A stretch of 45,994 nt of DNA. It comes from a virus. Positions within the stretch are counted from its first letter, which is position 1. Each line of letters starts with the position of its first letter. Under the pieces are notes generated by a model. The model was not told the origin of the DNA and did not search any database. It saw only the letters and a list, made by a program, of their open reading frames with translations. Location: positions 1 through 45,994 of the IMG/VR virus record IMGVR_UViG_3300022208_000001; one strand, 5' to 3'. Below, piece after piece: positions 1-45,994 of the stretch. Made by a program: the position numbers and the translations under genes.

Positions 1-127
1 ACTGTAATCCGTCCTGGCAATGCTACAAATATAGCAGGAGGAGTAACGGAAAGCGTAAATGTTGGGGTTATGACACAATTAGCAAAAGATGATTATATTG
101 AATTATATATTGAAAGGATAGCGGGTG
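1..127. repeat. Terminal redundancy, left copy
   Basis: These 127 bases are identical to 45868-45994. The exact length and identity are what a circular or circularly permuted molecule gives when an assembler reports the same k-mer overlap at both contig ends. The unique genome length is then 45,867 bp. The reading frame of the fibre gene passes through the join without interruption, which supports real circular closure rather than a biological terminal repeat. Confidence 0.93.
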
Positions 128-177
128 CTGGCGATGTAGTTACGACGCAAGGCAGAATAGAAATATTTAAATTATAG
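1..177 (+). CDS. C-terminal end of tail fibre gene that starts at 43606
   Basis: The frame entering at base 1 continues the fibre ORF and stops at TAG 175-177. It supplies the last 58 residues, joined to 754 codons before position 45868, for an 812-residue protein. The segment has alternating small and hydrophobic residues ending in an ELYIERIAG strand and REIFKL-like tail, compatible with the final strands of a C1q/TNF-like jelly-roll knob. See the entry at 43606 for the whole protein. Confidence 0.9.
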   Translation, partial: TVIRPGNATNIAGGVTESVNVGVMTQLAKDDYIELYIERIAGAGDVVTTQGRIEIFKL

Positions 178-180
178 AAA

Positions 181-621
181 ATGGGCTTAAATATAAATTT
201 GAATATAAATAGTAAAAATCCAAGACGAGTAAATTTAGCAAAATCATGGACAAATAGTACAATATATCCATACGAATCGTTTATAAGCAATGGTGTAAAT
301 ATAAGTGTATCAATAAACACAATTAGCTTGGCTAGCGCATACACAAATAGCATAGATATAATTGCAGGAGAAAAATATCTAGTAAAATTTTATATGCAAC
401 TTAATTCTGTAAAAGCTCCCGATTACACATTTTATTTGAATGGCAATGGAATTTCAGGACAAGCGACTACAGCAAGATATACCGCTGTTCAAGGACACAA
501 TTATAGAATTATAACTATTGACACAAGTTATAATAATGCAGAATTTGTATTTAGAACAGATGCAACAAGCGATCTGCTTGATTTTTCAATCATAAATTTC
601 AAAATGATAAAAATAATATAA
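181..621 (+). CDS. Fibre-associated beta-sandwich protein
   Basis: A 146-residue protein starting 3 nt after the fibre stop, so almost certainly co-transcribed with it. There is no signal peptide or membrane segment. The composition (Ser, Thr, Asn, Ile and alternating hydrophobics) and a central GEKYLVKFYMQL stretch followed by a Gly/Asn-rich loop resemble carbohydrate-binding jelly-roll modules found at fibre tips. A role as accessory receptor-binding protein or fibre chaperone is inferred from position. The fold is a guess from pattern only. Confidence 0.6.
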   Translation: MGLNINLNINSKNPRRVNLAKSWTNSTIYPYESFISNGVNISVSINTISLASAYTNSIDIIAGEKYLVKFYMQLNSVKAPDYTFYLNGNGISGQATTARYTAVQGHNYRIITIDTSYNNAEFVFRTDATSDLLDFSIINFKMIKII

Positions 622-632
622 AAAATTAAGCA

Positions 633-698
633 ATGAAAAAATATAAAGAAGATGAAGAAGGAGGGATTGACCCTCCTGCACCAAAACCAAAAAAATGA
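633..698 (+). CDS. 21-residue Pro/Lys-rich peptide
   Basis: A short ORF encoding MKKYKEDEEGGIDPPAPKPK followed by K and a stop. It lies between the fibre-associated gene and a membrane protein, all on the same strand with small gaps. The polar, proline-rich composition is not random AT-rich noise. No function can be given and translation is unproven. Confidence 0.3.
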   Translation: MKKYKEDEEGGIDPPAPKPKK

Positions 699-705
699 TA
701 AAAAT

Positions 706-969
706 ATGGTAAAAGAGACGAAAACATTTTTTCAAAAATATTGGCAAGCTATATTAATAGCTGTATCTATGAATATTATTGTAGGCATAATAACTAATGT
801 TGGTGCATATCAGGTAGTTTTATATAAATTAGAAGAAAATATTAAACAAGACGAAGTGCAGGGACAATCAATATTTGAATTACAATTAAATCAAATGACA
901 ATTGCTAATGAAGAAAATATCAAATTGCCATGCAAATATACGAATGCTAGAGAGGGATCAAATAATTAA
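706..969 (+). CDS. Small membrane protein of the lysis region
   Basis: 87 residues from ATG 706; an upstream start at 652 would overlap the tiny peptide gene. One hydrophobic segment (about residues 14-36, AILIAVSMNIIVGIITNVGA) is followed by a polar, helix-prone C-terminal half. This layout fits a phage inner-membrane protein of the lysis set (holin partner or antiholin), but no family is recognised. The stop codon (967-969) lies inside the start of the duplicated 234-bp cassette. Confidence 0.6.
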   Translation: MVKETKTFFQKYWQAILIAVSMNIIVGIITNVGAYQVVLYKLEENIKQDEVQGQSIFELQLNQMTIANEENIKLPCKYTNAREGSNN

Positions 970-1199
970 CTCTCTTAGAATCGCATATTTGAAATGAACA
1001 AGTACAATTATACATATAGAATAATCTAAGCGAGTTAAAATGAACTATATATATCAATATATCAACAAGTTACGACAAGTACTAAATTTATTATAAAATT
1101 CAAAATTAAAAATATAACTAAAATAGCTAATTGCTTGATTATCAGCATCTCTATTTTGAAGATTTTAAACGTAAATTAAATACAACAATTGTTATAAAT
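966..1199 (+). repeat. Duplicated intergenic cassette, copy A
   Basis: This fills the gap between the membrane-protein stop and the endolysin start. It aligns without a single gap to 38726-38959. Bases 966-1047 are 100% identical to 38726-38807, and by hand count about 163 of the first 183 positions match. Bases 968-979 and 1025-1036 can pair as a 12-bp stem with one mismatch. The element ends in AACAATTGTTATAAAT directly before ATG 1200, as copy B does before ATG 38960. It contains the frame for an 11-residue peptide (994-1029) that is identical in both copies. Confidence 0.9.
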
Positions 1200-1634
1200 A
1201 TGATGAATAAATTATTAGAAATAGCATTAACGCAATACGGAATAAAAGAAATTGCAGGGACAAATCACAATGTAACGATAGTTTCATATTTTAATGAAAT
1301 TGGATTTAAGCAGATAGACAATGATGAAACTCCGTGGTGTTCGGCTTTTATAAACTGGTGTGCAATGAAATCAGGATTTGAACGAACATCTAAATTAAAT
1401 GCCAGATCATGGTTAGATATCGGATACGAAATAAATATGGATTCTGTACAATTAGGAGACGTTGTAATATTAAAACGAGGGAATCAGGCATGGCAAGGGC
1501 ATGTCGGAATATATATAAATCAAGATTTAAATTCAATATGGATTCTTGGGGGTAATCAGACAAATATGGTAAATATTATATCATATCCAAAATCAAAAAT
1601 ATTAGGGATTCGGAGATTAAATAAAATAAATTAA
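1200..1634 (+). CDS. Endolysin, CHAP/NlpC-like (TIGR02594-type) peptidase
   Basis: A 144-residue cell-wall hydrolase. The catalytic-type cysteine sits in PWCSAFINWCA (Cys47) and the histidine in WQGHVGIYI (His101), with NARSWL and the GDVVILKRG strand between them, as in the TIGR02594/CHAP cysteine peptidase-amidases of Bacteroidota phages. It acts on peptidoglycan at lysis. A frame upstream to 1131 is open, but it lies inside the duplicated cassette, so ATG 1200 (or ATG 1203) is the start. No signal peptide is present, so export depends on the neighbouring holin. The holin gene follows after 11 nt. Confidence 0.88.
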   Translation: MMNKLLEIALTQYGIKEIAGTNHNVTIVSYFNEIGFKQIDNDETPWCSAFINWCAMKSGFERTSKLNARSWLDIGYEINMDSVQLGDVVILKRGNQAWQGHVGIYINQDLNSIWILGGNQTNMVNIISYPKSKILGIRRLNKIN

Positions 1635-1645
1635 AAATTAAAACT

Positions 1646-1948
1646 ATGACACTTTATTTAGCAGCAATTTTGGGAGCATTAATCTATGGCGGAATAGATT
1701 GGATAAGCGAAACAGGTAAAAATGTATTAAGTAAAAAATACATATTTACAACAATAATTAACATATTGGCTGGATGTTCATTAATATGGGCATTAGAATT
1801 AAAAGCAGGTCAATTTGAAATAGCTGGTATAGATGCTATGAAAATAATAGCTATGTCGTTTGGCATATTTGGTCAAAAATTATTTAAAGCATTGATAAGT
1901 ATGGCAAATAAAAATATTAAAACAAGATTTGGTATTAATAAAAAATGA
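1646..1948 (+). CDS. Holin
   Basis: 100 residues with three hydrophobic segments (about 1-18, 30-50 and 62-85), a basic C-terminus (KNIKTRFGINKK) and no soluble domain. It lies directly after the endolysin and its stop overlaps the next start. Size, topology and position fit a phage holin that opens the inner membrane for the signal-less endolysin. The sequence resembles the membrane proteins usually found in this slot of Bacteroidota phages, but no specific holin family is claimed. Confidence 0.78.
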   Translation: MTLYLAAILGALIYGGIDWISETGKNVLSKKYIFTTIINILAGCSLIWALELKAGQFEIAGIDAMKIIAMSFGIFGQKLFKALISMANKNIKTRFGINKK

Positions 1949-2517
1949 AAAAAATAACATTATATTTAATTTTTGCATTGATAATAGTGTGTGGATTTGC
2001 GTATATTCAATATACACAAAATATAAAACATAAAGCAGATTCAAAACGGTGGGAGCAAAACACTATTGAAATTCAACAACAAATCCAGCAAATAAATTAT
2101 ACGTATCGGGATTTTAAAAAATACATGGATAATAAAACCGATTCAATATTGAATTTAGCGAGGATAAAACCTAAAAATGTAACTCAAATTACAAATAATT
2201 ACACAATATATAAAGACACTACAATAAACATATTAAAACCGATATATTCACAAAAAACAGGCACGTATCCTTTTATGGATAAAAAAGGTTGTTTTGAATT
2301 TTCTGGATTTATTAATATGGTAGATACAACGCCAGAAATTAATATTAAAAATCGCAAATTCAATAGTGATTTTACTGAAATCGAACACTGGGAAAAAGAT
2401 ACATTGCATTTTTTACGAATAAAATTTACAAATCCATTCCAAAAAAAATGGTTAAACTATACTATAATTGATAATTGCTCAGGAGATAAACGGATAAAGA
2501 AAATAAATATCAAATAA
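1945..2517 (+). CDS. Spanin-like membrane-anchored coiled-coil protein
   Basis: 190 residues. An N-terminal transmembrane anchor (about residues 4-22) is followed by a helical, Gln-rich stretch (EIQQQIQQINYTYRDF) and a C-terminal, beta-rich periplasmic part with two cysteines. The ATGA-type overlap with the holin couples the two genes. The layout is that of an inner-membrane spanin (Rz-like) that disrupts the outer membrane at the end of lysis. No overlapping outer-membrane partner gene was found, so it could act alone or have another envelope role. Confidence 0.6.
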   Translation: MKKITLYLIFALIIVCGFAYIQYTQNIKHKADSKRWEQNTIEIQQQIQQINYTYRDFKKYMDNKTDSILNLARIKPKNVTQITNNYTIYKDTTINILKPIYSQKTGTYPFMDKKGCFEFSGFINMVDTTPEINIKNRKFNSDFTEIEHWEKDTLHFLRIKFTNPFQKKWLNYTIIDNCSGDKRIKKINIK

Positions 2518-2588
2518 AATTATTTATGTAATCCCTTTTCAAATTTATATACATAAAATATGCAATTAATATAATGTTATGTGCAATA

Positions 2589-2900
2589 CTACTCAGTCAC
2601 ATAAATAGTCGTTGGTCTTTCATATTTTTGGATGCCATTGTCGTTGGTAGTCCATCCCTCGCTTACATCTGTATTTGGTTTGTTTTCGCATTTAATAGCA
2701 TAGTGAATTTGGCAGCCAGCAATTATTATGTGATTGTGTTCGCTCCCCACTTTTGCAAACCAGTTTGTACTATTTCTGTTTGTTTTTAATCCTAAAAATG
2801 TATCTTCTACTATTTCAACATCACCCCACGTTGCACGATATTCTTTGCCGTCAGGAGCGTAAAACCAATTATCTGTTGTTATCAAATATTTCCCTTTCAT
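2589..2900 (-). CDS. Conserved hypothetical protein
   Basis: 103 residues if started at the ATG whose complement is 2898-2900. The protein then begins MKGKYLITTDNWFYAPDGKE, which is much more protein-like than the 20-residue upstream extension. It is soluble, with conserved-looking blocks EYRATWGDVEIV, NSTNWFAKVG and IIIAGCQIHYAI. I associate this pattern with small hypothetical proteins of Bacteroidota phages, but no function is known to me. The gene is bracketed by repeats of GTTATGTGC (2576-2584, inverted at 2909-2917, and 2938-2946), as if it were carried as a separate cassette. Confidence 0.7.
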   Translation of the reverse strand: MKGKYLITTDNWFYAPDGKEYRATWGDVEIVEDTFLGLKTNRNSTNWFAKVGSEHNHIIIAGCQIHYAIKCENKPNTDVSEGWTTNDNGIQKYERPTTIYVTE

Positions 2901-2908
2901 AAAGTACT

Positions 2909-2946
2909 GCACATAACATTTTGTATAAATCAGTGGCGTTATGTGC
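2909..2946. repeat. Inverted repeat GCACATAAC/GTTATGTGC bounding a minus-strand gene
   Basis: GCACATAAC at 2909-2917 and GTTATGTGC at 2938-2946 form a perfect 9-bp inverted repeat with a 20-nt spacer. The same 9-mer also occurs at 2576-2584 beyond the other end of the gene 2589-2900, and GTTATGC occurs at 3034-3040 before the next gene. The placement suggests a cassette boundary or a terminator between minus-strand genes. The sequence does not strictly match the integron attC core. Confidence 0.55.
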
Positions 2947-3040
2947 TTAATTTTAACCACTTGGCTACTAAGTTAATTTTGTGCGGTTCGACAAGTAGTA
3001 GCTCCTAATCGTCACCGCTTCATGCAATTTGCCGTTATGC

Positions 3041-3223
3041 TCAATTAATTTTTATTTTCCATTTTTTATGGTCTTTTATTAATTTGTGGCATTTGTGGCA
3101 CACTTTAAAAAGCATCGTTAACTCGAATAAATAAAAATTAACTGCTACTTTTCTGAAAGTGTAATTGTCATGGGAGCAATTGTCCGTTGTTGTAAATGTG
3201 TATGTATTTGATTCTGTTAGCAT
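3041..3223 (-). CDS. Small Cys/His protein, possible
   Basis: 60 residues with CHKCHKLIKDHKKW near the C-terminus and another CSH before it, suggesting a small metal-binding knuckle. It lies between two better-supported minus-strand genes and begins 7 nt after a GTTATGC motif at its distal end. It is short and AT-rich, so expression is uncertain. No function can be given. Confidence 0.4.
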   Translation of the reverse strand: MLTESNTYTFTTTDNCSHDNYTFRKVAVNFYLFELTMLFKVCHKCHKLIKDHKKWKIKIN

Positions 3224-3373
3224 AACAATATGTATATGTAATGTGGCTAAATAAGTTTATCTGTAAATTGAAAGTACGTGCAAAGCCACACTATACATAC
3301 ATTCAACGTTAAAGGTAATTGTTTCACCCTCAACCATCCGTTCTTAAAATTTTATTATAGGCATACTTAATTG

Positions 3374-3619
3374 CTACCAATTAAGTATGCAATAGCCATC
3401 ACGTAAACCATATTTAGCACAATCTTTAAGCATGTATTTTATTTCAACTGGAGGTAAACTTCTACCTGTTTTTACACCATTAACAACTTCTTCTAAGTAT
3501 AGTATATCATACTGCCTAAAGTCTCTATCATTTTTTCTAAGTTCGAATTTCTTTTTCCCACACTCAATAGCTTGATAGTATTCGGTTTCTGTTTTTAAAT
3601 AATGATGCTTTTTGCTCAT
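3374..3619 (-). CDS. DUF3850/ASCH-like protein
   Basis: 81 residues. HYLKTETEYYQAIECGKKKF followed by ELRKNDRDF and YLEEVV is the typical order of the DUF3850 family, a short ASCH (PUA-like) domain. ASCH domains are thought to bind RNA or nucleotides, but the role of the phage versions is not established. The length matches a complete domain. It is transcribed away from the early genes together with the other minus-strand accessory genes. Confidence 0.8.
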   Translation of the reverse strand: MSKKHHYLKTETEYYQAIECGKKKFELRKNDRDFRQYDILYLEEVVNGVKTGRSLPPVEIKYMLKDCAKYGLRDGYCILNW

Positions 3620-3792
3620 ATATTAAATTTTACAAGTCACGTTTATTTGATATTTTTTTATTATGAAATAATGCAAAGTAAGATATAATACAAATAGTTA
3701 TAAACATAACTATATTAAAAATTAACCCTATTAAATCCCAATTCATAGCTAAAAATTTTAATTCTACAATAATTAATTCAGTATTATTAATT

Positions 3793-4128
3793 TCATATTA
3801 TATTATATCCTGATTCGTTAAGCGTTTTAATGATATCCTTGCACATTTGCATTGCTTCATCTTCAGTAAGCACAGCCTTTATCGCTGTTTTATTTTTATT
3901 CCATCGCATTAACCAGACAGCATCTAATAAAATTAATTCGGCATTTTCAAGTTCAACATCACTATAATATTCTTTATTATTGATATTCCAAATATCCTGA
4001 GATGTACAATTGAATATACGACGTATTTTAGATGCTTTATATTCATTTTTAAGCATAAATTTTATTCGACGGATTTCATCATCCGTGAATTTTGCTCTAT
4101 TTGATCGTTGTCCTTTTTTTGCTCCCAC
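3793..4128 (-). CDS. HTH DNA-binding regulator, divergent from early genes
   Basis: 111 residues with a basic N-terminus (MGAKKGQRSNRAKF) and a resolvase/Hin-type helix-turn-helix pattern: FTDDEIRRIKFMLK, YKASKIRRIF, SQDIWNIN. The C-terminal half is acidic and helical. It is transcribed from a predicted promoter (TTG, 20 nt, TAAATTTG on the minus strand, 4171-4141) that faces the early promoter at 4197-4227, with an 18-bp palindrome between them. Divergent placement suggests an early transcription regulator. Whether it binds the palindrome itself is not shown by the sequence. Confidence 0.72.
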   Translation of the reverse strand: MGAKKGQRSNRAKFTDDEIRRIKFMLKNEYKASKIRRIFNCTSQDIWNINNKEYYSDVELENAELILLDAVWLMRWNKNKTAIKAVLTEDEAMQMCKDIIKTLNESGYNII

Positions 4129-4140
4129 GTTTTTTATTTA

Positions 4141-4227
4141 CAAATTTACACATAAATATTGATAAAATCAATATGATATATATCATATAATGTATGTTGT
4201 ATAATTAAAATAATAATTGTACATTTG
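4141..4227. promoter_or_regulatory. Divergent early promoters with central 18-bp palindrome
   Basis: Plus strand: TTG 4197-4199, 20 nt, TACATTTG 4220-4227. Minus strand: TTG (CAA at 4169-4171), 20 nt, TAAATTTG (4148-4141). Both match the Bacteroidota -33/-7 consensus TTTG-N~20-TAnnTTTG. Between them, 4171-4188 is the perfect palindrome ATATGATATATATCATAT, whose core ATGA-N6-TCAT recurs at three other promoters. Its centre is 47.5 bp from the end of the plus -7 box and 38.5 bp from the end of the minus one. Confidence 0.8.
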
Positions 4228-4252
4228 TTATTGTTAACTTAAATTTACAATT

Positions 4253-4429
4253 ATGAAGAAATTTAAATCAACTTATGCAAAAGTATTTAATGCAGAATAT
4301 AAGGACGCTATTAATATAGCTATGATGCTTCAACCCCCAAATACTGAATTAGAAAATGTAATTGAAATTGAAGATACTCAATTTGATTTATTTAGCGAAT
4401 TAGAAAAAATGTTTAATCCAAATAAATAA
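4253..4429 (+). CDS. Small early protein
   Basis: 58 residues (MKKFKSTYAKVFNAEYKDAI at the start, then an acidic Glu/Asp-rich second half). It is the first gene after the divergent early promoter, with an estimated leader of about 22 nt. The DUF1351-like gene follows after 7 nt. The family is unrecognised. The basic-then-acidic layout suggests a small interaction protein, but this is speculation. Confidence 0.62.
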   Translation: MKKFKSTYAKVFNAEYKDAINIAMMLQPPNTELENVIEIEDTQFDLFSELEKMFNPNK

Positions 4430-4436
4430 AATAATA

Positions 4437-5441
4437 ATGGAAACAAAAAACGAAATTAAATTAGTGCAAGAGCCTATAATTAAACATGAATTAGTTAAGG
4501 CTGGATTAAGAGTGACAAAGAGACTTTCTGAATTAGATTTAGAAAATCAAATTGCTACAATTGATACGGTAAAATCGTTAAAAGATTTAAGGGCTGAATT
4601 AAATAAAGAATTGAGCGATTTTGAAGATCAAAGAAAGTTTATCAAAAAAGCAATAAATAATCCGTATGATGAATTTGAGATCATATATAAGGATGAGATT
4701 TTAGAAAAATACAAAAATGCAATCGAATTACTAAAAGATAAAATTTCAAGTGTTGAGATTAAAATTAAAGAACAAAAAGAAGCGATTTTAAAAATTTACT
4801 TTATTGAATTATGTCAATCCGAGGAAATTGATTTTATTACTTTTGATAAGCTTAATTTAGATATTAATCTGTCCACCTCAGAAAAGAAATATAAAGAGCA
4901 AATAAACGAGTTTATTCAAAAAGCATGTTCTGATATTGATTTGATTAAAACACAACCACACGAGGCTGAAATAATGACAGAATATAAGATCAGTTTAAAT
5001 GTTTCAAAAGCTATTCAAGATGTCAATTCAAGGATACAAAGAGAAAATGAAGAAAAAGAGCGATTAAGACAAATAGAAAATAATCGCAGAGTTTCAGAAT
5101 TAAAACGAATCGGAATGTCATTTGATCAAATGACAAAATCATTTGTCTATAATGATGATATTTATATATCTGAAAGTATCATTAATGATTATGAAAAATC
5201 AGAATTTTTGACTAAATTTATTGAACTTGAAGAAAAAATAAAGACTGATAAAAAAAGGGAAATAAAACAGCCGGTTCAAATAGAAATCAAACCGGAACTA
5301 AAAGAGCCGTTAAAAGTTCCGGTGAAAGAAGAAAAAGAAGAAACATTAACCACAAGGTTTGAAGTATCTGCTACACTGAAAAAATTAAAAGAATTAAAAT
5401 CATACTTATTAGAAAATAACATAACATTTAAAACTATATAA
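4437..5441 (+). CDS. DUF1351-like coiled-coil protein of recombination module
   Basis: 334 residues, largely helical and highly charged. Residues about 45-200 show the DUF1351 pattern (LRAELNKELSDFEDQRKFI, NNPYDEFEIIYKDEI, later EQINEFIQKACSDIDLI). Phage DUF1351 proteins usually sit directly upstream of a RecT/Erf-type annealing protein, as here (2-nt gap). The biochemical role is unknown; an accessory role in recombination or replication is inferred from that recurrent neighbourhood. The C-terminus is Pro/Glu/Lys-rich and probably disordered before a final helix. Confidence 0.75.
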   Translation: METKNEIKLVQEPIIKHELVKAGLRVTKRLSELDLENQIATIDTVKSLKDLRAELNKELSDFEDQRKFIKKAINNPYDEFEIIYKDEILEKYKNAIELLKDKISSVEIKIKEQKEAILKIYFIELCQSEEIDFITFDKLNLDINLSTSEKKYKEQINEFIQKACSDIDLIKTQPHEAEIMTEYKISLNVSKAIQDVNSRIQRENEEKERLRQIENNRRVSELKRIGMSFDQMTKSFVYNDDIYISESIINDYEKSEFLTKFIELEEKIKTDKKREIKQPVQIEIKPELKEPLKVPVKEEKEETLTTRFEVSATLKKLKELKSYLLENNITFKTI

Positions 5442-5443
5442 AA

Positions 5444-6166
5444 ATGGAACTAGCAAAATTAGAAAAAGCAAAAGAAAAATTTGAACTAGCATGCAATGAA
5501 GCGGAGGGTATTTCTCTAATGCAAAATGCAGGGGCGGCATTTAAGGCTGTTGTTGTTGTTAAAAACCTTAGAGAAGTTCTTACTGATGAAATAATGAAAG
5601 AAGTATTTCTTCCATTAATGAACACTAAAATAGGATTTTTGACCGATCGCAACGGGAAACCTGACAAACAAGGTAATAAAAAATCTTTGTATGACATTAC
5701 TATTGTAAGGGACGCAATTATTGATGCCGCTTCGTTTGGTTTATTGCCTACTTTTAATCAAATGAATATTATTGCTGATAAAATGTACCCGACAAAAGAA
5801 GGATTTACGGCTCTGCTTAAAAAATTAAAAGTAAAATATATTCTTAATTTTGGAGCAGATAATACTAAACAGGATGCAAAATTTGCTGAAATATCTGTAA
5901 AAATAAACTACGAATTTGAAGGAAATAAAAATTCTTTTTTAATGACTGCAGTTGTTCCAAAAAATTCATATTCAAGCTATGATCAACTAAAAGGTAAGGC
6001 AGAAAGAAGAGCAAAAAAGATGCTTTATGAATATATTACAGGACTTGACTTGGGAGAAAATGACGGAGAAACAATACAAGAACCAGAAAATAGATCAATT
6101 CAAGACGCTGAAATTATTGATCAAAAAGAATCAACCCAAAAAACTATTAATTTAGAAAATGTATAA
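5444..6166 (+). CDS. RecT-like single-strand annealing protein
   Basis: 240 residues. The core resembles phage RecT-type recombinases: RDAIIDAASFGLLPTFNQMN, YPTKEGFTALLKKL, then a beta-rich section and SSYDQLKGKAERRAKKMLYE, where the basic helix near residue 195 would contact DNA. The acidic C-terminal tail (about residues 205-240) is like the protein-interaction tails of annealing proteins. It would pair complementary single strands during phage recombination. It overlaps the next gene by 8 nt, coupling it to the MBL-fold protein. Annotation as RecT rather than Erf or Red-beta is by pattern only. Confidence 0.72.
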   Translation: MELAKLEKAKEKFELACNEAEGISLMQNAGAAFKAVVVVKNLREVLTDEIMKEVFLPLMNTKIGFLTDRNGKPDKQGNKKSLYDITIVRDAIIDAASFGLLPTFNQMNIIADKMYPTKEGFTALLKKLKVKYILNFGADNTKQDAKFAEISVKINYEFEGNKNSFLMTAVVPKNSYSSYDQLKGKAERRAKKMLYEYITGLDLGENDGETIQEPENRSIQDAEIIDQKESTQKTINLENV

Positions 6167-6785
6167 AGTAATTGCATCATCAAGTAAAGGGAATTCAGTA
6201 TTATATCATAATTCGATTATGATTGATATTGGAATTTCTTTTACTTCAATTAAACAGTATTTAAAAGATATTCAAATTGTATTATTATCTCACGAACATA
6301 AAGATCATATTAATATTGATACACTTAAAAGATTACAATTTGAAAGACCAAGTTTAAGAATTGGTTGTGGTGAATTTATGTTAAAGCATTTGTCAGAATT
6401 AAAAAATATTGATATTTACGAAGCTAGGCAATCTTATAATTATAGAACTTTTAAAATAATACCTATTAAACTATATCATGATTGTCCTAATTTTGGCTAT
6501 CGAATTTTAACTAGTGATTATAAAATAATTCATGCAACTGATACCGCAACATTAGAAGGAATTGAAGCAAAAGGATATGATTTATACGCTCTTGAATTTA
6601 ATTATGATGAGGAAACTATAAACGATATTATCGAATCAAAACGCAATACTGGTCAATTTGCGTATGAAAAAGGCGCAATAAACAGTCATTTATCAGAACA
6701 ACAAGCAAATGAATTTATCTTTAAAAATAAAGGTGAAAGGTTTGAAATTTTAAGATTGCATCAATCAACTAGATATGAGATATGA
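6159..6785 (+). CDS. MBL-fold metallohydrolase, candidate recombination exonuclease
   Basis: 208 residues. An N-terminal SSSKGNS start typical of the YycJ/PhnP-like MBL group, the metal-binding HEHKDH motif (His45, His47, Asp49, His50), a later histidine in LYHDC, HATDT (about residue 125) and NSHLSEQ all fit a dinuclear zinc hydrolase. In phages such proteins recur beside RecT-family annealing proteins and are thought to replace the lambda Exo/RecE 5'-exonuclease. That partnership is the inference here. It overlaps both neighbours by a few bases, indicating one translated unit. Confidence 0.82.
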   Translation: MYKVIASSSKGNSVLYHNSIMIDIGISFTSIKQYLKDIQIVLLSHEHKDHINIDTLKRLQFERPSLRIGCGEFMLKHLSELKNIDIYEARQSYNYRTFKIIPIKLYHDCPNFGYRILTSDYKIIHATDTATLEGIEAKGYDLYALEFNYDEETINDIIESKRNTGQFAYEKGAINSHLSEQQANEFIFKNKGERFEILRLHQSTRYEI

Positions 6786-7234
6786 GATATAATTTATCAT
6801 ATAAAGAAAGCAAAATTAATGCATTTAAAAAACTTTCTGAATATTCAGAAAAAGGGCTAATAATTGATATATCATTAATAAAAAAGACACGATCTAATTT
6901 GCAAAATAGGGCTTTACATTTATATTTTATCATGTTGGCAGGCGAGTTTTTGAATATTGGTTACGATTTTAATTATACGAATCCATTCACAAATGAAATA
7001 ATATCAATCCCTTATACTGGTGATTTAGTAAAAGAATATATTTGGAGACCATTGCAAAATCAAATGTTTAAAATAGAAAGCACAACAAAATTAACAACCG
7101 AAATGATCAATTTAATTCTCGAAGTAATTAGTAATTGGTTAGCAGAAAAAGAGATATGTGTAAATTTCCCCAATAAATTTGATTTATTAATTAAACAATT
7201 AAACGAACATGAAAAAAACCAAAACTTTATCTAA
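6782..7234 (+). CDS. NinB-like recombination protein
   Basis: 150 residues with the NinB-type signature KKTRSNLQNRALHLYFIMLA after an N-terminal strand-rich segment, and a helical C-terminus. Lambda NinB (Orf) binds single-stranded DNA and SSB and substitutes for RecFOR functions. The neighbours RecT-like, MBL and NinG-like support the same pathway here. ATGA overlap with the MBL gene and a 26-nt overlap with the NinG-like gene show a compact operon. Confidence 0.7.
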   Translation: MRYNLSYKESKINAFKKLSEYSEKGLIIDISLIKKTRSNLQNRALHLYFIMLAGEFLNIGYDFNYTNPFTNEIISIPYTGDLVKEYIWRPLQNQMFKIESTTKLTTEMINLILEVISNWLAEKEICVNFPNKFDLLIKQLNEHEKNQNFI

Positions 7235-7601
7235 ACTTAAAGCCGAATTACAATTAATATTTAATCAATTTATACGATTAAGAGATAATGGGCAACCGTG
7301 TATTTCATGCAATCAATTTAAAGAAGCAAAACAAGCTGGGCATTATTATCCAGTCAAGGGATACGATGCTTTAAGATTTAATGAATTTAATGTAAATGGT
7401 GAGTGTCCTGGATGCAATTGTTTTGATGGAGGGCATTTGATTAATTATGGTGATAATTTAATAAAAAAAATAGGAAAAGAAAATTTTGCTCAATTAAAAA
7501 AAGATGCAAAAGCATACAAAATGAATGGATATAAATGGTCAAAAAGTGAATTATTAGAAAAAATAGGCTATTATAAAGAAAAAATTAAAGAACTAAATTA
7601 A
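7209..7601 (+). CDS. NinG-like (Rap) Holliday-junction nuclease candidate
   Basis: 130 residues. Basic N-terminal helix (KTKTLSKLKAELQLIFNQFI), CISC knuckle, AGHYYPVKGYDALRFNEFNV and ECPGCN with GGHLINYG follow in the order of the phage NinG/Rap family, an HNH-related zinc fold. Lambda Rap resolves recombination intermediates. The protein is a little shorter than lambda NinG but the zinc ligands and AGH/RF/N motifs are all visible. It ends the recombination operon. Confidence 0.82.
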   Translation: MKKTKTLSKLKAELQLIFNQFIRLRDNGQPCISCNQFKEAKQAGHYYPVKGYDALRFNEFNVNGECPGCNCFDGGHLINYGDNLIKKIGKENFAQLKKDAKAYKMNGYKWSKSELLEKIGYYKEKIKELN

Positions 7602-7682
7602 AATGGAAAATTACGAAAGCAATATTTCACGAATTAACAAAAAATGAAAATTCACAATTAATTTTAATAAAATAAAAAAGAA

Positions 7683-8021
7683 ATGATAGTAACAAAAGAG
7701 CATCAAGAAGCATTAATTGAGAAGTATATAAAAGACAAACACAATCAAGATGAATGCATTGGCTTTGTCGACGGCTTAAATACAGCATTAAACTTAGTTA
7801 AAAGTTTAACTATATCAAGCAATAGTAATTGGGTAGCATGCGCCGAGCGTGAGCCAGATAAAGAGGATACTTACTATATTTATCCGTACAAATATCACTA
7901 TACGGCAGAATATCACAAATACGGAAAGTGGGCAGGCAAATGGACAAATGATGATTCGTATGGCTATGAATATGAGGTATGTGTTGATTACTGGAAAGTT
8001 ATAGAGTCGCCAATGGTATAG
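7683..8021 (+). CDS. Hypothetical protein, DUF551-like C-terminal half
   Basis: 112 residues. The N-terminal half is helical (EHQEALIEKYIKDKH), and the second half has NWVACAEREPDKEDTYYIYP with many Trp and Tyr, resembling the DUF551-type beta domain found in phage accessory proteins (W, P and D spacing). No enzymatic motif is visible. It is the first gene after the recombination operon with its own short A-rich leader. Confidence 0.6.
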   Translation: MIVTKEHQEALIEKYIKDKHNQDECIGFVDGLNTALNLVKSLTISSNSNWVACAEREPDKEDTYYIYPYKYHYTAEYHKYGKWAGKWTNDDSYGYEYEVCVDYWKVIESPMV

Positions 8022-8039
8022 ATATATTATGGTTAAAAA

Positions 8040-8267
8040 ATGAAAAATAAAAAAGCAGAATATTTCAACTATCTGACAGCTTCCATGATTGAAATAAATG
8101 ATGGCTGTATAAAATGCATTTGGCTTGAATATTCAAACACAAATGAGTTTGATAATGAAGGCTGTGTTATGCTTAATAATGGAGATAATGCACTTATTGA
8201 GTTTGAAAATGGCAAAAAGATGATAATAACTAATAGTGAATGGTGTAGCCTTAAGTGGCTTCATTAA
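8040..8267 (+). CDS. Hypothetical small protein
   Basis: 75 residues, soluble and acidic, with three cysteines and Trp/Tyr-rich strands (CIKCIWLEYSNTNEF, KMIITNSEWCSLKWLH). It looks like a small beta domain. The family is unrecognised. It follows the preceding gene after 18 nt, and the phage-specific promoter at 8285-8340 lies after its stop. Confidence 0.55.
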   Translation: MKNKKAEYFNYLTASMIEINDGCIKCIWLEYSNTNEFDNEGCVMLNNGDNALIEFENGKKMIITNSEWCSLKWLH

Positions 8268-8284
8268 CTAGTATATTTAAATTA

Positions 8285-8340
8285 TATGATATATATCATA
8301 AAAAAAAGTGTTAAAAATTGCAACAAATGTTATATATTTA
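8285..8340 (+). promoter_or_regulatory. Operator-promoter, phage regulon site 2
   Basis: Palindrome TATGATATATATCATA (8285-8300), then A8, then AACAAATGTT (8322-8331) and the -7 box TATATTTA (8333-8340). The expected -33 position holds only TGTT, so the promoter looks activator-dependent. The first 32 nt are identical to those at 13393-13424. The palindrome centre is 47.5 bp from the end of the -7 box. It would drive the gene at 8365 with a leader of about 20 nt. Confidence 0.68.
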
Positions 8341-8364
8341 AGTATTCATTTTAAAAACAATATT

Positions 8365-8703
8365 ATGAGTGTAACCAGAAATATTCTTTTAAAACCGTTC
8401 ATTAAAATTCGAATTCAATACAAAAATTATGAACATGAAATAAAAACTTGTGGAGAACACGAAGAATTGAATGAAAATTTTTACCATTATATTGAAAATG
8501 ATGAAATATACTTATTTTCAAACACCAAAAGCAAAATTAATATTGATACAAATGAAAATGTATTTACAACATTAACGCCCGAATTAATGAATGCTATGAT
8601 TGCTGAATTTTCAGAAAAGCACAAAGAAGACATTCTATTATTAGAAGCAAAAATAAACTCAAAAGTAAAAGTTGAGTTTGGATTTGTATATGATGTTCGG
8701 TAA
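8365..8703 (+). CDS. Hypothetical protein under phage regulon promoter
   Basis: 112 residues from ATG 8365. A longer frame from GTG 8308 runs through the promoter and is rejected. It is soluble with mixed strands and a helical C-terminus (TLTPELMNAMIAEFSEKHKE). No family is recognised. Its control by the same operator-promoter arrangement as the nucleotidyltransferase gene at 13483 suggests the two are expressed together. Confidence 0.6.
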   Translation: MSVTRNILLKPFIKIRIQYKNYEHEIKTCGEHEELNENFYHYIENDEIYLFSNTKSKINIDTNENVFTTLTPELMNAMIAEFSEKHKEDILLLEAKINSKVKVEFGFVYDVR

Positions 8704-8795
8704 GGTTGCCGATAACGGTACTCAAATATGGTGTCGATTGCCCATAAAAATTAGTACAATGTTGATTAAATGTAAAACACTATAAAATACGAGCG

Positions 8796-9107
8796 ATGGA
8801 TTTAACAGAAAAAAGTTTACTTGTAGGAATATGTAATTGGCTGACTAAACAGCCTGAATACAGAAAACGTGAAATAACAGACCCGGAAAGTTTGTTTTAC
8901 CATGTTGCGCCAATTAAATATGCTGAATTTATAATGAGATTTGTGCGTGAGGAAGTCGAAAATTCGAAGCACGGCAATTGCACTATATTTGATGTTGTAG
9001 GGCATAGCGGACAGTTATGCCAATATGAACCAGACAATACAACAGCGATGAACTGTAAGCATTGCGGAGAACCTAAATGGGTGCATGAATGTTGTAAATT
9101 GGCATAA
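8796..9107 (+). CDS. Small zinc-binding candidate
   Basis: 103 residues. The C-terminus carries MNCKHCGEPKWVHECC, a possible Cys4 or Cys3His metal site, preceded by another HSGQLCQYEPD segment. The N-terminal part is helical (LTEKSLLVGICNWLTK). The pattern is of a small zinc-ribbon accessory protein. The function is not known. Confidence 0.55.
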   Translation: MDLTEKSLLVGICNWLTKQPEYRKREITDPESLFYHVAPIKYAEFIMRFVREEVENSKHGNCTIFDVVGHSGQLCQYEPDNTTAMNCKHCGEPKWVHECCKLA

Positions 9108-9158
9108 TTGCCTACAACTAGAATATATACATCATACATTAAATTAAAACTTAAAATC

Positions 9159-9524
9159 ATGAATCGACAATTAAAATTTAAAGCACTTTATAAAAATAAA
9201 CTGTATGATGTTTATGGAATTTCATTCCCTGATTTAATGGTTGATATTCCGCTAAAAAGATTTCCGTTTACTCAAAAAGTCAAAGCTGATGAATTAATTC
9301 AATTTATTGGCAAAACTGACGTAAATGGATGCGAAATATTTGAGGGTGACTATGATAATGATGGCAATTGCGTTGTCTGGTGTGATATATGTAACGCTTG
9401 GCAATTTGCCCAATTAGATGTACCGACAAAAGATATTTGTATCTCTTGTCATGCTTGTGACGGCAATTTCTTTTTTGATGAGCATATTCAAGAATTTGAA
9501 ACAGTTGGCAATCGGCTTCTGTAA
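9159..9524 (+). CDS. YopX-family protein
   Basis: 121 residues from ATG 9159, which follows the recurring leader element ending TTAAAATC. A longer frame to 9108 would run through that leader. ELIQFIGKTDVNGCEIFEGD is the YopX hallmark (QxTGxxDxxGxEIxEGD), and the protein ends in EFETVGNRLL as YopX proteins end in a VIGN-like motif. Between them lie two CDIC/CISC-type cysteine pairs, an unusual zinc-ribbon-like insert in place of the usual strand pair. YopX proteins are common in phages of many phyla and have no assigned function. Confidence 0.75.
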   Translation: MNRQLKFKALYKNKLYDVYGISFPDLMVDIPLKRFPFTQKVKADELIQFIGKTDVNGCEIFEGDYDNDGNCVVWCDICNAWQFAQLDVPTKDICISCHACDGNFFFDEHIQEFETVGNRLL

Positions 9525-9579
9525 GATTGCTGATACCGATAGAGCACAATTAGTAATAAATTTCAAAATACAGACAAGG

Positions 9580-9876
9580 ATGGGAAAGAAAACAAAAGTT
9601 TCAAAAACGCAGAAACATGCCAATTGTAGTTATACTATATTATGTGACGTTTGTGAACAATGCAATCAGTATGCAGATGAACTTTTTAGTTTTAATGGTG
9701 AAATCAAACGTTGCAGTTATTGTATGAAAGTGGAAGGATTATGCCAAACATGTGGAGATTATATACCATTTCCAGACCCTAATAATGATAATGATTCTTT
9801 ATGGCAGTTAGATGATTCAAGCGACTACGCACCAACACAGTGTTTAGAATGCTTCTTTAAAAAGCCGCATAATTAG
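9580..9876 (+). CDS. Small zinc-ribbon protein
   Basis: 98 residues from ATG 9580; the longer frame from 9418 overlaps the YopX gene and reads as an out-of-frame shadow there. Cysteine pairs CDVCEQC, CSYC, CQTC and CLEC would form two treble-clef or ribbon sites, with a basic N-terminus (MGKKTKVSKTQKH). Nucleic-acid or protein binding is plausible. No family is recognised. Confidence 0.6.
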   Translation: MGKKTKVSKTQKHANCSYTILCDVCEQCNQYADELFSFNGEIKRCSYCMKVEGLCQTCGDYIPFPDPNNDNDSLWQLDDSSDYAPTQCLECFFKKPHN

Positions 9877-9910
9877 ATTATATACAACATATATATATCA
9901 AATTAAAATC

Positions 9911-10318
9911 ATGGATACAATAATTATTTCTAAAACAAAATTTGAGAATCATATTATTGATCACTTTGATAGCGAAGGTAAATATGATTACGTTGAAAAT
10001 GGCAAAACAGAATTTGCTATAGAATTTGTTGATACCGATAAAAACGAAACAGGGAAATACAAATTCGGAGTAATTTACGACCCTTTTTATCGAAAAGTAT
10101 ATGATATTGAACATTTGAGAGTTTACAAAATAATTGATACCGGAGACGAGGAAGCCAATATTAAATTAAAAACTGACAATAACAATCCTAGTCGGTTAAG
10201 TTTATTTAATGAACTTCAAAAAATACTTGAAAAGCAATTAAAAGTTGACGAGAAAAATGCAAAATCAATTCGAGATATTGAAGATACGAATAAATGGTTA
10301 AACGAAAATTGCAGGTAA
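9911..10318 (+). CDS. Hypothetical acidic protein
   Basis: 135 residues, acidic, with an N-terminal beta section (TIIISKTKFENHIIDHF, KYKFGVIYDPFYRKVYDI) and a helical C-terminus (SLFNELQKILEKQLKVDEKN). The gene has one of the recurring ATTATATACA leaders. The family is unrecognised. Confidence 0.55.
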   Translation: MDTIIISKTKFENHIIDHFDSEGKYDYVENGKTEFAIEFVDTDKNETGKYKFGVIYDPFYRKVYDIEHLRVYKIIDTGDEEANIKLKTDNNNPSRLSLFNELQKILEKQLKVDEKNAKSIRDIEDTNKWLNENCR

Positions 10319-10346
10319 TAATATGAATTAAAAAAGTATTAAAAGA

Positions 10347-10377
10347 TTTGATTTATTCAAAATATTAACTATATTTG
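10347..10377 (+). promoter_or_regulatory. Consensus Bacteroidota promoter
   Basis: TTTG at 10347-10350, 19 nt, TATATTTG at 10370-10377: both boxes are perfect matches. Transcription would start near 10381-10384, more than 100 nt before the next ATG (10488), leaving room for the hairpin-ended RNA described next. Confidence 0.78.
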
Positions 10378-10383
10378 TATTTG

Positions 10384-10466
10384 AGATTGTTATTTTTAAT
10401 ACGTAGATTTAAGTTAAAAACCCGGCTTCCCCAAGAACCTCACACAACGATTAAGTCGGGTTTTTT
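10384..10466 (+). ncRNA. Candidate small RNA or attenuated leader
   Basis: An RNA of about 80 nt from the promoter at 10347-10377 would end in a strong hairpin. AAACCCGGCTT (10418-10428) pairs with AAGTCGGGTTT (10453-10463), 11 bp with one G-U, then a T-run to 10466. The 24-nt loop is long for a terminator and is C/A-rich (CCCCAAGAACCTCACACAAC). It could be a free sRNA, or a leader whose hairpin limits read-through into the HTH gene at 10488. Confidence 0.55.
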
Positions 10467-10487
10467 CGAATTAAAAAGTAAATAAAT

Positions 10488-10682
10488 ATGTATATAGATT
10501 ACGAAAAGTACAAGAAAAGATTGAAACAAAAAGGGATTACAGCTAATCATTTGATTAGTAAAACTAAAACGCCTAGATCGACATATTATAATTTTGTGAA
10601 TGGTGTAAAAGAAGCAACCCCTGAATTTTTATTATTATTATCAAATGAATTAGTTTGCCCGATTAGTTATTTGACGAAATAA
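10488..10682 (+). CDS. Cro/C1-type HTH protein
   Basis: 64 residues: YKKRLKQKGITANHLISKTK, then RSTYYNFVNG as recognition helix, then FLLLLSNELVCPISYLTK. This is a minimal single-domain HTH_3/Cro-like fold with no oligomerisation or cleavage domain. It sits 21 nt after the T-run of the candidate sRNA/terminator, so its level may depend on read-through. Size suits a Cro-like early regulator. Confidence 0.72.
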   Translation: MYIDYEKYKKRLKQKGITANHLISKTKTPRSTYYNFVNGVKEATPEFLLLLSNELVCPISYLTK

Positions 10683-10716
10683 TTTTTTTTAATTTTAAAC
10701 TAAACAAATTTGTATT

Positions 10717-10947
10717 ATGATAAACTTATTAAAGCAAGTATTGCGAAAAAATGAAATTTACGATTCCGATGAAATGTATTTAAGTATATTCATTAAATAT
10801 TCAATTGGTGATTATAAAAGACCAACACTGGACGATTATCAAATATGCCACAAATTGTTCGAATTAGGGTTTTTAGTTAAGAAATCGACTCCTATTTGGT
10901 GGAATGATTCATTTTGTGGTTATAATCATGAATTTAAATGTATATGA
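10717..10947 (+). CDS. Hypothetical small protein
   Basis: 76 residues, helical first half (MINLLKQVLRKNEIYDSDEM) and an aromatic C-terminus (PIWWNDSFCGYNHEF). It is co-directional with the replication genes, 34 nt after the HTH gene. No family is recognised. Confidence 0.55.
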   Translation: MINLLKQVLRKNEIYDSDEMYLSIFIKYSIGDYKRPTLDDYQICHKLFELGFLVKKSTPIWWNDSFCGYNHEFKCI

Positions 10948-10960
10948 AAAATAATAAATT

Positions 10961-11161
10961 ATGAAAAACGTAGCAATGGATGATTTAATCGTAGGCGATA
11001 TATTCGCTGAAAAAATTCAGATTCGTGGCAGGATAGCATTTGAGGTGCTAGAAATCGAAGATGAGGCAATAAGGGTTATAAATAGAAGTAATAACAGCGT
11101 TTCGAAAAAACAAAAAAAAGGATATGTTATTTGGTTACGAAATACATGTGAAACAATATAA
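10961..11161 (+). CDS. Hypothetical small beta protein
   Basis: 66 residues. The order MDDLIVGDIFAEKIQIRGRI, AFEVLEIEDEAIRVI, GYVIWLRNT reads as a compact small beta-barrel, SH3-like in rhythm, similar to phage proteins that precede replication initiators. It lies 3 nt before the replisome-organizer gene, suggesting co-translation. The function is unknown. Confidence 0.55.
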   Translation: MKNVAMDDLIVGDIFAEKIQIRGRIAFEVLEIEDEAIRVINRSNNSVSKKQKKGYVIWLRNTCETI

Positions 11162-11164
11162 TTT

Positions 11165-11845
11165 ATGGCAAAACGATTTATTGACACGACTATTTGGACG
11201 CAAAATAAATGGTTTAGAAAATTAAAACCTGAAATAAAATTGCTCTGGATTTACTTATTTACAAATTGCGATTCTGTTGGTATTTGGGAAGAAGATATCG
11301 AATTGGCTTCTTTTGTTATAGGGTATGCATACACTATGGATAGTCTATTAGAATTTAAGGGTAAATTAAAACAAATTAATGAAAAAAAATATTGGATTAT
11401 TGATTTTTGTAATTTTCAATATGGAATACTTGATGATGAAAAATTAACAAATAAACCTCATCAATCATACATTAGAATATTAAAAAATCATAGTCTATGG
11501 ATAGACTATCTAAAGACTATTCATAGTCTTAAAGAAAAAGATAAAGAAAAAGATAAAGAAAAATATATAAAAATATTTGATGAAATAAAAGATGAATTTT
11601 CTTTAAGTAATGAATATGTAAATTTGATAACATTATGGTTAAAATATAAGTCTGAAAAGGGTCAATCATATAAAAAAACGGGATTAAAAACATTAATAGA
11701 AAGTTTATTAAAAGATTCGAAAAATGACATTGAAATTGCAAGAGAAATGATTAATAAGTCAATTCGAAATAATTATTCCGGAATATTTAAAATAGACAAT
11801 AATCAAAAAAAGCAAACAAAAAATATAAATGATAAATGGATATAA
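11165..11845 (+). CDS. Phage replisome organizer / replication initiation protein
   Basis: 226 residues. N-terminal winged-helix-like domain (FIDTTIWTQNKWFRKL, KLLWIYLFTNCDSVGIWEED, ELASFVIG), Lys/Glu linker (about residues 118-135) and a C-terminal helical domain. This is the usual plan of phage replisome organizers that bind the origin and recruit the helicase loader. The gene overlaps the DnaC-like loader by 10 nt, the standard partner. The linker-coding DNA (11490-11575) holds paired inverted repeats and an A-rich tract, as in phages whose origin lies inside the initiator gene. Confidence 0.75.
   Translation: MAKRFIDTTIWTQNKWFRKLKPEIKLLWIYLFTNCDSVGIWEEDIELASFVIGYAYTMDSLLEFKGKLKQINEKKYWIIDFCNFQYGILDDEKLTNKPHQSYIRILKNHSLWIDYLKTIHSLKEKDKEKDKEKYIKIFDEIKDEFSLSNEYVNLITLWLKYKSEKGQSYKKTGLKTLIESLLKDSKNDIEIAREMINKSIRNNYSGIFKIDNNQKKQTKNINDKWI
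11490..11575. other. Candidate phage replication origin inside initiator gene
   Basis: Two perfect inverted repeats stand in tandem: ATAGTCTAT-GG-ATAGACTAT (11490-11509) and AAGACTAT-TC-ATAGTCTT (11513-11530). That makes four copies of an ATAGTCT half-site in 41 bp. They are followed by an A-rich, low-stability tract with tandem AAAGATAAAGA units (about 11531-11575) that could be the unwinding element. Their position in the linker region of the replisome organizer matches known phage origins. Function is inferred; no replication data are visible. Confidence 0.6.
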
Positions 11846-12495
11846 TAAGTAATATATTAGAAGATTGCAAAAAAGAAAAAGGAACGTCGAGAATAAAATA
11901 TTATCCATATTCGACGTCAATTGCAAAACATGTTTGGTGCGAAATAGCTTCAAAAATGATAAATAATCTTAAATACGATGAATTTAATAAGGAAGTATGG
12001 TCTGAATTAATAAAATATATTCATGGTGACGAATCTTGTATTTATGATTTAAATAAATCAATTGCATTAATTGGAAGAACCGGCTCTGGTAAAACTAAAA
12101 CTATGGAAATAATGTCACAGTATATGAATATTGATGATGTTAAATATATTAAAAATGGCAAATTGATTAGATTTAATTACAAAATTATATCATCTCGGGA
12201 AATAGTAAATCAATACGCAATAAAAGGATATGATGCGATTCAAAAATATATAATGATATCAAATATTTGTATTGATGATATTGGCTCTGAATCAACATCT
12301 GCCAAGTATTACGGAACGGAATTAAACGCAATCGAGGAAATAATTGAAATGAGATATTCAAAAGGATTGATGACTCATTTTACATCAAATTATAATACTG
12401 ATGACATATTAGAATTGTATGGAAGCAGGGTACATAGCAGAATAATGCAAACATGCAATATCATAACATTAAATGGTAAAGATTATAGATTGTAA
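11836..12495 (+). CDS. DnaC-like AAA+ helicase loader
   Basis: 219 residues. Walker A IGRTGSGKTKTM (residues 80-87 for the GRTGSGKT core), Walker B NICIDDIGSE (about 144-152), a sensor-1-like THFTSNYN and an arginine-finger-like YGSRVHSRIM near the C-terminus. This is the order of DnaC/IstB-type loaders. The protein would deliver a replicative helicase, here presumably the host DnaB because no phage helicase gene was seen, to the origin bound by the upstream gene product. Confidence 0.85.
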   Translation: MDIISNILEDCKKEKGTSRIKYYPYSTSIAKHVWCEIASKMINNLKYDEFNKEVWSELIKYIHGDESCIYDLNKSIALIGRTGSGKTKTMEIMSQYMNIDDVKYIKNGKLIRFNYKIISSREIVNQYAIKGYDAIQKYIMISNICIDDIGSESTSAKYYGTELNAIEEIIEMRYSKGLMTHFTSNYNTDDILELYGSRVHSRIMQTCNIITLNGKDYRL

Positions 12496-12511
12496 ATTAA
12501 AATTCAAGATC

Positions 12512-12685
12512 ATGAAAAAACAAGCAGAATTTACAAATACAGAATTTGGAATATTATACGCAATAGTTAATGAATTCGGGAATGATAAAAAACCGGAACT
12601 CATGAAAGAGATAAAATCATTGATGCGATATGACAGAATGATAATGAAAGGCAGAATTCTAGGAGCATTAAAAGGAATATTATAA
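12512..12685 (+). CDS. Hypothetical small protein
   Basis: 57 residues from ATG 12512, preceded by an A-rich leader. A 13-residue upstream extension to 12473 overlaps the helicase-loader gene and is rejected. It is helical and basic toward the end (MRYDRMIMKGRILGALKG). The family is unrecognised. Confidence 0.5.
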   Translation: MKKQAEFTNTEFGILYAIVNEFGNDKKPELMKEIKSLMRYDRMIMKGRILGALKGIL

Positions 12686-12704
12686 AATATAAAAAACAAA
12701 TATT

Positions 12705-13373
12705 ATGCATAAAGAATCAAAATTAAAAATGCAATGGTTTAAAGATAATTTTATAGAAAATAATAATATTAAAATACTTGATGTTGGGAGTTATGATGTG
12801 AATGGGAGTTATAGGGATATATTTAAAGAATCAGAATATCATGGGCTGGATATTGAAAAAGGGGAAAATGTAGATATAGTTTTACAAAATCCATACGATT
12901 GGTCAAGTATACAATCAAACTATTATGATGTTGTTATAAGCGGACAAGCATTAGAGCATGTTGAATTTTTCTGGATAACAATGAAAGAAATGTGTAGAGT
13001 TTTAAAAAAAGGCGGTTTAATTTGCATAATAGTTCCAAACAATTTTAAGGAACATAGATACCCTGTAGATTGTTACAGATTTTTTACAGATGGGTTAGTG
13101 GCGCTTGCAAAATTATACAAATTAAATATTCTACATTGTAGCATGAATCAGGGTGAAAAAAAATGGATTAATCATCTTGCGAAAGATGCAATATTAATAG
13201 CAAAAAAAACATATTCTGGAATTGAGGAAATAGTAATTAAAGATTATAAATTAATCGAACTGAATCATAATGAATTATGCAGACCATTCAAATATAAAAA
13301 ACAAAATAATAATTTTATAATTCGCAATATCAGAAGAGTATTACGAATTATTATTAAATTAATTGATTATTAA
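12705..13373 (+). CDS. Class I SAM-dependent methyltransferase
   Basis: 222 residues with a clear methyltransferase type 11 fold: motif I KILDVGSYDVNGS, acidic strand 2 YHGLDIEKG, motif IV YDVVISGQALEHV, then EMCRVLKKGGLICIIVP and EHRYPVDCYRFFTDG. The last block is common in methyltransferases from surface-polysaccharide gene clusters. It lacks the DPPY/NPPY motif of N6-adenine or N4-cytosine DNA methylases and the PC motif of C5 enzymes. A sugar or small-molecule substrate is therefore more likely than DNA. The C-terminus is basic (RNIRRVLRIIIKL) and may touch membranes. Confidence 0.8.
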   Translation: MHKESKLKMQWFKDNFIENNNIKILDVGSYDVNGSYRDIFKESEYHGLDIEKGENVDIVLQNPYDWSSIQSNYYDVVISGQALEHVEFFWITMKEMCRVLKKGGLICIIVPNNFKEHRYPVDCYRFFTDGLVALAKLYKLNILHCSMNQGEKKWINHLAKDAILIAKKTYSGIEEIVIKDYKLIELNHNELCRPFKYKKQNNNFIIRNIRRVLRIIIKLIDY

Positions 13374-13392
13374 GTAGTTGATTATAAATAAA

Positions 13393-13458
13393 TATGATAT
13401 ATATCATAAAAAAAAGTGTTAAAATATTTGCACAATTGCAACAATTGTTATATATTTA
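13393..13458 (+). promoter_or_regulatory. Operator-promoter, phage regulon site 3
   Basis: Palindrome TATGATATATATCATA (13393-13408), A-run, -33 TTTG (13427-13430), 20 nt that include AACAATTGTT (13440-13449), then -7 TATATTTA (13451-13458). Compared with 8285-8340 it is identical for 32 nt and then carries about ten extra bases, one DNA turn. The palindrome centre is 57.5 bp from the end of the -7 box. It drives the nucleotidyltransferase gene at 13483. Confidence 0.75.
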
Positions 13459-13482
13459 CGTATAATTAATAAAGAAACAACG

Positions 13483-13893
13483 ATGACAACAGACAGCAAA
13501 ATATTAATCGGCGGACAAGCACTAAGAATACTAGGTAGTTCAAGATCAACAAATGATACTGACTATTTAATCAATGATATTTCAACAAAAGAAGCTTTTT
13601 TACATGATGAAAATATTGATTATCTTAACGCAAACGGTAATAAATTTTTTGCTGAGATTTTCAAAATCGAGGAAGGCAATCAAATAGCTACTCCTCAGTC
13701 ATTATTAGAGCTTAAAGCTTATGCATTTGTTCAACATTGTCAGAATATGAAATTTCAAAAAGCTGATGAAGCAGAATTTGATATGAAATTTTTAGTTAGA
13801 AAATTCAATTTGACTGTAAAAATAGTTCGTAATTATGTATCATCAGGCGAATTAAGCGAAATAATGAAAGTTATAAATTCAACTAAAATATAA
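13483..13893 (+). CDS. Nucleotidyltransferase-fold protein, AbiEii/MNT-like
   Basis: 136 residues. ILIGGQALRILGSSRSTNDT shows the GG of the nucleotidyltransferase active-site helix (Gly10-Gly11) and the DxD metal-binding pair (Asp25, Asp27) with the R-x-T-x-D spacing typical of AbiEii-like and related proteins. The rest is helical. It is shorter than the AbiEii toxins, close to a minimal NTase domain. Such domains act as toxins or antitoxins by transferring nucleotides to tRNA or proteins, but other roles exist. It has its own regulated promoter and is followed by an uncharacterised gene with a similar leader. Confidence 0.65.
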   Translation: MTTDSKILIGGQALRILGSSRSTNDTDYLINDISTKEAFLHDENIDYLNANGNKFFAEIFKIEEGNQIATPQSLLELKAYAFVQHCQNMKFQKADEAEFDMKFLVRKFNLTVKIVRNYVSSGELSEIMKVINSTKI

Positions 13894-13916
13894 TATTAAC
13901 TTAAAACTAAGCAATC

Positions 13917-14288
13917 ATGAAAACAAAACAAGTACAATTAGCAAAAACAAAAGTTGCAAAATTAGCAGCAAGTATGAGTAATCATACAACAACTCAAAAA
14001 ATTGATTTTGCAATAGAAAACAAACTTAATATAATATTCAGTTCTTTTTATTCCCAGGGTTGGACACGTGTTAACGATTTAGATGTAAAAAAAGAGATAA
14101 AATTTAATGATATTGATAAAAATTTCGGAACAGGCTCTTATTATATGAATTATTTAGCAGTTGGGAAAAAAGAATTGACGGAAAATGACAAATTAAAACT
14201 CATTAAACACGCCGAAAATGGATTTATAAATAAACATAATTTAAACATTTTTAAAATTTACTTAAATAAAGATTCAGGATTTTGTTAA
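13917..14288 (+). CDS. Hypothetical partner of the nucleotidyltransferase gene
   Basis: 123 residues, basic N-terminal helix (MKTKQVQLAKTKVAKLAASM) followed by a mixed domain (SFYSQGWTRVNDLDVKKEI). It starts 23 nt after the NTase-like gene and both end at the terminator at 14304-14340, so the two make a two-gene transcription unit. The family is unrecognised. A toxin-antitoxin or host-control pairing is possible but not shown. Confidence 0.55.
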   Translation: MKTKQVQLAKTKVAKLAASMSNHTTTQKIDFAIENKLNIIFSSFYSQGWTRVNDLDVKKEIKFNDIDKNFGTGSYYMNYLAVGKKELTENDKLKLIKHAENGFINKHNLNIFKIYLNKDSGFC

Positions 14289-14303
14289 ATAATAGAATAA
14301 TTT

Positions 14304-14340
14304 AATCCATTCAGGGGTTCAATTCCCCTGATGGATTTTT
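14304..14340 (+). terminator. Strong intrinsic terminator
   Basis: AATCCA(T)TCAGGGG (14304-14317) pairs with CCCCTGATGGATT (14325-14337), 13 bp with one bulged T and a 7-nt loop TTCAATT, followed by a T-run to 14340. It closes the two-gene NTase unit. The GGGG-TTCAATT-CCCC part looks like a tRNA T-arm, but no tRNA body is attached. Confidence 0.85.
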
Positions 14341-14374
14341 AAAATATTTAATATTAACTTAAAAACTAAGCAAA

Positions 14375-14830
14375 ATGAAAACACAAGAAAGATTAAACGA
14401 AACAATTTACATCATAAAGCATGATGAAATTGAAGAAGACATTTTTAAAACTATTATCGAAGATTATTTTAGAGATGAAACTACAACTCCGGGCGGAGTG
14501 GCTCCACGAATGCACATTAGAGAAGAAGGTGCATTTGAAACAACTGACGGTGAACTACACAGGACTAAGGAAGAAGCAGAACAATGGATTAAAGATAATG
14601 ATTTAGAAAATGAAATAAAAGACAAAAGACGCTGGGAACTTTGGAGTTGGGGAATTAGCGGAAATCATCCTAAATTTCAGGAATCGTATGAAACAGAAGA
14701 AGAAGCAGAAGAAGCATTATGGAAATGCTGGTTAAACAATTTTGATTATGACAATGGTTCTGGATTAAATGATGCGCCTGCATTTTTCTTTGATAAAAAA
14801 GAAGCTGAAGAATATTTAGAACAATTATAA
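14375..14830 (+). CDS. Highly acidic hypothetical protein
   Basis: 151 residues, with roughly twice as many Asp/Glu as Lys/Arg. Acidic clusters include HDEIEEDIF, YETEEEAEEALW and KKEAEEYLEQ. The strong negative charge and Trp-rich centre (RRWELWSWGISGN) recall DNA-mimic or host-takeover proteins, but no family is recognised. It has a TTAACTTAAAAACT leader like its neighbours and ends at a hairpin terminator. Confidence 0.58.
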   Translation: MKTQERLNETIYIIKHDEIEEDIFKTIIEDYFRDETTTPGGVAPRMHIREEGAFETTDGELHRTKEEAEQWIKDNDLENEIKDKRRWELWSWGISGNHPKFQESYETEEEAEEALWKCWLNNFDYDNGSGLNDAPAFFFDKKEAEEYLEQL

Positions 14831-14831
14831 T

Positions 14832-14885
14832 CCTACTGGTTCCTGCTTAGTTCAGTAGGCGTATGCCTCACGATACGAGGCTTTT
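14832..14885 (+). terminator. Tandem hairpins with intrinsic terminator
   Basis: A first hairpin pairs CCTACTG (14832-14838) with CAGTAGG (14853-14859). A second pairs GCCTC (14865-14869) with GAGGC (14877-14881) and is followed by TTTT. CGTAT (14860-14864) can instead pair with ATACG (14873-14877), which would break the second hairpin, so two folds exclude each other. The simplest reading is a terminator after the acidic-protein gene. Confidence 0.7.
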
Positions 14886-14906
14886 ATTAACTAAAAAATT
14901 AGTGTT

Positions 14907-15068
14907 ATGATAACAAAGAATCAAATAATAGAAATAATTTTAAGACCTTACGGGAATTTGAAACAAAAAAGTATAAATAAGGTCATGAGTAGATTCCTAA
15001 AAATGGATGAACAGGAATTTATAGAATATGCACAAACAATTATCCCTAATAGATATTATTTATCATAA
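14907..15068 (+). CDS. Hypothetical small protein
   Basis: 53 residues, basic N-terminal two-thirds (IIEIILRPYGNLKQKSINKV) and acidic helix after it. It starts 22 nt after the terminator T-run with an AAAAATTAGTGTT leader. Too short to classify. Confidence 0.45.
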   Translation: MITKNQIIEIILRPYGNLKQKSINKVMSRFLKMDEQEFIEYAQTIIPNRYYLS

Positions 15069-15160
15069 ATTAAAACGATAATCGAAAAAGGGCTTAGCCT
15101 TAATTTAAAAAAACGAGATAAATTTTAAATAACAAAACTTAAATTAAACACATAAAAGAT

Positions 15161-15463
15161 ATGAAAAATATTACAGATAGCGAATTACTTAAAATAGTAG
15201 AAAAATGGGAGAAAGAACAGCCTATTAATATAGGCATAAAAACTGCATTTACAGACGGTTATAGAATGGCAGAAAATAAAATTAAAAAATTAACTATATT
15301 TGATGTTAGCGGCAGTATTATTACTAAATTTGACACGGTAGCGCATGGTTATAACTCCAAAATAGGAGTTGCAGGGAATAGCAAAGAAGATGATTTAATT
15401 GCAGAAGCTAAAAGAGATGCCTTTGATGAAGCTATAGAAATAGTTAAGCAATATTATCGTTAA
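15161..15463 (+). CDS. Hypothetical protein
   Basis: 100 residues, alternating helices and a short beta hairpin (KLTIFDVSGSIITKFDTVA), ending in an acidic helix (LIAEAKRDAFDEAIEIVKQY). The leader AACAAAACTTAAATTAAA resembles that of 16129. No family is recognised. Confidence 0.55.
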   Translation: MKNITDSELLKIVEKWEKEQPINIGIKTAFTDGYRMAENKIKKLTIFDVSGSIITKFDTVAHGYNSKIGVAGNSKEDDLIAEAKRDAFDEAIEIVKQYYR

Positions 15464-15490
15464 ATAGATTATATACACCAAACTAAAATT

Positions 15491-15664
15491 ATGAAAACAT
15501 GGAAATTAGAATTTAATGATTTAGCAGGTATCTGCTATTGCGAATGGAGCGAAGATGTTAAAGAATATATTGAAAATATGGATATTAATGATATTATTAC
15601 TGTTACCTGTGAAGAAATGACGGAGGAAGAATTTTTAAATTTGCCGGAATTTGAAGGATTTTAA
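15491..15664 (+). CDS. Hypothetical small acidic protein
   Basis: 57 residues, very acidic (EDVKEYIENMDINDIITVTC, EEMTEEEFLNLPEFEGF). It is preceded by a copy of the recurring ATTATATACACC leader (about 15467-15490). The function is unknown. Confidence 0.5.
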   Translation: MKTWKLEFNDLAGICYCEWSEDVKEYIENMDINDIITVTCEEMTEEEFLNLPEFEGF

Positions 15665-15679
15665 CTAAAACTTAAAACT

Positions 15680-15871
15680 ATGAAATACACAACTGGAAAA
15701 CATGGAGATACAGCGATTGAAGCTAATAAAATTATTGTTTATATCGGCGAGAATAGATACCGATTAACTGAAAGTATAGACGGCAAATTGACTGTAAATA
15801 AAATGAGTGACGGACTGAATGATAATATAAATATACATCCTCGTTACGCCAATGAAATAGAAGTTTCTTAA
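15680..15871 (+). CDS. Hypothetical small protein
   Basis: 63 residues with a beta-rich pattern (IEANKIIVYIGENRYRLTES, GKLTVNKMSD). The leader AACTAAAACTTAAAACT directly precedes the ATG and is repeated before 17057 and 17265. The family is unrecognised. Confidence 0.5.
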   Translation: MKYTTGKHGDTAIEANKIIVYIGENRYRLTESIDGKLTVNKMSDGLNDNINIHPRYANEIEVS

Positions 15872-15896
15872 ATATTAGAATTACAAACTTAATATC

Positions 15897-16082
15897 ATGA
15901 ATTATAAACAAAAAACATTAAAAGCATTGTCTGAAATGTCCGAAAGCGAATGTGAAAAGCTATTTAAATATATTCCTGCTCGGCACAAAATGACAGATAA
16001 TCAAAAAAATTGCATCCATTCAATGCATTATGATCTGAAAACCGGCGGGTCAACTTGTTCTTTATGTAAATGGATGAGTTAA
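15897..16082 (+). CDS. Small Cys/His protein
   Basis: 61 residues. NCIHSMHYDL and STCSLCKW near the C-terminus could form a C-H-C-C zinc site after a helical N-terminus (LKALSEMSESECEKLFKY). No family is recognised. Confidence 0.5.
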   Translation: MNYKQKTLKALSEMSESECEKLFKYIPARHKMTDNQKNCIHSMHYDLKTGGSTCSLCKWMS

Positions 16083-16128
16083 TTAAAAAAACGAGCTAAA
16101 TTTTAAATAACAAAACTTTAATAAAATA

Positions 16129-16416
16129 ATGGAAAATTTAAAAGCATTGGTTTACGGAAAAGAATTGAATGATTACCAAAAAGCATTAGCTGTTCAGGAA
16201 TTTGAAAAATTACAACAAAGTAAAAAAAATGCGAATGAGTCATTAATTATGAAAGTTAAAGAAACTTATATTGTTAATGTAAATGGAGAACTTATAAAGT
16301 TATTTCTTGTTGAAAGCGGTAAATATTTTATTAATAAATTATTATGTGACGGTTTGGGATGGTCTCATAAATTAGAAGAAATAACAGAGAGCAAAGCTAA
16401 AGAATATATAAAATAA
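16129..16416 (+). CDS. Hypothetical protein
   Basis: 95 residues: a helical N-terminal half (ELNDYQKALAVQEFEKLQQS) and a beta hairpin (ETYIVNVNGELIKLFLVESG) with a final acidic helix. The leader shares TTTTAAATAACAAAACTT with that of 15161. The family is unrecognised. Confidence 0.5.
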   Translation: MENLKALVYGKELNDYQKALAVQEFEKLQQSKKNANESLIMKVKETYIVNVNGELIKLFLVESGKYFINKLLCDGLGWSHKLEEITESKAKEYIK

Positions 16417-16439
16417 TTTTTATTATTCGCCCTAAAAAT

Positions 16440-16510
16440 ATTGCCTATAACTTTTAGTTAGGTTTTGTCGCTTGTAATAGCACAAGCCGTACAGATACGT
16501 AGCAGGCAAT
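16440..16510 (+). other. Cloverleaf-like foldable intergenic segment
   Basis: Within the 160-nt gap 16417-16576, ATTGCC (16440-16445) can pair with GGCAAT (16505-16510) and enclose three hairpins: TAACT/AGTTA (about 16448-16460), GCTTGT/ACAAGC (16470-16475 with 16482-16487, 6-nt loop) and CGTA/TACG (16488-16491 with 16496-16499). The anticodon and T-arm features of tRNA are missing. It is more GC-rich than its surroundings. It could be an RNA element or a recombination-site relic. The rest of the gap holds no gene. Confidence 0.35.
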
Positions 16511-16576
16511 GTGCGGAAGGCATATCTTTCGGAGTGTTAGAATTAATCGGTTTTGGAAAATTAAAATTTTTAAATT

Positions 16577-16747
16577 ATGAAACATACATGGATTAACTTT
16601 CCGACAGCATCAAAGAAAAAATGTACTCGCTGCGGAGTAATTGTAGAAATTAACAGAAATGGAAATTACGGTAAGAAATATTATTTATATGAAAAGGTTT
16701 ATGACAAATCTCCGCCTTGCAAAGATTTAAATTTTGAAGGGTTGTAG
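16577..16747 (+). CDS. Small protein with CxxC
   Basis: 56 residues: a CTRCG knuckle near residue 15 and PPC near the end suggest a metal site, with YGKKYYLYEK between them. The gene lies between a GTTAGAA motif (about 16534) and GCCTAAC (16782), which also bound the gene 18199-18414. The family is unrecognised. Confidence 0.5.
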   Translation: MKHTWINFPTASKKKCTRCGVIVEINRNGNYGKKYYLYEKVYDKSPPCKDLNFEGL

Positions 16748-16781
16748 GGATGGTTTGTGCGGATGGAGCGCAAGCGATTGA

Positions 16782-16828
16782 GCCTAACTAAATTATATAC
16801 ACCATACATCAAACTAAAACTTAAAACT
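16782..16828 (+). promoter_or_regulatory. Type copy of recurring small-gene leader element
   Basis: CCTAACTAAATTATATACACCATACATCAAACTAAAACTTAAAACT ends at the ATG of 16829. Variants precede 9159 (9117-9158), 9911 (9877-9910), 15491 (15467-15490) and 18456 (18411-18455). The 3' part AACTAAAACTTAAAACT alone precedes 15680, 17057 and 17265. The position right at start codons and the A-rich content suggest a translation-initiation leader for an SD-less host, perhaps with promoter function. No TAnnTTTG box is present. Confidence 0.6.
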
Positions 16829-17023
16829 ATGAAAATAAATAGCAAAATGCCTTATGACAGCGTGTTAGCAAATCGTAAAGCGAGCGATAGAGAAGCACTT
16901 AAACATAAGTATTTTAGAAAAACAGAACTATATTGGGTAAGACGTAGGGATGATTATAGATTTGACAATGAGGAATGTGGACTTGCAATTGACCACTATC
17001 TTGAAACAGGACAAGAGCCTTAG
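16829..17023 (+). CDS. Hypothetical small protein
   Basis: 64 residues from ATG 16829, directly after the recurring leader; a longer frame from 16757 reads through that leader. It is basic in the middle (RKASDREALKHKYFRK, YWVRRRDDYRF) and acidic at the end. The family is unrecognised. Confidence 0.5.
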   Translation: MKINSKMPYDSVLANRKASDREALKHKYFRKTELYWVRRRDDYRFDNEECGLAIDHYLETGQEP

Positions 17024-17056
17024 CGAGCGTATGTTTGCTAACTAAAACTTAAAACT

Positions 17057-17230
17057 ATGAAAATGAAAGATGAAAAATATATTAAAAGTAGAATAAATCA
17101 ATTAAAAGTTGAACGTAAAGAAATTTTAGATGATTGGAAAGGTAAATTACAATCAATGGATATTTTTACTAAACGTAGATTAAATTTGTATAATGATAAA
17201 ATTTCTGCATTTGAAGAAGTTTTAAATTAA
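17057..17230 (+). CDS. Hypothetical small helical protein
   Basis: 57 residues, predicted almost entirely helical and highly charged (YIKSRINQLKVERKEILDDW). Preceded by AACTAAAACTTAAAACT. The function is unknown. Confidence 0.5.
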   Translation: MKMKDEKYIKSRINQLKVERKEILDDWKGKLQSMDIFTKRRLNLYNDKISAFEEVLN

Positions 17231-17264
17231 ATTGCCTATAATCTTTAAACTAAAACTTAAAACT

Positions 17265-17465
17265 ATGAAAACACAAATCATCTTAAAAAACATTGCTTTA
17301 TTTGTAATATGCTTTATAATAGCATTTGTAGTAACCTGGTTAATTAAGATTGACTGGTTGTGGTCAATTCTTTTTACTCCGTTTTTTGCCTTTATTTATG
17401 TATTATATGCTTATATTCAAGGGCTTATTCGTTGGAAATATCAGATAAGGAATAGTTATAAATGA
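17265..17465 (+). CDS. Small two-helix membrane protein
   Basis: 66 residues from ATG 17265, which follows the TAAAACTTAAAACT leader. Two hydrophobic segments (about residues 8-27 and 32-52) are separated by a short loop with Lys and Asp, and the C-terminus is basic (RWKYQIRNSYK). This is an inner-membrane protein of unknown role; superinfection exclusion is a common role for such early phage proteins, but nothing here shows it. Confidence 0.58.
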   Translation: MKTQIILKNIALFVICFIIAFVVTWLIKIDWLWSILFTPFFAFIYVLYAYIQGLIRWKYQIRNSYK

Positions 17466-17471
17466 AAAATT

Positions 17472-17729
17472 ATGAAAAATTACATCAATTGGAGTGGCAT
17501 AAGCTCAGAATTAGGATTAAACAGATCATATATTCATTCAAAATATAAAGGGAAAAGATTTAAAACGATAGTTTCCTTTATTAACTCAAAAAATGAAGAA
17601 ATTCAAGAGTATTTGAATGAATACATAAGGAAAGAGAAAATAGCAAATGAAATTGATAATGCTATTAAGGAAATGGAAAATACCGATAAGCTGGAAAAAA
17701 TATTAAAGGGCATTTTTAAAAATAAATAA
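17472..17729 (+). CDS. Hypothetical protein with HTH-like N-terminus
   Basis: 85 residues. INWSGISSELGLNRSYIHSK reads as a possible helix-turn-helix followed by a long charged coiled coil (EEIQEYLNEYIRKEKIANEI). Phage antirepressor-like or DNA-binding accessory proteins have this size, but no family is recognised. It starts 6 nt after the membrane-protein stop. Confidence 0.5.
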   Translation: MKNYINWSGISSELGLNRSYIHSKYKGKRFKTIVSFINSKNEEIQEYLNEYIRKEKIANEIDNAIKEMENTDKLEKILKGIFKNK

Positions 17730-17731
17730 TC

Positions 17732-18022
17732 ATGGACTTATTAACAACAGCAATTAAAGCGGGATTTAAAATTGAAAATAATAAATCTATTGAGCAATCA
17801 AAGTATTTATTATTATGCGAAATACAACAATGGCTGAGAGATGAACATGGCATATTAGTTTTATGTTGGACAAAGTATCATCCCCAGACGTCATATTCGA
17901 TCATAATATGGTTCTATAAAATTGCATATACAGACAAAAATATTATTTCTAATTATGATTATAATAGTTATGAAAGCGCACTTAAAGAAGGATTAGAAGA
18001 AGCAATAAAATTAATAAAATAA
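17732..18022 (+). CDS. Conserved phage hypothetical protein
   Basis: 96 residues. QQWLRDEHGILVLCW, a beta section, and the closing NSYESALKEGLEEAIKLI match a pattern I associate with widespread small phage proteins of unknown function (WLRE...H at the start, YESALxxGLxxAL at the end). It starts 2 nt after the preceding stop. Confidence 0.65.
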   Translation: MDLLTTAIKAGFKIENNKSIEQSKYLLLCEIQQWLRDEHGILVLCWTKYHPQTSYSIIIWFYKIAYTDKNIISNYDYNSYESALKEGLEEAIKLIK

Positions 18023-18050
18023 TGAATAAATATAGAATAACGTTAAATAT

Positions 18051-18150
18051 AAGAATAGTAGGCGATTTGAAATGCTGAACTTCGTAAAACAGAATAAAGT
18101 TAATTAAATGAATATAAACAACCTACACGTAGAAACCGCCTATTATTTTT
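18051..18150 (+). other. Long-stem structured intergenic element
   Basis: AAGAATAGTAGGCG (18051-18064) pairs with CGCCTATTATTTTT (18137-18150) over 14 bp with two G-U pairs, enclosing a 72-nt loop that contains a small CTAC/GTAG hairpin. The 3' side ends in a T-run. It occupies most of the 176-nt gap 18023-18198. It may be a small RNA ending in a terminator, a large-loop terminator or a DNA recombination hairpin. No consensus promoter was seen before it. Confidence 0.42.
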
Positions 18151-18198
18151 ATACATTGTTAGACTTTCGTTTTGTGCGGTGGGATAAAACTTAATAAA

Positions 18199-18414
18199 AT
18201 GACACAGCAGCAAGCAGATGATATATGTAGAATGGCACTACCATTTAATGTTTACAGTAAAATAGAACAGCATGAGTTAATTGCTGCGGCAAACTCGATA
18301 ATGTTTTATTGTGTCTGTATGGTGAAAAAAGCAACATATTTTGAATGTGACTTGGAATTTAAAATAAACTTTAAAAATAAACTATTTGATGGCGTGGAGG
18401 CAAATGAAGCCTAA
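18199..18414 (+). CDS. Hypothetical small protein
   Basis: 71 residues from ATG 18199; a frame from 18172 adds nine unlikely residues. It is helical (MTQQQADDICRMALPFNVYS) with four cysteines and no clear metal-site spacing. The gene is bounded by GTTAGAC (18160) and GCCTAAC (18411). The family is unrecognised. Confidence 0.5.
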   Translation: MTQQQADDICRMALPFNVYSKIEQHELIAAANSIMFYCVCMVKKATYFECDLEFKINFKNKLFDGVEANEA

Positions 18415-18455
18415 CTAAATTATATACACCATACATCAAATAAAAATAATAAATC

Positions 18456-18584
18456 ATGAAAAAATACTGGAATAAATACAAAAGATTAATAACACAATTG
18501 TTTATTGTGTTACTTATTATAATAATATTCTACATATCAATGTGGGCATTAGGTTATATAGAATTTATAATTGAATCGAAATAA
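18456..18584 (+). CDS. Single-pass membrane peptide
   Basis: 42 residues: basic start (MKKYWNKYKRL), then one transmembrane helix (QLFIVLLIIIIFYISMWALG) and a short C-terminal tail. It has a copy of the recurring leader. The next ATG follows its stop after 2 nt. The role is unknown. Confidence 0.5.
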   Translation: MKKYWNKYKRLITQLFIVLLIIIIFYISMWALGYIEFIIESK

Positions 18585-18586
18585 TT

Positions 18587-18784
18587 ATGATACAATTTGA
18601 ACCAGCATTTAAAATAGGACAAAAAGTATATCATATATGCAGCGAAAGTGACAAAGGAATAATAGTTGATATAACATATTCGGTAAGAACTAAAATAATA
18701 TCATATCAAGTTATATTTGGGCGTACTGCTAATGATGATGTATGGTGTAATGAATTTGAGCTAAGCGAATCAATAAGGTATTGA
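18587..18784 (+). CDS. Small SH3-like hypothetical protein
   Basis: 65 residues. FKIGQKVYHICSESDKGIIV, then SYQVIFGRTAND and WCNEFELSESI, gives the rhythm of a small KOW/SH3-like barrel protein frequent in phages. The function is unknown. The promoter for the packaging operon lies just after its stop. Confidence 0.6.
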   Translation: MIQFEPAFKIGQKVYHICSESDKGIIVDITYSVRTKIISYQVIFGRTANDDVWCNEFELSESIRY

Positions 18785-18825
18785 ATAAAATAATTATATA
18801 TCATACTGAAAGGTACTTAGCTGAA

Positions 18826-18857
18826 TTTGACAATTCAATAAAAAAATATTATATTTG
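18826..18857 (+). promoter_or_regulatory. Consensus promoter with near-leaderless start
   Basis: TTTG 18826-18829, 20 nt, TATATTTG 18850-18857, a full match. Transcription should begin about 4 nt after the -7 box, that is at the ATG 18862 of the next gene, giving a leaderless message. It is placed to transcribe the small gene, ParB-like, radical SAM and both terminase genes. Confidence 0.78.
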
Positions 18858-18861
18858 CATT

Positions 18862-19044
18862 ATGGCATATATTTTACAATCAACACAAGATTTAACATTG
18901 CATTTTGTCGGGACAATACTTAAAAAGACAAATACTCCGGTTTTTGATACTGATATAAATCAAGCAAGAAGATTCTCGACGCATTTAGAAGCTAGTCAAG
19001 TTAAGGAATTAGTAATAAGACCGACGCAAATAATTGAAGTATGA
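18862..19044 (+). CDS. Small hypothetical protein, first gene of packaging operon
   Basis: 60 residues from ATG 18862. The longer frame from TTG 18781 is rejected because it contains the consensus promoter. The ORF reads MAYILQSTQDLTLHFVGTIL and onward, a beta-rich small domain with RFSTHLEASQVKELV near its end. Its stop overlaps the ParB-like start by 4 nt (ATGA). The family is unrecognised. Confidence 0.62.
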   Translation: MAYILQSTQDLTLHFVGTILKKTNTPVFDTDINQARRFSTHLEASQVKELVIRPTQIIEV

Positions 19045-19616
19045 AATTATCTAATTTAAAATTAAACCCAGATAACCCTCAAAAGTTCGACGATTTAACA
19101 TCTTTAGAAAATTCAATTAAGAATTTCCCTAAAATGATGAAATTAAGACCGATTATTTACGATCCTGAAAAAATGATTGTATTAGGGGGTAATAAAAGAT
19201 TGATTTGTTTACAAAATTTAGGCTATAAAGAAATACCGGATGAGTGGGTAAAAAGCGCAGACGAGTTAACAGAAGACGAAAAGAAAAGATTTGTTATTCA
19301 AGATAATATTCAAATCGGCGAGTGGGATATAGATTTGCTTGAAAATTGGGATTTTGATGAATTAAAAGATTGGGGATTAGGATTAGAAAAGAATGATTAT
19401 GATATTGAAATAATAGAGTCGGAAGATTCTGATAAGCGAGCAGGAACATTTACAACTAATATATCTAGCAATAAAACAGCCATGTATATTGGGAAAATGT
19501 ATGGAATTATAAATAAAGAATTTTATGAAAAAATAATTAACAAATATGATTTTATTGAAGGCAACGAAAATCATAATGGGATTATTTTTGAAGAGATTTT
19601 AAAAAAAATAATATGA
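19041..19616 (+). CDS. ParB/sulfiredoxin-fold protein (phage ParB-like)
   Basis: 191 residues. An N-terminal ParB-type domain: LKLNPDNPQKFDDLTSLENS, RPIIYDPEKMIVLGGNKRLI (GGNKR motif at residues 49-53), then LQNLGYKEIPDEW and a domain ending WDIDLLENWDFDELKDWGLG, which is the usual ParB-domain close in phage proteins. Phage ParB-fold proteins occur beside terminases and DNA-modifying enzymes and can have nuclease, NTPase or sensor roles. No partition partner is present, so plasmid-type segregation is unlikely. It overlaps the radical SAM gene by 4 nt. Confidence 0.8.
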   Translation: MKLSNLKLNPDNPQKFDDLTSLENSIKNFPKMMKLRPIIYDPEKMIVLGGNKRLICLQNLGYKEIPDEWVKSADELTEDEKKRFVIQDNIQIGEWDIDLLENWDFDELKDWGLGLEKNDYDIEIIESEDSDKRAGTFTTNISSNKTAMYIGKMYGIINKEFYEKIINKYDFIEGNENHNGIIFEEILKKII

Positions 19617-20806
19617 GAATATATTTTCATACAGAGAAGAATCAGGCTAGGTGTGGGACAATAATGTTATTAATATACTTATTAAAAAAACAAAATATAG
19701 AAATATTAGATAGCCCTAATAATGCAGATTTTGTATTTGTATCAGTATATGATGTATCGGCATTTAATATATTATATTCAGCATATAAGTTATATCACGG
19801 GAAAATCCCTATTGTTGCAGGAGGAGATACATGTAAATTAGATTTTGTATTAAATTATGCAGATTATGTAGTCAGGGGCGAAGCGTATGAATTTATAAAA
19901 AAATTAAGTAAATTAAAAAATAAGGAAGATATAATAAATATACCCAATGTATGGACAAAGAAAAAAAATGGAATAATAGATTATGAAATAAAATATAATG
20001 AGAATCCTATAATAAAAGCATCCCCAAAAGTATATTATTATTATGGCGGTAAAGGATGCCCTCAGAAATGTAAATTTTGTTTTTATTCTCATGTAAATGA
20101 ATATTCGCAAATCGACAAACAATTAGTTATAAACGCCTTAAAAAATATACCAAAATCTGGACGATTATATTTAACATCAGCATATTTTCCATATCCGGAA
20201 ATTGAAGATTGTTATTTAAAAAAATTAGGCATGATTGATTTAAAAAATCATCAATATTTAAAACGTAAATATCCTTCAAGATCATATAGAATGGGCATCG
20301 AATTTTTTACAGAAAATATGCGTAAAAAAATGGGAAAGCCAATATCAAATGAAAAAATAACAGAAACAATAAATAAATCTTTGTTATGGAATCATGAAAT
20401 AGTGATGTATTTTATGGCAGGATTGGAAAATCAAGATGATATGTTTGAATTCATAAATCAAGTCCCTTTTTATCAGGAAACTTACAGCCCACGTATTACA
20501 ATTCATTTTCAATATATAGATTTTAATGAAAAAACACCACTGCAAGGGTGCAATGTTATAAATAGGAGCGATTTTGATTATAAATTGTTTCAAAAAGAAT
20601 TAAATTTAAAAAATAGGAGGATCAGAGTAGGCGCCTTGAAATATAAAGCATATTCTACATATCGAACGATTTTGCAAAGGACAAAAGAAAAAGAAGAAAC
20701 AGAATTTATTCATTCATTAAGAAATGAAAAAAATAATGATGTTATGATTAATAAAATAGAAAAAAAATATCCATATTTATTAGGAAACAAAATATTGACT
20801 TGTTAA
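19613..20806 (+). CDS. Radical SAM enzyme with B12-binding-like N-terminal domain
   Basis: 397 residues. A Rossmann-like N-terminal domain (about 35-95) ends in PIVAGGDTCKLDF and YADYVVRGEAYEF, as in cobalamin-binding radical SAM proteins (GG...D.VV.GE), though the DxHxxG cobalamin ligand is not visible. The radical SAM core follows: GGKGCPQKCKFCFYSH, with the cluster ligands Cys149, Cys153 and Cys156 (CX3CX2C), RMGIEFFTENMRKKMGKPIS and VMYFMAGLEN. It would bind a 4Fe-4S cluster and SAM. The substrate is unknown. It sits between ParB-like and terminase genes with 3-4 nt junctions, which suggests DNA or packaging rather than metabolism. Confidence 0.88.
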   Translation: MRIYFHTEKNQARCGTIMLLIYLLKKQNIEILDSPNNADFVFVSVYDVSAFNILYSAYKLYHGKIPIVAGGDTCKLDFVLNYADYVVRGEAYEFIKKLSKLKNKEDIINIPNVWTKKKNGIIDYEIKYNENPIIKASPKVYYYYGGKGCPQKCKFCFYSHVNEYSQIDKQLVINALKNIPKSGRLYLTSAYFPYPEIEDCYLKKLGMIDLKNHQYLKRKYPSRSYRMGIEFFTENMRKKMGKPISNEKITETINKSLLWNHEIVMYFMAGLENQDDMFEFINQVPFYQETYSPRITIHFQYIDFNEKTPLQGCNVINRSDFDYKLFQKELNLKNRRIRVGALKYKAYSTYRTILQRTKEKEETEFIHSLRNEKNNDVMINKIEKKYPYLLGNKILTC

Positions 20807-20809
20807 AAT

Positions 20810-21196
20810 ATGCCACGTCCTAAAGCAAATATAGATTGGAAAATAGTTGATCAATTGCTTGAAGCTTCATGCGAAGGCACTGAAATTGCGGCATATATAG
20901 GCATAGATAATGATACACTTTATAAGAGATGTAAAACAGATAATAAAATGTGTTTTTCCGAATATTTACAACAAAAGAAGGCTAAAGGCGATTCGATGTT
21001 AAAAACTAAACAATTTAAAATTGCTATGGAAGGCGATAAAGCTATGTTGATTTGGTTAGGCAAACAAAGATTAGGGCAAAAGGATAGACACGATCATACA
21101 TCGAATGATAAAGAATTAAAAGTATTAACAATAACGGAACGAGAAGCAAGGATAAAAGAAATAAAAGAAAAATTAGGCATCAAGGAAGATGAATGA
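20810..21196 (+). CDS. Terminase small subunit
   Basis: 128 residues. N-terminal HTH (IDWKIVDQLLEASCEGTEIA followed by YIGIDNDTLYKRCKTD), then an oligomerisation helix (MLKTKQFKIAMEGDKAMLIW) and a charged tail. This order and the 8-nt overlap with the large subunit define a TerS that recognises phage DNA for packaging. It starts 3 nt after the radical SAM stop. Confidence 0.85.
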   Translation: MPRPKANIDWKIVDQLLEASCEGTEIAAYIGIDNDTLYKRCKTDNKMCFSEYLQQKKAKGDSMLKTKQFKIAMEGDKAMLIWLGKQRLGQKDRHDHTSNDKELKVLTITEREARIKEIKEKLGIKEDE

Positions 21197-22775
21197 TGAA
21201 TTAGAACTTTTAGAAGAGTTATATATATTAGAACGTCAAAAATTACGAGATAAAGCCAAAGAAGATATTTTGGCTTTTACTTTATATACAAAAGAAGATT
21301 ATATAGTAAATTGGCATCATGAATATTTATGTGATAAATTAAATGATTTTGTAAATGGCAAAATAAAAAGAATGATGGTGTTCATGGCACCGCAGCATGG
21401 CAAAAGCGAATTAACTTCTAGACGTTTACCAGCGTTTATGTTAGGTAAAAATCCAAATTTAAGAATAGCCCTTTGTGCTTACAATGCAACATTTGCAAGT
21501 AAATTTAATAGACAGGTGCAAAGAATAATGACAAATCAGTCATATTTGGATGTATTTCCTAAAACACAGTTAAATTCAAAAAATGTTGCAACGGATTCAA
21601 AAGGGGCATATCTTAGAAATTCAGAACAATTTGAAATAGTTGATAAAAATGGATCATTTATATCTGTGGGTGTTGGTGGTGGTATTACTGGGAATCCGGT
21701 AGATGTTGCATTAATTGACGATCCAATTAAGGGAGCAGAAGAAGCAGGTTCTCAAATATATAGAGAAAAACTTTGGGAATGGTATACATCGGAATTAGAA
21801 ACCAGACTTAATAATAGTAGTCAAATTTTAATAACACTAACTAGATGGAATATAGATGATTTAGCGGGACGAATATTAAAACATAGCGAAGATGAATATT
21901 CAAAAAAGTGGGAAATTGTAATATTCCCTAGAATTAAAGTTGATAATTCTAATCCAAATGATCCAAGAAAAGTAGGTGAAACATTATGGAAAGAAGTACA
22001 TTCTTTAGAATCCGCTTTAGAATCAAGGCAAAGAAATCCAGTAAAATTTGAAGCACTTCAACAGCAAAATCCTAAAGTTATGGAATTCGGTAATGAATTT
22101 TACAAAGGATTTGATGAAAGTAAGCATATAAAACGATGTAAATACAATCCTGATATTTCGTTACATATATCATTAGACGAAAATGTGAACCCTTATATAA
22201 CTGGAACGATATATCAGATAATAGATAAAACTATCTATCAAATAGATGAGATATGTCTGGCTCATCCAAAAAATACACTTAAAGAATTAGCTTTGGAATT
22301 CTCATTACGATATAGTGATCATACTACAGGAGTTTTTTTATATGGTGATGCAACAAGTAAAAAAGCAGATACTAAACTTGAAAAAGGGCAAAACTTTTTT
22401 ACTTTATTTTGTAAATATATTGCAGAATTTAATCCAGCTTTGAGAGTGCCAAATTCAAATCCATCAGTAGCAATGCGGGGTAATTTTATAAATGAAGTTT
22501 TTGAAAATAATCAAAGTGAGATATATTTTTACATTGACCCATCTTGTCATAATTCTATTGCAGATTTTAGATTTGTTAAAGAAGCGCCTGACGGCACTAA
22601 GTTTAAACAAATGGAAACAGATGTGAGAACTAAGGTAAGATATGAAAAATATGGTCATTGTTCAGATACTTTTGACTATTTAATTACTAAAGCTTTTGAA
22701 AGCGAATATAACAGATTTCAAAGAAAAGATATAGAAACAAAACCAATAATCGGATATAAAACTAAAAGATATTGA
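21189..22775 (+). CDS. Terminase large subunit
   Basis: 528 residues. The ATPase domain has a Walker A variant MVFMAPQHGKSELTSR (core residues 67-74), Walker B VDVALIDDPIKGA (Asp177-Asp178) and a coupling motif-like ILITLTRWNIDDLAG. The C-terminal RNase H-like nuclease shows acidic residues in ISLDENVNPY, FLYGDATSKK and HCSDTFDYL. Full length. It cleaves and translocates DNA into the prohead with TerS and the portal at 26841. An internal consensus promoter begins within its last codons. Confidence 0.93.
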   Translation: MNDELELLEELYILERQKLRDKAKEDILAFTLYTKEDYIVNWHHEYLCDKLNDFVNGKIKRMMVFMAPQHGKSELTSRRLPAFMLGKNPNLRIALCAYNATFASKFNRQVQRIMTNQSYLDVFPKTQLNSKNVATDSKGAYLRNSEQFEIVDKNGSFISVGVGGGITGNPVDVALIDDPIKGAEEAGSQIYREKLWEWYTSELETRLNNSSQILITLTRWNIDDLAGRILKHSEDEYSKKWEIVIFPRIKVDNSNPNDPRKVGETLWKEVHSLESALESRQRNPVKFEALQQQNPKVMEFGNEFYKGFDESKHIKRCKYNPDISLHISLDENVNPYITGTIYQIIDKTIYQIDEICLAHPKNTLKELALEFSLRYSDHTTGVFLYGDATSKKADTKLEKGQNFFTLFCKYIAEFNPALRVPNSNPSVAMRGNFINEVFENNQSEIYFYIDPSCHNSIADFRFVKEAPDGTKFKQMETDVRTKVRYEKYGHCSDTFDYLITKAFESEYNRFQRKDIETKPIIGYKTKRY

Positions 22776-22801
22776 CATATTCTAATTAATTTGTAAATTT
22801 G
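22772..22801 (+). promoter_or_regulatory. Consensus promoter after terminase
   Basis: TTG 22772-22774, 19 nt, TAAATTTG 22794-22801. The expected transcript starts about 11 nt before ATG 22816. The promoter overlaps the stop codon of the terminase gene, so the downstream DUF6046-like unit can be expressed apart from packaging genes. Confidence 0.72.
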
Positions 22802-22815
22802 TAAAAAATATAGGC

Positions 22816-23097
22816 ATGAAAAGCAAATCAGAAAATGAAGAAATAAGTATAGAAATAAATAGCTATACTTTACCAAGGGATGGGCATAAATTAATATCAC
22901 ATATTAAAGATTATGCTCAGAAAATAACATTTATAACAGATAAATATACAAAGGGGAAACAAGTAGCTATGATATTGACGTCTGATGTTGATGGTTTGAA
23001 TGCTCCAGATTATGAAATATATTTTAAAAATAGTGATTTGGAAAATATATTGGAATTTTTATTAAAATTAAAAAATCATGGCAGTAAAAATATATAA
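22816..23097 (+). CDS. Hypothetical small protein
   Basis: 93 residues. N-terminal ISIEINSYTLPRDGHKLISH, then VAMILTSDVDGLNAPDYEIY and an amphipathic C-terminal helix. It overlaps the DUF6046-like gene by 20 nt, so the two are coupled. No family is recognised. Confidence 0.6.
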   Translation: MKSKSENEEISIEINSYTLPRDGHKLISHIKDYAQKITFITDKYTKGKQVAMILTSDVDGLNAPDYEIYFKNSDLENILEFLLKLKNHGSKNI

Positions 23098-23692
23098 AAT
23101 ACCAGATCAAGCAAGCATATTCCCAAAATCAAAAGGAAATTTTTTACTAGGGACAGGCATTGCAATACAAGCACTAAAAGGGGCTGCATTTAATATAACA
23201 TTATCAGAAATAGAAAAAGAAGAAGCTATTGGGAAAACGGATTATGCGACACCAGTTTTAGATCGTTTAGAAATACCAGAAGGAACATATATAGACTTAG
23301 AAGGCAATGAAATAAATTTCCCAGGGATTGTGATAGATACTATAATATTTGAAGCGTCTAAATCAAAAAATATCGTAAAGACAGCGATACAAGGGCGTAA
23401 TGGCAAAATCAAAGAATATGTAGCGGACGATGATTTTATGATTAATGCACGAGGGTTTATATCAAATAAAAGCAACGTAATACCTTTGAACGATCTTCGA
23501 GCATTTCGTGAAATAATGGAGGTGCCTCAACAAATAGATGTGATAAGTCAATATTTAAACGAAGTATTGGAAGTTTATCAAATAGTAGTGGAAAATTTCA
23601 GTATGCCGCAAATTGAAGGTGTCCGCAATGAACTACCTTTTACTTTTCAAGCTTCGAGCGATGTTCCAATTGATTTAGAGGAATTAGAATAA
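23078..23692 (+). CDS. DUF6046-like baseplate/tail protein
   Basis: 204 residues. VIDTIIFEASKSKNIVKTAI, QGRNGKIKEYVADDDFMINA (a hub-like beta fold), NVIPLNDLRAFREIMEV and VYQIVVENFSMPQIEGVRNE match the DUF6046 pattern of Bacteroidota myo- and siphophages, thought to be related to baseplate/tail-hub adaptors that anchor the tape measure. The exact role is inferred. Its place directly after the terminase, far from the other tail genes, is unusual. Confidence 0.65.
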   Translation: MAVKIYKIPDQASIFPKSKGNFLLGTGIAIQALKGAAFNITLSEIEKEEAIGKTDYATPVLDRLEIPEGTYIDLEGNEINFPGIVIDTIIFEASKSKNIVKTAIQGRNGKIKEYVADDDFMINARGFISNKSNVIPLNDLRAFREIMEVPQQIDVISQYLNEVLEVYQIVVENFSMPQIEGVRNELPFTFQASSDVPIDLEELE

Positions 23693-23718
23693 AAAAGCGC
23701 AAATTTTATCGGGATTAG

Positions 23719-23751
23719 TTGCGTAATATTCAAATATTATTCTTAAATTTG
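23719..23751 (+). promoter_or_regulatory. Probable promoter
   Basis: TTG 23719-23721, 22 nt, TAAATTTG 23744-23751. The -7 box is perfect but the spacing is 2 nt longer than usual. The ATG 23756 would lie at the transcription start. Confidence 0.5.
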
Positions 23752-23755
23752 CTTT

Positions 23756-23898
23756 ATGAAAAAGATAGGATTATATGTTTCGCCACAAAACAGAATAGAT
23801 AAATTTTATATTATGTAATAAATGGCATTGTTAAAACTATAGCAATATTGAAATTAGGCAAAGATGCTGATAAGTTATTTAAAGATGAATCAAATTAG
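23756..23898 (+). pseudogene. Frameshifted short ORF
   Basis: The frame from ATG 23756 reads MKKIGLYVSPQNRIDKF and then meets a stop after three more codons. One extra T in the TTTT run near 23806 would join it to LYYVINGIVKTIAILKLGKD and a further ten residues ending at TAG 23896-23898, a coherent 47-residue protein. Either the gene is broken by a one-base loss or the base is an assembly/homopolymer error. Confidence 0.4.
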
Positions 23899-23903
23899 TA
23901 AAT

Positions 23904-24155
23904 ATGGAAACAGAAATAATAAAAGATAAAAATAATATTACTTTAAAACATGGAGACGTTATTAGTTTATCTAACGAACTAACTTTTGGTTCTTTTAAAT
24001 TATATGTTATTGAAAATGCGACAAACGATAAAAAATATTTTACTTTTCAGAACAATATAGGATTTGTTGAACTTGCAAAAAACTTTAATTCTAAACTTAT
24101 AGAAAAAGTGGGATATTTTGATCCAGAATTACGTAAAATAATTTACTTGAAATAG
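23904..24155 (+). CDS. Hypothetical small beta protein
   Basis: 83 residues, beta-rich (NNITLKHGDVISLSNELTFG, FKLYVIENATNDKKYFTF). It follows the broken ORF with a 5-nt gap. The family is unrecognised. Confidence 0.52.
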   Translation: METEIIKDKNNITLKHGDVISLSNELTFGSFKLYVIENATNDKKYFTFQNNIGFVELAKNFNSKLIEKVGYFDPELRKIIYLK

Positions 24156-24159
24156 AAAA

Positions 24160-24339
24160 ATGAATAGACAAACATCAATAATATACATGACTAATCCGCC
24201 TGAATGTTGGACTAACTTAAAAAAATTCTGCAATGCAAAAGGAATAAGTTATTATACTACAACCAAAAAAGCAGAACAACTTGAATCGGAGGGATTGAAT
24301 TGTAATGGTATTAAGTTTTATAGAGTAAAAAATCAGTGA
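24160..24339 (+). CDS. Hypothetical small protein
   Basis: 59 residues: IIYMTNPPECWTNLKKFCNA, then GISYYTTTKKAEQLESEGLN. It has the helix-loop-helix look of a small DNA-binding or adaptor protein. It starts 4 nt after the preceding stop and ends 1 nt before the next ATG, so it is part of an operon. Confidence 0.5.
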   Translation: MNRQTSIIYMTNPPECWTNLKKFCNAKGISYYTTTKKAEQLESEGLNCNGIKFYRVKNQ

Positions 24340-24340
24340 T

Positions 24341-24550
24341 ATGAATCAATTTAAAAATGATAGTGAAATGTTAAAAGAATTAGATGATTTTATGTATAAA
24401 TGTAAAGGATTTAATTCGAAATTAAGAGAATCATTAATTAATAAAATAGGAGAATTTTTAAAACAAAATAAATTAGATTCAGATCAACATAATTTTGTTT
24501 CATGGAATTCAAGCGCTAAACCTAAATCATTTATTTGTAACTTTAAATAA
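24341..24550 (+). CDS. Hypothetical small helical protein
   Basis: 69 residues, two charged helices (NDSEMLKELDDFMYKCKGF, NSKLRESLINKIGEFLKQN) then a short strand-forming tail. It is in the same tightly packed run of small genes. The function is unknown. Confidence 0.5.
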   Translation: MNQFKNDSEMLKELDDFMYKCKGFNSKLRESLINKIGEFLKQNKLDSDQHNFVSWNSSAKPKSFICNFK

Positions 24551-24556
24551 AAAATA

Positions 24557-25009
24557 ATGGATATTACAAAAGAATACATAGAAAAGTGCAAGAAAGCACA
24601 AGATATACAAAAATTAAGAGTTAATGGGTATGAATGGGGTGATTATTATTTTTATTTTAACGATTACGATATTTGTATTGAAAATCCTAGAAATTTTACA
24701 GAAATATCAACTTCGAAAGAAATAACAAGACTTATAATAGGGAGGGATAATCATATTTGGCTGCCATGCCAAGATCAATTACAAAATATGTTAAAGACAT
24801 TAGAATGGTTTTGGAGTGATAAAAATGCTAGTGAAATGTTGGATTCGGTATATTATATGTTTACATGTTGTACAAATGATAATGGATTTAATTGTACAGA
24901 ATATTGTAATAAATTTAATTCTTTTGAACAACTCTGGTTAGCTTTTGTAATGAAAGAAAAATATAACAAACAATGGAATTTTGAAACTAAAGAATGGGAG
25001 AAAATATAA
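24557..25009 (+). CDS. Hypothetical Trp-rich protein
   Basis: 150 residues, acidic, with conserved-looking aromatic blocks: YEWGDYYFYFNDYDICI, DNHIWLPCQDQLQNMLKTLE, NKFNSFEQLWLAFVMKEKYN, KQWNFETKEW. The last block is common in small phage proteins of unknown role. Its TAA overlaps the next ATG (TAATG). Confidence 0.58.
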   Translation: MDITKEYIEKCKKAQDIQKLRVNGYEWGDYYFYFNDYDICIENPRNFTEISTSKEITRLIIGRDNHIWLPCQDQLQNMLKTLEWFWSDKNASEMLDSVYYMFTCCTNDNGFNCTEYCNKFNSFEQLWLAFVMKEKYNKQWNFETKEWEKI

Positions 25010-25287
25010 TGGCACAACAAGATGAAAAAATAAAAAGAGTAATAGTTGACAAGGATTATTTAGACAATCTTCAAAAGGAAAATAAAGAATTAAAAGATTG
25101 TTTTGGTTATAGATTTCGTATTATAAGAGTTAATTCATTTTTGCATGAACGAATTGAAGTTTATAGTAAAGAAGATTTTAAAGAATTAATTAAAATGAGT
25201 ATAATTAAAGAAATATTAGATATTTCAAATCGTAGAAATAAAAAGAAAATAAATGCTATTTTAGAAAAATATAATATTAAGCTATAA
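25009..25287 (+). CDS. Hypothetical helical protein
   Basis: 92 residues from the ATG that shares its A with the upstream stop (TAATG); the five-residue upstream extension is rejected. It is helical and charged (DYLDNLQKENKELKDCFGYR). The family is unrecognised. Confidence 0.52.
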   Translation: MAQQDEKIKRVIVDKDYLDNLQKENKELKDCFGYRFRIIRVNSFLHERIEVYSKEDFKELIKMSIIKEILDISNRRNKKKINAILEKYNIKL

Positions 25288-25290
25288 ATT

Positions 25291-25494
25291 ATGACCAATA
25301 AAAACGAAAAAACACATATGAGCATAGAAGTATTTACTTCAATAAACAACAAATTAGATGACTTGATAAATACATTATCTGCTTATGATGATGCTGAAAT
25401 TAACACTGGGATAAGGAATTTAAAAGAAACAGGGGTAAAAATAGCCGGATATTTTTATAAATATAAACAACAAACAAGCGACAAGCATGATTAA
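25291..25494 (+). CDS. Hypothetical small helical protein
   Basis: 67 residues with helices at IEVFTSINNKLDDLINTLSA and TGIRNLKETGVKIAGYFYKY. It is the last gene of the run and converges with the minus-strand HTH genes, with only 12 nt between stops. The function is unknown. Confidence 0.5.
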   Translation: MTNKNEKTHMSIEVFTSINNKLDDLINTLSAYDDAEINTGIRNLKETGVKIAGYFYKYKQQTSDKHD

Positions 25495-25506
25495 AATTAA
25501 TTTCTA

Positions 25507-25773
25507 TTAATATTGAATTCGACCCTCAGTAAAATCACTGCCTAAAAGTTGCATAAGTTTAATTTCAAAATCAGAATAATTTTCTATCCCTTTTGAGGGT
25601 ATAGAACTAAGTCTCCCGGAAAGTAAAAAAGAAAATTCCTGTTTAGTAATCCCCAAAGAATTAGCTAAAGAAATCTGTTTTATATTATTTAATTTGCAAA
25701 AAATTTTAATTGCGTCTCGAAAAGGCTTCCGGTCTAAATATTTTTGTAAAATATTGTCTTCAAATGACATCAA
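25507..25773 (-). CDS. Small HTH regulator (C1/Cro-type)
   Basis: 88 residues. AIKIFCKLNNIKQISLANSL, GITKQEFSFLLSGRL form a lambda-repressor-type HTH in the middle of the protein, with helices either side. It is the second gene of a two-gene minus unit and overlaps the first by 14 nt. It may control the operator region at 25961-26067 together with its partner. Confidence 0.72.
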   Translation of the reverse strand: MMSFEDNILQKYLDRKPFRDAIKIFCKLNNIKQISLANSLGITKQEFSFLLSGRLSSIPSKGIENYSDFEIKLMQLLGSDFTEGRIQY

Positions 25774-25951
25774 TGTTATTTTTGAGTATATATTTAATTA
25801 TTACGTCTAATGTTGATTTGTGTGGCGTAGTATTATCATTCTTCAAATTATAATAAGTCATACGAGCAATACCAATATCACTACACATTGTTTCTTCGGA
25901 AATATTAGATTTTACTTGAAATATTATTAATTTTTCAACTAGAATATGCAT
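25760..25951 (-). CDS. Small HTH regulator, first gene of repressor unit
   Basis: 63 residues. SNISEETMCSDIGIARMTYY followed by NLKNDNTTPHKSTLDVIIKY is a compact HTH_3-like domain with the recognition helix at ARMTYYNLK. Its promoter (TTTG at 25996-25993, 20 nt, TAAATTTG at 25972-25965 on the minus strand) gives a leader of only about 10 nt. Divergent from the head operon, it is placed to repress it. Confidence 0.74.
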   Translation of the reverse strand: MHILVEKLIIFQVKSNISEETMCSDIGIARMTYYNLKNDNTTPHKSTLDVIIKYILKNNIDVI

Positions 25952-25960
25952 AGTGTGTTT

Positions 25961-26067
25961 TATACAAATTTATATGTTTTTATTTGTATAAGCAAATAAT
26001 TGTACAAAGTATATAGGCAAATACTTGTATATCAATTTGTTAATATGTTTTATTTTTTTTAATTTTG
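25961..26067. promoter_or_regulatory. Divergent repressor/head-operon promoters and operators
   Basis: Plus promoter: TTTG 26036-26039, 20 nt, TAATTTTG 26060-26067. Minus promoter: TAAATTTG 25972-25965 with TTTG at 25996-25993. Perfect inverted repeat TATACAAAT (25961-25969) / ATTTGTATA (25982-25990) overlaps the minus -7 box. Further TTGTACAA (about 26000-26007) and TTGTATA (about 26025-26031) half-sites, each preceded by GCAAATA, follow. The TACAA/TTGTA half-sites look like operators for the HTH proteins encoded at 25507-25951. Confidence 0.78.
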
Positions 26068-26085
26068 GGGAAAATACTTCGTGCA

Positions 26086-26838
26086 ATGGATAAATTTCTA
26101 GTTAAATTCGATTTTGAAACATTGATACAAGAAGAAAATCTTGACGAAATCACAATCTCGAATGATAGAATAATTAATGACGCGATAGACAATGCAGTGT
26201 CAGAGGCAGCCGGGTATATTCGAAATAGATATGATGAAAATAAAGCGTTCCGGGTTGTAAAAACATATACTAAAACAGATATTTATGCAATAGAAGACAG
26301 AGTTTTTTGGAGCCCAACTGTTTATAATGCAACATTAACATATGTTACAGGTGATCAAGTCAGTTTTAATATAGAAACAAGTCCTGTCATAGATGAAAAA
26401 ATCTATGTGGCTAATCAATCCGTAGCAGTTGGAGAGACACCATTAACAACACCGGCGAAGTGGGATTTAAAAGCCGATAATAACACATTTTATGTTTGTA
26501 AAGCTACAACAATAGCAGGCGATTTGCCGACTGATACAACTAAATTTACAGCAGGAGATAATAGAGAGCCAAAATTAAAAACTGTTGTTATTGATATAGT
26601 TTTATATAACATACATTCTCGCATAACACCTCATGATATACCGGTGATTAGACAAATACGATATGATGGAGCAGGGAATAAAGATAAATCGGAACATGCT
26701 ATCGGATGGCTGGAAAAAGTACAAAAAGGTGTAATTACGCCGGCATTAGATATATTACTAGATGATGATGGCATAATTCAACAAAATACGGAAAGGTTCA
26801 GCTATGGATCTTCGCCAACAACTTCATATAAATATTAA
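26086..26838 (+). CDS. Mu gp36-like (DUF1320) head-tail connector with inserted domain
   Basis: 250 residues from ATG 26086; the frame from TTG 26065 overlaps the -7 box and is rejected. The N-terminal helices (NDRIINDAIDNAVSEAAGYI, RNRY) and the C-terminal DIVLYNIHSRITPHDIPVIR with IRYDGAGNKDKSEHAIGWLE carry the DUF1320 pattern. Between them about 90 residues (VFWSPTVYNATLTYVTGDQV, NNTFYVCKATT) form one or two small chitin-binding-type (CBM5/12-like) modules, which Mu gp36 lacks. Precedes the portal gene by 2 nt. Confidence 0.72.
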   Translation: MDKFLVKFDFETLIQEENLDEITISNDRIINDAIDNAVSEAAGYIRNRYDENKAFRVVKTYTKTDIYAIEDRVFWSPTVYNATLTYVTGDQVSFNIETSPVIDEKIYVANQSVAVGETPLTTPAKWDLKADNNTFYVCKATTIAGDLPTDTTKFTAGDNREPKLKTVVIDIVLYNIHSRITPHDIPVIRQIRYDGAGNKDKSEHAIGWLEKVQKGVITPALDILLDDDGIIQQNTERFSYGSSPTTSYKY

Positions 26839-26840
26839 TT

Positions 26841-28148
26841 ATGAATATATTTGAAAAATACATAAATAAAAAAGTAAATCAGACTTTAAAAGATAAATTT
26901 AAAAATATATCAAAACCTTTATCGCAAGATTTGAATGTTTTAAAAAAAATTAAGCCAGAAACATTAGATCGAATTTCAAAAGACATAGGAGATTGGCGAG
27001 ACGCTGTAGAAAATGCAGAAGATATAGTAAATCCAAACCGGGATGAGCTTATAAAAATGTATCGTGATTTTGTTGATGATTATCAGGTATTTTCAACGAT
27101 GCAAACAAGGATAAACAAATCAATATCTGGATCATTTAGAATTATGAACGAAAAAGGAGATATTGATGAAGAAGAAACAAAAAAATTTCTTGATCCAAAA
27201 GGATTCCCGCTACCTTGGTTTAGAGCGTTTATGACAATAAAAATGTTATCCAAATTTTATGGATATGAGATAGCGCAATTAGGAGATATAATAGATAATA
27301 AATTTGAATGGGTTAAAAAAATACCAGAAGAAAACTTAATTCCGTATTATCATGATGTTATATTAGATTCAAATATGGCGTATATTCATGGTAGTACTAA
27401 TGTGATAAATATAGATGAAGAACCACAAGCGACATGGCTTATAGGCATGGGCAGTGAAACAGATTTAGGGTTAATAAATAAATGCGCGCCATATATAATT
27501 TATAAATCTGTCTTTGGGTCATGGTCAGAACATGCGGATAGATTCGGGATGCCATTGCGAGTCGGTAAAACAGATTTGCGAGATAATTTAAGACGTCAGA
27601 ATTTAATAGATATGTTTGAAGCAATGACAGGATCAACATATTTAATTCAAGACTCTGACGATCAGGTAGAATTTATTGAGCAAAAAGGAGGCAATGATCC
27701 TCATAATATTTATGGTGAGCTTATTAGCAAATGCGATCAGGCTATAAGTAAAATAATTTTATCACAAACCGGAACGACAGACGAAAAAGCATTTGCAGGA
27801 TCGGCAGATGTTCATAAAGGCATATTAAATGATGTAATAGTTGCTGATAAATTAGATATATCAACAGAGGTTAATATGAGTTTAATTCCTAGAATGAAAA
27901 AAATAGGGATTATTGGAGCAAATAAAAAAATATATGGACAGTGGGATTTTTCAGAACAATTAGATATTAGCAATCATGTTGACAATATACAAAAATTAAG
28001 CATGTCAGGATATTTAATACCAAATGACGAAGTTACGAAAAAAACAGGCTATGAAGTAGATGCAAGCATAATTCCAGTTACAAATGACAAAATGGCGTCT
28101 GTAATGGATAAAGTTACAAATATGTATAAAAAAGAATTAAATGGCTAG
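26841..28148 (+). CDS. Portal protein, Mu gp29-like (DUF935)
   Basis: 435 residues. The DUF935 hallmark SEHADRFGMPLRVGKTDLRD (about residue 233) and AFAGSADVHKGILNDVIVAD are clear, with an N-terminal helical part and an ISNHVDNIQKLSMSGYLIPN stretch that matches the portal stem/wing helices. Twelve copies form the head vertex for DNA entry and tail joining. It overlaps the next gene by 8 nt. Confidence 0.9.
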   Translation: MNIFEKYINKKVNQTLKDKFKNISKPLSQDLNVLKKIKPETLDRISKDIGDWRDAVENAEDIVNPNRDELIKMYRDFVDDYQVFSTMQTRINKSISGSFRIMNEKGDIDEEETKKFLDPKGFPLPWFRAFMTIKMLSKFYGYEIAQLGDIIDNKFEWVKKIPEENLIPYYHDVILDSNMAYIHGSTNVINIDEEPQATWLIGMGSETDLGLINKCAPYIIYKSVFGSWSEHADRFGMPLRVGKTDLRDNLRRQNLIDMFEAMTGSTYLIQDSDDQVEFIEQKGGNDPHNIYGELISKCDQAISKIILSQTGTTDEKAFAGSADVHKGILNDVIVADKLDISTEVNMSLIPRMKKIGIIGANKKIYGQWDFSEQLDISNHVDNIQKLSMSGYLIPNDEVTKKTGYEVDASIIPVTNDKMASVMDKVTNMYKKELNG

Positions 28149-29025
28149 AACGGTTGCGCAAATAAAACAAGAAATGATAGATCAGAAAAATTCGGAATCT
28201 GGGTTATCAGGGCTAACATCAACAAGTTATACAGCTATTTGGAATTTAATATTTTATATTTGCGCTGTAGCCATAAAAGTAATTGAAGATTTACAGGATA
28301 TTTTAGAAGTAGATATTGAGACCAGAAAATTAGAAATACCAACAGGTGTATTAAAATGGTATGCATCTGAAAGTTTAGTTTTTCAATACGGCGATTCTTT
28401 AATTTTTTCTGATACGTATGTTGATGAAAATAATGTGACTATTACACTTGAAGGTAAAACAGTTATATATCCAATTATAGATTTAGATAAAAGGATTGTT
28501 GAATTAGCTGCGGCAGATGATAACGAGGGGCTGATAACTATAAAAGTAGCAAAAATAACTTCTGGTATAGCAGAGCCATTAACTGCACCAGAATTAGCGG
28601 CATTTGAAGATTACTGGAAAGCAAAAAGATTCGCCGGAACGCCAATAACATATATATCAGATAATCCTGATTTGTTAAAAGCAGAATATACAGTAACATA
28701 TAATCCAGAATTATTAAATAGTTCAGGAGTATTAATAAGTGATGGCGTTACAAAACCAGTAGAAGTTGCAATTAATGATTTTTTACAAACATTTCAATCT
28801 GAAAATTTCAATGGCGCAATGCAAATTGTAAAATTAACAAATGCAATTTTATCATCAACCGGAGTAGTAAATGTTGTTGCAACAAATATAGAAGCAAAGC
28901 CAGACGGAGGAAGTTATAGCGATATATTGGGGTCGGCAACACAAACATATAATTCTATAGCTGGTTATATGAAAATTGATCCGGCATTTCCATTAAGTAC
29001 AACGATAACATATATAGCAGAATGA
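28141..29025 (+). CDS. Baseplate J-like protein (Mu gp47-like)
   Basis: 294 residues. The N-terminus MARTVAQIKQEMIDQKNSES followed by helices and an extended beta region, with the closing YNSIAGYMKIDPAFPLSTTI, matches the plan of baseplate wedge J proteins. Hydrophobic/acidic alternation (VEVAINDFLQTFQSENFNGA) fits the gp47 domain. It lies right after the portal instead of with the other baseplate genes, but is in frame with neighbouring overlaps. Confidence 0.68.
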   Translation: MARTVAQIKQEMIDQKNSESGLSGLTSTSYTAIWNLIFYICAVAIKVIEDLQDILEVDIETRKLEIPTGVLKWYASESLVFQYGDSLIFSDTYVDENNVTITLEGKTVIYPIIDLDKRIVELAAADDNEGLITIKVAKITSGIAEPLTAPELAAFEDYWKAKRFAGTPITYISDNPDLLKAEYTVTYNPELLNSSGVLISDGVTKPVEVAINDFLQTFQSENFNGAMQIVKLTNAILSSTGVVNVVATNIEAKPDGGSYSDILGSATQTYNSIAGYMKIDPAFPLSTTITYIAE

Positions 29026-29543
29026 GTCCATTTGATATTGATTGGTTTATTGTGATTAATAATTTAGCTCCAAGTTTTTGGCGCAAAACAAAAGCTGGAT
29101 TAGAAGCAAGATTAATTCCGTATCTACGATCAGTAGTTGCTCCAATACAAACATTATCGGATAGATTATATATGTATCAATTTATGACGATGAAATTTTT
29201 GGATTACACAGGGCAGGATATAGCGTTAGAAAATTATCTTAACGATAATTATGATAATGAATTAAGAAGAATTTATATAACAGAAAACAATGTCATAAAT
29301 GGTTCATTAATAATAGATTTGTATTTACAAACAGAAACAGACCCATCACCATTAAGTATATATTTACAAGGAGAACCAGGAGGTATCCCGTTTTCGTTAT
29401 ATTTACAAGGAGAGCCAATTTTTGGAGCATATAATTTTACAATAAATATACCAGCTGCAATATCATTTGATTCAGCAGTTGTTACAAAACAAATTAAAAA
29501 TTATAGTGCAGCATCAAAAACATTTAATATAATAACATTTTAA
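29022..29543 (+). CDS. Baseplate wedge protein, Mu gp48-like
   Basis: 173 residues. FDIDWFIVINNLAPSFWRKT, TLSDRLYMYQFMTMKFLDYT and the small beta region with two SLYLQGEP-type repeats (LSIYLQGEPGGIPFSLYLQG) follow the gp48/tail-protein-I position next to gp47. The repeated YLQGEP unit is unusual. ATGA overlap with the J-like gene. Confidence 0.58.
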   Translation: MSPFDIDWFIVINNLAPSFWRKTKAGLEARLIPYLRSVVAPIQTLSDRLYMYQFMTMKFLDYTGQDIALENYLNDNYDNELRRIYITENNVINGSLIIDLYLQTETDPSPLSIYLQGEPGGIPFSLYLQGEPIFGAYNFTINIPAAISFDSAVVTKQIKNYSAASKTFNIITF

Positions 29544-29545
29544 AA

Positions 29546-30394
29546 ATGGATAAAAAATTAACATTTACAGGCGGTGAACCAAACATAAACTTTGATGATA
29601 TTTTAAGAACCCCAAATGCGACAAGAGATGCTTTAATTGATATTTTACGAGCATTTGGCGACAATTATATAATTCAGGGCGTAACTGGAACAACATCAAT
29701 AACAGCAGGATATGTAATGTTAGATGGCGAAATACTAAAAGTTGATGCGCATACGCAAACAAATACACATTTTGTAAAAGTAACAACATATGAAGCAGGT
29801 GGGAATAAAACGTTTAATGATTCTGTAGCTAGACAAACATGGCAAAAAAACAGAGCGACCATATCGGCAGGGTCAGGTAGTTTGGCATATGCAGGGGCAA
29901 AACGGATGCCTAATGTATTAGTTGATACTATAACAGCCGGAACATCGATTATAGCACAAGCAAATTTACCAAATGCCACAACGACACAAAAAGGAATTCA
30001 GGAAAATGCAACATCAACGGAAGCAAAAGCATTAATAGCAACCGATAAAACAATAACCCCATCTACATTATCAGATGTGAATGGGGGTTTGTTGACAAAA
30101 ATTATAGAAATAGGCGATTGGGATATGGATACAACTCAATCTATAGTAGTAAATCATAGCATAGCAGATTTTAAAAAAATCAGATGCATTAATGTTATAA
30201 TACGAAATGATACCGACACATCTATGCATGATTTAATTAGATCAGATACAAGTGGAGTATTAGCTGGATCGGTAACATTCATATCATCAACGCAAATAAC
30301 TTTATTTAGAGTAACTAGTGGATTTTTTGATTCATCAACTTTTGATTCAACATCATTTAATAGAGGATGGATTGCTATAATGTATAGTATATAA
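29546..30394 (+). CDS. Tail fibre or baseplate-attached fibre protein
   Basis: 282 residues. It begins MDKKLTFTGGEPNINFDDIL, a baseplate-contact style N-terminus, then repeated Thr/Ala/Gly strands and a trimeric-fibre segment (NATTTQKGIQENATSTEAKA, TDKTITPSTLS) of the type found in phage fibres. The C-terminal domain has many Thr/Ser/Phe. It is the last gene of the gp47/gp48 run. Its stop abuts the stop of the minus-strand moron with no gap. Confidence 0.68.
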   Translation: MDKKLTFTGGEPNINFDDILRTPNATRDALIDILRAFGDNYIIQGVTGTTSITAGYVMLDGEILKVDAHTQTNTHFVKVTTYEAGGNKTFNDSVARQTWQKNRATISAGSGSLAYAGAKRMPNVLVDTITAGTSIIAQANLPNATTTQKGIQENATSTEAKALIATDKTITPSTLSDVNGGLLTKIIEIGDWDMDTTQSIVVNHSIADFKKIRCINVIIRNDTDTSMHDLIRSDTSGVLAGSVTFISSTQITLFRVTSGFFDSSTFDSTSFNRGWIAIMYSI

Positions 30395-30847
30395 TTAGCG
30401 TATAATTATTTTTATATAAAATTTATTATAATAATCATGAATAAAGTTATTGTCGTTAAAATCGGTATTGTTACTATTAATTACAGGATGCGAACAAAAA
30501 TGCTGATACCCAAGTTTGATATATTTATATGAATAAAAAAGATCAAAATAATATTCAGCTAAAAATGGTGAAAAATTAATATCTGAAAAATCAGATTTAT
30601 AAAAATTAGTAATAATATTTGATGTTAAAGAAAAATTATAATACGAGATACCGATGCATAAATCTGAAAAAAGCGAATTGTTGGGATATTTATATATAAT
30701 GTTGGTATCAAAATTATACGGGTAAAATGATAAATATCTATTTTTTATACCAAATTCAATTGAAGAAATAGGTTTAATTTTAGTATAAAACTGAGCATTT
30801 GCATTTAAAGCAAATAAAACGAATAATAAAATGATAAGTTTTTTCAT
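30395..30847 (-). CDS. Secreted/outer-membrane moron protein
   Basis: 150 residues. The N-terminus MKKLIILLFVLFALNANAQ is a signal peptide with cleavage expected after Ala18 and glutamine at +1, a Bacteroidota hallmark. The mature part has alternating aromatic and polar strands (SSIEFGIKNRYLSFYPYNFD, YKYIKLGYQHFCSHPVINSN), suggesting a small 8-strand beta-barrel in the outer membrane. It is the only minus-strand gene inside the structural operons and has its own promoter with the phage regulon operator. A surface role such as blocking superinfection is inferred. Confidence 0.75.
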   Translation of the reverse strand: MKKLIILLFVLFALNANAQFYTKIKPISSIEFGIKNRYLSFYPYNFDTNIIYKYPNNSLFSDLCIGISYYNFSLTSNIITNFYKSDFSDINFSPFLAEYYFDLFYSYKYIKLGYQHFCSHPVINSNNTDFNDNNFIHDYYNKFYIKIIIR

Positions 30848-30886
30848 GATTTTTAAATTTAAGTTAATATTCTTTATTTATAAATG

Positions 30887-30930
30887 TAAATATACAACAT
30901 TTGTTACAATAAAAACATGACTTTTGTCAT
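30887..30930 (-). promoter_or_regulatory. Operator-promoter of the moron, phage regulon site 4
   Basis: On the minus strand: ATGAC-AAAA-GTCAT (30930-30917), 11 nt, AACAAATGTT (30905-30896), -7 TATATTTA (30894-30887). The -33 position is non-consensus and overlaps the operator, as in activator-dependent promoters. The operator centre is 36.5 bp from the end of the -7 box. The expected leader to the ATG at 30847 is about 36 nt. The same palindrome lies 15 nt before the head-gene ATG at 30946 on the other strand. Confidence 0.65.
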
Positions 30931-30945
30931 ATAAAATTAAAATAA

Positions 30946-31761
30946 ATGCCATTATCAAAAAAACAAATAGAAAAATTATTAAAAGGAATTCATTCAGGAG
31001 AAATATCTGTATTTAATTTACCCGAAGATGTCTTTAAGTATACATTTGTTGAATTGATAAATTCAGTCGATACTGGCTTTGGGGGAAGCGTTACAAAGTT
31101 TCCAAAAGGAAGTATTAGAGCAATAAGAGCGATGGATTACCGACAAAATATATTAGAATTTTCAGGAGCTAAGACTTTTAATAATGTGAAAGATTTGACG
31201 TTATTTGTTTTTAAAGAAGATGGAACTAAAAGAAGTTTTAAAGAATTTAGAGAAGCGGCTTTAAAAATAAATGATCAATATAATGTTAATTATTTAAAAA
31301 CAGAACAAGATACAGCATTTGGGATGGCTCAAGGGTCTGATAAGTGGATGAGCATAGAAGAAGATAAGGAAATATTTCCGATGCTGAAATATGAAACTGC
31401 AGGAGATGATCGTGTCAGAGATGAACATAGAGATTGGGATCAATTAATGTTCCCTGTTGACCATGAATTTTGGAATACGCGAATGCCCCCAAATTCGTAC
31501 AATTGCAGGTGCATAGTAACACAGCATACAGAAGGCAAAACATCAAGTTTAAAAGAAAGATTAGAAAGTGTTAATAAAGAAAGAAAAGTTAAAGAATTAC
31601 CATTGATAAAAAATTTAGATAATTCAGATAAAATGTTTAGTGTTAATCCGGGTGAAGTGAATTATATCTTTAATAAAGATGCTCATCCATATTTTAAGGT
31701 AGAAAAAAGATTTAAGCCAATGATGGATGATAATTTCGGATTTAAAATGCCAGAAATATGA
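30946..31761 (+). CDS. Head morphogenesis protein, Mu F-like
   Basis: 271 residues. The Mu F/SPP1 gp7-type domain is clear: GDDRVRDEHRDWDQLMFPVD, then HEFWNTRMPPNSYNCRCIVT with the CRC motif. An N-terminal helical part (KKQIEKLLKGIHSGEISVFN) and AKTFNNVKDLTLFV precede it. This minor capsid protein joins the portal in prohead assembly. It starts after the gap that holds the moron promoter and overlaps the next gene by 4 nt. Confidence 0.88.
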   Translation: MPLSKKQIEKLLKGIHSGEISVFNLPEDVFKYTFVELINSVDTGFGGSVTKFPKGSIRAIRAMDYRQNILEFSGAKTFNNVKDLTLFVFKEDGTKRSFKEFREAALKINDQYNVNYLKTEQDTAFGMAQGSDKWMSIEEDKEIFPMLKYETAGDDRVRDEHRDWDQLMFPVDHEFWNTRMPPNSYNCRCIVTQHTEGKTSSLKERLESVNKERKVKELPLIKNLDNSDKMFSVNPGEVNYIFNKDAHPYFKVEKRFKPMMDDNFGFKMPEI

Positions 31762-32198
31762 TAAAAAGAATAGGGAAAGGGTTTGAGTTAAATAAAAGTA
31801 AACAAAAATTTGATGCAGTAAAATTAACTGCACCAAAAATAATTGCAAACAACTCATTGAATTGGTTTTTAGAAGGATTTAGAAAGGGCGGATATAAGAC
31901 AGATGCAAGTAAAAATGGATGGCAGACACGGAAACCACGAAAAAATGAATCAGGAAATCAAAGGGCTACTTTGATAAAAACAGGAGCATTAAGACGAGAT
32001 TTTCAAATAATAAAAGCAGAATTTGGGAAAATAATATTAGGCACAAAAAACATACCGTATGCAGTTAGGCATAATGAAGGGATAACAGATAGACTAGGAA
32101 GAAAAATGCCTAAACGTGAATTTGCTGGGCAGTCTAAGGAATTGAATATAGAAAATGAAAAATTATTAGAAAAATTATTAAATAATGTAATGAAATGA
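31758..32198 (+). CDS. Virion morphogenesis protein, Mu gpG-like
   Basis: 146 residues. GWQTRKPRKNESGNQRATLI, KTGALRRDFQIIKAEFGKII, KNIPYAVRHNEGITDRLGRK and MPKREFAG give the gpG/tail-completion (gpS) family signature (R..L..TG.L, iG....YA..HN.G, MP.R.F.G). Functions in head-tail joining. ATGA overlaps on both sides. Confidence 0.88.
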   Translation: MIKRIGKGFELNKSKQKFDAVKLTAPKIIANNSLNWFLEGFRKGGYKTDASKNGWQTRKPRKNESGNQRATLIKTGALRRDFQIIKAEFGKIILGTKNIPYAVRHNEGITDRLGRKMPKREFAGQSKELNIENEKLLEKLLNNVMK

Positions 32199-32701
32199 CA
32201 GATAATGTTAAACTTGATTTATATAATGCAATAGAAACAGCGTTAAAAGAGATAGCAGAATTAAAGCATGTTTTAAAATATAATTCACAGGATAAATATG
32301 ATGAAAAAATTATCCCAAAACAATACCCACAAGCGTGGATTCATTTTTCGAGCATAGATTGGAATTCAAGTTTGTTAATGCCTCACAATAAAAATCAAAC
32401 GCAAGAACAAAAAGGAATTATAAATATAACAATTCATATCGAACAATTTTCATTAAGTGGTAATGAAACAACATGGAAGCCAGATTTGAATTTAGTTAAT
32501 AATGTTTATCGCAAATTAACTAATTTAAAAGGAGAAAACTTCACACAATTACAAAGAATTTCAGAAACTGATGATATAGATAATAATAATATCAGAGATT
32601 GGCAAATAACATTTAGTACTATGGTAGTAGAAAATGGAGTAACAGAAGGACATACAGATGTAGCTCCTGTATCATTAATAATTAATAAACAAATAATATG
32701 A
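32195..32701 (+). CDS. Tail terminator-like protein (Mu gp37-like)
   Basis: 168 residues. LYNAIETALKEIAELKHVLK, PKQYPQAWIHFSSIDWNSSL and a QKGIINITIHIEQFSLSG strand pair is the alpha-beta plan of phage tail terminator / gp37 proteins that cap the tube. Position between gpG-like and the protease supports this. Exact family assignment is by pattern. Confidence 0.65.
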   Translation: MTDNVKLDLYNAIETALKEIAELKHVLKYNSQDKYDEKIIPKQYPQAWIHFSSIDWNSSLLMPHNKNQTQEQKGIINITIHIEQFSLSGNETTWKPDLNLVNNVYRKLTNLKGENFTQLQRISETDDIDNNNIRDWQITFSTMVVENGVTEGHTDVAPVSLIINKQII

Positions 32702-32958
32702 CAAGATCAGCTAATGGAGTAGAGATTTATTACGAAGTTACAGGAGTAATAAGTTATGCATTTAATCAAGTTTTAACAAAACCGGCAAAATTTAAATTAA
32801 AAACAGCAACCGCTTTAGGCAATGTTAGTGTAAAGTATGCAGATGGCTCAACAGATGTAGTAGATTGTGAGCGATTAGATGCAATGAATGCACAAGTATT
32901 AATAGTATATTCATCGGGTACGGATATTTTAATTACAGATTTTGGTTTATATATTTAA
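32698..32958 (+). CDS. Hypothetical small virion-module protein
   Basis: 86 residues, beta-rich (GVEIYYEVTGVISYAFNQVL, AKFKLKTATALGNVSVKYAD), with an Ig-like rhythm. It overlaps the tail-terminator stop by 4 nt. It could be a small head-decoration or connector subunit. The family is unrecognised. Confidence 0.55.
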   Translation: MTRSANGVEIYYEVTGVISYAFNQVLTKPAKFKLKTATALGNVSVKYADGSTDVVDCERLDAMNAQVLIVYSSGTDILITDFGLYI

Positions 32959-33004
32959 TTATATACTTTGTATAACTTTGTGATAATTAGATAGTTAATT
33001 TTGC

Positions 33005-33028
33005 AATTAATTAATTAATTAATTAATT
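33005..33028. repeat. (AATT)6 tandem repeat
   Basis: Six perfect AATT units in the 87-nt gap before the protease gene. A TAATTTTG box at 32996-33003 directly precedes the repeat, but the nearest TTTG is at 15 or 25 nt, off the usual 19-21. Unit loss or gain would alter promoter-to-ATG distance. It may simply be low-complexity DNA. Confidence 0.75.
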
Positions 33029-33045
33029 TTATAAAAAATTTAATT

Positions 33046-34755
33046 ATGCCATACCCAAATTTTCATGCAGCACGAGTCAAAAATCCTGATGATTTTGCAA
33101 GAATAGTGGTTTTACAAACATTGCCAAACGGTATTATGATATATGGCGGACCGTTAAAAAGCGATCCAAGTGGCTCGACTAAAACACAAGCATATAGATT
33201 CCCAAAAGATAAATTTACTGTCGAAGAAGCGAAAAAATGGCTAAGCGATCATGGTATAGAATATATTTTATTTGAAAAAGCAACAGAAAATATCAATTTA
33301 AGATATTTTAAAAATCAAGGTGACGGAATATATGAACTTTCATTAAAGGGAATAGTAGGAGAAGTTCTAAATGGTGATTTGGTAGCACATGAAATTGATT
33401 ATTTAAATACAATAGACGCAAAAGTAATACGAGAAAGGATTAATAGTGTAGGCGGTGAAATTATCAACGGCTTTTCAATTGTTGAATCAAATCTTAATAG
33501 TAAAGCAGAAATTCATACTATTAATGGAGGAATGGCTGGAAGTATTATGAGTTTAATCTTAGCAACCGGAACGCCAGGCAAAAGATTAGGATATGACTAT
33601 TCTACAGCCGTAGTACATGATCCATCTTTTGACGGTGAAACATTAGAAAATATCGAAGACGAAAAAGTAAAAGAAGAAACTCAAAAATTTAAAGATTCGT
33701 TAGTCCAGCTATATGCAAATAATACAAAAATGACAAAATCATTTGTTAGCAAAATGATGACGGAAGATAAATTGCTAAATGCAAAAGAACAATTAGAATA
33801 TGGATTAATAGATGAAATATTGCCTAGCAAAATGAAACCAGTTATTACAAAAAATATGAGCTATGAAGAAATAATGAATGTTTGTAGCGATAAAAGTAAA
33901 TTTCAAAATGTATTTAATCCAAATTCATCTCGAATAGCAGAATCAGAGCCTAGTTGGGCAACTATTGATAAAAGAGAACTACCTAAAGAAGCATTTGCAG
34001 ACGGCAGATCAGAAAATGCAAGCGAATGGTCGTATCCTCACCATTTCGTAACAGATGGAAATGTAAACGAAGAAACAGAGCGTTACGAAACAGGCACAAT
34101 GTATTTACATAAAGGAGGATTAAATGCAGCATGGGCAGCAGCACAAGGAGCAAGGACAGGAGAAAAAGCGAATGAATATATAATTAATCATTTGAATAAA
34201 CATAGAAAAGATTTAGGTTTAACAGATAAAAACACAACAAAAATGAGCAATTTAACAAAGTTTTACAACCTTTCAGATGAAGCAGATGAAACTTCTATCC
34301 TTAAAGAAGCTCAAAAGGATAGGAGTGAATTAAAGCTTTATGAAAATAAGGTTAAAGCTCTTGAAACATCGGGGGCAGAAAAAGACGCAGAAATTACGAA
34401 ATTAAAAACAGAAGTAGAAAAATTTCGAAATGAAGCGATTACAGAAATGGTAAAAGCGGATATTAAAGCAGGAAAATTTCTTGCAGAGAATGAAGAATCG
34501 TTAATTGAAAATGCAAAAACTATAGGCATAGATGCTTATAAGTCATTTTCTGCAAATGTAGCTCCAAAAGCGGTAAATGTATTAAATCAAATACAAACAG
34601 GAGTACAAACAGGAGAAAAAAAATCTAAAGAGCAAATATTGGGGGAAAAGTGGCAAGATTTAATCACTAATGACAAAATAGAAGCTCAAAGAATACGAAA
34701 CGAAGAGCCTGCAAAATATGAAGAATATGTATTAGCGTGGAACAATTTAAAATAA
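33046..34755 (+). CDS. Head maturation protease-scaffold fusion (Mu gpI-like)
   Basis: 569 residues in four parts. (1) N-terminal NFHAARVKNPDDFARI domain (1-75). (2) ClpP/S14-type protease (about 90-250): RINSVGGEIINGFSIVE, nucleophile serine in NGGMAGSIMSLI, histidine in TAVVHDPSF. (3) A compact domain often fused to phage head proteases, LPKEAFADGRSENASEWSYP with HKGGLNAAWAAAQGAR (about 305-400). (4) A coiled-coil C-terminus (DRSELKLYENKVKALETSGA and onward) like the scaffold part of Mu I/Z. It would serve as scaffold and cleave itself and the capsid precursors. Confidence 0.85.
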   Translation: MPYPNFHAARVKNPDDFARIVVLQTLPNGIMIYGGPLKSDPSGSTKTQAYRFPKDKFTVEEAKKWLSDHGIEYILFEKATENINLRYFKNQGDGIYELSLKGIVGEVLNGDLVAHEIDYLNTIDAKVIRERINSVGGEIINGFSIVESNLNSKAEIHTINGGMAGSIMSLILATGTPGKRLGYDYSTAVVHDPSFDGETLENIEDEKVKEETQKFKDSLVQLYANNTKMTKSFVSKMMTEDKLLNAKEQLEYGLIDEILPSKMKPVITKNMSYEEIMNVCSDKSKFQNVFNPNSSRIAESEPSWATIDKRELPKEAFADGRSENASEWSYPHHFVTDGNVNEETERYETGTMYLHKGGLNAAWAAAQGARTGEKANEYIINHLNKHRKDLGLTDKNTTKMSNLTKFYNLSDEADETSILKEAQKDRSELKLYENKVKALETSGAEKDAEITKLKTEVEKFRNEAITEMVKADIKAGKFLAENEESLIENAKTIGIDAYKSFSANVAPKAVNVLNQIQTGVQTGEKKSKEQILGEKWQDLITNDKIEAQRIRNEEPAKYEEYVLAWNNLK

Positions 34756-34761
34756 AATAAA

Positions 34762-35337
34762 ATGCCAAATTCAGCAACTATAAGACAACCTTTTGGAGAA
34801 TCGGGAATAACTCAACTCCCTTTAACTACATTAGGATTAGGAGCAGCAGCAACAGGAGTTACTGCTGTAGAATACGGCGATGGTATTAATCATAAAACCG
34901 TTTTGACCGTAAGTTCAGCATTACCTGCAATTGCAGGGGGAGCAGCTTTAGGAGTTGGGAAACTTCTATATACATTGCCAGCAGGAGCACATGCAATTCA
35001 AGTTAGTTATATGAGCATGGCTTTAACGGCGTTAGATGGTAATATTGACGCCGACACTCCAGACGTAGGGATTGGAACTGTAATAGCATCGGGGGTTGTT
35101 GCTACATTAGACGGTACAGCAACATTTGAAAATTTAATTACAGGACAAACAGCCACAAACTGCACAGGGACAGCAACAGTTAAAACCGCCGGTCCAACAG
35201 CAGGCACGCCATTAGAAATTGCATCCGCAGCAGCACATACTGTTTATTTTAATGTAGCTGATACATGGGCTGCAAGTGGAGAAGCCGCATGCCCTATAAC
35301 AGGGACTGTAGTAATTGAATGGACAAACTTAGCATAA
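34762..35337 (+). CDS. Head decoration-like protein
   Basis: 191 residues, rich in Ala, Gly and Thr. TIRQPFGESGITQLPLTTLG, KLLYTLPAGAHAIQVSYMSM and the closing ITGTVVIEWTNLA have the beta-sandwich rhythm of decoration or capsid-stabilising proteins encoded between protease and capsid genes. No cysteine-based or enzymatic motif. Family is inferred from context. Confidence 0.65.
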   Translation: MPNSATIRQPFGESGITQLPLTTLGLGAAATGVTAVEYGDGINHKTVLTVSSALPAIAGGAALGVGKLLYTLPAGAHAIQVSYMSMALTALDGNIDADTPDVGIGTVIASGVVATLDGTATFENLITGQTATNCTGTATVKTAGPTAGTPLEIASAAAHTVYFNVADTWAASGEAACPITGTVVIEWTNLA

Positions 35338-35356
35338 ACTTAAAAAACATAATATA

Positions 35357-36298
35357 ATGGCACAAATTAGTCCAATTAAATTTTCAAACGAACTGCAAAA
35401 GCAGTTATTTCCTGACAATTCTTTTTATAAAAAATCAAGAACAGAAACAGGAATTGGTGCAGATGTTGAATCTGTAGAAATACCAATTGCGGGTGATGTA
35501 GGAGCAGCCTTATCTGGAAATCCTACTTTACCAGTCGCAATTACAGCAAGAACGGATACAAAAAAATCGTATTCAGTAGAACAATTATATACAAAACCAT
35601 ATCTTGTAACAAGAGAAGAAAGTATTGTTTTAAATTACGATAAGATCACTGATTTAGCGACATCTTTATCTATGTCAATCGAAACAAGAGCAGGTAATAT
35701 TGCAGCTACGGAATGGGGCGCAACATTAGCGGCTAATATCGTAAGATCAACAGGATCAACAGCAAGAGCGTCAGCCGTAACAGGTACAACTGGGAACAGA
35801 AAAAGAATCATTGAAGTTGACATGCAGAATGTAAGGTTAAAATTCAATAAAATGAATTTGCCTGCATTAGGTAGAAATTCAATTTGGGGAATTCTTACTC
35901 CTGAAATGGTTGAAGATTTATTATTGATCGATAAATTTGTTGATGCTGATAAAACAGGCGAACTTTCTAAATTGAAAAATGGCGAAATAGCTTATATCTT
36001 AGGCATGAATTTAATGATGCGCAATAATGATATTAATTCAACAGGTGTAATGTATAATGTTGATGCAACAGTTAAAAGAACAGTAGATGAAACTTTAGCG
36101 GTTACAGATAATGCAGCAGCTATATTCTGGCATCAGTCAATGGTTCGTCATGCTGAAGGTCATGCAGAAACAATTATTAATAGAAAACCAGCAGGTTATC
36201 TAGGAGCAACAGTAATTGAATCAGTAGTTCGATTTGGTGCAACATTTGACAGATTAGATCAAAAGGGAATAGTAGCATTAGTTGAAACAAACGCATAA
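35357..36298 (+). CDS. Major capsid protein (Mu T-like)
   Basis: 313 residues. N-arm ISPIKFSNELQKQLFPDNSF, E-loop-like YKKSRTETGIGADVESVEIP, spine helix DYITDLATSLSMSIETRAGN-type region, and an A-domain ending AGYLGATVIESVVRFGATFD. Length and order fit HK97-fold capsid subunits of the Mu type. It lies between decoration and tail genes, and a stable stem-loop follows its stop, as is common after highly expressed capsid genes. Confidence 0.88.
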   Translation: MAQISPIKFSNELQKQLFPDNSFYKKSRTETGIGADVESVEIPIAGDVGAALSGNPTLPVAITARTDTKKSYSVEQLYTKPYLVTREESIVLNYDKITDLATSLSMSIETRAGNIAATEWGATLAANIVRSTGSTARASAVTGTTGNRKRIIEVDMQNVRLKFNKMNLPALGRNSIWGILTPEMVEDLLLIDKFVDADKTGELSKLKNGEIAYILGMNLMMRNNDINSTGVMYNVDATVKRTVDETLAVTDNAAAIFWHQSMVRHAEGHAETIINRKPAGYLGATVIESVVRFGATFDRLDQKGIVALVETNA

Positions 36299-36302
36299 TA
36301 AC

Positions 36303-36322
36303 AGGGGCGTGAAAGCCCCTTT
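36303..36322 (+). terminator. Stem-loop after capsid gene
   Basis: AGGGGC (36303-36308), 6-nt loop GTGAAA, GCCCCT (36315-36320) then TTT. A very stable short hairpin in this AT-rich genome, 4 nt after the capsid stop. It may act as a partial terminator or protect the capsid message 3' end. Confidence 0.75.
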
Positions 36323-36334
36323 AAACTATTCATT

Positions 36335-36757
36335 ATGACAAAAGAAGAATTATTAACATTAGCAAAACAATATTTTGATTCTGATCTTGACAGAACTGTT
36401 ATTTTTGGAACTGAGGATAAACACTTTTTCAATAATGAAGGTGATGCAAAATATTATTGTAAAGATTTAAAGAAATACTTTTTGTTTACGAGAGAAGATT
36501 TTAATAAAGAACTAGTCGAAAAACGAAAAGTTGAAAATGAAAAGTTGGATCAGGAAATTAAAAACCAACAGGAAGAAATTGAGCTAGAACAACAAATAAA
36601 AAAAGAAGAACTGTTAAAAAAGCGTCAAAAATTAATAGCTCCTTATTCTGAATTTGAATCAAGATATAAATTAGACTTGGAAACCTCGGAAGGGACTTTT
36701 AAAAAGTTATTAGCCGAGTTAAAGTCAAAAGAAAAAGAATCTAAAACTAAGAAATAA
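36335..36757 (+). CDS. Coiled-coil hypothetical protein
   Basis: 140 residues. N-terminal part has TVIFGTEDKHFFNNEGDAKY, resembling short phage head-closure domains that follow the capsid, then a long Glu/Lys/Gln coiled coil (about residues 55-105) and a basic tail. Its stop overlaps the sheath start by one base. Probably head-tail connection or assembly, by position only. Confidence 0.55.
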   Translation: MTKEELLTLAKQYFDSDLDRTVIFGTEDKHFFNNEGDAKYYCKDLKKYFLFTREDFNKELVEKRKVENEKLDQEIKNQQEEIELEQQIKKEELLKKRQKLIAPYSEFESRYKLDLETSEGTFKKLLAELKSKEKESKTKK

Positions 36758-38295
36758 TGGCTGGAATAACTATTAATAGAATAGGTGGCGGTCTTGGCAG
36801 ACAACAACCGGGTGAAGACTATATTTCTGGTCTTATAGTTAAACAGGCAACATTACCAAGTGGGTTTGCAGCTGATGACAGGATTAAAAAAGTAACTACA
36901 TTAGCAGAAGCTGAAGCATTAGGAATTGTTAATACACATTATGATGAAACAAAGGCAACAGGAGGAAATGTAGAAATAACAGCAGCAGGTGCAACTGGAG
37001 ATGTTTGGACAATAAAAATTACTCCGGTTGGGTCATCCGTAATAACATTAGGTACATATACAGAGCAAAGTGGAGATACAACAGCTTTAATTGCTACAGG
37101 ATTGTATAACAATGTGAATTTAAATACAATTAATCATGGATTTACAGCAACAAACTCTGTCGCTTCAAATGTTGCTTTAATAGCACCTGCAAAATTAGGT
37201 GAATCTATTAATTCAGGATTAGTTTGTTCTTCAACTGGCGCAGGTACGGATACAGAAACTCAGTTTTCTGGTGGTGTAGGTTCTGTAATTGCTATAATTT
37301 ATTATCATGTATCGGAATTTTTTGCTTTATCTCAACAAATAACAGGATTAGCACAAGGTATTTTATACATCGGCATATATACATCTTATGATGGTTCGCA
37401 ATTAGGGTTATTACAAAATTATGCAAGCGGTAAAATTCGACAAATTGGGGTTTTCTTGCCTGACACATTTGCATCTAGCATGGTTACTATATCTCAGACG
37501 GAATGCACAACTTTAGAAACTGAAAACCAACCTTTGTCAGTATTATTGACAGCAGATTTTTCAGCCACAACCTTATCAGCTTTAGCGGATATGAGAGCTT
37601 TGAGTTCTAAAAATATATCTGTAGTAATAGGAGAAGACAAAGGGGCTTCTGGTGGTGCGTTAGTAGGAATAGAAGGGTTTTCGATTTCAAACTTAGGTGC
37701 AGCACTTGGAACTATGGCTAATGCTTATGTTCATGAGAATCTAGGATGGAGGCAGAAATTTAACCAAATTCACGGTACAGAATACGAAAATTTGCAATTT
37801 GTTACCGGAGAAGCTTACGATGTACAATCAGCAACTGCTTTACAGGAATTAACAAATAAAGGATATTTGTATTTAACAAAAGAAATTAATGTAAACGGAT
37901 CATTCTTTAACGACACTCCAACTTCTACAGTAATAACTAGCGATTATGCGTTTATTGAAAATAACAGAACAATTGACAAAGCAGCTAGATTAATAAGAGA
38001 GAACTTAGTCCCTAAGATAAATGCTCCTTTATATGTTAATGCAACAACAGGGAAGTTGTTGTTAGCAACGATCGAAGATTTTAAAAACGATGCATTTAGA
38101 GCGTTAGAAAATATGGCGGCAAATGGAGAAATAAGCACAAATGAAGATGGAACACTTCCAGCTACATCTGTAGTTATTGATCCCGATCAAGATGTATTGA
38201 CATCATCTGAAATAGTTCTAACCGTAACGATAGTCCCAGTTGGAGTTGCTCGTCAAATTACTGTTAATATTGGATTTGCAATTTCATTAGGATAA
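36757..38295 (+). CDS. Tail sheath protein (DUF2586-like)
   Basis: 512 residues. The start MAGITINRIGGGLGRQQPGE is the classic DUF2586 beginning, and the C-terminal part (ENLGWRQKFNQIHGTEYENL, DYAFIENNRTIDKAARLIRE, NAPLYVNATTGKLL) carries the sheath core with hinge and last strands. About residues 65-170 (NVEITAAGATGDVWTIKITP to the GTDTETQFSGG end) look like an inserted surface domain. The protein identifies the phage as contractile-tailed. Confidence 0.85.
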   Translation: MAGITINRIGGGLGRQQPGEDYISGLIVKQATLPSGFAADDRIKKVTTLAEAEALGIVNTHYDETKATGGNVEITAAGATGDVWTIKITPVGSSVITLGTYTEQSGDTTALIATGLYNNVNLNTINHGFTATNSVASNVALIAPAKLGESINSGLVCSSTGAGTDTETQFSGGVGSVIAIIYYHVSEFFALSQQITGLAQGILYIGIYTSYDGSQLGLLQNYASGKIRQIGVFLPDTFASSMVTISQTECTTLETENQPLSVLLTADFSATTLSALADMRALSSKNISVVIGEDKGASGGALVGIEGFSISNLGAALGTMANAYVHENLGWRQKFNQIHGTEYENLQFVTGEAYDVQSATALQELTNKGYLYLTKEINVNGSFFNDTPTSTVITSDYAFIENNRTIDKAARLIRENLVPKINAPLYVNATTGKLLLATIEDFKNDAFRALENMAANGEISTNEDGTLPATSVVIDPDQDVLTSSEIVLTVTIVPVGVARQITVNIGFAISLG

Positions 38296-38307
38296 AAAAT
38301 AAAAATT

Positions 38308-38724
38308 ATGAGCATACCTTTAGTAAACGGACGAGCATATAGTTATGTAGATATAACATTTGTGGCATTAGGCGTTGCACTGCCAAGCATATCGTCTATA
38401 AATTATACGCAAGAACAGCCAAAAGAAAATCATCACGGAACAGGGAATAATCCAGTAAGCAGGGGGCGTGGTGCAAAAAATGCAACAGCATCATTTGATA
38501 TATCCATGAATGATGTTGAAGCGCTCAGAGATGCAGCACCAAATGGAGATTTATTAGATATACCTCCATTTGATATTGTTGTTGTGTTTGGAAACCCGCA
38601 AAAACCGGTTACACATGTGATAAAAAACTTTGAATTTAGTGATGACGGAGTAGAATCATCAACAGGAGATACAGATATCAAAAGGACATTTGCAGGCACG
38701 CCTTCACATATAAAATATAGATAA
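38308..38724 (+). CDS. Tail tube protein
   Basis: 138 residues: beta-sandwich pattern of a tail tube subunit (AYSYVDITFVALGVALPSIS, NATASFDISMNDVEALRDAA, PFDIVVVFGNPQKPVTHVIK, NFEFSDDG). It follows the sheath by 12 nt, the standard order. It forms the inner tube around which the sheath contracts. Copy B of the 234-bp cassette starts 2 nt after the stop. Confidence 0.82.
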   Translation: MSIPLVNGRAYSYVDITFVALGVALPSISSINYTQEQPKENHHGTGNNPVSRGRGAKNATASFDISMNDVEALRDAAPNGDLLDIPPFDIVVVFGNPQKPVTHVIKNFEFSDDGVESSTGDTDIKRTFAGTPSHIKYR

Positions 38725-38725
38725 C

Positions 38726-38959
38726 TTAACTCTCTTAGAATCGCATATTTGAAATGAACAAGTACAATTATACATATAGAATAATCTAAGCGAGTTAAAA
38801 TGAACTACAACAAACAATATATCAATAAGTTACAAGGATTATGAAAAATAGTGTAAAATACAGAATTAAAAATGTAACTAAAATAGTTAATTGCTTGATT
38901 ATCAGCATGCATAGAATATATAAAATTGATATAAATTAATAGCAACAAATGTTATAAAA
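38726..38959 (+). repeat. Duplicated intergenic cassette, copy B
   Basis: Gapless homologue of 966-1199 (constant offset 37,760). The first 82 bases are identical; the middle varies; the block near 38867-38908 is again nearly identical. It runs from just after the tube-protein stop to the ATG of the tail chaperone (38960) and ends in AACAAATGTTATAAAA. Bases 38728-38739 and 38785-38796 form the same 12-bp stem with one mismatch. No long ORF is present, only peptides of 11, 14 and 32 codons. Confidence 0.9.
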
Positions 38960-39262
38960 ATGAAAGAAAAAGTATTGCGTATCGAAAGCAGAAAACTGCA
39001 TAAATTTATATTTACATTAGATGGTAAAGATCATGAATATCATATACAAGAACCGACATTTGAACAATTGATAGCTGCGAATGATGTTTTATATGACAAT
39101 ACAGGAAATTTGAATTTAATGAGAGCAGGAAAAGTCATTTGGGAATTATGCTGTGTATCATATGATGAAATAATAGAAAATGAGCCAAAAATATTAATGA
39201 CAATATGTAATAAATTATCAGCTTTTGCTCTTCCTTTAGATATTGAAATAAAAAAAAAATAA
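38960..39262 (+). CDS. Tail assembly chaperone, short (G-type) product
   Basis: 100 residues (FIFTLDGKDHEYHIQEPTFE, QLIAANDVLYDNTGNLNLMR). Position between tube and tape measure identifies it as the first chaperone product. It ends EIKKK at a run of ten adenines (39250-39259), where ribosomes can slip to the -1 frame to make the longer product. It helps assemble the tail tube around the tape measure and is usually not in the virion. Confidence 0.82.
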   Translation: MKEKVLRIESRKLHKFIFTLDGKDHEYHIQEPTFEQLIAANDVLYDNTGNLNLMRAGKVIWELCCVSYDEIIENEPKILMTICNKLSAFALPLDIEIKKK

Positions 39263-39474
39263 GACTATATAGTCTTACAAAAAGCAAAACTCTAGGGTTA
39301 GGGCAAAAAATAGCCTTAATCCTTTTTTATTTACATATAGATATATATAAAAGCAAAAATCCTGTGGATGATTTAGCAAAATATTGGAATCATATATTAT
39401 ATTTAGCCGAAATGGATATTTTATCTATCTCCCAAATTCCTTTAAAATTTGAACAATGCCCGATAAACAAGTAA
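39250..39474 (+). CDS. Tail assembly chaperone frameshift extension (T-type)
   Basis: From the A10 tract the -1 frame is open for about 71 codons without a stop to TAA 39472-39474, overlapping the tape measure start by 19 nt. It reads LYSLTKSKTLGLGQKIALIL, YLHIDIYKSKNPVDDLAKYW, NHILYLAEMDILSISQIPLK, a plausible helical domain, and has no good start codon of its own. This is the GT-type frameshift arrangement found in most tailed phages. A 16-bp palindrome lies directly after the slip site. Confidence 0.8.
   Translation, partial: KKKIRLYSLTKSKTLGLGQKIALILFYLHIDIYKSKNPVDDLAKYWNHILYLAEMDILSISQIPLKFEQCPINK
39261..39276. promoter_or_regulatory. Palindrome at frameshift site with origin-type half-sites
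   Basis: AAGACTATATAGTCTT is a perfect 16-bp palindrome beginning 2 nt after the A10 run. Its halves AAGACTAT and ATAGTCTT are exactly those of the inverted repeat 11513-11530 in the candidate origin, without the TC spacer. As RNA it would form a 6-bp hairpin with a 4-nt loop near the slip site. It may be a frameshift stimulator, a second initiator-binding site, or both. Confidence 0.55.
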
Positions 39475-41021
39475 CATATATATTGAATTTACGGGATCAG
39501 TTTTCGTCTCGTTTGGGATTTGCAAATAAAGCAACGCAGCAATTTGATCGTTCAGTAGGAAGTTTAATCGGCAGATTTGCAACATTTGCAGCCGTAGGAG
39601 GCGTAGTATTAAGTTCTGTAAAAAAAATAGCAGATTTTGAAGAAGCAGTATCTAATTTATCCGCAATAACAGGAGCGACTGGGGAAGATTTAGATTATTT
39701 AAAAAATAAAGCGATAGAGCTTGGGAAGGCTACAACTAAAAGCTCTATAGACACAATTACAGCATTTAAGCTAATAGCAAGTGCAAAGCCTGAACTATTA
39801 GATAATGCACAAGCTTTAGCAGCAACAGCTAAAGAAGCAATTGTATTAAGTGAAGCATCAGGACTAGAATTACCAGAGGCAGCAACAGCGCTCACAAGTG
39901 CGTTAAATCAGTTTAATTTATCTGCTGACGAATCAAGTAGAGTTATAAATATTTTAGCAGCAGGTGCAAAATTTGCAGGAGCAGAAATACCAGATCTGAC
40001 AGCTTCATTAAAAGAAGTTGGAGGTATAGCTGATTCGGTAGGATTGAGTATTGAGCAAACATCGGCTATTATTGAAACTATATCAAGCAAGGAATTAAAA
40101 GGTTCAAAAGCAGGGATAAAATTAAGAAATGTTTTTTTACGATTAGCGTCTGGTGTAGATCAATATAATCCACGAATAGTAGGATTAAGTAAAGCTTTAG
40201 AAAACTTAGCTCCTTTACAAGATGATGTAAATAAATTAGAAAAAATGTTCGGTAGAGAAAGTTTAGATGCTGCACAAGCTTTAATAAAGCAAAGGCAAAG
40301 GCTTGACGAGCTTACCGAATCTATGACAGGAACAAATACGGCATATGAGCAAGCTCGTGTTAATACAGATAATTTGAATTCAGATATAAAACGATTAAGT
40401 TCAGCTTGGGAAGGGTTTATTTTAAATCTAGATAAAGGAACAGGCAGTATATCAACATTTATTAGACGAACTGTCATCGGAATGACTAAATTAATTGAAT
40501 TAATAGATGAATTTAATAGTTCTACGAGTCAAATAGGATCAAGTAAAGCGCAAGCCTTTTTTGAAAAATCTGATAAATTTTTTATAGATTCAGCAAAAAC
40601 TAAAGAAGAAAAATTAAAAGTAATATCTGATTTAATTGCGGATTATAATAATCAATTAATAATATTAGAAAGAGAAAGTAAAAAAATCGGATTTTTTACT
40701 CCAAAATCAGAAAAACGCCGAATCGAAGAACAGACAATAAAATTTAAAGAGTTAATAAAATTAAATGAAGATTATAAAGAATCTATATTAAATCCGATAA
40801 CAGAAAAACCAAAAAAAGATTCATTGGCTGCACTAGGGGAAGATTCAATTACAAAAATAACAGCAGGAGCGCCGAAAATATTTAATATAAATATTGAAAA
40901 TTTGATAAAAGATTTTTCAATATCAACAGAAACAATTACAGAAACAGCAGGGCAGGTAAGAGATATAGTAACAGAATCATTGCAATTAGCATTAGCCGAT
41001 TTGCAAGCAGTAGCGCAATAA
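39456..41021 (+). CDS. Tail tape measure protein (TP901-type)
   Basis: 521 residues. The N-terminal two-thirds match the TP901 family core: ADFEEAVSNLSAITGATGED, DYLKNKAIELGKATTKSSID, AATALTSALNQFNLSADESS, AGAEIPDLTASLKEVGGIAD, SVGLSIEQTSAIIETISSKE. A hydrophobic segment lies near residue 35-52 and the C-terminus is coiled coil. A length of 521 residues implies a short tail. It overlaps the chaperone extension. Confidence 0.88.
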   Translation: MPDKQVTYILNLRDQFSSRLGFANKATQQFDRSVGSLIGRFATFAAVGGVVLSSVKKIADFEEAVSNLSAITGATGEDLDYLKNKAIELGKATTKSSIDTITAFKLIASAKPELLDNAQALAATAKEAIVLSEASGLELPEAATALTSALNQFNLSADESSRVINILAAGAKFAGAEIPDLTASLKEVGGIADSVGLSIEQTSAIIETISSKELKGSKAGIKLRNVFLRLASGVDQYNPRIVGLSKALENLAPLQDDVNKLEKMFGRESLDAAQALIKQRQRLDELTESMTGTNTAYEQARVNTDNLNSDIKRLSSAWEGFILNLDKGTGSISTFIRRTVIGMTKLIELIDEFNSSTSQIGSSKAQAFFEKSDKFFIDSAKTKEEKLKVISDLIADYNNQLIILERESKKIGFFTPKSEKRRIEEQTIKFKELIKLNEDYKESILNPITEKPKKDSLAALGEDSITKITAGAPKIFNINIENLIKDFSISTETITETAGQVRDIVTESLQLALADLQAVAQ

Positions 41022-41023
41022 TT

Positions 41024-41995
41024 ATGTTAAGGTTAAATTCTGAAATAACAATAGGAAGATACGTGTTTAGGTACGTGACTAACTTGCAAATAAATAAAAG
41101 TTGGGAAACGTTAACTGATACTGCTGTAATAGAAATGCCTGGTAAGTTAAAAAACGAACAATCATTTTTAAAGGACTTGATAAGAGTAAATGATGCGGTT
41201 ACTATAAAACTTGGATATTTTCCTAATTTAGTAACAAGATTTACTGGCTATGTTTCAAGTATAGTTCCAGGATCACCTTTAAAAATACGATGTGAAGATG
41301 AATCTTTTAAATTAAAACAACAATTTTTAGAGTCTTATTCAAAGAAGCCTGTAACATTAGAAACATTAATAAAAGATAATTATACAGGAGAGGTGAATGT
41401 TGCTGATGCAGATTTAGGTGGATTTTCAATTGACAAAGGAGCTACATTAATTCAAGTAATTCAAAAAATCAGAACAGATTATAAATTATTTGGATGGTTT
41501 AGAAATGGAGTTTTAAATATTGGACTTCCATATATTAAAATCGGGGGAATAAAAAATTTTAAGTTTCAAAGAAATATAATTGATGGTGATAATTTAATAT
41601 CAACAGAAGCCGGAGATTTACAAACAATCGCTTATGGAATTAGTATCTTGTCTGACGGCACTAAAATAGAATTATATACTTATTATGAAAATGGAATAAT
41701 TAAAACATCTGAAATTAATCCTGGTGGCAATTTAAACAGATATTCAACTAAAGGATTAAGTAAGAAAAAACTGGCTGTAATATTAGAAAGATGGTTGCCT
41801 AATTTATATTATACTGGCTTCAAAGGTTCATTTACGACATTTGGAGAGCCGGTTGTTGATCATGGAGATATTGCAGAAATTACGGATTTAAAATATCCAG
41901 AAAAAAATGGTAAATATTTAATAAAAGCAGTATCCATTAATTTTGGCGTTGATGGATATAGGCAAACGGTAGAATTAGAAAGAAAAATTAATTAA
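41024..41995 (+). CDS. Baseplate hub protein (gpD/gp44-like)
   Basis: 323 residues: RLNSEITIGRYVFRYVTNLQ, a cystine-free beta-rich N-terminal barrel, AVTIKLGYFPNLVTRFTGYV, and a C-terminal VDHGDIAEITDLKYPEKNGK with YLIKAVSINFGVDGYRQTVE. This plan is that of the T4 gp27/Mu gp44/P2 D hub proteins. It starts 2 nt after the tape measure and overlaps the spike gene by one base. Confidence 0.75.
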   Translation: MLRLNSEITIGRYVFRYVTNLQINKSWETLTDTAVIEMPGKLKNEQSFLKDLIRVNDAVTIKLGYFPNLVTRFTGYVSSIVPGSPLKIRCEDESFKLKQQFLESYSKKPVTLETLIKDNYTGEVNVADADLGGFSIDKGATLIQVIQKIRTDYKLFGWFRNGVLNIGLPYIKIGGIKNFKFQRNIIDGDNLISTEAGDLQTIAYGISILSDGTKIELYTYYENGIIKTSEINPGGNLNRYSTKGLSKKKLAVILERWLPNLYYTGFKGSFTTFGEPVVDHGDIAEITDLKYPEKNGKYLIKAVSINFGVDGYRQTVELERKIN

Positions 41996-42564
41996 TGGCT
42001 ACAATAAAAGATATATTATTAGATTTTGTTCAAATTTGGAGTAATCAAAATAAAATATACTCAGTTCAATGTATTGTCAAAAGTGTTGATATAGCCAAAA
42101 GAATATGTATTTGTACTCCTGTAGATGGCAGTGCAGATATATTAAACGTGAGATTAGAAGCTGATATTAATGTAAATTCAGAAGATGAACCTATTAATTC
42201 AAATCCTAAAGGTTGTTTTATAGTGCCGAAAGTTGATAGTTTAGTTGGAGTTACATTTTTATCAAAAACAGAAGCATTTATAAATATTTGGACAGAAATT
42301 GAGGGAATTATTGTAAAAACCACTACCTTTACATTTAATGATGGCTCATATGGTGGGTTAATAAAAATTAGCGATTTAGTTGATAGATTAAAAGATTACG
42401 AAACTTTGCTAACACAATTAAAAACAGATTTTAACTCATGGACACCAGTGTGGCAAGATGGAGGATTAGCATTAAAAACTATATTAAGTGCAGGATATTT
42501 GACAAAAACAATACCTAGTTCGCAAATTAGTGAATTTGAAAATGATAAAATTATACACGGATGA
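41995..42564 (+). CDS. Baseplate spike protein (gp45-like)
   Basis: 189 residues: an OB-like N-terminal region (KIYSVQCIVKSVDIAKRICI, CTPVDGSADILNVRLEADIN) and a beta segment with NDGSYGGLIKISDLVDRLKD, then helical tail. Bacteroidota myophages encode such short spike proteins after the hub. It would form the membrane-puncturing tip. ATGA-type overlap with the next gene. Confidence 0.65.
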   Translation: MATIKDILLDFVQIWSNQNKIYSVQCIVKSVDIAKRICICTPVDGSADILNVRLEADINVNSEDEPINSNPKGCFIVPKVDSLVGVTFLSKTEAFINIWTEIEGIIVKTTTFTFNDGSYGGLIKISDLVDRLKDYETLLTQLKTDFNSWTPVWQDGGLALKTILSAGYLTKTIPSSQISEFENDKIIHG

Positions 42565-42860
42565 TAAGCTACGATTTAATTTTAGATTTAAACAATGATT
42601 TGATAATTGAAAATGGCGATTTTGCTATCGGTCAAAGTGATGATCAAAATATTGAAGCCATATTATTGGCTGAAAAAGGGCAATTTTATGAAACTGTTTT
42701 ATTAGGGTATGGCATTAGGAAAAAATTAAATTCACCATTTAATAAATTGACTGAAAGAAAATTAATAAGGGAGAATTTAAAAAAAGATAATTATAATGTT
42801 AAAATATTAAATATTGCAAATGATATTGGAATTGAGGTAGATGCTGATAAAATAAAATGA
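42561..42860 (+). CDS. Baseplate wedge protein (gp25/gpW-like)
   Basis: 99 residues: SYDLILDLNNDLIIENGDFA, IGQSDDQNIEAILLAEKGQF, YETVLLGYGIRKKLNSP fits the gp25-like (lysozyme-homologous, inactive) wedge protein of contractile tails (D...DL.i..GD....s..Q....iL...KG.....p..G.G). It lies between spike and LysM-like genes as in other phages of this type. Confidence 0.78.
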   Translation: MISYDLILDLNNDLIIENGDFAIGQSDDQNIEAILLAEKGQFYETVLLGYGIRKKLNSPFNKLTERKLIRENLKKDNYNVKILNIANDIGIEVDADKIK

Positions 42861-43165
42861 TTGTAAAGGCAAAAAATAAACAAAGTTTAATGGATTTGAC
42901 AGTAGAAAATTACGGTCAAATGGATAATTTAGCACAAGTTTCAAGAGACAATAATATCTCTATATCTGAATATTTAGAAATAAATAAAGAAATAGAAATA
43001 AATGAATACGAGGGGAATGAATTAATAAAAAATGCAATAAGAACACAAAATATTACATTAAATAATGATGCAGAATACGAAATAATTGAAATAATAATAA
43101 ATAAAGTATTTGAAGATGGCTCAAATGCAATATTTGAAGATGATAATAATCATATATTAGAATAA
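42857..43165 (+). CDS. LysM-like baseplate protein
   Basis: 102 residues. KNKQSLMDLTVENYGQMDNL followed by AQVSRDNNISISEYLEINKE, IEINEYE is the LysM-type pattern (NQSLxDLAVxxYG...L..vs..N.is....l) found in small tail proteins that link wedge and tube (gp53/tail X-like). An acidic C-terminus follows. ATGA overlap with the wedge gene. Confidence 0.72.
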   Translation: MIVKAKNKQSLMDLTVENYGQMDNLAQVSRDNNISISEYLEINKEIEINEYEGNELIKNAIRTQNITLNNDAEYEIIEIIINKVFEDGSNAIFEDDNNHILE

Positions 43166-43609
43166 ATGGCAGATACAAAAGTAAGTCAATTAACTGAAAC
43201 AGCAATAACATCTGGGGGGTATTATGAAACATCAATACCGGACGGTATTGGAGGCTGGTTAAGTAGAAAAATTTCAAATTCTAATTTATTCGCAGTCGTA
43301 AATACATATATTGCGCAATCGACTCAAACCGCAAAAGAGAAAAATAAAAGTACAAATTTTACGAAAGCATTCGGAGCAGATGTAGCAATAGATGGCATAG
43401 ATTTTATTTGGGTTTCGGGCACACCAAGTGTAAAAGTAGGAACGGCACCAGATGGAAATGATATAATATCTGGGAGAACGCCAACAGGTGGCAATGCTAG
43501 CAGAAATTTATTATCGGAATATTTTGAAAATGCAACAACATTATATTTTACAATTACAAGTGGCATAATAGACATTATAATAAATTATAGAAATAATTAT
43601 AACTCATGA
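43166..43609 (+). CDS. Fibre-base or structural protein
   Basis: 147 residues: MADTKVSQLTETAITSGGYY, ETSIPDGIGGWLSRKISNSN are the usual start of phage virion-surface proteins (a short trimer-interface helix/strand). The C-terminal half has repeated Gly/Thr/Asn strands. Starts directly after the LysM-like stop and overlaps the large fibre gene by 4 nt, so it is likely its attachment partner. Confidence 0.65.
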   Translation: MADTKVSQLTETAITSGGYYETSIPDGIGGWLSRKISNSNLFAVVNTYIAQSTQTAKEKNKSTNFTKAFGADVAIDGIDFIWVSGTPSVKVGTAPDGNDIISGRTPTGGNASRNLLSEYFENATTLYFTITSGIIDIIINYRNNYNS

Positions 43610-45994
43610 AAAAATTAGTAACATTAATATTTATATTAAGTTGTTTTTTTGCAAAAAGTCAAGAATTTAATGAAATTTATTTGCGTGAAAAAGCAGTATT
43701 AAAAGACAGTACAGTAACATCATGGTTCTCTGATACATTGACAAACAAAGCGCATGTACGATATTATTTTGGGGCGACTTTTGTAGATAGTGCGGCAAAT
43801 TTGGCGGATACTACTTGGGTGCGTAATGAGATACAGGATAGTATTGATAATATCAATACAATAAAAATTATAACCGATACTATAATATCAACAGTTTTAA
43901 TTTTGAATGATAGTATATTAAAAGCAGCAACATCAGGAGATACGATATTAACAAAAGAAACAGCCGACGAATTATATATACAACTTGGCGGAGTATTAGG
44001 GAACGATAATGAGATATTAATGTCCGATGGCTCAGGAGGAACTAAGACAAGTACGAATTTAGAATTCGACGGCAAAACATTAATATTAAATAGTAATACA
44101 ACTGACAAAGGCGTATACATTGGCGATTCAGCAGGATATGGAGTTAATACAGCAAGTGATGGTTGGAATGTAGCTATAGGATATAGCGCAGGTCATTCAA
44201 TGTATGAAGATTACAATAATGTATTGATCGGATATAAAACAGGATATTTAAATAATGGAGGGTGGCAAAATACATTTGTAGGTACCAGAGCAGGGCAAAA
44301 TAATATAACCGGAGACAATAACTCATTTTTTGGCAATCAGGCTGGCTATAGCAACGCTGCAAGTAATAATTCTTTTTTTGGATTTCAAGCAGGATATACA
44401 AATTCAACAGGGGAGCGTAATGTATTAATAGGAACCGAAGCGGGATATTTAAATAGCACTGGTTCAAATAATACATTTATAGGAGATGGTGCGGGTAGAG
44501 CAAATACGAACTCGTATAATGTATTTGTAGGGTATCAGGCAGGTTATGCAAATACAACAGGCACACGCAATGCTTATATTGGTTATAATAGTATGAGTGC
44601 AAATTCGACAGGGTCGTATAATACTGCTTTTGGGTATTTAACTGGAAATAGCAATTTAACAGGTTCGTATAATATATTTTTAGGATATAACGCTGGTTAT
44701 AATGAAACTGGCTCAAATATGTTATATATAGAAAATACAGATGCGAATAAATATAATGCATTAATTTGGGGTGATTTTGCAAATGATTCAATACGATTAA
44801 ACGCCTCGGTTAGAGTAAGAGACAGTTTATTTAATGCAAGATTCAGAGATGATGAAATTATTGTTCATTCTGTATCAGATTTACCGGCTGCAGTTGCAGG
44901 AAGAATTACATTATTGGCATGTAAAGATTATGTATTTGATTGTGATACAGTGTTTTTAACAGACACATTAGTTTTTGGAGACGATACAAAAATAAATTTA
45001 GCGATAATCAAAACATCAAAACCTATAATTGTTGATGAGGGGGCGGACATATATCAATCAGATATAATATATACCGGTACAGACAGTTTATTTATATCCG
45101 CAGATTTTGGATATAAAATTATAAGATTAGATAGAGTTGATATAGAAAGTGCCGGCAAAGTATTTGGCATTTCGACGTCAAGCGCTTATGGTACATTAAT
45201 CATGAATAGTACCTCTATTTATAATGCAACGATATTAGGCACAATAATAAATGCAGGTGCTTTAATTTCTAATTTTCGGGCGACAGGTTTTGATAATGGA
45301 TTCCAATTTATTGATAATAGTCCTATTTCGATTACAATAAGTTCATTTTTAGAAGGGAATAATACAGCTAATTGTATATTTTTAGATTTTTCAGGCACAC
45401 AATCAAGTATAGATATTTCATTTACAGATGCAACGCCTAAATTAAACGAACATATATTTAATTTTGATGCTGCAATAACTGCCGAAAGCGTGAAGGTAAT
45501 AGGCGGAGGTGCAATACTGACAGAATCTGGTGTATCTTTTGCAAATATATTTGAATCAGGGAGTTTGACTCAAGAAGATAACGGAATAAATTTTGATAAT
45601 TACACAAATCTTGCTAGCTCAACAGCATTGCAATATTCGAGTTTTACGGGCGGCACATCAACTACAACGATTACACTAGATAATACACCGTATAAAATCG
45701 TTGCAACTTGGGTTGAAGGATTGACTGAACGATTTAGTTTTAATGCAAACGGGCGAATAACTTATATAAGCGAAGAAACACGCCGGTTTCACGTAGGAGG
45801 GATGGCAACTATTGACCCTGCCTCGGCAGCAGCAGCAAGTTTCAGAATCCTAGTTGCAAAAAACGGAACTGTAATCCGTCCTGGCAATGCTACAAATATA
45901 GCAGGAGGAGTAACGGAAAGCGTAAATGTTGGGGTTATGACACAATTAGCAAAAGATGATTATATTGAATTATATATTGAAAGGATAGCGGGTG
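43606..45994 (+). CDS. Large tail fibre with signal peptide and YadA-head-like repeats
   Basis: 796 residues in this window, 812 after joining to 1-177. N-terminus MKKLVTLIFILSCFFAKSQ is a signal peptide (cleavage before Gln19, or lipoprotein processing at Cys13), unusual for a phage fibre. Residues about 188-370 carry 11 units of the type xxxGxxAGYxNxTGxxN (for example NNTFIGDGAGRANTNS, NVFVGYQAGYANTTGTRN), the left-handed beta-roll repeat of YadA-like heads. A mixed beta region and a jelly-roll end (ERFSFNANGRITYISEETRR) follow. No stop lies in the frame, so it crosses the contig end. Confidence 0.85.
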   Translation, partial: MKKLVTLIFILSCFFAKSQEFNEIYLREKAVLKDSTVTSWFSDTLTNKAHVRYYFGATFVDSAANLADTTWVRNEIQDSIDNINTIKIITDTIISTVLILNDSILKAATSGDTILTKETADELYIQLGGVLGNDNEILMSDGSGGTKTSTNLEFDGKTLILNSNTTDKGVYIGDSAGYGVNTASDGWNVAIGYSAGHSMYEDYNNVLIGYKTGYLNNGGWQNTFVGTRAGQNNITGDNNSFFGNQAGYSNAASNNSFFGFQAGYTNSTGERNVLIGTEAGYLNSTGSNNTFIGDGAGRANTNSYNVFVGYQAGYANTTGTRNAYIGYNSMSANSTGSYNTAFGYLTGNSNLTGSYNIFLGYNAGYNETGSNMLYIENTDANKYNALIWGDFANDSIRLNASVRVRDSLFNARFRDDEIIVHSVSDLPAAVAGRITLLACKDYVFDCDTVFLTDTLVFGDDTKINLAIIKTSKPIIVDEGADIYQSDIIYTGTDSLFISADFGYKIIRLDRVDIESAGKVFGISTSSAYGTLIMNSTSIYNATILGTIINAGALISNFRATGFDNGFQFIDNSPISITISSFLEGNNTANCIFLDFSGTQSSIDISFTDATPKLNEHIFNFDAAITAESVKVIGGGAILTESGVSFANIFESGSLTQEDNGINFDNYTNLASSTALQYSSFTGGTSTTTITLDNTPYKIVATWVEGLTERFSFNANGRITYISEETRRFHVGGMATIDPASAAAASFRILVAKNGTVIRPGNATNIAGGVTESVNVGVMTQLAKDDYIELYIERIAG
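45868..45994. repeat. Terminal redundancy, right copy
   Basis: Identical to 1-127; see that entry. Annotate the circular sequence without it to avoid double-counting. Confidence 0.93.

Follow-up and report, generated by a model that had tools for sequence, protein, structure and literature searches.

A ParB-paired radical SAM protein at viral terminase genes, a candidate DNA-modification module

In many unrelated uncultured viruses a gene for a ParB-fold protein and a gene for a radical SAM (rSAM) enzyme lie one directly after the other at the terminase genes. In known phages this slot is taken by ParB-linked DNA methyltransferases, and the arrangement suggests that viral DNA is chemically altered, by an undescribed route, before it is packed. 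We consider it fairly probable that the ParB-associated rSAM protein belongs to an undescribed, two-gene DNA-modification module that is exchanged horizontally among phages and whose catalytic part can be replaced. This reading draws on the observed conserved pairing of the two genes, their location, their mobility, the fold class of the enzyme and its swap with DNA methyltransferases.

Gene order and promoter at the window locus

The whole stretch of viral DNA analysed here (the window; 45,994 nucleotides) is a 46-kb genome flanked by 127-bp terminal repeats and is probably complete. The features of the locus are as follows.

18826..18857, plus strand: Bacteroidetes-type promoter, TTTG-N20-TATATTTG, a pattern match 5 nt 5' of the ATG of the 60-aa ORF
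18863..19044, plus strand: 60-aa ORF upstream of parB, common to relatives without the ParB-rSAM pair
19041..19616, plus strand: gene for a ParB/Srx-fold protein of 191 aa (PHROG matches)
19042..21082, plus strand: replacement block with parB, the rSAM gene and the 5' portion of terS, an interruption in the homology with the relative L005
19613..20806, plus strand: rSAM gene, 397 aa, with an N-terminal B12-binding-like domain and a CX3CX2C core (C149/C153/C156)
20810..21196, plus strand: gene for the terminase small subunit, TerS (PHROG matches and comparison with relatives)
21189..22775, plus strand: gene for the terminase large subunit, TerL (PHROG 38/Terminase_6N; E-value 8e-61 against PHROG 38)

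All four genes (parB, rSAM, terS and terL) are arranged head to tail. The ORF coordinates reproduced exactly the order proposed in the initial annotation, with a 4-nt ATGA overlap between parB and the rSAM gene and a 3-nt gap before terS; terS and terL overlap by 8 nt. Translational coupling of these genes, as judged from the overlaps, may be expected. The promoter that the same annotation had placed at 18826 fits the Bacteroidetes TTTG/TAnnTTTG pattern, which occurs eight times in the window where 3.7 chance matches would be expected. Both of its boxes are kept in L005, and positions 18823-19041 are 79% identical between the two genomes. The assignment of the upstream protein to the ParB fold was upheld by matches to PHROG 17622, 498 and 8071 (E-values 3e-16 to 1e-14); a Pfam scan of this protein gave no match.

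In some phages, thymidine hypermodification of the DNA involves a radical SAM enzyme, and a phage radical SAM enzyme is what the window has in common with these systems. A Pfam search of 67 window proteins (ORFs of at least 80 aa) detected no thymidylate-synthase-like dUMP hydroxymethylase, 5-hmdU DNA kinase or modifying transferase, in agreement with the earlier statement that no known hypermodification gene was seen.

A family of ParB-paired radical SAM proteins

The three cysteines noted initially, C149, C153 and C156, form a CX3CX2C motif in a partial TIM barrel, and rSAM structures were the top fold matches, placing the protein in the radical SAM superfamily. The motif cysteines are invariant in all 20 aligned family members. 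The window protein matched the Pfam Radical_SAM model below threshold (1.8e-4) and the NCBIfam B12-binding/rSAM model TIGR04013 with an E-value of 1.7e-7 over residues 26-158, at a score far under the NCBIfam cut-off (30 against 251 bits). An N-terminal B12-binding (Rossmann-like) domain was identified from the TIGR04013 match and from structural matches to MgmA, OxsB and AprD4. The cobalamin-ligand motif DxHxxG, which is not universal in the class, was absent from all 20 aligned members; some cobalamin-dependent rSAM enzymes likewise do without it. Cobalamin use by the family is predicted from the fold only.

The AlphaFold2 model of the window protein had a pLDDT of only 65.7, and that of family member L153 reached 87.7. 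The best PDB match to the L153 model was MgmA (E-value 5.5e-10), followed by MiaB, AprD4 and OxsB. The family shares with the class B rSAM C-methylases (MgmA, PDB 9ccb; TIGR04013, TIGR03960) the CX3CX2C core and the N-terminal B12-binding-like domain. It differs from them in being phage-borne, ParB-paired and devoid of DxHxxG, with about 14% identity to MgmA.

The window rSAM protein used alone as a query found no close homologue in IMG/VR, INPHARED, PLSDB or the PDB, and its family was reached only by motif patterns and profiles. In IMG/VR the family comprises 37 clusters below 85% identity. With an HMM built without it, the window protein scored 75.9 bits and the best true non-family protein 51.2 bits, a comparison that leaves aside an 80.5-bit contig-edge fragment (L231) that is probably a family member itself.

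The survey for a conserved ParB/rSAM/terminase order that had been suggested initially was strongly positive. A ParB gene lies directly upstream in 26 of 32 assessable clusters, whereas none of 151 other viral rSAM ORFs has one there. Overlaps of 1-40 nt between the two genes are common, and the overlap is exactly 4 nt long in the window, L153, L175, L207, L236, L238, L247 and L251. TerL was verified near 25 of the 37 clusters and falls into four lineages (PHROG 2, 9, 15 and 38). No ParB was detected just upstream in six clusters (L104, L125, L187, L190, L233 and L260), although in L190 the rSAM frame is mis-extended and a ParB ORF overlaps it; in the paired cluster L234/L254 no terminase adjoins within the available contig sequence. 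Distances among the ParB proteins covary with those among the rSAM proteins (r = 0.50; none of 5000 permutations was as high). A C-terminal CPKCGF tail is present in 22 of 24 compared ParB partners and absent from those of the window and L224, showing that the CPxCG tail is a frequent but not a defining feature of the partner.

The ParB-paired family has no counterpart in PHROG, NCBIfam or INPHARED, and we found no paper in the open-access literature describing a phage ParB and radical SAM module. A protein from Siphoviridae sp. ctdcr45 in BFVD (A0A8S5QA32) is a strong match in both fold and sequence (25% identity, E-value 9.5e-27) and is a probable member; its database name, 'Fe-S oxidoreductase', was given from homology only and conveys no function. 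The sole genome-collection match to the signature CPxxCxFCFYxH (L105) was a chance match in a place without an rSAM ORF. In 395 whole genomes of the phylum to which L105 belongs, a profile search matched only parts of rSAM proteins of ~870 aa, which look TIGR03960-like, and a YTW-type signature had no match in the same genomes.

Acquisition of the pair and the link to DNA methyltransferases

Close relatives of the window (74-83% TerL identity) are without the ParB-rSAM pair. Comparison with them indicates that the N-terminal part of the window TerS (to about 21082) came with the pair and that its C-terminal tail is ancestral. On this sequence comparison, the window gained parB, the rSAM gene and the N-terminal part of terS as one block. 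The rSAM tree implies at least eight changes of TerL lineage (minimum 3), for example between the sisters L116 and L130.

Among isolated phages, the nearest relatives of the window-family ParB mostly carry the annotation DNA methyltransferase. The INPHARED phage with the TerS most similar to that of the window, Psychrobacter phage pOW20-A, encodes a ParB_N+N6_N4_Mtase fusion directly before terS. Bacteroides phage BS-TP3 has the order ParB, 4-nt overlap, ParB_N+methyltransferase protein, 3-nt gap, TerS, TerL, and so shares even the window's junctions. These systems, like those of streptococcal prophages, have a related ParB domain in the same slot before terS-terL; a methylase/ParB gene of phage WO is another case of ParB_N with a DNA methyltransferase (PMC9203015). 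The difference lies in the catalytic part, which is a class I methyltransferase in systems of the pOW20-A and BS-TP3 type and an rSAM enzyme on a separate polypeptide in the window; there the ParB part was recognised via PHROG and a class I methyltransferase part was not found. In the family members L094 and L161 a DNA methyltransferase adjoins the pair, and the order in L094/L097 is ParB, C5-cytosine methylase, rSAM, TerS, TerL. The initial suggestion of a minimal DNA-modification system is thereby partly sustained: modification gains support because this ParB family otherwise accompanies DNA methyltransferases in the same slot. None of the 67 window proteins scanned corresponds to a classical hypermodification gene. 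'Minimal' does not hold strictly, given L094 and L161.

Proposed function and alternative explanations

We infer that DNA is the substrate of the rSAM module and, likewise, the role of the adaptor, the timing and the chemistry. The ParB/Srx-fold adaptor would most likely bind replicated phage DNA, the rSAM enzyme or both, and would deliver the enzyme, a catalyst of unusual chemistry, to the DNA at packaging or shortly before it. The enzyme, with its B12-binding-type N-terminal domain, would then modify nucleobases of the phage DNA, and the phage might gain protection from restriction or discrimination of self DNA by the terminase. Our first guess for the chemistry is C-methylation through methylcobalamin, because the best structural match, MgmA, is a C-methylase. 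Counting against the DNA-modification reading are the missing DxHxxG motif, the divergence of the window enzyme with its low-confidence model and tailless ParB, and the clusters in which a ParB gene or a terminase was not seen next to the rSAM gene.

The enzyme might instead mark or gate the packaging region, or modify TerS or TerL, so that the matching TerS recognises its own DNA. Such packaging control, which may coexist with DNA modification, is possible but unlikely. It would fit the adjacency of the terminase to the pair across lineages and the single block in which ParB, rSAM and the N-terminal part of TerS were exchanged. However, relatives that lack the pair (L004/L007 compared with L002/L005) likewise have differing TerS N-termini, and the joint exchange may therefore merely reflect where recombination fell; moreover, the module is found with many unrelated TerS types.

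It is also rather doubtful that the pair is accessory cargo, serving counter-defence or superinfection exclusion, with an enzyme whose substrate is a nucleotide, cofactor or protein and not DNA. The module's place at the terminase would then reflect an insertion site that is tolerated and expressed late. The patchy distribution, with near relatives lacking the pair, is consistent with cargo, as are the substrates of B12-type rSAM enzymes, which are mostly small molecules and proteins, and the identity of MgmA as a protein methylase. Nevertheless, one would not expect cargo to retain a ParB partner of a type otherwise found with DNA methyltransferases or to come back to the terminase genes of four lineages, and in L094 a C5-cytosine methylase stands between ParB and rSAM.

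The module may be real and the window copy decaying or changed in activity, which we regard as improbable. The window enzyme is shorter and the most divergent member of the family (terminal branch 5.6, about 20% identity), near-invariant residues including R90, E92, E144, D230, G231 and R357 are altered, and its ParB partner is without the zinc-knuckle tail. Against decay, the stop-free frame of 397 codons is intact at the window's 29% GC (chance probability about 2e-17), the cluster cysteines are all present, 19 of 29 near-invariant positions are retained, and the 4-nt and 3-nt junctions are undisturbed.

A phage-borne RNA-modifying methylthiotransferase of the MiaB/RimO/MtaB type is very improbable. 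The two-domain fold is similar, MiaB and MtaB are among the next-best structural matches, and L081 and L104 have weak TIGR00089 matches. This identity was dropped because the aligned members share no N-terminal triplet of cysteines for an auxiliary cluster (their N-terminal cysteines vary in number and position). In addition, the B12-type models TIGR04013/TIGR03960 mostly match more strongly, and the linkage to ParB and the terminase would be left unexplained.

Very few radical SAM enzymes are known to act on polymeric DNA, the standard example being spore photoproduct lyase. A bolder form of the DNA-modification reading, which we put forward as speculative and unlikely as a whole, is a virus-restricted rSAM class that would act on polymeric DNA and install a new carbon-level base modification, targeted by a ParB-fold adaptor and serving the terminase as a mark of self; in some viruses this class would act downstream of a C5-cytosine methylase, on its product.

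If DNA modification by the pair is true, ParB-linked DNA modification would widen from simple methylation to radical chemistry. The role of ParB-fold proteins beside phage DNA-modification genes becomes a testable question, and the pair offers a concrete place to seek new DNA bases, with L153, L175 and L207 as the better-behaved members.

The ParB-radical SAM pair in the window genome

The window, an IMG/VR virus record, carries a direct terminal repeat of 127 bp (positions 1-127 and 45868-45994); it therefore probably represents a phage genome in full, assembled as a circle. The gene content is that of a myovirus, with a tail sheath and Mu-like portal and head genes. The initial annotation described a ParB-like gene and a radical SAM (rSAM) gene coupled to the terminase genes; its coordinates, overlaps, cysteines and promoter were all correct on re-examination of the window sequence. 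The genes concerned are as follows.

19041-19616, ParB-like protein
19613-20806, rSAM protein
20810-21196, TerS
21189-22775, TerL

The chance probability of a stop-free frame of 397 codons at the window base composition is only ~2e-17, showing that the rSAM gene is maintained. A class I SAM-dependent methyltransferase-like protein is encoded at 12705-13370, distant from the pair; it is not recognizable as a DNA methyltransferase and probably gave rise to the Pfam Methyltransf_11 match.

Six viral contigs encode TerL proteins 74-83% identical to that of the window, and ParB and rSAM genes are absent upstream of terS in every one of these having sequence there. At the DNA level, homology between the window and the near relative L005 runs as far as the opening base of parB (19041) and resumes at 21083, inside terS. 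The promoter and a 60-aa ORF lie within the upstream stretch common to both. Thus parB, the rSAM gene and the 5' part of terS constitute one replacement block, placed ahead of an ancestral segment that holds the terS tail and terL. TerS is mosaic when the window protein (20810-21196) is compared with those of contigs L002-L007, the N-terminal halves differing and the C-terminal tail being common among near relatives. The TerL of L005 (6834-9389) is 851 aa long and contains an intein-like insertion following 'PQHGK'.

A family of ParB-paired radical SAM proteins

No close homologues of the window rSAM protein were found in annotated collections. A first motif scan identified two distant relatives. 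These are L081 and L094/L097, and both adjoin ParB and terminase genes. A profile built from these loci and L104, together with a second motif scan, yielded a larger family, and a third scan completed the KCxFCxYTWxR subset. The family comprises 55 loci, forming 37 clusters at <85% identity, and may be confined to viruses. The BFVD protein A0A8S5QA32, named only 'Fe-S oxidoreductase', is a probable member. A separate, abundant viral rSAM family of ~270 aa (L030, L032, L038 and ~25 more first-scan loci; signature RGCPxxCxFCFVPxREG) had no ParB neighbor.

ParB was detected with profiles derived from the partner proteins of this family, with a check against PHROG 620 and 498 for L081 and L116. 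Upstream DNA was usable in 32 clusters, and 26 of these had a ParB ORF as the immediate upstream neighbor on the same strand. As a control, ParB was found within 1 kb of none of 151 other rSAM ORFs matched by the same patterns. Distances among the ParB proteins correlate with those among the rSAM proteins (Mantel r 0.50, with 0 of 5000 permutations as high), and the ParB partner carries CPxCG at its C-terminal end in 22 of 24 cases, the exceptions being the window and family locus L224. We have scarcely any doubt that the ParB-rSAM module is real. At L254 (4375-6807) two overlapping ParB-like ORFs precede the family rSAM gene, and no terminase adjoins within the available sequence.

TerL, identified by PHROG, lies within ~2.5 kb of the rSAM gene in 25 of the 37 clusters and belongs to lineages PHROG 2, 9, 15 and 38; further clusters have TerS (two) or a portal gene (one) nearby. 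The rSAM tree requires 8 changes of TerL lineage, the minimum possible being 3, and the sister loci L116 and L130 differ both in TerL lineage and in the side of the module on which TerL lies. It follows that the module transfers between unrelated phages and re-settles at the terminase.

Fold and class of the enzyme

The predicted structure of the central family member, L153 (pLDDT 87.7, pTM 0.87), best matched the solved structures of the C-methylase MgmA (9ccb), MiaB, AprD4 and OxsB, with modest TM-scores (0.47-0.50 for MgmA). The model of the window protein was poorer (pLDDT 65.7), and its matches pointed in the same direction. The modeled N-terminal domain fits the B12-binding fold, and matches to NCBIfam B12-binding/rSAM models were far below cut-off. 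Given this fit, with the DxHxxG motif nevertheless absent in all aligned members, cobalamin use is no more than likely. Methylthiotransferase identity is unlikely, the cysteine triplet being missing. Within the family, the window copy diverges most (branch 5.6). Several near-invariant residues are missing from it, and it may therefore not share the activity of the other members.

ParB-linked modification cassettes and a proposed mechanism

The closest isolated-phage relatives of the L081 ParB protein are mostly annotated as DNA methyltransferases. The best such match to the window ParB is in Bacteroides phage BS-TP3, where the ParB gene overlaps by 4 nt the next gene, which encodes a ParB_N+methyltransferase protein, and TerS and TerL come after a further 3 nt. 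The layout is like that of the window, but the enzyme is a methyltransferase rather than an rSAM protein. Psychrobacter phage pOW20-A, which has the INPHARED TerS closest to that of the window, carries a ParB_N+N6_N4_Mtase fusion immediately ahead of TerS, and at the same site L008, a more distant TerL relative, encodes a ParB-type N terminus (profile match) fused to N6_N4_Mtase. Within the rSAM family, the order at L094/L097 is ParB, C5-cytosine methylase, rSAM, and L161 has both the pair and a separate ParB_N+N6_N4_Mtase gene. From these gene arrangements, the rSAM enzyme takes the place of the catalytic component in a ParB-linked DNA-modification cassette.

Three further loci deserve mention. 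At L069 (10079-11531) a ParB gene whose product has a CPKCGY tail overlaps a C5-cytosine methylase gene very similar to that of L094, and no rSAM gene adjoins. At L085 (4806-7612) a different, 700-aa B12-type rSAM gene shares 1 nt with a probable C5-cytosine methylase gene, the second case of an rSAM gene adjacent to a cytosine methylase gene. At L267 (Bacillus phage 031MP004, 3962-7252) ParB, a PAPS-reductase-domain protein, a methyltransferase and a second ParB are closely spaced, forming a further ParB-linked modification-like cluster.

ParB and rSAM are encoded together, adjoining the packaging genes. We propose that ParB binds DNA and/or the rSAM enzyme and so recruits the enzyme to phage DNA, a role that the fused ParB domain may likewise play for methyltransferases. 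The enzyme would then alter bases by radical chemistry, perhaps by C-methylation. The initial annotation had suggested DNA modification or packaging control, and on balance we favor DNA modification as the function of the module. The resulting mark would shield the DNA, or would let the terminase distinguish phage from host DNA.
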